This document shows, in pieces, positions 1 through 36,516 of a DNA stretch of 36,516 nt (position 1 is its first letter; the number at the start of each line of letters is the position of its first letter). The DNA comes from Thermoplasmata archaeon (GTDB taxonomy: Archaea > Thermoplasmatota > Thermoplasmata > Methanomassiliicoccales > Methanomethylophilaceae), in assembly GCA_015063165.1 (NCBI GenBank), contig SUSZ01000002.1, forward strand, positions 1 through 36,516, written 5' to 3'. The notes below the pieces were generated by a model. It ran no database searches. It saw nothing but the letters and a program-made list of their open reading frames with translations, and was not told the DNA's origin. The position numbers and the translations under genes were made by a program.

Positions 1-61
1 ATTCCGGTCTGAAATCGGAGCGTGGGACCAGAAACAATCGTAAACGATGGTAGCGGATGCT

Positions 62-216
62 ATGAAAGCATCCAAGTGGCGAATAGGCCAGACCACGTTC
101 AGCATTCACGATGTGGCGAGGTCAGGAGGAAAAGTAGAAAAGGGTCGATTACCGTAGACAACATCGTCGGAAAGACCTTCATCGGCCAGGGAAAGATCCT
201 GACCCAGACGGCCTGA
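62..216 (+). pseudogene. Small ORF split by a -1 frameshift, function unknown
   Basis: From ATG 62 the frame reads a plausible protein start (MKASKWRIGQTTFSIHDVAR...) up to about 141, then runs into TAG at 155-157. The overlapping frame continues sensibly (GSITVDNIVGKTFIGQG...) to a TGA at 214-216, with codon use like the neighbouring genes. Joining the two frames needs one extra base in the A run at 138-141 and would give about 51 residues. The junction reads A AAG GGT, which has the form of a -1 slippery heptamer, so slippage is possible, but a sequencing error or a decayed gene is simpler. No family was recognised. The first 43 bases of the window may be the tail of another gene (frame 2 ends in TAA at 41-43), which cannot be judged. 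Confidence 0.35.
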
Positions 217-336
217 ACAAACTTTAAGCTCCGAGGGCATCCCTTGGCGAAACCTCTTGTTATTCATCATAGGATTGAAAATGAAGAGACAGACCCGACC
301 GTGGCTCGGCCGGATCGTCTTTAACGGTTTGGGAAT

Positions 337-1425
337 TCAGTGCTTTTTGGAGCGTCCCTTTCCGCCCTTCTGGCCTTTGCGGCTCTTCTGGGGCTTCTTG
401 GGAGCTTCGGGGTAGCGCTTCTTGATGTCGGCGACCCTCTTCGCGAACTCCTCGTTGAGGATGTCTCCGCGGAAGTCTCCGTGGTACTGGTCGATCTTCG
501 CTGCTATCAGGACCTTTCCTGCCAGCGCGCGGGCGATCTTTCCTCTCTGCCAGTACGGGGCCCTGTGGATCTCCGGATGCTGGAAGATGATTCCGTGCTT
601 CGGGGGCCTCTTCCCGGACTTGAGATGCCTGAACATGGCCTTCTCGGCTCCTAGGAGCTGGACGGTGGATGAAGGCAGGGAAGCGAGCCTCTCCAGTCCT
701 CCGGCGAGGGAGATCATGCGGGCGGCCAGCGGGGCGCTCAGGACGGCGCACATGTTAGGGCAGGCTTCCGATACGATCCCTTGGATGTACTCCTCGGTCC
801 TCGACTTGTCGTCGTAGAGGCGGTAGAGGGTGTCAGCGAGGTCTTGGACCGCACGCATGTCCTCGGGGTCGAAGTCGGCTCCGATGGACGAGATGTCGAG
901 CCCCAGCTCCTCTATGATCTGGTCCCTGTCGCCGTATCTGGCCACCAGGTCGGCGTATCTCGCGTCGTGGGCGTAGTCGGCGAGCTCGGGGAAGTGCATC
1001 CCATACCATTCGTGCAGCCTCTCGTCGTAGAGGTTGATCGTGGCTATCTGGTCGTCCAGGTTTCTGATGGCCTGGACAAGGTTCCTGTCGCGGGGGATGG
1101 GCTCGGACGTCCTCAGCTTCCCGAGGTCCATCATGACCTCGTGCATGAACTTGTCATCGAATCCGAACCTGTTGGGCGTGACGAACGAGGAGTCGAACAG
1201 GGTCGGCTTTCCGAGCTCGGACTGCCTGCGGTCTCCGACTGCGAGCTTCCCCTCTACGGTGGCGGCGAGCTCCCTCTCCTCCTCCAGGAGGTTGCCCCTC
1301 TGCATCTCGGCCAGCTTCTCGGCCACTCTGTGGGTGTCGTGGGGCATGATGCGCTTGTCGGTGATCTTCCCGGATTTCTCGTCGATAAGGAAGGTCCCGA
1401 ACCATTTGGTGACAAGTATGGTCAT
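337..1425 (-). CDS. nop5: Nop5/Nop56-58 family protein, box C/D sRNP core
   Basis: Archaeal Nop5 bridges L7Ae bound to box C/D sRNA and fibrillarin, and so positions 2'-O-methylation of rRNA and tRNA. The product has 362 residues, slightly short but normal for archaea. Residues 1-100 are the fibrillarin-binding N-terminal part. A coiled coil and the NOP domain follow, with the typical run ACPNMCAVLSAPLAARMI and the signature GAEKAMFRHLKSGKRPPKHGIIFQHP. The tail is rich in Lys and Gly, as is usual for RNA-bound Nop proteins. I chose ATG 1425 (MTILVTKWFG...) because it starts the conserved domain and overlaps the TGA of the upstream aldolase as ATGA; the longer upstream frame is Pro/Arg-rich shadow. 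It ends the operon mtnA - aldolase - nop5. The fibrillarin gene usually found beside nop5 is not here. Confidence 0.95.
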   Translation of the reverse strand: MTILVTKWFGTFLIDEKSGKITDKRIMPHDTHRVAEKLAEMQRGNLLEEERELAATVEGKLAVGDRRQSELGKPTLFDSSFVTPNRFGFDDKFMHEVMMDLGKLRTSEPIPRDRNLVQAIRNLDDQIATINLYDERLHEWYGMHFPELADYAHDARYADLVARYGDRDQIIEELGLDISSIGADFDPEDMRAVQDLADTLYRLYDDKSRTEEYIQGIVSEACPNMCAVLSAPLAARMISLAGGLERLASLPSSTVQLLGAEKAMFRHLKSGKRPPKHGIIFQHPEIHRAPYWQRGKIARALAGKVLIAAKIDQYHGDFRGDILNEEFAKRVADIKKRYPEAPKKPQKSRKGQKGGKGRSKKH

Positions 1426-2033
1426 TTTCTCATCTCCGAAAGTTTGGCGATCTCCTCCGCCGGGAGGTCCTCTACGTCGCCCACCAGCATCTGGAGATGG
1501 GCTTGGAGCTCGAGCTCCTCCATGCGGTTGTAGGCTTCCACGAGGGTGCGGCCTTGGGTGAGGGCGCCGTGCTTGGCCATGATCATCGCCATGGCATGCC
1601 CTTCCTTGGCCACGGCTTCCACGAGCTCCTCCGAGCCCGGGGTGAAGTAGGGTATCGTCGGGACCCCTCCGAGAAGGAGGACTCCCTCGGGGGTGATGTT
1701 GCACCTGATGTCCTTCCCGGCTACCGCCAGAGCGGTGCAGTAGAGGGGGTGGCAGTGGACGATGGCATTGGTCTCGGGATTCATCCTGTACAGGGCGAGG
1801 TGGAATCTGTGCTCTATGGAGGGCTTCCCTCCGGAGAGGACCCTTCCGTCCAGCGAGAGCTTGACCATGTCCTCGGGCTTCAGGAACCCCTTGTTCACTC
1901 CGGAAGGGGTTATGAGGACCTCGCTCTCGTTGATCCTGACGCTCATGTTGCCCCCGGCGGACACGGTGATCTTCCTGTCGTACAGCAGCTTGCAGATTTC
2001 CGCCAGGCGCTCGCGGGCGTACATCTCGTTCAT
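1422..2033 (-). CDS. Class II aldolase/adducin family protein (fuculose-1-phosphate aldolase-like)
   Basis: A 203-residue zinc-dependent class II aldolase. Visible motifs are SAGGNMSVR (phosphate-binding loop), the metal ligands HCHP near residue 95, and a late AKHGALTQG with the third metal His. Such enzymes split ketose-1-phosphates into dihydroxyacetone phosphate and an aldehyde. The gene starts at ATG 2033, overlapping the TGA of mtnA by ATGA, and itself overlaps nop5 the same way, so it is translationally coupled. The pairing with mtnA suggests that the substrate is the ribulose-1-phosphate made by MtnA (5-deoxyribulose- or 5-methylthioribulose-1-phosphate), i.e. salvage of 5'-deoxyadenosine or methylthioadenosine left by radical SAM enzymes and polyamine synthesis. 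That role is inference; the family and fold are clear. Confidence 0.88.
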   Translation of the reverse strand: MNEMYARERLAEICKLLYDRKITVSAGGNMSVRINESEVLITPSGVNKGFLKPEDMVKLSLDGRVLSGGKPSIEHRFHLALYRMNPETNAIVHCHPLYCTALAVAGKDIRCNITPEGVLLLGGVPTIPYFTPGSEELVEAVAKEGHAMAMIMAKHGALTQGRTLVEAYNRMEELELQAHLQMLVGDVEDLPAEEIAKLSEMRK

Positions 2034-3028
2034 CGTCTCACCTTGCTGATCTCGTCCGGCTTGAGGATCCCCTTCTCGGTGATGAATCCGGTCACCAGCT
2101 CTGCAGGGGTGACGTCGAAAGCGGGGTTGAGGGCCTTGGATCCTACAGGGGCGATCCTGCGGTCTCCGATCATGGTGACCTCTTCCTCGGCGCGCTGCTC
2201 GATGACTATGCCTTCGCCGGTCGCGGTGGAGAAGTCGAAAGTGGATATGGGAGCGGCGACGTAGAAGGGTATCCCGAAGTGCTTCGCGACGATCGCCTTG
2301 TCGAAGGTTCCGATCTTGTTGGCGAAGTCTCCATTGGCGGCGATCCTGTCGGCTCCGGTGATGATGAGGTCCACTCCTTTGGACATGTAGTATGCGGATG
2401 CTCCGTCGGGGATGATGGCGTGGTCGATCCCCTCCTGGTTGAGCTCCCAGGCGGTCAGCTGCATCCCCTGCAGGCGGGGTCTGGTCTCCGAGGCGTACAC
2501 GAAGAACCTCTTCCCCTGGGCCCAGGCTTTCCTCATCGGCGCCAGAGCGGTCCCCACGTCCACGGTGGCCAGAGCGCCGGCGTTGCAGTGGGTCATGACC
2601 TTCATCCCGTCCTTGATGAGAGCGGATCCGTACTCCCCGATCAGGGTGCACTTGTCGATCATCATCTGGGCGTATCCGTCGGCGGCCTTGACGGGGTCCT
2701 CCCCCTTGGAGAGCCTGTCGCACATGTAGTCAACGGCGTAGAACAGGTCGTTGGCGGTGGGGCGGGCGGCCTTGACGTCCTTGGCGGCCTTCTGGATGTC
2801 GCATCCCTTCAGGGCGGCCAGGCACATGGCGTAGGCGGCGGTAGCTCCTATGGAGGGCGCTCCGCGGGTGGTCATGTTGCGTATGGCCTCCGCGACGTCG
2901 AGGTAGTCGTCGAATCCTACGAGGACCACCTTGGCGGGAAGCTCCCGCTGGTCGATCATCATGACCTTTCCGTTCTCGAACCAGACCGCTTTGATATCGT
3001 GTACGATTCCGTCTATTCTCGCCCTCAT
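2030..3028 (-). CDS. mtnA: S-methyl-5-thioribose-1-phosphate isomerase family (aldose-to-ketose)
   Basis: MtnA converts methylthioribose-1-phosphate (or, in archaeal salvage, 5-deoxyribose-1-phosphate) to the ketose. The 332-residue product shows all family blocks: NMTTRGAPSIG near residue 50, the catalytic Cys in THCNAGALATVD, the sugar-phosphate motif SETRPRLQG, and GADRIAANGDFANKIGT with the catalytic Asp. ATG 3028 was chosen over the ORF start at 3073 because it begins the conserved domain and is preceded by AGGTGAT; a TATA box lies about 27 bp upstream. First gene of a three-gene operon with the aldolase and nop5, all with 4-base ATGA overlaps. A related alternative is eIF2B-like ribose-1,5-bisphosphate isomerase, but the Cys/Asp pair and length favour MtnA. 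Confidence 0.93.
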   Translation of the reverse strand: MRARIDGIVHDIKAVWFENGKVMMIDQRELPAKVVLVGFDDYLDVAEAIRNMTTRGAPSIGATAAYAMCLAALKGCDIQKAAKDVKAARPTANDLFYAVDYMCDRLSKGEDPVKAADGYAQMMIDKCTLIGEYGSALIKDGMKVMTHCNAGALATVDVGTALAPMRKAWAQGKRFFVYASETRPRLQGMQLTAWELNQEGIDHAIIPDGASAYYMSKGVDLIITGADRIAANGDFANKIGTFDKAIVAKHFGIPFYVAAPISTFDFSTATGEGIVIEQRAEEEVTMIGDRRIAPVGSKALNPAFDVTPAELVTGFITEKGILKPDEISKVRR

Positions 3029-3050
3029 CTTATCACCTGGCCTATTTAAC

Positions 3051-3060
3051 GCTATATATA
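3051..3060 (-). promoter_or_regulatory. TATA box of the mtnA-aldolase-nop5 operon
   Basis: On the minus strand the A/T run TTATATATAG lies about 27 bp ahead of ATG 3028. This is the archaeal TBP distance to a start point close to the ATG, giving a very short or absent leader. The intergenic region is shared with the divergent V4R gene. Confidence 0.6.
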
Positions 3061-3103
3061 AGGAATTTCCCAAATTAAGCGTCTATGGAAATGAACATAA
3101 CTG

Positions 3104-3110
3104 TTTTAAA
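3104..3110 (+). promoter_or_regulatory. TATA box of the V4R regulator gene
   Basis: TTTTAAA lies 25 bp before ATG 3132 and no ribosome binding site precedes the ATG, so the mRNA is probably leaderless. The mtnA TATA box lies only about 45 bp away on the other strand, so a regulator bound here could affect both. Confidence 0.5.
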
Positions 3111-3131
3111 CGCAAATAACTTTGTCGAGAC

Positions 3132-4013
3132 ATGGGAGACGGGCCACTCACAGATTTCGAGATTTATTACACCCAGAAAGGCTTGGTTCAGGTCTCCAAC
3201 GAGGTGCACAGAAGGATCCTCGCGGAGATCAGAAATTCTGACAAGTCCCTGACGGATCTATCCCATTCTCTTAAAAAAGCTCAGTCCACGCTGTCGGTTC
3301 ACCTCAACAAGATGGTCGAGGAGGGGCTGATATCCACTTACGACGATCCTCAGGACAGCCGCAGGAAGGTGTACACTCTGATATCGGTGAGGTTCGCCTA
3401 TTCTCGTCCTCCCAACGAGAAGTCCATGGACATGATCATCAACACGCTTTCCGACATCGTAGAGGATCCCGCCAAGACCCGCGACGCCATGATGAGGTTC
3501 ATGTTTCTCGGCCTCGACGGCATAGGGCTGTCCGTGGAGCCGATGGCCAGCATCCTGGGGGGATTGCATGCTACGGCCCTGTATGGCGCCCTGACCGGCT
3601 CTACGCTCGAGGAGACGGTCGCCAACGCCCGCGAGTATTATTCCAAGATGGGGATCGGAGAGGTCCACATCTATTCTCTGAACCCTCTGACCATCATCCT
3701 GTCCGATAAGATGACCATGACCGAGGGCTCCGCCAAATCGTTCGGCGGATACGCCTCCGGGTTCATGATGAAGGTCCTCGAGGACGCGACCGGCAACCAG
3801 TACGAGATCGTGTCCAGCGAGGTTTACGGCTCGGAGTTCAACAACTTCAAGTTCGTGCTCCAGCCGGTAAAGAATCGATTCAGAACTTCGGCTCGAAGGT
3901 CAGAAGGGCTCCGTTCCCGAGGACTTCGCACTCCATCAGCTCCAGTTTCACGCCTTCGTCAAGCACCCATCCGTTCCCGTCGCAGGGCGTGGGGGCCTCG
4001 GCTCCGCCTATGA
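3132..4013 (+). CDS. MsvR-like regulator: winged HTH plus V4R domain, with odd C-terminal run-on
   Basis: Residues about 20-85 form an ArsR/MarR-type winged helix (LSHSLKKAQSTLSVHLNKMVEEGLI is the recognition region, then a basic wing). Residues about 100-245 form a V4R (4-vinyl reductase) domain. This order is that of MsvR, the methanogen-specific redox regulator. Unlike MsvR the protein has no cysteine at all, so thiol sensing as in MsvR is not possible and a different ligand must be assumed. From about residue 247 the sequence turns into Arg/Ser/Pro-rich text that is the antisense of the convergent arfC gene, a 134-bp overlap. A TAA in the +1 frame at 3868-3870 would end the protein right after the V4R domain, so a 1-base indel or a mutated stop is likely. 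Transcription starts at its own TATA box; divergent to mtnA. Confidence 0.8.
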   Translation: MGDGPLTDFEIYYTQKGLVQVSNEVHRRILAEIRNSDKSLTDLSHSLKKAQSTLSVHLNKMVEEGLISTYDDPQDSRRKVYTLISVRFAYSRPPNEKSMDMIINTLSDIVEDPAKTRDAMMRFMFLGLDGIGLSVEPMASILGGLHATALYGALTGSTLEETVANAREYYSKMGIGEVHIYSLNPLTIILSDKMTMTEGSAKSFGGYASGFMMKVLEDATGNQYEIVSSEVYGSEFNNFKFVLQPVKNRFRTSARRSEGLRSRGLRTPSAPVSRLRQAPIRSRRRAWGPRLRL

Positions 4014-4512
4014 CAAGGCCGCCGACGAACACGGTGTAGCGGTCCACGAGCTTGGATCTGAAGAATTCCGATATGGTGCGTCCTCCGCCCTCCACGAGTA
4101 TGCTCTCGAGGCCGATCTCCTCGCTGAGCTCCTCCATGACGGCGGGAAGGTCGATCATGTCCTTCCCCTTACGGATGGTCTCCTCGCAGTCCCATTCCCT
4201 GTCGCAGTCCTCGAGGGTGACCATGACGGTCGGGGCGGCCTCGTTCAGGACCTTCGCCTCGTCGGGAGTCCTTCCGTGGGGATCCAGAATGATGCGCACA
4301 GGGTTGGTGTCGTAGTTTGCTCCCTTGACGGTGAGATGGGGGTCGTCCGCGATGACCGTTCCTACTCCTACGAGAATGGCGTCGTACTTCCTTCTGAGGT
4401 TGGTTACGCGGGCCTTGTCCTCTTCGGAGGAGATCCTGACCTGGGTGCGGTCCTCGCCGGCGATCTTCCCGTCGGCGGACATGGCGCAGTTAATGTGGAT
4501 GAACGGCCGCAT
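3880..4512 (-). CDS. arfC: 2,5-diamino-6-(ribosylamino)-4(3H)-pyrimidinone 5'-phosphate reductase (riboflavin/F420 precursor pathway)
   Basis: RibD-C/dihydrofolate-reductase-fold enzyme that reduces the ribose of the riboflavin precursor with NAD(P)H; in methanogens the pathway also supplies the deazaflavin F420. The 210-residue protein begins MRPFIHINCAMSADGKIAG, the family N-terminus. It then shows DAILVGVGTVIADDPHLTVK (cofactor/substrate loop), NPVRIILDPHGRTP, and ILVEGGGRTISEFF with the conserved Glu-Gly-Gly. ATG 4512 fits the family start better than ATG 4530. The gene start overlaps the end of rtcA by 23 bp, so the two form an operon. Its 3' end faces the V4R gene, and the last 134 bp are shared in antisense. 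Confidence 0.9.
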   Translation of the reverse strand: MRPFIHINCAMSADGKIAGEDRTQVRISSEEDKARVTNLRRKYDAILVGVGTVIADDPHLTVKGANYDTNPVRIILDPHGRTPDEAKVLNEAAPTVMVTLEDCDREWDCEETIRKGKDMIDLPAVMEELSEEIGLESILVEGGGRTISEFFRSKLVDRYTVFVGGLVIGGAEAPTPCDGNGWVLDEGVKLELMECEVLGNGALLTFEPKF

Positions 4513-5539
4513 TGTTATCGCCGGGGGCAATGGTGAACCTGTATATGTCTTCCTTTCTCTCGACTCCGAACTTGACGTCGAGGAAGGATTCCAGGGTGTC
4601 CATCTGGCTCAGGAGGTGCCTGCTTATGCGAGAGACGGAGAATCCGCTCCTGCCGCCTGCCATCGCCATATAGGGCAGGACCTGGTCTGCGGTGTGGACG
4701 TCCATGGTGGCGCCGCTGTCCATCTCCTTGATGAGGTCTGCCGCGGCGTCTTCTCCAGCCTTTTCGGGGGAGTGCCCGCGGGAGGTGAGGGCGTTGCTTC
4801 CCAGCATCCCGTTCTCGAACTCCGCGACAAGGACTATCCCTGCTCCGCGGGAGTCGCCCTCGGTTCTCTGAACCTCGAAGTCCACGTCTCCGTACTTGGC
4901 GAGGGCCTCTCCGCAGGTGTGCATCATGTCGCGGGTCATCCAGTCGGGAAGCCTCTGGCTGAAGCACACTCCTTTGATGCTCTTCAGCTCGCCGAGCGTC
5001 TCGATATCCAGGGGCTTGATCTTGTCGATCGGGTCGAGGGAGGCTATGACTCTTCCTCCGCCCTGCGGGTAGAATCCCCTGTCGATAATCTTCACGTCGG
5101 CGTGGATGTCCATCTTCTTCAGAAGAGGGAACAGAAGATACTGATAGGAATCGATGGGAGGGGCCCACATGACGTTGGTTCCGCCGCTGATGTCTACCGA
5201 CAACCTTTTCTTGTGGTTGCGGGCGGCCAGGAACATGGCCTGCAGCACGAGGCTGACGCTACCTGCGGTTCCGATGTTCATCTGGATGTCGTAGACGTGA
5301 TCCGTTCCAGGTTTGAACGTGAGCTCTCTGGACCCTACGGTGTTGCCTTCGACCGTGGATCCGGCCATCTCGGCTACGGCGTTCACGGCGGCGCAATGCT
5401 GCTTCGATAGGCCGTTGGTGGGTCTGTTCTCCCTTATACGGGTGAGGTGGGTCTCCTCTCCGGTGACGGTAGCCATAGCGACAGAGGTGCGTACCATCTG
5501 CCCTCCGCCCTCGCCTCTGGAACCGTCTATCTCTATCAT
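4490..5539 (-). CDS. rtcA: RNA 3'-terminal phosphate cyclase
   Basis: RtcA uses ATP to turn an RNA 3'-phosphate into a 2',3'-cyclic phosphate through an adenylyl-histidine intermediate. The 349-residue product has the usual length. It starts MIEIDGSRGEGGGQMVRTS, carries RPTNGLSKQH near residue 40 and the RGFYPQGGG motif at about 154-162, and has the nucleophile His at about 282 in DVHTADQVLPYMA, matching the E. coli active-site context. No RtcB ligase is nearby. ATG 5539 is preceded by AGGTGAGG and a TATA-like run at 5570-5579. Stop is TAA; it overlaps the downstream reductase gene. Confidence 0.94.
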   Translation of the reverse strand: MIEIDGSRGEGGGQMVRTSVAMATVTGEETHLTRIRENRPTNGLSKQHCAAVNAVAEMAGSTVEGNTVGSRELTFKPGTDHVYDIQMNIGTAGSVSLVLQAMFLAARNHKKRLSVDISGGTNVMWAPPIDSYQYLLFPLLKKMDIHADVKIIDRGFYPQGGGRVIASLDPIDKIKPLDIETLGELKSIKGVCFSQRLPDWMTRDMMHTCGEALAKYGDVDFEVQRTEGDSRGAGIVLVAEFENGMLGSNALTSRGHSPEKAGEDAAADLIKEMDSGATMDVHTADQVLPYMAMAGGRSGFSVSRISRHLLSQMDTLESFLDVKFGVERKEDIYRFTIAPGDNNAAVHPH

Positions 5540-5645
5540 ATGAATCGCCTCACCTTATGGCTGCTCAGTTATTATAAGTTGAGCCGTGGATGCAGACGAG
5601 CCCTACGAAGTTCGGTTTACAATACAACAGAAAATGGAAGATGAG

Positions 5646-5717
5646 TGCGATTGCCGGGATTCGAACCCGGGTCAGAGGCTTGGGAAGCATCCGTCCTAAC
5701 CGCTGGACTACAATCGC
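5646..5717 (-). tRNA. tRNA-Gly(CCC)
   Basis: The cloverleaf folds fully on the minus strand: acceptor GCGATTG/CAATCGC, D stem GTCC/GGAC with loop AGCGGTTA, anticodon loop TTCCCAA (anticodon CCC), T arm CCGGG-TTCGAAT-CCCGG, discriminator A. The middle anticodon-stem pair 29:41 is a U-C mismatch, the only blemish. CCA is not encoded. A TATA box (CTATAAAATA, 5741-5750) sits about 27 bp upstream. Confidence 0.9.
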
Positions 5718-5792
5718 AACGCATCTGCATATCTTTCCAGTATTTTATAGTTGAGCATTTTGCTATTTATTATCGGTTAAAGGTTGTTTTTC

Positions 5793-5856
5793 AGGTATCG
5801 GCGGTTCCTGCTGACATCGGATGCAGGGATCGCCAGGGACAAGCTGATTCTTTTCG
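5793..5856 (+). ncRNA. Candidate small RNA 1: 12-bp hairpin between tRNA genes
   Basis: Bases 5800-5811 pair with 5823-5834 in an unbroken 12-bp stem (two G-U pairs) closed by an 11-nt loop. A T-rich tract (TTCTTTT) follows at 5848-5854. An A/T-rich TATA-like element at 5763-5774 would place a transcript start near 5793, giving an RNA of about 60 nt. No ORF fits here and box C/D motifs are not clear. It could instead be a stand-alone terminator; direction is judged from TATA and T tract only. Confidence 0.4.
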
Positions 5857-5937
5857 ATACTGAATATGTAACGTTATAGTCTACAGTATAATCCAGCTAA
5901 CATTTCATTTTTATATCAGTTTTATAGTCTGGGATAT

Positions 5938-5999
5938 TGCATCCATTAAGTCGGGATGCATCGTTTGCCAATTCCTCCCATTTAGCGTCCCGACTTTTT
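5938..5999 (+). ncRNA. Candidate small RNA 2: 12-bp hairpin with T5 end
   Basis: Bases 5948-5959 pair with 5985-5996 (12 bp, one G-U) around a 25-nt loop, and the stem runs straight into TTTTT at 5995-5999, like a terminated transcript. TTTTATATC at 5909-5917 is placed for a start near 5938-5942, so the RNA would be about 60 nt. It lies in a 367-bp gap between tRNA-Gly and tRNA-Val(UAC) that has no plausible protein gene. No known RNA family was recognised. Confidence 0.45.
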
Positions 6000-6054
6000 G
6001 CCTCCCCACGATATCATTTTCCGTTTCATCGGTGCTGCGATCCCTGATAGCCAC

Positions 6055-6063
6055 TTTTATATA
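6055..6063 (+). promoter_or_regulatory. TATA box of tRNA-Val(UAC)
   Basis: TTTTATATA, centred about 28 bp before the first base of the tRNA at 6087. Confidence 0.6.
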
Positions 6064-6086
6064 CGGCAATCGGTTGGGGAGATTGA

Positions 6087-6159
6087 GGACTCGTGGTCTA
6101 GTGGTTATGACGTCGCCCTTACAAGGCGAAGGTCGCCGGTTCAATCCCGGCCGGGTCCA
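6087..6159 (+). tRNA. tRNA-Val(UAC)
   Basis: Acceptor GGACTCG/CGGGTCC with one G-U pair, anticodon stem TCGCC/GGCGA around CTTACAA (anticodon UAC, codon GUA), T arm GCCGG-TTCAATC-CCGGC, discriminator A. The D stem has three good pairs. CCA is not encoded. It is a near copy of the second tRNA-Val downstream, which differs mainly in the anticodon loop. Confidence 0.95.
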
Positions 6160-6287
6160 CTCATTTTTGCACCAATGGTGTTTAGAACTGTACATTGTTC
6201 ATCGACAGTATTACAATTTTGCCCGATTGTGTTGAAGGTTTCATCCAAGTGTACATGGTTATAAATACTGGCGTGTTATATTGGATG

Positions 6288-6376
6288 ATACGTCCAAATA
6301 TCTGTGGGAAACCCGGGAAGACTCCTCCTTCATCTTTCCGGGATCCCACAGAGGATTGTACTCTTGTTTTCCGATG
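6288..6376 (+). ncRNA. Candidate small RNA 3: 19-bp two-part hairpin between the tRNA-Val genes
   Basis: Outer stem 6301-6309 with 6344-6352 (9 bp) continues after a small 2/1 internal loop into an inner stem 6312-6321 with 6333-6342 (10 bp, one G-U), closed by an 11-nt loop. This is among the strongest hairpins in the window. GGTTATAAATA at 6257-6266 would start a transcript near 6288; T-rich sequence (CTTGTTTTCC) follows at 6362-6372. The 283-bp gap holds no plausible ORF. A terminator or regulatory RNA are the alternatives. Confidence 0.45.
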
Positions 6377-6410
6377 GTTTCTTTCGATGTTTGTTTATCG
6401 AGAGCCAGTA

Positions 6411-6419
6411 TTTTTATAG
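6411..6419 (+). promoter_or_regulatory. TATA box of tRNA-Val(CAC)
   Basis: TTTTTATAG, centred about 27 bp before the tRNA 5' end at 6443. Confidence 0.6.
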
Positions 6420-6442
6420 TAAAATTGAATGAGGTGGTGTAC

Positions 6443-6518
6443 GGACTCATGGTCTAGGGGTTATGACGTCGCCTTCACACGGCGGAGGTCGCCGGTTCAA
6501 ATCCGGCTGGGTCCACCA
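6443..6518 (+). tRNA. tRNA-Val(CAC), CCA encoded
   Basis: Acceptor GGACTCA/TGGGTCC, anticodon stem TCGCC/GGCGG around TTCACAC (anticodon CAC, codon GUG), T arm GCCGG-TTCAAAT-CCGGC, discriminator A at 6515, followed by CCA at 6516-6518. It is the only one of the four tRNAs here with an encoded CCA, which could be chance. Confidence 0.95.
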
Positions 6519-6608
6519 TCCTATTTTTGTTCTTTTGACTTTCTATTGTTTTCCAGCGTTTTTCTTCTCCGATTTGCCTGGTTTAGTTGTATTTTTATTC
6601 CGTTCTAT

Positions 6609-6630
6609 TAATTTAGGATATCCTAAATTA
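6609..6630 (+). promoter_or_regulatory. Perfect 22-bp palindrome overlapping a TATA box (putative operator)
   Basis: The half site TAATTTAGGAT is followed at once by its exact reverse complement, 11 bp on each side without mismatch. Its right end overlaps the TATA box TTATAAATA (6628-6636) of the downstream 31-codon ORF, where a bound dimer would block TBP/TFB. The half site contains TTAGG, as seen in DtxR/IdeR-type metal-regulator sites, which is a resemblance only. Confidence 0.6.
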
Positions 6631-6664
6631 TAAATATGCTCCTTTCTGTTCTTCCTTCGATAGA

Positions 6665-6760
6665 ATGAAGACTATGCTGAAGGACAAGGTCAGGGTAGTC
6701 CCCGGCATCATATTGGCTGTTCTGATCGCCGCGGCGATGGCAGTTTATCTCACCCGCTGA
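6665..6760 (+). CDS. Small single-span membrane protein, 31 aa
   Basis: ATG 6665 to TGA 6758-6760 encodes MKTMLKDKVRVVPGI followed by about 18 hydrophobic residues and a short tail with Arg. This is a basic N-terminus plus one membrane helix. The ORF starts about 33 bp after a clear TATA box, so it would be leaderless or nearly so. The palindrome overlapping that TATA box argues that this is a regulated gene, perhaps a small membrane regulator or an accessory subunit. Function unknown; the promoter is better evidence than the protein itself. Confidence 0.5.
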   Translation: MKTMLKDKVRVVPGIILAVLIAAAMAVYLTR

Positions 6761-6845
6761 ACCGGACGCTTGTCTGGTTCCGCGTCATCGGCTGGATGGG
6801 AGCGTCGGTCACAATGTTTTAACATCAGCGCTCGGATATGGTGGC

Positions 6846-8237
6846 ATGGATGACCTTCCAGATTTGCAGACGACCGAAGAGGGACGTCAGTACGAGAAGA
6901 ACATAATGCTCGTGCTCAACGGTGAGAAGAAGGACTACCCCAGCTACTATGGGGGGTTCAAGATCGCATCCGGAAACGAGTTCGTGGTCTCCAGCCCCAT
7001 AGACGACACGATAAGGTATGGGATATTCCAGGAGCCTGAGGACGGCATCATGGTCGAGGCTGTAACGGCTGCCGTCAAGGCCCAGGCAGAATGGGCGAAG
7101 GTCCCCTCGGCGGATAGAGCGGCGTTTTTCGAGGCTCCTCTGGCCAACATCACCGCTCGCAGGCTGTTCTTCGCCGCAGCGGTCACCGTCAGCACAGGAA
7201 TGGTCCGCGAGGACGCGGTTCGCGAGGTCGACACCCTTATCGACATAATGAAGAAGGCCATCGAAGACGGAAAGAAAGGCTCCCTGAAGGCTCCTACCGG
7301 GGTATGGGCGGTCATATCCGCACACAACTCCCCGTTCGCGGCTCCTGTGGGATACGCCGTGGCCGCCATGATAGCAGGGAACTCAGTCATCATGAACCCG
7401 TCCAAATACTGTCCTTACCCCGCATACCTGTTCTATAACCTCATGGATAAGGCCAACCTTCCCGGAGGGGTCCTCAATCTGATCGTGGACCGCAAGGACG
7501 TCTCCACCGAGGAGCTGGCCAACGACATGCGCGTGAAGGGCGTCGTAGCCACCGGTTCCGGAGAGAGGCTGGAGGATCTCATGTTCCTCCAGGTGGACGA
7601 CGAGCTGGCTTTCGTCAACGAGATCAAAGGGATGAACCCCGCCGTCGTGTACAGGCCCTCCGATATGAAGGCGGCCGTCCGCGACATTCTGGAATCCGCT
7701 TTCGCATACAGCGGCCAGCGTCCGTTCTCCTGCTCCAAGGTCATAGTCACCGCGGATGAGCAGAGGGCGTTTACAGACAAGCTTCTGGAGGCCCTGAAGG
7801 ACCTTTCTGTGGACGATCCTGTCAATGACACCGCATTCACCGGACCCATTATATCCAGGGATGCCGAGAAGAAGTACAACGAGCTCCTGATGAACAATGC
7901 AGGATTCGTCATCGCCAAGGCATCGCCCAAGCGCGACGTCCCCGATGGGCCTTACGTGCCTCTCACCGTCCTTTCCGGCCTCGGAGAGGAGGACGACCTG
8001 AACTACATGGATTCCGGGTTCCCCATCCTTAGCATAAGGGTGGTCGCCAACCTGGACGAGGCCATGGCCGAGCTCGAGGACACCGAGTGCGGGCTGTCTG
8101 CCGGGATGTTCTCGAAGGACGCCAAGGCAATCGACCGCTTCAAGACGACCGTGGACGTCCCGTTGACATATGTCAACTGCAGCAGCCGCACCCTTGTGCC
8201 GGGACTCTATGCGAACGTCTCGAGATTCACTGAGTGA
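6846..8237 (+). CDS. Aldehyde dehydrogenase-superfamily protein lacking the catalytic Cys
   Basis: The 463-residue protein follows the ALDH fold. The cofactor segment is GVWAVISAHNSPFAAPVGYAVAAMIAGNSVIMNPSK (oxyanion Asn at 161), the general-base Glu is at 259 in NEIKGMNPAVV, and the active-site loop is AYSGQRPFSCSK at 288-298. In active ALDHs this loop reads GQxC; here the Cys is Pro293, with a Cys three residues later (296). The Lys of KPSE is Asn (NPSK). The loop is closest to pyrroline-5-carboxylate dehydrogenase style. An altered reaction or a non-enzymatic role should be considered. Leaderless start: GTTTTAAC at 6815-6822 lies about 27 bp before the ATG. It converges with the next gene, overlapping by 11 bp. 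Confidence 0.82.
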   Translation: MDDLPDLQTTEEGRQYEKNIMLVLNGEKKDYPSYYGGFKIASGNEFVVSSPIDDTIRYGIFQEPEDGIMVEAVTAAVKAQAEWAKVPSADRAAFFEAPLANITARRLFFAAAVTVSTGMVREDAVREVDTLIDIMKKAIEDGKKGSLKAPTGVWAVISAHNSPFAAPVGYAVAAMIAGNSVIMNPSKYCPYPAYLFYNLMDKANLPGGVLNLIVDRKDVSTEELANDMRVKGVVATGSGERLEDLMFLQVDDELAFVNEIKGMNPAVVYRPSDMKAAVRDILESAFAYSGQRPFSCSKVIVTADEQRAFTDKLLEALKDLSVDDPVNDTAFTGPIISRDAEKKYNELLMNNAGFVIAKASPKRDVPDGPYVPLTVLSGLGEEDDLNYMDSGFPILSIRVVANLDEAMAELEDTECGLSAGMFSKDAKAIDRFKTTVDVPLTYVNCSSRTLVPGLYANVSRFTE

Positions 8238-8820
8238 CCAATCTGACGTCCTTGGCGGCTCCTCTCACGGAGTTCGCCAGGGATGTCAGCTCTTTCTGAT
8301 CCAGCTTCCTCGTGGGGTCGGCGCTCTTTCCGACCTTCAGTATCAGATGCTTGGATCCGGGTATCGCCGAGGCCAGCTCCTTCAGTGCTGATTCAGATAT
8401 GCGTCCGGGGATGAGAGTGGCGGTGACCATGTAGGGGCACCCGCAGTTGTCCAGTATCTTCACGCATTCCGTCTGGGACTTGTCCAGAGGGCCGTCCACC
8501 TTGAGGTTGACGTAGTTCACGTATCCCGCCCCTACAAGGTCGTCGAGGTCGCTGTACTCGTTCCCGTCGGTGATGAGGAGAAGGTCGCGTCCCGGAAGCT
8601 TCAGGCGCTTGAGAAGTCTGAAGAGGTCTTTGATCGCCAGGGGATCCGTCTCTTCCGACGTCACCGCGACGCCGTCTATGGAGTCTATGTCGGCGCGTAT
8701 TTTGGCGGAGACCTCTTCGATGTCCAGACCGTCCCCTTCGTCATCGGAGACGTAGACCACGGACAAGAAGGATCCTGGCCTGATGGTTGTATCCATCCGG
8801 GAGTATCTGGATATATGCAT
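8227..8820 (-). CDS. Radical-SAM-like (NrdG/activase-type) TIM-barrel protein without the Fe-S motif
   Basis: 197 residues. The middle reads like a glycyl-radical-activase core: GVAVTSEETDPLAIKDLF sits where activases have a GGEP loop, then RDLLLITDGNEYSDLDDLV (TNG-like strand) and GYVNYVNLKVDGPLDKS (the D-K-P strand). However there is no CxxxCxxC anywhere, so it cannot bind the SAM-cleaving 4Fe-4S cluster in the usual way. It may be a degenerate paralogue used for binding or regulation. ATG 8820 is supported by TATATA at 8841-8850 about 26 bp upstream (leaderless); an internal ATG at 8796 is the alternative. Assignment rests on motif order only, so a distant fold match is possible. Confidence 0.55.
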   Translation of the reverse strand: MHISRYSRMDTTIRPGSFLSVVYVSDDEGDGLDIEEVSAKIRADIDSIDGVAVTSEETDPLAIKDLFRLLKRLKLPGRDLLLITDGNEYSDLDDLVGAGYVNYVNLKVDGPLDKSQTECVKILDNCGCPYMVTATLIPGRISESALKELASAIPGSKHLILKVGKSADPTRKLDQKELTSLANSVRGAAKDVRLVTQ

Positions 8821-8840
8821 GATTTTGTAACCGATGTGCC

Positions 8841-8850
8841 ATATATAAAT
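8841..8850 (-). promoter_or_regulatory. TATA box of the radical-SAM-like gene
   Basis: ATTTATATAT on the minus strand, about 26 bp ahead of ATG 8820, indicating a leaderless mRNA. The rest of the 8821-8929 gap is A/T-rich and holds no gene. Confidence 0.6.
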
Positions 8851-8929
8851 AAGATATGGAAAAATGTCTGAAAATGAACCTTGTGTTCGTCACTTGAACT
8901 AGGGCTATGGTAATATTTCGAGCATTTTG

Positions 8930-10030
8930 TCATTCTATGGGAAGATTGAATTCTGTTTCGATGTCGAATATGTGCTTGTGCAATCCGTCCTGGTACATCA
9001 TATGGACGGGGCACGTGCCTTTGAACGTCTTCACGGAATCGTCGATGAGGAAGAAGGATCCACCTGCTGACACCGTGAAATCGCCGTCCACCTTCTGGAT
9101 CTCCGGTGGCACGGAGAACTTGTACTCCATGGTGGTCCGATTTCCAGCTCCATCTTCTCTTTCGTGATCGGAAGCCGCTGTCGAAGGACTACACTCCGAT
9201 CTGGGGACAGACCAATATAGCGTCCTGCTTCCGGCTGGCAGGTTGTAGGCGATGCGGTCCTCCTGGAATCTCGGGCTGGCCTCTATTGGGTAGGAAACGC
9301 CTTCTCCAGCGCTGGTCTCCATTAGAATCTCGTTCATGTACATGCCGTCAGCGACGAAGTCGAGGAAATTCACGCAGGCGAAACCGTGATTCGGGGAGAA
9401 CGGCACGAGCCCCTCGTCTGTCTTCACCCATATGGGGAGAATCCTGCCGTTGTTCATCCAGTACATGTTGGTCGAGACGATGTCCGGGTATTTTCCGCTC
9501 TGATACACGGAAGTGGATATGCAGTATGGTGCGCTTTCGGAGACTGTGACGGATCTTTCCGTTGATTTCCATCCCGGGTCGAGAACGTGGGCCATCCAGT
9601 CGTCATCGCAGGTCAGGCTCAGGCAGAACGAGGTTCCGCCGGAAGAGCATATGGCATGAAGGCAGGCAGACGGTTCGAAATCGGTGGCTACGTTTTCTTT
9701 CAACGGATCGAACACCGAGTAATTCGGTGTCACTATAGTGATATGGTTGTCGATCCATGTCTTCAGGAGAGTCATCAGGCACTCCTTGTTCTGTTGCGTC
9801 CAGTCATCCCCCATGAAGACGAAGCTCCCTTCCCCTATAGATTCCGCAGACGCCTCTTTCATTCCGGAGGAATCGAAGGTGTACAGGCCGCCGTAGTCTT
9901 CCAGGTCCATGTCGCCCTCCATGCTGTGGTGCTCGGAGGATATCCCGACCATGGATGCGATCATCCATCCTATAACTGCCAAGACTATCACGGCACCGGC
10001 TATCAGAAAGATCTTCATCGGGCGGTCCAT
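8930..10030 (-). CDS. Membrane-anchored exported protein, unknown function
   Basis: 366 residues with an N-terminal membrane helix (about residues 5-29, preceded by DRPMK), then a large, polar, acidic extracytoplasmic part with about a dozen Cys (for example ACLHAICSSGGTSFCLSLTC near 125-145). These could form disulfides or hold a cluster outside the cell. No known domain was recognised. ATG 10030 has a weak A/T-rich promoter element at about 10054-10067. It stands alone: a terminator-like hairpin (10100-10123) separates it from the ACT gene upstream, and the next gene downstream has its own promoter. Confidence 0.7.
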   Translation of the reverse strand: MDRPMKIFLIAGAVIVLAVIGWMIASMVGISSEHHSMEGDMDLEDYGGLYTFDSSGMKEASAESIGEGSFVFMGDDWTQQNKECLMTLLKTWIDNHITIVTPNYSVFDPLKENVATDFEPSACLHAICSSGGTSFCLSLTCDDDWMAHVLDPGWKSTERSVTVSESAPYCISTSVYQSGKYPDIVSTNMYWMNNGRILPIWVKTDEGLVPFSPNHGFACVNFLDFVADGMYMNEILMETSAGEGVSYPIEASPRFQEDRIAYNLPAGSRTLYWSVPRSECSPSTAASDHEREDGAGNRTTMEYKFSVPPEIQKVDGDFTVSAGGSFFLIDDSVKTFKGTCPVHMMYQDGLHKHIFDIETEFNLPIE

Positions 10031-10099
10031 GACGGAGCATGGTCACGACGGTTGATAACAATTATTCAGGATAATGCTGTTTTTTTGCTGAAAAGGGTC

Positions 10100-10123
10100 G
10101 AGAGGGGGAAGGACCCCGCTCTC
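10100..10123 (-). terminator. Hairpin at the end of the ACT-domain operon
   Basis: GAGAG at 10100-10104 pairs with CTCTC at 10119-10123 and, after a mismatch, a G run pairs with a C run around a short loop. On the minus strand TTTT follows at 10091-10094. The stem begins inside the stop codon region of the ACT gene. Confidence 0.5.
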
Positions 10124-11030
10124 AGTTCATGACGGCGAACTCGACGAGCTCGTAGACTCCGTTTAGCTTGGCCATCTCTTCCGGAAGGGCCTTCTTGATG
10201 TCGTCCGCGGACATCTTGCTCTTTCCGATGTCCATGAACAGCTCGAGATACATGCTCTGGTAGCAGACCTTGATCTTGCTGAAGACGGAGATCAGGTTGA
10301 CGTTCCATCCAGCGATGACGTTCAGCATCTGGGTTATGCCTCCGGGACAGTCGGGTATGGTTATCCCGACTTTCACGAGGCTGGTGTCGGGCTTGAAGAT
10401 GGTCAGGGACATTATCCAGGAGTCGGCGTCGATGGTGATCAGCGTGTTCTTCCCGTCGATGTCGCCGAGGATGTCTCCGTACTGCTCGGACACGTCGATG
10501 CAGCCGTCTGTGATGGTCATGGGGTATCCGCGCCTGATCTCCTGCTTCCCGTTGGAGCTGTATCCGCTCTTGAACAGCCTTCCGATCTCCGCGGGCTTGA
10601 CGTCGATCCTCCTGATCTTGGACACGGAGGTGTCTCCTTTGGCCTTCAGGCTGTTGAAGGCGTCCACGAGCATCTCACCCTCTCCGGCGAAGTTGAGGTC
10701 CGCCATGAGCTTCCACACGATGACCGTGTCGGAGATGCCGTTCAGAGAGATGGAGTTCAGGATGTTGATCTCCTTCTTGGCTAGGAAATCGGCCGCCTGG
10801 GCGCTGGATCCCGGGACGTCATCGAGGTACATCGTGACGTGGGTGAGCGTGCGGTAGTTCTCCTGAGGGAACATCGAAAGGATGATCTCGTAGTCCTTGG
10901 GCCCCTGCTCGGGGTGTTTGAACAGCGTGCTGTACACGCATCCGCCGTCCACCAGGCCCATGGTGTCGGACATCCAGTTGTCCACTTTTATCTTAGAACC
11001 TTTAACTTTCGCAAACTCCCATATCTTCAT
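10122..11030 (-). CDS. Protein with two ACT-like domains
   Basis: 302 residues. An ACT-like segment lies at about 60-115 (LTHVTMYLDDVPGSSAQAADFLAKKEINILNSI...), and a clearer one at about 222-295 (LVKVGITIPDCPGGITQMLNVIAGWNVNLISVFS). The second has the typical DxPGxL-type turn that binds amino acids at dimer interfaces. There is no catalytic domain, so this is a stand-alone regulator or amino-acid sensor. It is the last gene of a three-gene operon: it starts 11 bp after the upstream stop, with GAGGG ahead of ATG 11030. The ligand cannot be told from the sequence. Confidence 0.75.
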   Translation of the reverse strand: MKIWEFAKVKGSKIKVDNWMSDTMGLVDGGCVYSTLFKHPEQGPKDYEIILSMFPQENYRTLTHVTMYLDDVPGSSAQAADFLAKKEINILNSISLNGISDTVIVWKLMADLNFAGEGEMLVDAFNSLKAKGDTSVSKIRRIDVKPAEIGRLFKSGYSSNGKQEIRRGYPMTITDGCIDVSEQYGDILGDIDGKNTLITIDADSWIMSLTIFKPDTSLVKVGITIPDCPGGITQMLNVIAGWNVNLISVFSKIKVCYQSMYLELFMDIGKSKMSADDIKKALPEEMAKLNGVYELVEFAVMN

Positions 11031-11041
11031 CGGAGGCCCTC

Positions 11042-11347
11042 TTACTCTTGCGAATGGTTTGAATCGATATAGGTTTTCCTAGCGGCATCGAACGGCTGGT
11101 TCTTGGGGGAGATCAGAGGCTGGGTCCAGCAGGGTTGTTCGATGTCCTCGTATCCCATGTCGCGGGCGATGTTGGCGAGGCTTCCTCCGAATTCCGGGGA
11201 TGATGCGATGCGACGTATCGTCTCGGAGCTTCCTGCTGTCCTGCCCTCCATCCCTGACATGTGGAGCGCCTCGTCCATGAGGTCGGCCGCTTCGTTGAGA
11301 AGATCCTCTGCCTTTCTCAGGGCGGCTATCCTCTCCGATCTGTCCAT
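11042..11347 (-). CDS. Hypothetical protein, 101 aa, helical
   Basis: Starts MDRSERIAALRKAEDLLNEAADLMDEALHMSGM, a charged amphipathic helix pair, and ends in a polar tail with a single Cys. ATG 11347 shares its T with the TGA of the zinc-ribbon gene upstream (TGATG), so the two are translationally coupled and probably act together. The longer upstream frame is shadow. No family recognised. Stop TAA. Confidence 0.65.
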   Translation of the reverse strand: MDRSERIAALRKAEDLLNEAADLMDEALHMSGMEGRTAGSSETIRRIASSPEFGGSLANIARDMGYEDIEQPCWTQPLISPKNQPFDAARKTYIDSNHSQE

Positions 11348-11739
11348 CAGGCAGCCCTCACGACGTATCTCGACGGCCTCATGAATCCAGAAGTGGCGCT
11401 GTATCCGCATCTGGGGCACCTTGCCCCCATGACGATGACCGAGCTGTCGTCGATGGTGCGGTTGTACGTCACCGAAAGCTTCCCGTCGCATACAGGGCAG
11501 GTCTCGTACGTCCTCAGCTTTCCTGTGCGGGAGTACTTTATGTCGAACACGAAAAGCCCTTTCTGGATGCCTATGCGCCTAATGCGTTCGGGAGTGGTTC
11601 CTTTGGACAATCCCCTCTCGACGAGCTTCTTCTCCACCGCCGCATGGAGGGCGCTCAGGGACTCGTAGCGGTCGTTGTCATCCAGACAATCGCTTATCGC
11701 TTTCTCCAGCTCCCATCCGTAAGGCGCCCTCCCGGTCAT
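11347..11739 (-). CDS. Zinc-ribbon protein, 130 aa
   Basis: The N-terminal half is helical (ELEKAISDCLDDNDRYESLSALHAAVEKKLVERG). The C-terminal half carries a zinc ribbon with CPVC near residue 85 and CPRC about 27 residues later. Such small proteins often bind nucleic acids or act as adaptors. First gene of the operon with the 101-aa and ACT genes. TAATATAC at 11759-11768 lies about 25 bp before ATG 11739 (leaderless). Confidence 0.75.
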   Translation of the reverse strand: MTGRAPYGWELEKAISDCLDDNDRYESLSALHAAVEKKLVERGLSKGTTPERIRRIGIQKGLFVFDIKYSRTGKLRTYETCPVCDGKLSVTYNRTIDDSSVIVMGARCPRCGYSATSGFMRPSRYVVRAA

Positions 11740-11758
11740 GAACCGTCATGTCGATTCT

Positions 11759-11768
11759 GTATATTATT
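11759..11768 (-). promoter_or_regulatory. TATA box of the zinc-ribbon/ACT operon
   Basis: Minus-strand AATAATATAC, centred about 25 bp ahead of ATG 11739. The tRNA-Leu promoter (ATAAATAAAA, 11795-11804) lies just beyond on the plus strand. Confidence 0.5.
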
Positions 11769-11829
11769 GTCAGCGAACCAGCATCCGAAACAACATAAAT
11801 AAAAGCGAAATCCGCATGGGGTGCATCAA

Positions 11830-11912
11830 GCGGGGGTAGCCGAGTCGGCCAAAGGCGCGGGACTTAAGATCCCGTTCTTAGTGATTCGAGGGTTCGAATC
11901 CCTCTCCCCGCA
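11830..11912 (+). tRNA. tRNA-Leu(UAA)
   Basis: Class II tRNA of 83 nt with a long variable arm. Acceptor GCGGGGG/TCCCCGC with a final G-U pair, anticodon stem CGGGA/TCCCG around CTTAAGA (anticodon UAA), T arm GAGGG-TTCGAAT-CCCTC, discriminator A, no encoded CCA. The TATA box lies about 30 bp upstream. Confidence 0.96.
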
Positions 11913-11977
11913 CTTCCTATATTGTGCGTGCCATCCATGCATCACATCCATATAGTGCCGATGTTTTACTGGACACC

Positions 11978-12235
11978 ATGGCATCATCCGAACTCAAAGT
12001 TCAGTTGCTCGAGACCTTCGCGGCCCTTATCACCGCCGCGTTCGGACTCGTCGCCGCTCTCGCCTGGAACGAGACGATCAAGACCGCAGTCGCCCAGGTA
12101 TTCGGTAGCGGAGACGATCTCCTCGGCCTTGCCGTGTACGCTGTCATCGTCACCATCCTGGCAGTCGTCATGACCCTCATCATCGCGAGGGCTCTCGGAA
12201 AGGCCAAGGCAGCTGTCGAGGCAGAGAAGAAGTGA
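11978..12235 (+). CDS. DUF5654-like small membrane protein
   Basis: 85 residues starting MASSELKVQLLETFAALITAAFGLVAALAWNETIK, then a second hydrophobic span (LAVYAVIVTILAVVMTLIIARAL) and a charged tail. Two membrane helices and the ETFAALITAAFG..AALAWN signature match a small archaeal family of unknown function (DUF5654, recalled from memory). ATG 11978 is preferred to the upstream ATG because CATATAG at 11948-11954 lies 26 bp before it. It ends at a shared terminator hairpin. Confidence 0.75.
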   Translation: MASSELKVQLLETFAALITAAFGLVAALAWNETIKTAVAQVFGSGDDLLGLAVYAVIVTILAVVMTLIIARALGKAKAAVEAEKK

Positions 12236-12268
12236 GAGGGGGTCTTCCCCTTCTCATCAAACCTTTTT
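12234..12268. terminator. Bidirectional terminator hairpin between convergent genes
   Basis: GAGAGGGGG (12234-12242) pairs with CCCCTTCTC (12247-12255), 9 bp with one G-U, around the tetraloop TCTT. A T5 run follows at 12264-12268 on the plus strand. It sits between the ends of the DUF5654 gene and the minus-strand AlbA_2 gene. Confidence 0.6.
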
Positions 12269-13419
12269 CAAGCACCCGTCTTTTTGAACAGGATCTTTTT
12301 GTTGCGGTTGTTGACGTAGTTGACGAGGTTCATTCCCGTCAGCTCCACGCTGGAAGGTCCGGAACGCACGTAGAACTGCTCGTTCTTCCCCTCTCTGAGG
12401 AACACGGCCTTGTCCGCGGGGGTGCATTTCACGCGGATGACGTACTTCCCGTCCTCGAACTCGATGGATTTAAAGTTGATGTAAGGGATGAATCCGTTCC
12501 CGATCGCGCTGGCGATCATGTTGGTCATATGAAGGTTCATCTTGTCCAGGCTCTCGAAGCTGTCGAGGTCGACTCCGCAGATCTCCCCGTCGTCGGATAC
12601 GCCGATCAGCAGGGTTCCTCCGTCGGTGTTCAGGAATGCGACGATCGTCTTCAGGACAGCCTTCTCCATCCTCTTGTCGACCTCCCCGGTGGCGAGGTTG
12701 GTCCTGACTGTGGACTTGAACTCGAGCTTGTCCGATTCTCCGCCTGCGATGAGGTCGTAGATGTCCAACTTCTCCCTCTCATCGAATCCGAACACGCTGC
12801 TGTTGTTCTCTAGGAAGTCGTTTACGGTGTACTTGAAGATCTTGCTGTCCCGGTATTTGACGAACAGGATTCCGATGATGGCCGATCCGATCATCATCGC
12901 GCCCATGCTCTCCATAAGGGCCTCCACCTCGGGGATCATGATCGTGTGCATGACCTTCGATGCGAGATAACGGGTCATCATCATGAGCACGAAGACGGAC
13001 ATGGCGACGCAGATGGCGATGATGGCGACGAACGTGGGATTCTCGTCGCGCACCCCTGGCATGCTCTTCAGCAGGATGAACACGATGATCAGTCCGATCA
13101 GGGTGAGGTTCACTCCCATTAGGACGTCCGCCACTATGGACAGGACCTTTCCGCCGAAGAACAGCCTTCCGGCGATGCTCAGGAGCATGGAGACCCAGAT
13201 CATTATGACGGTGAGGGTAGGGACATGGACGGTGTGGCGCTCCGAGACGATCGTTATCAGAAGAAGGAACGAAACCGGGACGGTCAGGATGAGGTCTCCG
13301 CTGTCTCCCATCACAAGACCTATGGTGGCCAGCGTTATTGTGGTCACCAACAGGATAATGTATGTGATTAAAGTGGAATTTGTAGCATGAACCTCGGTCT
13401 CGGTTCCATCTGAGTCCAT
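12268..13419 (-). CDS. Membrane protein with C-terminal AlbA_2 (Schlafen-type) domain
   Basis: 383 residues. The first 195 contain about six membrane helices. Residues about 228-345 form an AlbA_2 domain: GGESDKLEFKSTVR, then MEKAVLKTIVAFLNTDGGTLLIGVSDDGEICGVD, and FYVRSGPSSVELTG at the end. AlbA_2 domains are known from Schlafen proteins and many bacterial and archaeal regulators and bind nucleic acid or nucleotide. Joined to a membrane part, the domain would face the cytoplasm as a sensor or effector. Leaderless start at 13419 (TATA-like TTATTAAATA at 13440-13449). The gene stands alone, divergent from the 127-aa gene. Confidence 0.82.
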   Translation of the reverse strand: MDSDGTETEVHATNSTLITYIILLVTTITLATIGLVMGDSGDLILTVPVSFLLLITIVSERHTVHVPTLTVIMIWVSMLLSIAGRLFFGGKVLSIVADVLMGVNLTLIGLIIVFILLKSMPGVRDENPTFVAIIAICVAMSVFVLMMMTRYLASKVMHTIMIPEVEALMESMGAMMIGSAIIGILFVKYRDSKIFKYTVNDFLENNSSVFGFDEREKLDIYDLIAGGESDKLEFKSTVRTNLATGEVDKRMEKAVLKTIVAFLNTDGGTLLIGVSDDGEICGVDLDSFESLDKMNLHMTNMIASAIGNGFIPYINFKSIEFEDGKYVIRVKCTPADKAVFLREGKNEQFYVRSGPSSVELTGMNLVNYVNNRNKKILFKKTGA

Positions 13420-13465
13420 GTCTCTACGCTAGCACGTATTATTTAATAAATGAACTCACGAACTG

Positions 13466-13474
13466 TTTAAATAT
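13466..13474 (+). promoter_or_regulatory. TATA box of the 127-aa basic protein gene
   Basis: TTTAAATAT, placed for a start near 13498, with GGAG at 13496-13499 ahead of the TTG start. The AlbA_2 promoter lies about 25 bp away on the other strand. Confidence 0.45.
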
Positions 13475-13507
13475 ACAACGTTGTTTCGATAGCCTGGAGT
13501 TATAATC

Positions 13508-13891
13508 TTGGTTGGTGAATTGAAAAAAAATAAAGTGGTAGTGGGGACCTCGAGCAGCTCCGTCAGCGGGACTGACAAGACAGGCTCCCGCAACAGCAAC
13601 AAGAAAAGCGGAAGCAAACCGAGGACCAAAGAGTCTACGAAGAGACAGGCTATGCTTAACACGCATAGGATAAATCCTTTTAAGTACGACATGAACGAGG
13701 TTCTGGCCGAGTCCAGCATGGACCCTTCCAAGGCTTCGTCGTTCCTGGCGACCGTGATCGCCAAGGCATCGCGCGTCTCCACGAAGGACGCGAAGGAGTT
13801 CGTCAAGACCTATCTGGAGTCCGGCGACCTCACCAAGGAGGAGTTCGACAAGATAAACAGGCTCCTCGACAGATACAGCAAGTTCCGTTGA
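13508..13891 (+). CDS. Hypothetical basic protein, 127 aa, TTG start
   Basis: The first 50 residues are low-complexity Ser/Lys/Asn-rich and basic; residues about 65-127 form a compact helical region (ASSFLATVIAKASRVSTKDAKEFVKTYLESGDLTKEEFDKINRLLDRYSKF). A disordered basic arm on a helical module would suit a nucleic-acid-associated protein, but no family is recognised. TTG 13508 is the start in frame after the promoter; the next ATG is far inside. Immediately downstream begins the structured leader of the PF09818 gene. Confidence 0.65.
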   Translation: MVGELKKNKVVVGTSSSSVSGTDKTGSRNSNKKSGSKPRTKESTKRQAMLNTHRINPFKYDMNEVLAESSMDPSKASSFLATVIAKASRVSTKDAKEFVKTYLESGDLTKEEFDKINRLLDRYSKFR

Positions 13892-13918
13892 GTTTTTCTC
13901 ATGAAAGGCGCCGATGGA

Positions 13919-14156
13919 CGAAGCGGCAGGAGCCGTTTCCGGGCCGGAGACCGAGGACCCGCAAGGGCGGTCTGGCCACGCACGGCGCGGACATCACCGG
14001 GGCGGACGGTTGTTCCGCTGACCGGTCAAAGCATAGGAATTTCTATGCAAGCATCTTAGGGGGGACGGGCTCGATGCGCTATGGCGCTCGGGCCTCAGGC
14101 TGCAGGATGCGAACCGACTCTGTGCGATTGGATCCGGGCACCTGGACACGGGTGAT
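13919..14156 (+). ncRNA. Hairpin-rich RNA: candidate ncRNA or long 5' leader
   Basis: Between two genes, about 240 bases hold five consecutive hairpins. H1: 13921-13927/13932-13938 (7 bp, AGGA loop). H2: 13942-13952/13969-13977 (9 bp with a GG bulge) capped by CCC-GCAA-GGG, a GNRA tetraloop. H3: 13996-14000/14022-14026 plus 14002-14006/14014-14018. H4: 14031-14036/14043-14048. H5: 14068-14079/14084-14094 (11 bp, one bulged T, loop TATG). A Shine-Dalgarno site GGTGAT (14151-14156) leads to ATG 14160, so the region may be a leader of that gene. I tested RNase P, SRP and 5S RNA signatures by eye and found none. The 101-codon ORF across it is Arg-rich and not credible. Confidence 0.5.
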
Positions 14157-14159
14157 TCA

Positions 14160-15797
14160 ATGGCATCGGAGGACGTACTTCGCAAGACGCTAAAGAATGC
14201 GGACGGGAAGCCGTTCGCTAAGTACAAGGGACTGACCAACAACTTCGTGCTCGAGGATTTCGAGCTCATTGTGGACGAGGTCCAGAACGACAGGGCAGGG
14301 CACACGTTCATGCGCGTGAGGGTCCCGCTGAAGGCTGCAGGGTTCCCTGAGGACACCCACAACACCCCTTCTCGCGACATCGCCCTGAGGGACCTCATAG
14401 CCAGGCGCTTCTGGGAGTCCGCCCGTACCCATGCTCGTTCGCCCATACCGAAGACCGACGGAGGGGAGATGTTCATCCCAAGGCCGGGACAGGAGATCCT
14501 CGACAGGGGATGCGTCGCCATCACTGAGCATTATGTGGAGGTCAGGTTCACCGCGGACCTTCCCAGCTCCGGAGGAAGGGTCAACGCCGAGGCGACCGAG
14601 CTTCTGATCTTCGAGAGGATAGCCACAGTGGTCTCGGAATCGATGCGCTATTCCGCTTACAAGCAGTCCAAGCTGTACAACCATCTATACACCGCAGAGA
14701 ACGCCGATTACATAAGGTCCGAACTTCACAAGAGGGGTCTGGCAGCGTTCATCGCCAACGGCTCTATCCTTCCCCGCAGGGACGACGACCTCGCGCCCAT
14801 GGTCGACGCTGTGCCTTTCCGCTGCGTTCCCGAGCTGGAGGTCGAGATGGACGTTCCCAACGGCCCTCCGATAGCAGGATGGGGCATTCCTGAGGGATTC
14901 AACGCCGTCGTCGGACCCAGCAGGAACGGGAAATCCGTGCTCGCGGACGCCGTGTTCGCAGGAGTCTACAACCACATCCCCGGAGACGGAAGAGAGTATG
15001 CGATATCCGTTCCTCGCGCCACGTTCGTCATATCCGAGGCCGGAAGGCCCGCCAGCTCCGTGGATCTGTCCATGTTCATGGCGACCACCGAGGATTTCGA
15101 TGCGACGTCCGTCACCACCAGGTCCGTCCCTTCGCCGATGTCCGAGCTCGTAGCCATATCGGAAGCCGTGGAGATGGGGTCGTCCCTCGTAGTGATGGAC
15201 GAGGAGTATTCCAACCCGTGCGTCATCAGGAAAGGATTCATGGCCGACGACGGCTCGTACGCTTCGGTCTCGGAGATGGCGAGCGCCATGGGCCGCGCAG
15301 GGGTGTCCGTACTGATGGTCACCGGGGACGAGTCCGCCGTGAGGCATGCCGACCACGTCTTCATCATGAAAGGGTTCCAGGCCTATCCCGTCGATGTGGA
15401 GGGCCGGCTGGTCAACGACATGCTGTTCGTCATGCCCGAGCCCCGCTATCCCGTCTCCAAGAGCATGGAGTTCGAGAAGGGCCGCAAGAAGATCAGCACG
15501 GCGGCTTCGTCCATAAGGGTGGTCGAGATGGGGGAGCAGAAGGTCAGCGCCCCGATGGCTGCGCTGTTCGACATGTCACAGACCAGGACCATCGCCGATG
15601 CGATAGCCGTCTCCAAGGAGTCCATGGACGGTTCCAAGTCCCTCCTGGAGTTCTGTGAGGAAGCAATAATCGCGCTTCGCGAGGCAGATGCGGAGCCAGG
15701 GAACACCGCCGGGATGTACCATGTCGGCGTCAGGCCGATGGACATCGCCGCCTTCCTGAGCAGGCATCCGCAGATATTGATGATAAGAAAGGGGTAA
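14160..15797 (+). CDS. Predicted ATPase of the ABC class (PF09818-like)
   Basis: 545 residues. The N-terminal lobe begins LRKTLKNADGKPFAKYKGLTNNFVLEDFELIVDEVQNDRAG and continues RVRVPLKAAGFP, as in the COG3044 family. The P-loop GPSRNGKS lies at 252-259, a Walker B-like SSLVVMDEEYSNP at about 341-353, and a His switch-like VMVTGDESAVRHADHVF further on. It is not a transporter ATPase; no permease is near. The trypanosome homologue MRB1590 binds RNA in mitochondrial RNA editing, so an RNA role is plausible. The start has a good ribosome binding site (GGTGAT), unlike the leaderless neighbours, in line with a transcribed leader. Stop TAA; a hairpin terminator follows. Confidence 0.85.
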   Translation: MASEDVLRKTLKNADGKPFAKYKGLTNNFVLEDFELIVDEVQNDRAGHTFMRVRVPLKAAGFPEDTHNTPSRDIALRDLIARRFWESARTHARSPIPKTDGGEMFIPRPGQEILDRGCVAITEHYVEVRFTADLPSSGGRVNAEATELLIFERIATVVSESMRYSAYKQSKLYNHLYTAENADYIRSELHKRGLAAFIANGSILPRRDDDLAPMVDAVPFRCVPELEVEMDVPNGPPIAGWGIPEGFNAVVGPSRNGKSVLADAVFAGVYNHIPGDGREYAISVPRATFVISEAGRPASSVDLSMFMATTEDFDATSVTTRSVPSPMSELVAISEAVEMGSSLVVMDEEYSNPCVIRKGFMADDGSYASVSEMASAMGRAGVSVLMVTGDESAVRHADHVFIMKGFQAYPVDVEGRLVNDMLFVMPEPRYPVSKSMEFEKGRKKISTAASSIRVVEMGEQKVSAPMAALFDMSQTRTIADAIAVSKESMDGSKSLLEFCEEAIIALREADAEPGNTAGMYHVGVRPMDIAAFLSRHPQILMIRKG

Positions 15798-15801
15798 GCG
15801 G

Positions 15802-15822
15802 AAGGGGCCTTGCCGGCCCTTT
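15802..15822. terminator. Hairpin between the convergent ATPase and 58-aa genes
   Basis: Bases 15802-15809 pair with 15815-15822 (8 bp, one G-U) around a 5-nt loop, lying between the two stop codons. Confidence 0.5.
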
Positions 15823-15998
15823 CACAGCTTGCCTTGCATGAATTCGATGGCCCTCGCTGCGAACACGAAAGCCAGTATGCCCAGGCCGATGACCCATGCC
15901 TCTATGGGGGCCTGGGTCTCCAGGCATGCGTATATCCAGATGGATGCGAACGCTGCCAGGAATATCAGGTCGCCTACGACCTGCCTTACCGTCGCCAC
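15822..15998 (-). CDS. Small two-span membrane protein, 58 aa, GTG start
   Basis: Reading from GTG 15998 gives VATVRQVVGDLIFLAAFA, a first membrane helix ending WIYACL, a short loop (ETQAPIEAW), a second helix (VIGLGILAFVFAARA) and the tail IEFMQGKL. Codon use is like that of the neighbours. It starts 5 bp past the stop of the double zinc-ribbon gene, so it is cotranscribed with it and GGGP synthase. No start ATG lies in frame. Function unknown; a membrane partner for the zinc-ribbon protein is possible. Confidence 0.6.
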   Translation of the reverse strand: MATVRQVVGDLIFLAAFASIWIYACLETQAPIEAWVIGLGILAFVFAARAIEFMQGKL

Positions 15999-16002
15999 CG
16001 GC

Positions 16003-16362
16003 TCATCTTCTGTTGTAGGAGTCCTGCCAGTTGTTGAACACCTTGTCGGTGTAGTTGTTGATCTGGACCTCGTCCTGCTTGTTGTCGGGCACGACGAATC
16101 CTCTGATGGGGAACTCCTTGTCGCAGTAGGGGCATCTGACGTTGGGGCAGTTCTGGTTCGCCTGGGAGCAGTACTTGCACGCGACAGCTCTGGACTGGAA
16201 CAGGCTGAACTCGTTGCCGCAGTTGGGGCAGAGGTATCTGCGCGCGGCCACTTTCAGGTCCCTGTTGATCCCGGCGGCCCTCTCCTCGGGGGTGAGCCAC
16301 ATGGGTGCCCTCGGGGATATGGGGGTGTTGTAGGACGGTCTGTCTCCGTCGTAGTATCCCAT
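16003..16362 (-). CDS. Double zinc-ribbon protein, 119 aa
   Basis: MGYYDGDRPSYNTPISPRAP is a flexible N-terminus, followed by a helical LTPEERAAGINRDLKVAARR. Two zinc ribbons follow: CPNC with CKYC about 20 residues on, and CPNVRCPYC. A polar tail ends the protein. ATG 16362 lies 5 bp after the stop of GGGP synthase and is in the same operon; the long upstream frame inside GGGP synthase is shadow. The role in or beside lipid synthesis is unclear; it may be an adaptor for the small membrane protein downstream. Confidence 0.75.
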   Translation of the reverse strand: MGYYDGDRPSYNTPISPRAPMWLTPEERAAGINRDLKVAARRYLCPNCGNEFSLFQSRAVACKYCSQANQNCPNVRCPYCDKEFPIRGFVVPDNKQDEVQINNYTDKVFNNWQDSYNRR

Positions 16363-16367
16363 GTCGA

Positions 16368-17105
16368 TCACAGACCCTTGGCGGCCTTCACGACGGATTT
16401 GAGGTACTCTCCGTCGTCGCACCTCTCCAGAAGCGTTCCGGTGACTATGACATCGGCTCCAGCCTCTCTGGCGGCCGCGGCGGCCTCGGGGGTCCTGATT
16501 CCTCCGCCGACGATGAGCGGGATGCTGATGGCCTTCTTCACGGCGCGGATCATCTCGGGCGGGACAGGCCTGTCGGCTCCGGATCCTGCCTCCAGATAGA
16601 ACAGGGACATGCCGTACATCTCGGCGGCCAGCCCGTAGGCGACGGCGAGGTCGATCTCGTCGCGCTTCACGACCTTGGCGTTCCCGACCTCCCCTACCTT
16701 CATTCCAGGCTCGACGATGACGTATCCCATGGATATGGTCTCGATCCCGAGCTTCTTGAGGTAAGGTGCGGCCATGACCTGGTATCCCATGACCTTCTTG
16801 AGGTCCATGCTGTTCATCATGCACATGTAGAGGATGCCGTCGACATCTGTGCTGAGGGCGTCAGGTCCTCCGGGGAAGTGGATGGCGGGAAGGCCAGAGC
16901 GCTCTTTGATCGCTTTGGCGGTCGAGGAGAGGTTCTCTTTGGTGACACCGGTAGAGCCACCGATCAAGACGGCGTCCGTGCCGGCGTCCTTCATCCTCTT
17001 CGCTATATCGCCTGCGATCTCCGCAGACTGTTTGTCTGGATCGATGAGGGCCATGTGTATGGTTCCCTTGGCGATCCTGTCAAGAAGATACTGTTTGACG
17101 GTCAT
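16368..17105 (-). CDS. (S)-3-O-geranylgeranylglyceryl phosphate synthase
   Basis: This TIM-barrel prenyltransferase joins geranylgeranyl diphosphate to sn-glycerol-1-phosphate, the first ether bond of archaeal membrane lipids. 245 residues, usual length. Family motifs are IHMALIDPDKQ near 16-26 (start of the glycerol-phosphate site), DAVLIGGSTGVT, IHFPGGPDALS, YLEAGSGADRPVP around 171, VGGGIRTPEAA and GADVIVTGT at the end (phosphate grip). Upstream ATAGAA/TTATAG element at 17144-17151; ATG 17105 begins the family N-terminus. First gene of an operon with the zinc-ribbon and 58-aa genes. Confidence 0.95.
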   Translation of the reverse strand: MTVKQYLLDRIAKGTIHMALIDPDKQSAEIAGDIAKRMKDAGTDAVLIGGSTGVTKENLSSTAKAIKERSGLPAIHFPGGPDALSTDVDGILYMCMMNSMDLKKVMGYQVMAAPYLKKLGIETISMGYVIVEPGMKVGEVGNAKVVKRDEIDLAVAYGLAAEMYGMSLFYLEAGSGADRPVPPEMIRAVKKAISIPLIVGGGIRTPEAAAAAREAGADVIVTGTLLERCDDGEYLKSVVKAAKGL

Positions 17106-17174
17106 CTCTGATGTCTCCGATGCAAGGCGAGGAAGTCTTGCATTTCTATAAGGGCTCGATATGCCCCACTATAC

Positions 17175-17246
17175 TAAAAAGATACGTTCCCTGTACAAGG
17201 CCTAGACGATTCATCCGTGCAGATTTTCCTACGGTCTTGTACAGGG
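17175..17246 (-). terminator. Long-stem hairpin with T5 after the giant surface-protein gene
   Basis: CCCTGTACAAG (17189-17199) pairs perfectly with CTTGTACAGGG (17236-17246), an 11-bp stem around a 36-nt loop. On the minus strand a TTTTT run follows (plus 17176-17180). Just before it, at 17254-17265, a GGGC-GAAA-GCCC hairpin lies 5 bp past the stop. It ends the giant mRNA, or yields a 3' RNA. Confidence 0.55.
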
Positions 17247-17270
17247 TTAAGGAGGGCTTTCGCCCGGGTT

Positions 17271-20200
17271 TCAAGGCTTCTTCCTGAGCAGGAGAATACC
17301 GGCTATCGCGCCGACGACGATTACGGCGACGACGGCTCCGATAATCATGGTCCACTGATTGTCCTGAGTCTCGCTTCCCGATCCTACTGTGACGGCGCAG
17401 GACGCGGTGTAGCCTCCGTCGTTGGTCTTGGCGGTTATGGTGGCGGACCCTTCCTTGACAGCGGTGACGTTTCCGTTCTGGTCCACCTTGGCGATAGTTT
17501 CGTCGGAGGAGGTCCAGACGATGCTGGAGTCGGTGGCGTCAGAAGGGCTGACGGTCGCGGATATCTTCGCGGTCATTCCTTCTCTGATGGACAGCGAGGG
17601 CTTGTCCAGAGAGATTCCGGTCACATGCTTGGATATCGCTGTGGCCTCGTAGGTCGCTGTATAGGTGGCATCCGCCTTGGCAGCGGAGAGCGCAGGGGAC
17701 CATCCGGAGAAGGCGTAGGAGTAGCTGTCGTCCGAGGGTCTCGCGGGGGTGCTTCCGCTGTATGCGGGTACCTCGCCGTAGCTGGCAACGGTCTGTACCA
17801 GGTCGCTTCCGTCCCAGTTCTTCCATGTGATATCGAAGACCAGGGGCGTGGTGGTGGCCTCGTAGGTGACGTCGTAGGCGGGCATCAGGAACGCGCCGTT
17901 GATGAAGTAGACGGTCTGCTCGGAGTGCCAGTCGCTCACTTCGTATCCTTCCTTGACGTAGCTCTCGCGGAGCTTCACAGCTTCGCCGAACGCATGGGTC
18001 TCGACGTCTCCGACCTGGGCTCCGTCGACGAGATATGTGACGGTGAAGACGGGCTCGGTGGCGTTGTAGGTGGCTGTGTACGCTGTATCCGAAGTAGCGG
18101 CGACGATCTCAGGGATCCATCCCGCGAAGGAATAGCTGTGCTCGGCGTCGGAGGCCTTGGTGGGTTCGGCTCCGGTGTATATCGGAATCGTACCGTAGGC
18201 CGCTTCGGTGGTTGCCAGTACGTTTCCGTCCCAGTTCTTCCATGTTATCTTGAAGGACGACGATATGCTGGTGGAGACGAAGGTCACGTCATACGCGGGC
18301 ATCAGGAATGTCCCGTCAGCGATGTTCACGTCATCCAGGGGATTCCAAGGGGTGAATGGCCCCTCGTAATCTGCACGGATCTTCACGTTGCTTCCGGCGA
18401 AGTACATCTCGACGTCTCCGACCTGCTTTCCGTCGACCAGATAGGTGACGGCGTGCTTTATCGGAGTCTCGTCGTAGGTTGCGATGTAGGTGGCATTCGA
18501 TGTAGCGGCGACGGGCTCGGGGCTCCATCCCGCAAATGTGAACCTGTATTGGGAGTTGGCATGCCTCGTCGGAGTTCCGGAGTAGGTCGGAACCTCGCCC
18601 TTTTCTACTGTGGAGGTCGCAAGAATAGCATTGTTCCAGTCCTTCCATGTTATGGTGTACGTCTTGACGACTATCGGCACGGGCGTGAACATCGCGGTGT
18701 ACGCGGCATCGGATGTAGCCGCGACTGGCCTGGGGCTCCATCCCGCGAACTCGTAGGTGTAGCCGGAGTCGGCTTCCCTTGAGGGTTCGGTTCCCGAGTA
18801 CGAGGGCATCGCGCCTTCCTTCACGGTTGACGTGGAAAGGACTCTTCCGTCCCAGTTCTTCCAGGTGATCGTGTACGTCTTGACGACTATCGGCACGGGC
18901 GTGAACATCGCGGTGTACGCGGCATCGCCCGTGGTTGCGACGGGCTCGGGACTCCATCCTGCGAACTCGTAGGTGAAAGACGTATCGGCCGGTTTCGAGG
19001 GGGTGTCGTCGCTATAGGTCGGGATTTCGCCTTCTTTCACGGTGGACGTGGAAAGGACGTTTCCGTTCCAGTTCTTCCAGGTGATCGTGTAGGTCTTCGC
19101 GATCACAGGGATGGCATTGTACGTCGCCGTGTAGGTCGCATCGTCCGTAATCGGGCCTATGGAAGGGCTCCATCCGGAGAATGAATAGGTGAATTCGGAA
19201 TCCGAAGGCTTTGAAGGCGTGGACCCGCTGTAAGATGGCGTGGATCCATAGTCTACGGTGGACGTGGAAAGGACGTTTCCGTTCCAGTTCTTCCAGGTTA
19301 CCGTGAGCTCGATGATCGTCGTGGTGGCGTTGAAGGTGACGTCATAGGCGGGCATCAGGAACGCGCCGTTGATGAAGCGGACGGCTTGTTCGGTCTCCCA
19401 GGCGCTCACGGTGAAGCCTTCCTTCTCGTACGCCGCGCGGAGCTTTACAGATTCGTTGTATTCGTGGGTCTTGACGTCTCCGTACTGGATCCCATCGACG
19501 GTGTACTTGACGGTGTATCTCATGGGCGAGGAAGAGTAGGTAGCCGTGTAGGAAGCGTCCGATACGGCTGCCGAGGGTTCCGGGTCCCATCCGTCGAAAG
19601 TGTACGAGCACATGTCGTCCGAGGGCTTGGCAGGCTCCGTTCCGGCGTAGGCTGGGACGACGCCCTCTTCGACCGTGGAGATCAGAAGGACGCTTCCGTC
19701 CCAGTTCTTCCATGTGATCTGGTATGTGTTCTTCTCTATCGGTATGGAATCGAACTGGGCTGTGTACGTCATGTTCGATGTGATCGGCCCTATCGTCGGG
19801 TCCCATCCGGAGAACGTGTAGGCCTACTCGGAATCAGCCGTTCTGGAAGGAGCGGTTCCGGTGTATGAAGGGGTGCTTCCGTAGTCAACGGAGGATTTCG
19901 CAAGGGTGCTTCCGTCCCAGTTCTTCCAGGTGACCGTGAGCTCGATGATCGTCGTGGTGGCGTTGAAGGTGACGTCGTAGGCGGGCATCAGGAACGCGCC
20001 GTTGATGAAGTAGACGGTCTGCTCGGAGTGCCAGGCGCTCACGGTGAAGCCTTCCTTCTCGTACGCTGCGCGGAGCTTCACGCTGTCCCCGACCGTATAC
20101 GTCTCCTTCTCGCCGACCTGGGCCCCGTCCACCAGGTAGGCGACGGTGTATTCGGATCCGGTCCACTGGGCGACGTAGGTTGCGTTCGCGGTGACCGTGG

Positions 20201-23200
20201 CGGATACCGTGGGCGACCAACCGGAGAGCGTGAATCCGGGATTGCCGGCGGGCGTTCCCGAGAATCCAGGCGTTGCGGAGCCGTAAGCGACGGAGTAAGT
20301 CTGGGCATCGAACGTTCCCTGGCTGCCGGGCTCGTACGTCACGGTGTACTTCACGGCCACCTGGGTGTACGATGCGATGTATTCGGCATCAGCGGTGGCG
20401 GCGACAGGGGTCGGAGACCATCCGGAGAACGTGTAGGTGTATCTCGCATCGGACGCTCTGGACGGGATTCCTTCGTATGAAGGGGCCATGCCCTCGTCGA
20501 CGATGGTCGTGGACAGGACGCTTCCGTCCCAGTTCTTCCATGTTATAGTGTATGTCTTGACGACTATCGGCATGGGCTCGAACACCGCGGTGTACGCGGC
20601 ATCGCCAGTGGCTGCGACGGGCTCGGGGTTCCATCCCGCGAACTCGTAGGTGTAGCCGGAGTCTGCGTCCCTTGCGGGTTCGGTTCCCGCGTACGAAGGC
20701 ATCGCGCCCTCCTTCACGGTTGACGTGGAAAGGACGCTTCCGTCCCAGTTCTTCCATGTTATCGTGTAGGAAGGGGATTCGACAGTCAGGGTGCAGGTGT
20801 CGGTGTATCCGCCGTCCGCGGTGGTCACGGTGATCGTAGCGGTTCCGGCCGATAGCACCTTGACGACCCCGTTGCTGACGGTCGCTACGTTGCTGTCGCT
20901 GGTGGACCAGGTCACAGAGCGGTCTGTGGCGTTCGAAGGGCTCACCGTGGCCGTGAGGGTCACCGTGTCGCCGACAGCGGCGGAGTCCGTGTTCTTGTCC
21001 AAGGAGACGGACGTTACGCTGATCGTCGGGTCTCCGACGGTGATGGTGCAGGTGGCGGTCCTTCCGTTGCTGGAGGTGGCGGTGATGACAGCTGTTCCGA
21101 AGGACACTCCGGTCACCGTTCCGTTCTTCACGGCGGCTACGCTGGAATCGCTGGTGGACCATTCAAGGGTCCTGATCCCGGCGTTGGACGGGTTGAAGTT
21201 CACTTCCAGCTCGTACTCCTCGCCGATGCCGATGGTCTTCGCCTTCTCGTCGAAGGATATGCTGGAGACGGCGACGTTGTGCCTTATGCAGTAGAGGATC
21301 CCTCTGTCGTTGGTGTAGACGATGCCTCCGTCCTCGAGGAAGTGGACCTGCTGGCTGCAGTACTGGGAGATAGCCACGTTCTCCATGTAGGATAGCGTCA
21401 GGTTGTTCGTCCTCAGGTCGTGCTCGACGACCATGAGGTTCGGCGATTCCACATAGGGTACGATGTAGGCGTACACCTTTCCGGGATGGCCGGTGGAGAT
21501 AGCCATGCTTCCATGGGCGTACAGCTTCGTGCTGTCCAGGGTGGCGAGGACGTCCATGGTCTCGAGGTCGTAGACGCTGAAGGTTCCGTCGGAGAAGACG
21601 TATCCCTTGCCTTCGTTGATGATCATTGCCGAGCTGTAGCTGCTCTTCTCTCCGTTGGATCTGACCTTGAGGGAGGCGTGGTCGAACACTCCGTTCTCGT
21701 CGATCTTAACAGATGCGACGTTGTAGATCTTTCCTCTCTGCGAATCGAATATCCCAGAGAGGTAGGTGGTGACGGTGGCGTATCCTTCGCCCACGTCGAT
21801 GTACCCCTTGTTGGAATACTGTCCCTTGAACTCGGGGATGTATATCTTGTCTATCATCTCCCCGGTCTTGGCGTCGCTGGTCTGGAGATATACGTCCCGT
21901 CCGTCCTCGTCGTATCCGCAGACCATGATGAATCCGTTGTGGAACACCATATGGGTTCCGCCCTCGTACATGGTGACGAAGGATCCCGTGTCCTTGGTCC
22001 AGACTGGCGCCTGGAGGTTGGTGGGATTGCTGGGGTCGCTGTCCTCTGCCTTGTAGCAGGAGGTTCCGTTCTTGGTCTCGACGTAGAAGTATCCGTCGTG
22101 GTAGAACGCCTTGGCGGTGGTGGCGTTGAGGACGAAGAGCTGGTTCAGGTCGGTGTCGTATACCTTTCCGGTGATGCCGTCCAGGACCATGTTCCCTCCG
22201 ACCGCGACATACTCATAGAATCCGCTGAACGAGGCGGCGGTCTTCACGCTCTTGACGAGCCTTCCGTCGTCCGCGTCTATCTTGAGAAGGATGTTGTCGT
22301 TCTTTGCGTAGATGTAGCCTCCTATAATCGCGGGGGCGTAGACCATGTTCTTGAAAGAGGCTCCCGCGGTTCCGCCGGACCCGAACATCCAGGAGGACAC
22401 GTAGTCGTCGGGGGTGGGGGTGTCTTTGTCGGTGGAGTTGATGAAGGAGCCTGAGGCGTAGTAGGCGGATTCCACGCGGACGGAGGTGTCGCTCTCGATC
22501 TCGATCTCCATGGACGAGGCGGGTCCGGATTCTGCTCCGTTGATGGACCATGAGGTGGATTCGTACCCTTCGTTCGGGACGAAGACGAGATTGGCTATCG
22601 AACCTGTCACGACGCTCGTTCCGGAGGACGCTGGGGCAGAGGATCCGTTGATGTACGCCAGGATCTTCCCGTTCTCCGCATCGAACGTCAGCTTGTACTT
22701 CGCAGCGCTCTGGGAGGCCCACTTCGCGTAGACCGTGGTATTGCTCTCCACCGCTCCGAAGTCGTAGAGTTCGGTGCGCTCGGAGGAAGTGTACCATCCC
22801 AGGAAGGCGTATCCGCTCTTGGTCGGGACGGCGGGAACGGTGGCGGAGGCTCCCTCGAGGACGCTCTGGGGGCTCACTGAAGATCCGCCGTCGGTGTCGA
22901 ACGAGACGGTGACCTTTCCCTTTTCCGTTACTCCGGCGACGGTTATCATGGTGTCATGGAGGATGACGAAGGAGTATACGCGGCACTTGTCGGTGCTGTA
23001 GTCGGCCTTGGCGGTGGTGCCGTCCACCTTGGCGGCGTACGAGGACGAGAACTGGTATCCGGGCAGGCAGCGGACCTCGAAGAGCACTGTGCTCCCGTGG
23101 ACCACGTCCCGGCTTTCGGAGACGGAGAAGCTGTACCCGGTTCCGGACGGGCACTTGACGTCGTAGAGGTTGAGCGCTATTCCGGAGATGACGACTTCGG

Positions 23201-25508
23201 TGTCTCCGGGAACCCCCTTCAGAACGAACATGCCGGCGATGTCCTTTCCTCCGATGGTTCCGCTGGAGGCGGTGGGCACGGCCTTCCCGTTGCTCTTGGC
23301 CTGTATGACGGAGTCGGTGTACCCGGTGTTCGGGGTGACCGAGAACGCGATGTCGTTCCCGGAGTGGACCTCCGTGAAGTCCACGTTCAGGGGGTCGTTG
23401 ATCGTGAAGATCACCCTCCCGCTGCTGACGTCCGCGAAGAATCCGGAAAGGACGATGTCGCTGCACTTTTCGGCGTCGTATCCTCCGTCCAGGAAGTACG
23501 CCTTCGCATTCCCGAGGCTAATCGCTTCGGTGTCGAGGTGGGGAGAGCCGTAGAACAGTATCCTCTGGAGGTTGGGGTTGGAGGATATCGCGTACGAATC
23601 CACGTTCTCGACCGATTCGGGGATGGTTATGCTCCTAGCGTTGGTCAGGCCGCTCATGGAGAGCGAGTCTATCCTGGTGGTGCCTTCCTTTATCTCGGGC
23701 GATGCTGCGGAGGGGGCTACGTAGAGGAGCTCGTCGCCCATGTAGACGGCTCCGTCGGAGCATACGATCGAGGGGTTGGCGGAGGTTATCTTTCCGCCTT
23801 TGCCGACGGTGCTGGCAAGAGCTTCGTTGGAGAATCCTACGCAGTCGGACCCGACGGATATGCTGGATGAGGACGGGGCGATGCAGACCTTGCCGGTGGC
23901 GTATCCGCTTCCGGAGGGGACCTTGACAGTGAGGTATCCGCCCTCCAGCAAGGTTTTCAGGTCCCTTTCGAACATGTTGTCGTCCTCGAACGGGACGCCG
24001 CTGTGGACGATGATCTCGTCCAGCTTGCCGCAGTTCACGAACGCGTTGGAGTTGACGACCTTCAGCATTCCATACGTCTCGATCGTCTGGAGGCTGCTGC
24101 ATCCGTTGAAGCAGTACCCGGGGATGCGGGTGTACGAGCCGAGGAAGGTGGCTTTCTTGAGATTCGTGGCGCCTCTGAGCATCTGATCCCCTATTCCGTC
24201 GGGGTCGAGGGTGGACGGGATGGTGATCTCGGCGAGCCCCGTTGCCGAGAACGCGTACTTTCCGATGGTCTTCACCTGGGCGGGGATCTCGAAGCTGGTC
24301 AGGTTATCGCACTTGTACAGCATGTAGTCGGGGATCGCCGTCATGGAGTCGCAGAGGGAGACGGATCTCAGGGATTTGCACTCCGCGAACATGTTGGCTC
24401 CGGCTTCCGAGCCGTCATGGAACTCGAAAGATTCCAGTGCGGAGCATCCCGAGAACGCCTTCGTTCCGTATTTGATCCCGGACGAGACATCGACATTCTT
24501 CAGAGAGGTGCACTTCTCGAACGCCCTGTCTCCGACGGCGTTGATCTCCTTGGGGATGGTTATGGATTCCAGGGAGCAGCAGTTGGAGAACGACCCTTCG
24601 TTGATTATCGTGATGGCGGTCGGGAGCGTCACGCTCTTGAGGATGGAGCTGTTGGCTGAAGAGCTCGCGAAGGCGTAGTTGCCCACTCCAAGGACGTTCT
24701 TGTCGAAGGTAATGGACTCTATCTTCGCGTTGTAGAACCCGTAGTCGGCGACGGTCATCACCGTGGACGGTACATGAAGGCTCTTCAGAGAGACCTTGCT
24801 GAACGCTCCGCTGCCTATGGTGGTGACGCTCGCGGGTATTGTGTAGGTTCCGATGTCGGCAGGCACGTAGGCGAGGATCCCTCCGCTTATCAGAGGCTTC
24901 GATATGCCTGTTCCTTCGAACGGAGCCGTTCCTAGCCCGGCAGTTTCAGGAATATCGAACGAAGTCAGCGATTCGCAGTCGCGGAAAGCGTAGTTCCCTA
25001 TCTCGATGAGCTCTCCGAACTTGACGCTGGTGAGCGACGAGCACTTGTCGAACGTGTAGGCCTGAATCGTGGTCGCCGATTCGGCGGTGACCGACTTCAA
25101 TGAAGTGCAGGAGGAGAAGCATTGGCCCACTATGTTCAGGACGCCGTTCATCGTCACGGATTTCAGGCCAGTGCAGGCGTTGAAGCATTTGGTGGGGAGG
25201 GTCATGATCGTATTCGGCAGAACGATGGATGTCAGGTTTGCGTTGTTCGCGAAGCTTCTGGCCAGAGTGTCGACCGTGTACGATTTTCCTTCATAATCGA
25301 CGGATGAAGGGATTTCAACGTCCCCGCTCATCGTAGCGATGGAGTCCGCGGTGACGGTAGCGGTCCTTCCGCCGTCGTCCGTCAGGCTGTATTTTATGCC
25401 GTCTATGGTGACAGTCGTGCCGTCGGCCTCTCCCGGAACAGAAATAGCCGCGAGCACGATCGTAGCCACCAGGAAGATGGACAAGACGGCTTTTGCGATA
25501 TTGTTCAT
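17271..25508 (-). CDS. Giant surface protein (BspA-LRR, propeller, Ig-like and W-K-N-W repeats) with one in-frame TAG
   Basis: Secreted or anchored adhesin-like protein, 2745 codons if the TAG at 19824-19826 (codon 1895) is read. Order: signal peptide (MNNIAKAVLSIFLVATIVLAA), BspA-type LRR_5 repeats to about 620, a Listeria-Bacteroides-type repeat near 861-931 (VSFDTDGGSSVSP..GYAFLGWYT..YAKW), a PQQ/WD-like propeller about 1043-1399, two BIG_2 Ig-like domains (1406-1579), then ten repeats of TWKNWDG...Y.G..P......Y.F.GW.P, interspersed with VTYLVDG..VGDVE..FLMPAYDVTF units. A last BIG_2 domain and the anchor WTMIIGAVVAVIVVGAIAGILLL-RKKP follow. The TAG lies inside repeat 3 at an aromatic position, and the frame is intact on both sides. 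Start ATG 25508 has GAGGTG five bases upstream. If TAG stops translation, an unanchored 1894-residue protein results. Confidence 0.8.
17640..20780 (-). repeat. Ten tandem coding repeats of about 70 residues (W-K-N-W units)
   Basis: About 3.1 kb of the giant gene is made of diverged copies of a unit starting T.TWKNWDG, continuing .L.TSTV..G..PSY.GT.P and ending Y.F.GW.PEP....DA.YTA. Four copies are followed by a second unit ending FLMPAYDVTF. Neighbouring copies keep long near-identical DNA stretches (for example around 18640-18940 and 20520-20760), so recombination between them can change repeat number. The unit resembles InlB B-type/Listeria-Bacteroides repeats. Confidence 0.85.
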
Positions 25509-25523
25509 GTTGGCACCTCGAAT

Positions 25524-25551
25524 CCGCCGTCGGCGTCTTTTCGGGCGGCGG
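25524..25551 (-). promoter_or_regulatory. Leader hairpin ahead of the giant gene's ribosome binding site
   Basis: CCGCCG (25524-25529) pairs with CGGCGG (25546-25551) in the roughly 90-nt leader. The leader starts from the TATA-like TTAAATAG at 25619-25626, and the hairpin lies just before GAGGTG (25513-25518). A second palindrome GGCGTACGCC lies at about 25576-25585. Most neighbours are leaderless, so this leader could serve control of translation. Confidence 0.4.
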
Positions 25552-25663
25552 AACAATTGAAGTCGGCATACGGATGGCGTACGCCGCTCCGGTTCTGCTT
25601 TCGAATGGTGCGGCGGCCTATTTAATGAATAACCTTACACTCCATAATCGGAAAATATCCGGT

Positions 25664-26665
25664 TTATTCGACCGAATTTCTGAACACATGGTAATGTCTG
25701 GACAGAGAGCCGTGCACACGCTGGATGTACATGCCCTCCAACTCCATCGTGTCGAACTCCATCGGGTGCGGAAGCACTATTCCTGCCCTCGCTCCGGGCT
25801 TCAGGACCTTGGGTATGGCCTCTCCTGCCCTGGCGTAGATGCGGTCGATGTCCTCCCCTCCGGTCTTGGTCGACCTACCGTAGGGCGGGTCGGTGCAGAC
25901 GGAGTCTATCTCGGAGAACCTTCCGACGATGTCGCTGATGTCGGAGACCTCGAAATCCGCCAGCTTCAGGCCGTAGAAGTCCATGTTCTCCTGGCATCCG
26001 ATGACCATCTCCTCGTCGAAGTCCGATGCGATCGCCTTCATCCCCATGGCAGCGGCCTCGATGGCTATGCCTCCGGTCCCGCAGAACGGGTCCAGGACGG
26101 TCCCTCCTGTCTTAACCGCGGTCATGTTGATCAGGGCGCGGGCGTACTTCGGGTGGAGCGATATGGGCGAGAAGAACGGCCTTTCGCTCACCTTCCTCTT
26201 GTTCAGGAGGTCGGTCTCGGTGACTCTCTGCTCGATGAACAGGTGGACCTTGTCGCACATCTGCATCTTGACGACGAAATCGGGCTCCTTGAGGTTGACG
26301 TCGTTCTTCCTGGAGAGGATCCCTCCGACCTTGCGGACGAGCGCCTGGGAATCCACATCCCTCATCATGCCCTCGAACCTCTTCCCGCGGACGGCGAACG
26401 TGCCTTCCGGGAGCTCCGTAGTCTCCAATCCTGAGACGTCGTCGGGCTCGTAGGAACCGAGATATCTTCCGAGGCTGTGTGTCAGCGAGATGCGGTCCGC
26501 GACCTCGTCAAAGAAGCGCTCCTCGAACGATGCGACGACATATCCGGGTCCGGAGGCCACGATCTCGAACGAGTCTGTGACGGCTTCGAGGCAGCCAGCT
26601 ACCTCGGCCTTGGGCATGTCCTTTGATTCGCCGTTGAGTTCGAAGAAGAAAAGGGGGCGGGTCAC
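25664..26665 (-). CDS. trmG10: tRNA (guanine10-N2)-methyltransferase (THUMP plus Rossmann methylase)
   Basis: SAM-dependent enzyme that mono- or dimethylates G10 of tRNA. 333 residues. The N-terminal THUMP-containing part includes FAVRGKRFEG and SRKNDVNLKEPDFVV near 125. The methylase has motif I VLDPFCGTGGIAIEAA at about 190 and the catalytic DPPYGRST (about 261) typical of N2-guanine methylases. The start is GTG 26665 (TRPLFFFELNGESKDMPKAEV matches the family N-terminus). It lies 16 bp after the radA stop, so the two are cotranscribed. Stop TAA. Other THUMP methylases (Trm14) are less likely given the DPPYGRS motif. Confidence 0.88.
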   Translation of the reverse strand: MTRPLFFFELNGESKDMPKAEVAGCLEAVTDSFEIVASGPGYVVASFEERFFDEVADRISLTHSLGRYLGSYEPDDVSGLETTELPEGTFAVRGKRFEGMMRDVDSQALVRKVGGILSRKNDVNLKEPDFVVKMQMCDKVHLFIEQRVTETDLLNKRKVSERPFFSPISLHPKYARALINMTAVKTGGTVLDPFCGTGGIAIEAAAMGMKAIASDFDEEMVIGCQENMDFYGLKLADFEVSDISDIVGRFSEIDSVCTDPPYGRSTKTGGEDIDRIYARAGEAIPKVLKPGARAGIVLPHPMEFDTMELEGMYIQRVHGSLSRHYHVFRNSVE

Positions 26666-26681
26666 GCCCCTGGGTTAGAGT

Positions 26682-27623
26682 TCAGTCCTTAATACCATCT
26701 TCGGTGACGGTGAAGACCGCCTCGCCTTCCGGCAGGTTGGGCGAGTCGATGAGCCTCGCGATCCTCTTTCCTGCCTTTCCCTTCCTCAGATATATGCGGA
26801 AGGTGGCGGTGTGCCCGACGATGTTCCCTCCGATAGGCCTGGTGGGGTCTCCGAAGAACGCGTCGGGCTTGGCGGCGACCTGGTTGGTCACAGCGATGAC
26901 GGCGTTGTTGACGGTAGCGAAGTTGAGCAGGTCGTGCATGTGACGGTTGAGGATCTGCTGCCTCTCGGCGAGGGCTCCCCTGCCTACATATTCCGCTCTG
27001 AAGTGGGATGTGAGCGAATCCACTATGAGGAGCCTCACCTTCATGTTCTGGGCGAGCTCCGCGGCCTTGTCCACCAGGAGAACCTGGTGCTGCGAGTTGA
27101 ATGCTCTGGCGACGTGTATCCTGGAGAGGGTCACGTCTGGATCGACGCCGAGGTAGTTGGCCATCTGGATGATCCTTTCGGGCCTGAACGTGTTCTCGCT
27201 GTCGATTATGATCACATCGGAGTCGAGTCCTCCCCTGTCCTCGGGCAGGGTTGCGTTCACAGCGAGCTGGAAGCAGACCTGCGTCTTGCAGCTTCCGAAC
27301 TCTCCGAAGAACTCCACTATGGACTGGCTCTCCAGTCCTCCGTCGAGGAGCTCGTCGAACGCTTTGGATCCGGTCGTGAGCTTGGTGACCGTCTTTCTTC
27401 TCTCAAGTATGTCGGAACCGGTCTCGAAACCGCCTATGTCAGCGCACAGCTTGGCACCCTCGATTATGTCCATTGCTTTCTTCTCACCTATCTCGCACGT
27501 CTCGGCGAGCTCTTTGGGTGAAGCTACAGCAATGGCCATCAGATCGTTGTATCCTGCTTCGCGGAGTTTCTCTGATATGGCTGGTCCTACTCCTGGTATG
27601 TCTTCAAGGGTCTTTTGGGCCAT
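26682..27623 (-). CDS. radA: DNA repair and recombination protein RadA, with a Cys in the P-loop
   Basis: Archaeal RecA/Rad51 recombinase: filament formation on single-stranded DNA and strand exchange. 313 residues: helix-hairpin-helix N-domain ([18 protein letters not shown]), linker with [31 protein letters not shown], Walker A at 107-114, Walker [13 protein letters not shown], and [26 protein letters not shown] (L2 region). Walker A reads GEFGSCKT: the Gly just before the Lys, nearly invariant in P-loops, is Cys112 (TGC, plus 27288-27290). There is no intein. ATG 27623 has GAGG upstream and a TATA-like TTAAATAC at 27654-27662. Operon with trmG10. Confidence 0.96.
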
Positions 27624-27794
27624 TGTGATTCCTCAATGGAGAATCGCTGGTTCTCGTATTTAACCAGACTCGGGGGTTCACCGAAAGTGAAAAACGAGTC
27701 TTGCACAGTTTAATTCCGGGGCCGTTATTCCCGCAGGCCATAATGTTCAATCTTTCGATTTTTCCTTCCATCTGGACCAGCGGAGCACATTTTC

Positions 27795-27865
27795 ATGTTG
27801 GTTGATATTGGTAATATCTCAACATAGCCTGATATGTTTTGTTATAAACTAATTGTAACAACAAT
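27795..27865 (+). promoter_or_regulatory. Two inverted repeats upstream of the importer-chelatase operon
   Basis: GATATT (27804-27809) and AATATC (27813-27818) form an inverted repeat with a 3-bp spacer, flanked by ATGTTG and CAACAT in near symmetry. ATTGT (27852-27856) and ACAAT (27861-27865) form another just before the TATA box. The second is placed to affect TFB/TBP binding, as expected for a metal- or cofactor-responsive repressor. Confidence 0.4.
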
Positions 27866-27866
27866 G

Positions 27867-27876
27867 GTTATATATT
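27867..27876 (+). promoter_or_regulatory. TATA box of the importer-chelatase operon
   Basis: GTTATATATT is centred about 26 bp before a likely start near 27898. This gives a short leader with AGTGAT seven bases before ATG 27918. Confidence 0.6.
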
Positions 27877-27917
27877 CCAGCTTTTGTTCATTGTTGGATT
27901 AAAAATCCAGTGATAAA

Positions 27918-28991
27918 ATGGAAAGAAATCACATCCTCATTATCGCTGTAGCCGCAGTGGCTATTATCGCCATCGGCTGCGCCGCGTTCTTTCTCATGAA
28001 CAACGGCGGTGAGTCCGAAAAGAAGGAGCAGTCTATCACAGATGCTTCTGGAAACGTGATCGATCTGACCAAGGATTACACCAAGGTCGCTTCGACCACA
28101 GCAGTCGGAACCGAGATCGTCTGCGACCTTGGCATGAAGTCCAGGCTTGTCGCAGTCACCAACAGCGCTCATATCTATGAGATGACCGAAAAGGTCAACG
28201 GTGTCAATCTCACGTTCGACTATCCTGGGAACATCCCCGCTCTCATCAGCGACGGAAGCCTCATGGTCCTCAAATACAACTGGACCGCCGAACAGGTCGC
28301 TGGGGCCAACGCCGACCTCGTCATCATCGATCACAACGCAGTCGCTTCCGACGATTCCAAGATGAAGCAGCTCCAGGACCTCAAGATCACCTGTCTCGTC
28401 CTTTACGAGGAGAACAGCTGGGAGAAGATCGCTGAGAACTACAATATGCTCGCGAAGGTGTTCGGCAAGACCGACCGCGCCAAGGAGATCAACAACGCCG
28501 CAGAGAAGGCGGACAAGAAGATCATGGACAAGTTCGCTAGCCAGCCCAAGCTCAAAGTGGCCTACGTCTGCTACTGCTACGACACCTACTACATCTACAA
28601 CCAGTCCGGACTGATGGACGCCGCTCTCAGGCTCGGATGCACCAACGCACTTCCTACCCAGACGACCACCACCATCACCGCCGAGCAGATCGCCGCTGCC
28701 GACATAGACGTGCTGATCTTCGACGATATGGGAACCAGCCTCGACTGGGACACGGTCATCGAGAAGTGGAAAGCCGATCCTGTCTGGAGCAAGATCGACG
28801 CGATAAAGAACGACAGATTCTACTGCATGGAAGCCACGCCTTTCCAGGCCACATCCTATCCCACCATCCACTACGTGATGGGGGAGGGGCTCGTCGCCAC
28901 CATGTTGTATCCCGACGTCGTCTCCGTAGACCTTCCTAACGTCATCACCCAGGACAACTACGTTAGCTATCTCGGATGGCTCGACGCCTGA
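27918..28991 (+). CDS. ABC importer substrate-binding protein (BtuF/FepB-like, helical-backbone type)
   Basis: 357 residues. One membrane helix near the N-terminus (about 6-27, ILIIAVAAVAIIAIGCAAFFLM) serves as signal anchor. A Peripla_BP_2 domain follows: ITDASGNVIDLTKDYTKVASTTAVGTEIVCDLGMKSRLVAVT, ADLVIIDHNAV in the first lobe, and DIDVLIFDDMG and WSKIDAIKNDRFYCM in the second. This class brings corrinoids, heme or iron chelates to FecCD-type permeases. The Cys at about 21 lies inside the helix, so a lipid anchor is uncertain. First gene of the operon; highest expression relative to the permease could be set by the hairpin after it. Confidence 0.87.
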   Translation: MERNHILIIAVAAVAIIAIGCAAFFLMNNGGESEKKEQSITDASGNVIDLTKDYTKVASTTAVGTEIVCDLGMKSRLVAVTNSAHIYEMTEKVNGVNLTFDYPGNIPALISDGSLMVLKYNWTAEQVAGANADLVIIDHNAVASDDSKMKQLQDLKITCLVLYEENSWEKIAENYNMLAKVFGKTDRAKEINNAAEKADKKIMDKFASQPKLKVAYVCYCYDTYYIYNQSGLMDAALRLGCTNALPTQTTTTITAEQIAAADIDVLIFDDMGTSLDWDTVIEKWKADPVWSKIDAIKNDRFYCMEATPFQATSYPTIHYVMGEGLVATMLYPDVVSVDLPNVITQDNYVSYLGWLDA

Positions 28992-28998
28992 AACCCTT

Positions 28999-29016
28999 TC
29001 CGGGCTTCGGCCCGGA
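28999..29016 (+). terminator. Intercistronic UUCG hairpin after the binding-protein gene
   Basis: TCCGGGC (28999-29005) and GCCCGGA (29010-29016) form a 7-bp GC-rich stem closed by TTCG, an extra-stable tetraloop, in the 40-bp gap to the permease gene. There is no T tract straight after it, so it is more likely an mRNA stabiliser or processing element than a full terminator. Confidence 0.55.
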
Positions 29017-29031
29017 CTTTGAAGTGATAAC

Positions 29032-30117
29032 ATGGCCGATGATTACGAAAGGCTGTCCAGCGAGGTTCATGGCCGGAAAGTCGGATCCAAGAAGGTCAGG
29101 GCGGTCGCGACGCTCATCGTTGTGTTCGGCGTCATCGCGATTGTCTTTCTCTATCTGTTCTCGCTCACCCAGGGCGCGTACCCGATATCCTTCGCCGAGG
29201 CGTTCGAGCAGATGAAGATCATCATCGAGACGATGGGCAATCCCGAGGATATGAGCGGGAGCATCATCTTCACCATACGCATGCCCCGTTCGATCGCCGT
29301 CCTCCTGGTGGGCGCCGGGCTGGCCGTGGCGGGTGCGGTGATGCAGGCGCTGATCCACAACCCGCTCGTCGACCCTTATGTGACCGGAGTATCGTCCGGA
29401 GCGTCGTTCGGCGTGGTCCTTATGACCCTCGGAGGAGTGATCAGCGTCGGCAGCGTGGCCACCATGTGGCTCATCCCTGTCGGAGCGATAATAGGCGCCG
29501 TCGGAGCGTTCATTCTGACCATGACCGTGGCCGAGGCCGCCGGAGGGAAGGCTATGAGCTACGTTCTCGGCGGAACCATCATGGCCGCCGGAATGAGCGC
29601 AGGGACCACCCTCATCATGTATTTCAACGCCGACAAGATTCAGCATATCACGTCCTGGATGTTCGGCAGCTTCGCAACCGTTCAATGGGACGACGTCATG
29701 ATCATGTTCATCCCCATCATCCTGATAATCGCGTTCATGGTGCTCCAGGCGCGCAAGCTGAACGTGATGCTCCTGGGAGAGACCCAGGCCCAGTACCTAG
29801 GCATGAACGCCCGCACCTACAAGAGGAACCTCCTCATCCTGGTGGCGATCCTCACGGCTTTCTGCGTCGCGTACTGCGGAGTGATCGGGTTCCTCGGACT
29901 GGTCATTCCCCATCTGTGCCGTATGGTAGTGGGCGGAGACCACCGCGTGCTCCTTCCCACGAGCATAGTGGTCGGATCCCTGGTCCTTCTGGTGGCGGAC
30001 ATCATATGCAAGAGCAATCCGTCCGGAGAGCTGCCCATAGGCGCCATAATTTCCGTGGTCGGTGTGCCGTTCTTCATCTATCTGATGGTAAAGGAGGGCA
30101 AGAAGTATGTCATGTGA
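29032..30117 (+). CDS. ABC importer permease, FecCD/BtuC family
   Basis: 361 residues with about nine or ten membrane helices. Family landmarks are IRMPRSIAVLLVGAGLAVAGAVMQALIHNPLVDPYVTGVSSGASFG near 83-128, a mid-region VLGGTIMAAGMSAG, LGETQAQYLGMNARTYKR (coupling-helix region that contacts the ATPase) and CGVIGFLGLVIPHLCRMVVGGDHRVLLP. This permease class moves cobalamin, heme and iron-siderophore complexes. GTGATAA precedes ATG 29032. The end overlaps the ATPase gene by 11 bp. Confidence 0.93.
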   Translation: MADDYERLSSEVHGRKVGSKKVRAVATLIVVFGVIAIVFLYLFSLTQGAYPISFAEAFEQMKIIIETMGNPEDMSGSIIFTIRMPRSIAVLLVGAGLAVAGAVMQALIHNPLVDPYVTGVSSGASFGVVLMTLGGVISVGSVATMWLIPVGAIIGAVGAFILTMTVAEAAGGKAMSYVLGGTIMAAGMSAGTTLIMYFNADKIQHITSWMFGSFATVQWDDVMIMFIPIILIIAFMVLQARKLNVMLLGETQAQYLGMNARTYKRNLLILVAILTAFCVAYCGVIGFLGLVIPHLCRMVVGGDHRVLLPTSIVVGSLVLLVADIICKSNPSGELPIGAIISVVGVPFFIYLMVKEGKKYVM

Positions 30118-30913
30118 CGGCCCCGTCCTGAGAGTATCCGACATGGTCTTCGGGTACGACAAGGAGAACAACCTCGAGGACATAACGTTCGACATAAAGG
30201 CCGGAGAGTTCGTGGCCATACTCGGCCAGAACGGCTCCGGGAAGACCACTCTGATGCGCTGCATCAACAAGATCCTCAAGATCAATTCCGGCGACGTCCT
30301 TATCGACGACGACAGCATCCTGTCCATGAGCATGGAGGAGATCGCGAGGGTATGCACGACAGTGCCGGCGGACGTCTCCCTCGACTTCTCGCTCACCGTC
30401 AGGGACTACATCAGCCTGGGCAGGACACCGTTCATAAAGTCGCTCTGGTGGGAGGACGAGGAAGACGAGCGCATAATAGACCAGGCGCTCTGGGACTTCG
30501 GGATCACCCAGTACGAGTCCAGGCGCCTCCACGAGCTCTCGAGCGGAGAGCGCGCCAGGGTGGTCCTGGCGAAGGGAGTGGTCCAGACTCCGAAGCTGAT
30601 GCTGGTCGACGAGCCCTCTGCTCATCTGGATATAAAGTACAAGGTGCAGGTCATGGAGCTCCTCAAGATGCTCGCCGACAAGGGCATGGCGATCCTGATG
30701 GCCAACCATGACATCAACCTCCTAACCAGGTTCTGCGACAGGATCCTCTTGCTGCATAAAGGCCACATAATCGCCGACGGGCCTCCCAAGGACGTCATAA
30801 CCGCGGAGAACATCCGCACGGTCTTCGGCATAGAGGTCGAGATGGTGGAGTCCAACGGCGTTCCCTACGTTCTGCCCACAGGCTCTACGCTGACCGGCGG
30901 CTCCATCAGGTGA
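30107..30913 (+). CDS. ABC importer ATPase, FecE/BtuD family
   Basis: 268 residues. Walker A GQNGSGKTT at about 40-48, Q-loop near TTVPADV, signature LSSGERARV (the usual SGGE reads SSGE), Walker B KLMLVDEPSAHLD, switch His in MANHDINLL. It pairs with the permease just upstream, whose coding end it overlaps by 11 bp. It completes the importer with the binding protein. The stop codon lies 4 bp before the CobN-like gene, so uptake and chelatase are made together. Confidence 0.93.
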   Translation: MSCDGPVLRVSDMVFGYDKENNLEDITFDIKAGEFVAILGQNGSGKTTLMRCINKILKINSGDVLIDDDSILSMSMEEIARVCTTVPADVSLDFSLTVRDYISLGRTPFIKSLWWEDEEDERIIDQALWDFGITQYESRRLHELSSGERARVVLAKGVVQTPKLMLVDEPSAHLDIKYKVQVMELLKMLADKGMAILMANHDINLLTRFCDRILLLHKGHIIADGPPKDVITAENIRTVFGIEVEMVESNGVPYVLPTGSTLTGGSIR

Positions 30914-30917
30914 GATC

Positions 30918-33900
30918 ATGTCCGGCGAAGAGGAGGTCAGACCATCGATAGTAGCTGTGGTCTGGGAAGGAGAGGCTCCCTCCATCCGCCGCATAAAGGG
31001 TCGCCTGGGCTGCGACCTCGAGTTGTACACGCAGACGTATATGGATAGCCATGGCATGAGCCTCTCCTCTCTCGTGGAGCGCATGAGGCGCGCCGAGGTG
31101 ACCCTCCTGCACAGCCTGTCCAAGGAGCTCTTCGAGAGCCTCCTTCCAGAGCTGAAGCCGTATCTCCAGGAATGCAGGGTGATATCCCACGGCACCGCAT
31201 CCAGCGTGCTGATCAGCAACGTCAGGCCCGAGGTCTCCGCCAAGGCGGCCGAATATCTGGCAGTCAAAGGCGATGAGAACATGTTCCGTCTCTTCGACTT
31301 CCTGGAGAAGGAGTTCGCGGGCAAGCCCGGGGACCCGCTCCCTTGCGTATCAGTCCCCAAGGACTCCCTGGTGTCCCCGGCGGACGGCTCTTTGGTAGCA
31401 AATATCGACGATTACATGCGCTCGTTAGTCCCCGAAGGGGCTTCGCGGATGGTCGCGGTCGTCGGCTCGTCCTCCGCATACGACGAGGACAGGATGGCTT
31501 CCGAGAGGGAGCTTTGCCGCGCTCTGATGGACGAGGGCGTCTATCCGATACTATTCTACATCGGATACGGCAGCGGACCCGAGGGAAAGGCCATCGACCT
31601 TTGCGAAGCCGTCAAGAAGTACTGCTTCCGCGATGGATCCCCGATCATAGGGGCGATAGTGAAGCCTTCGCGTTGCTCTCCGAAGCATGGCGCGGAGGGA
31701 ACGAGATGGATCGAGGAGCTCGACATCCCCGTGTTCCAGCCTGTGATGCTGTCCTATTCGAGCCTGCAGGAATGGATGGAAGGCGACGGGATCACGAGAG
31801 AGGTCGCGTTCCAGGTGTTCGGTCCAGAGCTGGAAGGCGCCATCTCGCCGATCGTCATGGGCTCGGACATAGGCATGGAGAGGTCCGACTCCACCATCAG
31901 GACGACCCTGCCGGAGCGTATGAGGAAGATCGCCGCAAGGGTCAGGAGCGTCTGCGACCTCCGTTCCAAGCCCAATCCAGAGAAAAAGGTGCTGATAGTC
32001 CTGAACAACTTTCCGTGCATGGGCGCGGAAGCGAACGTCGGGAACGCCATCGGGCTGGACTCCCTGGAGAGCACGGTCCGTCTCATGAGATCCATGGCCG
32101 CCGTCGGATACGATGTTGACGTTCCGTCTTCCGGAGAAGACCTTCGGAGGACGATATTCGAGAAGAAGGCCATCTCCGATTTCAGATGGACATCCGCATC
32201 GGACATCGTCCATAGCGGCGGCGCGATGTACCAGATGGATGACAGGGAATACAGGGAGTTCTTCGGTTCCCTCCCGGAGAGCAACAAGGAGGATATGCTC
32301 CGGACCTGGGGCGAGCCTCCAGGGTCCGCCATGGTATACGAGGGGAGGATACTGATTCCGGCCGTGTCCTTCGGAAACGTCGCGGTCGCGGTCCAGCCCA
32401 AGCGCGGATGCTACGGCTCGAGATGCGACGGGGAGGTCTGCAGGATCCTCCACGATCCGAACTGCCCTCCGACCCATCAGTTCCTCGCTTTCTATCGTTA
32501 TTTCGAGACGATCTGGGGCGCGGACGCCATCATCGACATGGGCGCCCATGGCCTGGCCGAGAACCTTCCGGGAAAGGGCGTAGGGCTCTCCAGCGGGTGC
32601 TATCCTGACATCGTCGCCGGATCGGTGCCTACGATCTATCCGTACTGCTGTTCCGCAGGATTCTCGGGGCTGGGGGCCAAGAGGCGCCTGTACGCGGTCC
32701 TCACGAGCCACATGGAGCCCGTATCCGAGAGGACGAGGCTGTACGGCCCGTTCCAGGAGCTGGATTCCATGCTGTCGGACCTGCCTTCTGCCCAGGGATC
32801 GCCTGAGAGGTCGGAGGCTCTGCGCGAGATGCTGGTCGCCAAGGCGTCGGAATGCGGTTTCGACGCGTCCGGCCCCCTGGAGAAGTGCGTCCATGCGGTG
32901 CGCGAGCAGCTGTCCCGCATTACGACTTCGTTCGTCAACAAGGGACTCCACGTTCTCGGGGAGAAGCCTTCCGATGACGATCTCGCCGACCTGGTGGCCT
33001 CGGCCATGTCCTCAGGAAGCTCGGAGACGTCCCTTCCCGGCCTCTGCGCCCGTATAAGAGGGATGGACCTCCCCGAGCTGGTCGGGGACAGGGGAGCCAA
33101 TAAGGACGCGATAGAATCCGTCTACGAGGATTCCCGTTCCGTCGTCGACCTGGTTCTCCGGGGAGAGCCCGCCCAGAAGCATTTCCAGACTGCCTATGGA
33201 CTGACGCCGAGCGTGTCGCAGGAGCAGGAGCTGGCAGGCTTCGCATCGAGGATGGAGAGGCTATGCCAGTCGGTAAGGGAGTCGGACGAGATCGGCGCGG
33301 TTCTTAACGCTTTGAACGGAGGATTCGTTCCTGCAGGTCCCCCGGGCTCGCTGGCGGACGGCAACGACAGGGCGGTTCCCTCCGGACGCAATCTTCATGG
33401 GAAGGGGACCGACAACATGCCTACCCGCACGGCATGGGTCACCGGGAGCAGGATCGCCGATCTCACGGTGGAGAGGTATCTCGAGGAGCATGGGGAGCAT
33501 CCCGAGAGCATAGGGCTGTTCTGGATGCTAACGGACCACATATCCACCGGCGGGGAGAGCATGTGCCAGATGATGCGCCTTCTGGGAACGGAGCCCCGCT
33601 GGGAGCCCGACGGGAAGTTCGCCGGCTACAGGATCCTTCCGCTGGAAGAGCTCGGTCGCCCCAGGGTGGACATCTCCGTCGACATATCGTCGCTCATCAG
33701 GGACGGCCTCAGGAGCTCCGTCGACGTCATAGATTCGATCATAGACGAGGTCTCGGACCTGGACGAGCCCCTCGACCTCAATCCTGTGAGGAAGCATACG
33801 CTGGAGTCCATCAAGAAGGGCCTGTCGGAGTACGAATCGAAATCCCGCATATTCGGGGCGCCGCCCGGCTCTACCTCGTCGGCCGTGAGCCTGGCGATAT

Positions 33901-34706
33901 ACGCCGGCGCTTGGAAATCCAAGAAGGACCTGGCCGAGATCTTCCTGAGCTCCAACGGATACGCCTATGGTGGAAAGAAGAACGGGGTGAAGATGATGAA
34001 GCAGTTCGCCAACGTCCTCGCCAGCGTATCTGTCTCGGTGAACTCCGGAGTCTCCCGCAGCACGGATCCCCTGGACGGGTCCACCATTCTGGGGGATATC
34101 GGAGGCCTCGCCGCCGCTTCCCAGTATCTGTCCGGGAAGAAGGTCGAGATGTACAGCGCCGACAGCTCGGACAAGTCTGATGTCTTCGTCGAGGGGATGG
34201 ACGCGAGGATCGTCCGCGCCACTAGCGCCAGGCTGTTCAATCCCAGGTGGATCTCGGAGATGAAGGCCAACGGATACAGGGGAGCCAGCGAGATAGGCTC
34301 CATGGTCACGGTGCTCTTCGGATGGCAGTCCACGTCGGGAGCGGTGAACGATATTGTCTTCGACAAGGTGGTCGAGACTTATGTCGAGGATCGTGAGAAC
34401 AGGGATTTCCTGGCAGGGAGCAACATCCACGCCCTGGAGGAGCTCGAGAGACGCCTTCTCGAGGCGGAGAGCAGAGGCTTGTGGAAGGCTTCCGAGGACC
34501 TGCTGGAGATCCTCCGGAACGATTACCTGGACCTGGAGGCCGACCTGGAAGAGTCTTCGGGCGACGGCGAGAAGCAGGGCGGGAGTGTAGACGTGTTCAC
34601 TTCAGACGATCTGGAGGAGTGGAGAGCCAAGCTTTACGATGCGATAGGGGCCGCCGAATCCTTCGCGGACGATGCCGAAGGCTCTGCAAAACAGAAGCGG
34701 GCCTGA
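30918..34706 (+). CDS. cobN: CobN/magnesium-chelatase-H family protein
   Basis: 1262 residues, the usual size of CobN-type large chelatase subunits, which bind the tetrapyrrole and insert or remove a metal together with ATPase partners (CobS/T, ChlI/D types). Family stretches include VLNNFPCMGAEANVGNAIGLDSLESTVRLM near 356-386, MGAHGLAENLPGKG near 538-551 and the C-terminal AYGGKKNGVKMMKQFANVLASVSVSVNSG (about 1013-1042). It is predicted cytoplasmic, and the ribosome binding site GGTGA overlaps the ATPase stop. No ChlI/D partner is in the window. Methanogens normally insert cobalt with small CbiX/CfbA enzymes, so in this operon the job may be salvage of an imported tetrapyrrole, comparable to HmuS in anaerobic heme operons. 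The function is inference; the family is clear. Symbol given for the family. Confidence 0.88.
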   Translation: MSGEEEVRPSIVAVVWEGEAPSIRRIKGRLGCDLELYTQTYMDSHGMSLSSLVERMRRAEVTLLHSLSKELFESLLPELKPYLQECRVISHGTASSVLISNVRPEVSAKAAEYLAVKGDENMFRLFDFLEKEFAGKPGDPLPCVSVPKDSLVSPADGSLVANIDDYMRSLVPEGASRMVAVVGSSSAYDEDRMASERELCRALMDEGVYPILFYIGYGSGPEGKAIDLCEAVKKYCFRDGSPIIGAIVKPSRCSPKHGAEGTRWIEELDIPVFQPVMLSYSSLQEWMEGDGITREVAFQVFGPELEGAISPIVMGSDIGMERSDSTIRTTLPERMRKIAARVRSVCDLRSKPNPEKKVLIVLNNFPCMGAEANVGNAIGLDSLESTVRLMRSMAAVGYDVDVPSSGEDLRRTIFEKKAISDFRWTSASDIVHSGGAMYQMDDREYREFFGSLPESNKEDMLRTWGEPPGSAMVYEGRILIPAVSFGNVAVAVQPKRGCYGSRCDGEVCRILHDPNCPPTHQFLAFYRYFETIWGADAIIDMGAHGLAENLPGKGVGLSSGCYPDIVAGSVPTIYPYCCSAGFSGLGAKRRLYAVLTSHMEPVSERTRLYGPFQELDSMLSDLPSAQGSPERSEALREMLVAKASECGFDASGPLEKCVHAVREQLSRITTSFVNKGLHVLGEKPSDDDLADLVASAMSSGSSETSLPGLCARIRGMDLPELVGDRGANKDAIESVYEDSRSVVDLVLRGEPAQKHFQTAYGLTPSVSQEQELAGFASRMERLCQSVRESDEIGAVLNALNGGFVPAGPPGSLADGNDRAVPSGRNLHGKGTDNMPTRTAWVTGSRIADLTVERYLEEHGEHPESIGLFWMLTDHISTGGESMCQMMRLLGTEPRWEPDGKFAGYRILPLEELGRPRVDISVDISSLIRDGLRSSVDVIDSIIDEVSDLDEPLDLNPVRKHTLESIKKGLSEYESKSRIFGAPPGSTSSAVSLAIYAGAWKSKKDLAEIFLSSNGYAYGGKKNGVKMMKQFANVLASVSVSVNSGVSRSTDPLDGSTILGDIGGLAAASQYLSGKKVEMYSADSSDKSDVFVEGMDARIVRATSARLFNPRWISEMKANGYRGASEIGSMVTVLFGWQSTSGAVNDIVFDKVVETYVEDRENRDFLAGSNIHALEELERRLLEAESRGLWKASEDLLEILRNDYLDLEADLEESSGDGEKQGGSVDVFTSDDLEEWRAKLYDAIGAAESFADDAEGSAKQKRA

Positions 34707-34714
34707 TTCTTCTC

Positions 34715-35479
34715 TCAGATTGCGAAATCTGAGCGTTCTCCGTCGATGAAGACGGATATCGCAGAATCCTGCAGATCGTACACGGACACGCGGGTGACCG
34801 GGGCCTTCCTGGGGCATCCGGCCAACTCCATGAGGGATGCCATGCTGTTCGCGCCCTCCACCTGGGGGAGACCCTTCTCGATAGCCCTGAACTCTTCAAG
34901 ACCGCAGGCGCGTCCCTGGAGGTCGGCTTCCGTCTCGAACCCTGACACGTAGAAGCTCGTGAGGACGTCCGAGCCGTAGGTGACGGTCATCCTGTCGTCT
35001 ATGAACTCGATCGCCGCAGAGCGCGTCCTGTCGCAGAGCAGTAGGTGGCATTCTCCGCCGGAGCAGTAGACGTCCTTCTCGGACAGCATCCTTACGGCCA
35101 TGCCGACCGAATCGGCGTTGTCAAGCAGGAAACGCACTGCCATGGACGCGTTCAGACGGTCCTTTCCCGACGCCGTTCCGGAGGTGACGCCCTTGTCCTT
35201 CACGCATATGTCGCAGATGCAGCACGCCAGCCCTGCGTCGTTCACGCCCTCGGTGACCAGGAGCGTGGAATGGGTTCCGACCGGAGCGATGCCGATGGAG
35301 GCGTGGCGGTTCACATAATCCGGGACCAGGACGATCTTCTCCTCGGCTTCCACGCTGCAGCAGGTGCCGAAAAGGTCCTTGTTGCAGGCGGCGGTCCCTA
35401 TGGGAGCGTCGAGGCTGTGCTCGTCGATGTATCTGCGTCCCTCTTCCCAGTCGTAGTCGTCGCAAATGGTCGCCTTCAT
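34715..35479 (-). CDS. Choloylglycine hydrolase/C45-like Ntn hydrolase
   Basis: 254 residues. The pattern of linear-amide hydrolases is visible: a likely nucleophile in GTCCS (Cys40, after Gly38-Thr39), VTEGVNDAGLACC (usual NEKGL region), VRFLLDNADSVGMAVRMLSEKDVY, then HLLLCDRTRSAAIEFIDDRMTV and a final TSFY strand like TNFY. An internal Cys would need self-cleavage after residue 39, as in C45 acyltransferases. Enzymes of this group split amide bonds in bile salts, penicillins, N-acyl amino acids or signals. The substrate is unknown; the Asn/Arg motif normally following the Cys is weak (VPDYVNRH). Its start overlaps the upstream membrane gene (ATGA), so the two are coupled. Confidence 0.7.
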   Translation of the reverse strand: MKATICDDYDWEEGRRYIDEHSLDAPIGTAACNKDLFGTCCSVEAEEKIVLVPDYVNRHASIGIAPVGTHSTLLVTEGVNDAGLACCICDICVKDKGVTSGTASGKDRLNASMAVRFLLDNADSVGMAVRMLSEKDVYCSGGECHLLLCDRTRSAAIEFIDDRMTVTYGSDVLTSFYVSGFETEADLQGRACGLEEFRAIEKGLPQVEGANSMASLMELAGCPRKAPVTRVSVYDLQDSAISVFIDGERSDFAI

Positions 35480-36174
35480 TCGATGTCACCGGTCTTGGCC
35501 TTGCATGGAGCGTCGTCGGACAGCAGCCTCTCCGCTATGCGGGTCAAGGGAACGAACTCGAAGTAGCGGTCGTAGACCTTGGTCGTTATGAAAGCGACGA
35601 AATAGCCTGTGATGAACGCAGACACGAGGGTTCCCAGTCCGAGATCCACGATCGTCCCGAGGGCGAGATAGCAGATCACAGCGGAAAGCGCTATGCAGGT
35701 GAGGTCGAAAGTGGTCTTCATCACCTTGTATTTTATCCTGTAGGTGATGACGACGTCGCGGATGAACAGGTCCACCGGGAGAAGTGGGATGTAGCATCTC
35801 ATGAAGAACGAGACCCCGAAGAACAGCAGGACATGGGCGACCACGATGTAGACGAGGTCGAGCTCGACGGATTTGGGAAGGTCCGCGAGGGTAGCCTTCA
35901 TGAAGTTCAGAAAGAATCCGAACAGGATCGTCACCACGATGGAGAAGGCGTAGCTGGCGCTCAGCTTTTTCGTGATCATTACGCATAAGCACACCAGGAC
36001 CAGCTGGTAGATGACGTTCCACGTTCCGAAGTCGAGGAAAGGCAGCGCATAGCTGACCATCAGCGGTATAGACGATATGACCGTCACTCCGTATCCGCTC
36101 TGAATGAACAGGCAGACCGCGAACGCCACCAACAGAAGGCCGCACAGAAGCGCGAGCTCGCATGGGAATCTCAT
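35476..36174 (-). CDS. YczE/YyaS/YitT-like membrane protein (DUF6198 type)
   Basis: 232 residues, six or so membrane helices beginning at residue 7, with a charged cytoplasmic tail (RIAERLLSDDAPCKAKTGDIE). Landmarks: FIQSGYGVTVISSIPLMVSYALPFLDFGTWNVIYQLVLV and LLPVDLFIRDVV, followed by VKTTFD-like VMKTTFDLTC, as in the YczE family of uncharacterised membrane proteins. ATG 36174 begins a hydrophobic start; AGAAGAAAG precedes it. Its stop overlaps the start of the Ntn hydrolase gene by four bases, and a shared job such as export or sensing of the hydrolase substrate is possible. Transport has not been shown for the family as far as I know. Confidence 0.75.
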   Translation of the reverse strand: MRFPCELALLCGLLLVAFAVCLFIQSGYGVTVISSIPLMVSYALPFLDFGTWNVIYQLVLVCLCVMITKKLSASYAFSIVVTILFGFFLNFMKATLADLPKSVELDLVYIVVAHVLLFFGVSFFMRCYIPLLPVDLFIRDVVITYRIKYKVMKTTFDLTCIALSAVICYLALGTIVDLGLGTLVSAFITGYFVAFITTKVYDRYFEFVPLTRIAERLLSDDAPCKAKTGDIE

Positions 36175-36272
36175 CTTTCTTCTATCGCTCAGAATACCAT
36201 CTTCGTTCGGCGTAATGCGAGGTTGTTGTTAAAAATGACTGTTTTGCGATAAACCGTCTTAGATTTTTGATT

Positions 36273-36516
36273 TTAAGTACAAGAAACAAGTCGCTGTTTC
36301 AGAAGCTCGTTTCTATGATCCAGTTCGATAGAACGAGAATATAGCAGGCAGTCCATCGCGAGGTCCGAGCCAGTCTTCGATGCAGGGCCGAACTCGTCGC
36401 ATCTGTAGGGAAGGGGCGTCGCGTCCTTCTGATCCCTTCGTAGATTATCCTCATGTTCTTGCCGGACAGATCGGAGAAGTACATCCCGTGGATCCTGACT
36501 TCGGAGAATCCCGCCT
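36273..36516 (-). pseudogene. 3' end of a frameshifted gene entering from beyond the window
   Basis: On the minus strand, the frame from 36516 reads AGFSEVRIHGMYFSDLSGKN and ends near TAC GAA GGG. The next good frame begins DQKDATPLPYRCDEFGP, continues KTGSDLAMDCLLYSRSIELDHRNELLKQRL and stops at TAA 36273-36275. One extra G in the run of three at plus 36434-36436 would join them. Staying in the first frame gives an Arg/Ser-rich 61-residue tail to TGA 36299-36301. It is a recent frameshift or a sequencing error. The family is not recognised. The 97-bp gap to the YczE-like gene holds only A/T-rich sequence. Confidence 0.45.

Follow-up and report, generated by a model that had tools for sequence, protein, structure and literature searches.

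A single in-frame TAG, at codon 1895 of a giant reading frame in an archaeal genome, raises the question of how this codon is read in a predicted surface protein: as pyrrolysine (Pyl), as a stop, or as both. The window analysed, that is the whole stretch of 36,516 nucleotides, carries the frame on its minus strand. Translation bore out the first-pass annotation, in which the frame had been traced from ATG 25508 to TGA 17271, and exactly one internal stop was found. Under the standard code the gene would be annotated as two pieces (25508-19824 and 19772-17271). LRR_5 (BspA-type leucine-rich repeats), Flg_new and Big_2 were matched by Pfam in the read-through protein; together with a signal segment and a C-terminal anchor, the two termini being read by eye, these are the marks of a BspA-LRR/Flg_new adhesin-like protein. 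The features were placed as follows.

17271 to 25508, minus strand: single gene for a putative surface protein, 2,745 residues (translation; Pfam on the read-through protein; orthologue in the relative G046)
25425 to 25508, minus strand: N-terminal hydrophobic signal-like segment MNNIAKAVLSIFLVATIVLAAISVPGEA (sequence; the G046 orthologue has the same start and a similar segment)
17631 to 20774, minus strand: array with ten InlB-like beta repeats, other repeat types lying between some of them (repeat comparison)
20774 to 20562 and 20558 to 20346, minus strand: InlB-like repeats 1 and 2
19946 to 19734 and 19730 to 19518, minus strand: InlB-like repeats 3 (TAG-bearing) and 4
19824 to 19826, minus strand: in-frame TAG, codon 1895, proposed pyrrolysine codon (translation; repeat and orthologue alignment)
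19313 to 19101, 19097 to 18885, 18881 to 18669 and 18665 to 18453, minus strand: InlB-like repeats 5 to 8
18260 to 18048 and 17843 to 17631, minus strand: InlB-like repeats 9 and 10
17274 to 17354, minus strand: C-terminal hydrophobic anchor and basic tail WTMIIGAVVAVIVVGAIAGILLLRKKP (sequence; the G046 orthologue ends likewise)

The InlB-like repeats share the motif TWK(N/D)W...F(S/A/D)GW. Repeat alignment placed the TAG, in the context ADSE-TAG-AYTFSGW, inside the third of the ten, and the motif was seen to carry on past the codon, as had been described earlier. In the other nine repeats the same codon is TAC five times, TTC twice, TGC once and CAC once. Homology across the in-frame TAG, a mark of Pyl proteins, was found both in this continuing motif and in the orthologue of G046, which is uninterrupted and 61% identical over residues 1-2136. 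The 850 codons 3' of the TAG are open and have a strong coding bias, so that the frame is not due to chance. The sole hydrophobic C-terminal segment with a basic tail, read by eye, lies downstream of the TAG, which agrees with the claim that the only membrane anchor is encoded there. The TAG repeat was modelled confidently by AlphaFold (pLDDT 95.6) with Pyl replaced by K, and codon 1895 falls at the beginning of the third beta strand; among the closest PDB folds to this model are SHIRT domains and the B-repeat of Listeria InlB, as weak matches (best E 9e-3). The 10-bp palindrome GTAGGCCTAC to which attention had been drawn at the TAG is real, but was rejected as a meaningful element, being one of 48 perfect 10-bp palindromes in the window.

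The genes for Pyl decoding that were searched for (pylS, pylBCD and tRNA-Pyl) were all found, in one cluster. The tRNA-Pyl, with a CUA anticodon (L050 17545-17615, minus strand; G000:C34), lies beside pylS, which matched TIGR02367 with 255 bits against a cut-off of 178, and pylB, pylC and pylD adjoin pylS (TIGR03910, TIGR03909 and TIGR03911, all over the NCBIfam cut-off). In the pyl region mttB and mtbB have an in-frame TAG, with matches that run across it, and a second gene scoring as mttB on another contig has an in-frame TAG that is likewise crossed by the match. A pylS match was obtained in 22 of the 24 genus-mates searched, the two without one being G002 (61% complete) and G006 (82% complete), and in 3 of the 16 relatives that belong to other families within the order.

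Stop-codon statistics were drawn from a 628-kb sample, taken as stretches and making up 27.6% of the 2.28-Mb genome, with ORFs from a home-made codon-bias gene caller that has a few wrong-frame ORFs among its calls. The 468 ORFs called ended in TGA (383), TAA (55) or TAG (30). A coding-like extension in frame was present at 13 of 29 TAG ends, as against 22 of 376 TGA and 2 of 55 TAA ends (P=1.9e-8), and some of the TGA extensions at least are the next gene in the same frame, as with pylS and then pylB. Given these TAG-specific run-ons, TAG is therefore widely a sense codon in this genome, and extrapolation from the sample suggests about 45-50 genes with in-frame TAGs genome-wide. Among the extended genes are those for a UvrD-like helicase, a kinase and a nitroreductase, as well as three methyltransferases, transposases and Sel1-repeat proteins. 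Pfam or PADLOC matches cross the TAGs in the UvrD helicase, the kinase, the nitroreductase, a transposase and Sel1 repeats, and also in a UG5-nitrilase reverse transcriptase. This defence reverse transcriptase (L072:4514-7339, minus strand; G000:C55) has in-frame TAGs at three codons, including one tandem pair, and when they are read the PADLOC profile is covered over 26-895 of its 907 positions (E 1.8e-196); it is apparently an anti-phage gene dependent on pyrrolysine decoding. The control relative G036, which is without pylS, has no such excess: one of its 10 TAG ends ran on (P=0.45), and this case, a join of two unrelated sets of domains, resembles a pair of adjacent genes. An excess of TAG run-ons that G036 does not share speaks against base error or random nonsense mutation as their general cause. 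Further in-frame TAGs were found in the pylS-bearing genus-mates G001, G007 and G014, in the last of these in a nucleoside-phosphorylase-like gene (L157:8638-10164, plus strand) and in a TruA-like tRNA pseudouridine synthase-like gene (L165:2932-3714, plus strand). Both of the G014 genes are of a housekeeping type.

UAG is not purely sense, since after removal of the run-ons apparent TAG ends persist in about 13-14 of the ~450 sampled genes (~3%), a set that may partly consist of wrong-frame ORFs of the simple caller. Some TAG-ended genes have a complete domain before the TAG (Cys/Met PLP enzyme, DUF169, GNAT), and in some a second in-frame stop follows within a few codons. Because about 3% of genes apparently end this way, a minor truncated product at codon 1895 is conceivable. 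Five TAG-ended ORFs, unlike the remaining sample, are clustered within 9 kb (L059:3784-12900, plus strand; G000:C45). No PHROGs match was obtained for those searched, but two ORFs lying downstream gave matches, to PHROGs whose function is unknown; the cluster may be an integrated element that uses stop codons differently.

When orthologues were aligned at codon 1895, sense codons were found in all three relatives, namely CAC in G046, TAT in G045 and TAC in G044. No TAG was present in any other match listed for this repeat among 31 genomes of the genus, each species being represented by one genome. Because the orthologues are uninterrupted at the site, the TAG is a lineage-specific substitution of a codon that specifies Tyr or His in relatives. 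Against G046, dN/dS was 0.28 in the N-terminal part, 0.36 in the repeats that precede the TAG and 0.39 in the part that follows; no relaxation after the TAG was seen in this comparison, whose power is low for a recent mutation.

We propose that this archaeon routinely reads UAG as Pyl, and that within one repeat of the surface protein a codon of Tyr or His type became TAG. The change would have been tolerated as a substitution because charged tRNA-Pyl would compete well with the release factor; that Pyl insertion rests on a competition of this kind has been proposed before (PMC8211752). The main product would be the full-length, membrane-anchored protein of 2,745 residues, with a single Pyl at residue 1895, predicted to stand at the start of a beta strand of an InlB-like repeat. 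Judged from the sequence evidence, it is quite probable that UAG is routinely Pyl and that the gene gives mainly this one full-length anchored protein. The Pyl read-through suggested by the first-pass annotation is in this respect well supported, by the pyl cassette and the widespread in-frame TAGs, but the surface switch that had been attached to it is not.

The counter-hypothesis raised at the outset was a TAC-to-TAG nonsense mutation, by which the gene would be in the course of being lost or truncated and its 3' part would be a recent relic. A lone, unconserved TAG in a fast-evolving gene is what such a mutation would leave, and a repeat array of the same kind in G011 (L177; G011:C201) is broken by a TAA, which is not explicable by Pyl and indicates that true nonsense mutations do happen in such genes. 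However, the 850 downstream codons are intact and keep their coding bias, dN/dS is alike on the two sides of the TAG (0.39 after it against 0.36 in the preceding repeats, with low power if the TAG is recent), and a cell with the Pyl machinery should read UAG anyway. Furthermore, the interruptions across the genome are TAG-specific (P=2e-8), whereas random mutation would also yield TGA and TAA. We therefore consider a nonsense mutation unlikely.

It was also suggested that the TAG might act as a decoding-based switch. UAG would then be kept ambiguous, and through regulated read-through the supply of Pyl, hence of methylamine, would set the ratio of a shed form of 1,894 residues to the anchored form of 2,745 residues, large surface proteins being a mix of released and anchored molecules. 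The anchor does lie downstream of the TAG, TAG apparently still ends some genes, so that both outcomes are conceivable, and in Acetohalobium arabaticum UAG was reported to be Pyl on trimethylamine only (PMC8211752). An ambiguous UAG would take in as well a surface protein of G007 (L139:11523-13350, plus strand), which has a signal-like N-terminus, a weak Flg_new match and a hydrophobic segment at its C-terminus; its two in-frame TAGs precede that membrane segment. Nonetheless, the TAG is conserved in no orthologue or related repeat found, and where programmed read-through would call for a conserved stop, G044, G045 and G046 have sense codons. In the 628-kb sample surface proteins show no excess of in-frame TAGs, as they account for 1 of about 13-15 in-frame TAG genes against 12% of the sampled codons for surface-type ORFs, and TAGs are found in soluble enzymes also, where truncation would yield no shed form. 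The TAG interrupts a repeat domain midway, where a functional end would be ill placed, and for this order it has been suggested that archaea cope with Pyl through codon avoidance and not regulation (PMC3941956). The 103 nt after the TAG are not unusually structured (folding z-score -0.86), on which ground a downstream PYLIS-like structure or cis element was rejected. With no conservation of the TAG, no surface enrichment and no downstream structure, the switch is left unsupported and seems very unlikely. As a separate observation, leucine-rich repeat proteins with in-frame TAGs occur in G012, G013 and G001, with no C-terminal anchor in the sequences examined; that of G012 (L187:1454-3959, minus strand; G012:C69) has three, of which one falls within a leucine-rich repeat and the other two lie close to the C-terminus.

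The genome is a draft of 67 contigs and the region is rich in repeats (~70% alike in DNA), but an assembly or base error that turned TAC into TAG is highly improbable, as the 251-bp segment with the TAG is unique in the genome (next match 72% identical), which makes repeat collapse an unlikely source, and random error would not give TAG-specific interruptions elsewhere.

In the methylamine methyltransferases MtmB, MtbB and MttB, Pyl is conserved and catalytic. The surface protein gene has in common with them an in-frame UAG, here proposed to be Pyl, but the residue is unconserved and lies in a structural repeat. In 2025, Kivenson and colleagues are said to have proposed that archaea use all of their TAG codons as Pyl; TAG is widely sense in the present genome as in those archaea, but unlike them it retains some apparent TAG terminators. 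In 'Ca. Methanomethylophilus alvus', passages of Borrel et al. (2014, PMC4153887) report 16 putative Pyl proteins besides the methyltransferases, TAG terminators at 1.6%, and TAG-free homologues in two other genomes for half of the candidates, and propose that in-frame amber codons become stable mutations. According to these passages, M. alvus resembles the present archaeon in being a methanogen whose pyl cassette is complete, in its rare use of TAG as terminator (1.6% there, ~3% here) and in having in-frame TAG in unrelated genes; the difference lies in the number of TAG genes (16 there, ~45-50 by extrapolation here) and in the giant surface protein, of which the passages on M. alvus make no mention. 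Adhesin-like Flg_new proteins have already been described in M. alvi (PMC10673518). Like these, the protein is long, membrane-bound and has Flg_new (Listeria-Bacteroides) repeats; unlike them, it has BspA-type leucine-rich repeats, Big_2 and an in-frame TAG, and TAG or amber codons are not mentioned in that paper. The case is an extension of the known M. alvus Pyl candidates and Flg_new adhesins to a giant surface protein.

These results suggest that the reach of Pyl in gut-type methanogens goes well beyond methylamine enzymes, to structural proteins of the surface and as far as a defence reverse transcriptase. As standard annotation halves such genes and loses the membrane anchor, the surface proteomes of these methanogens are probably mis-predicted. 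Pyl on the cell surface, if true, would be a chemically distinctive mark that is open to detection.
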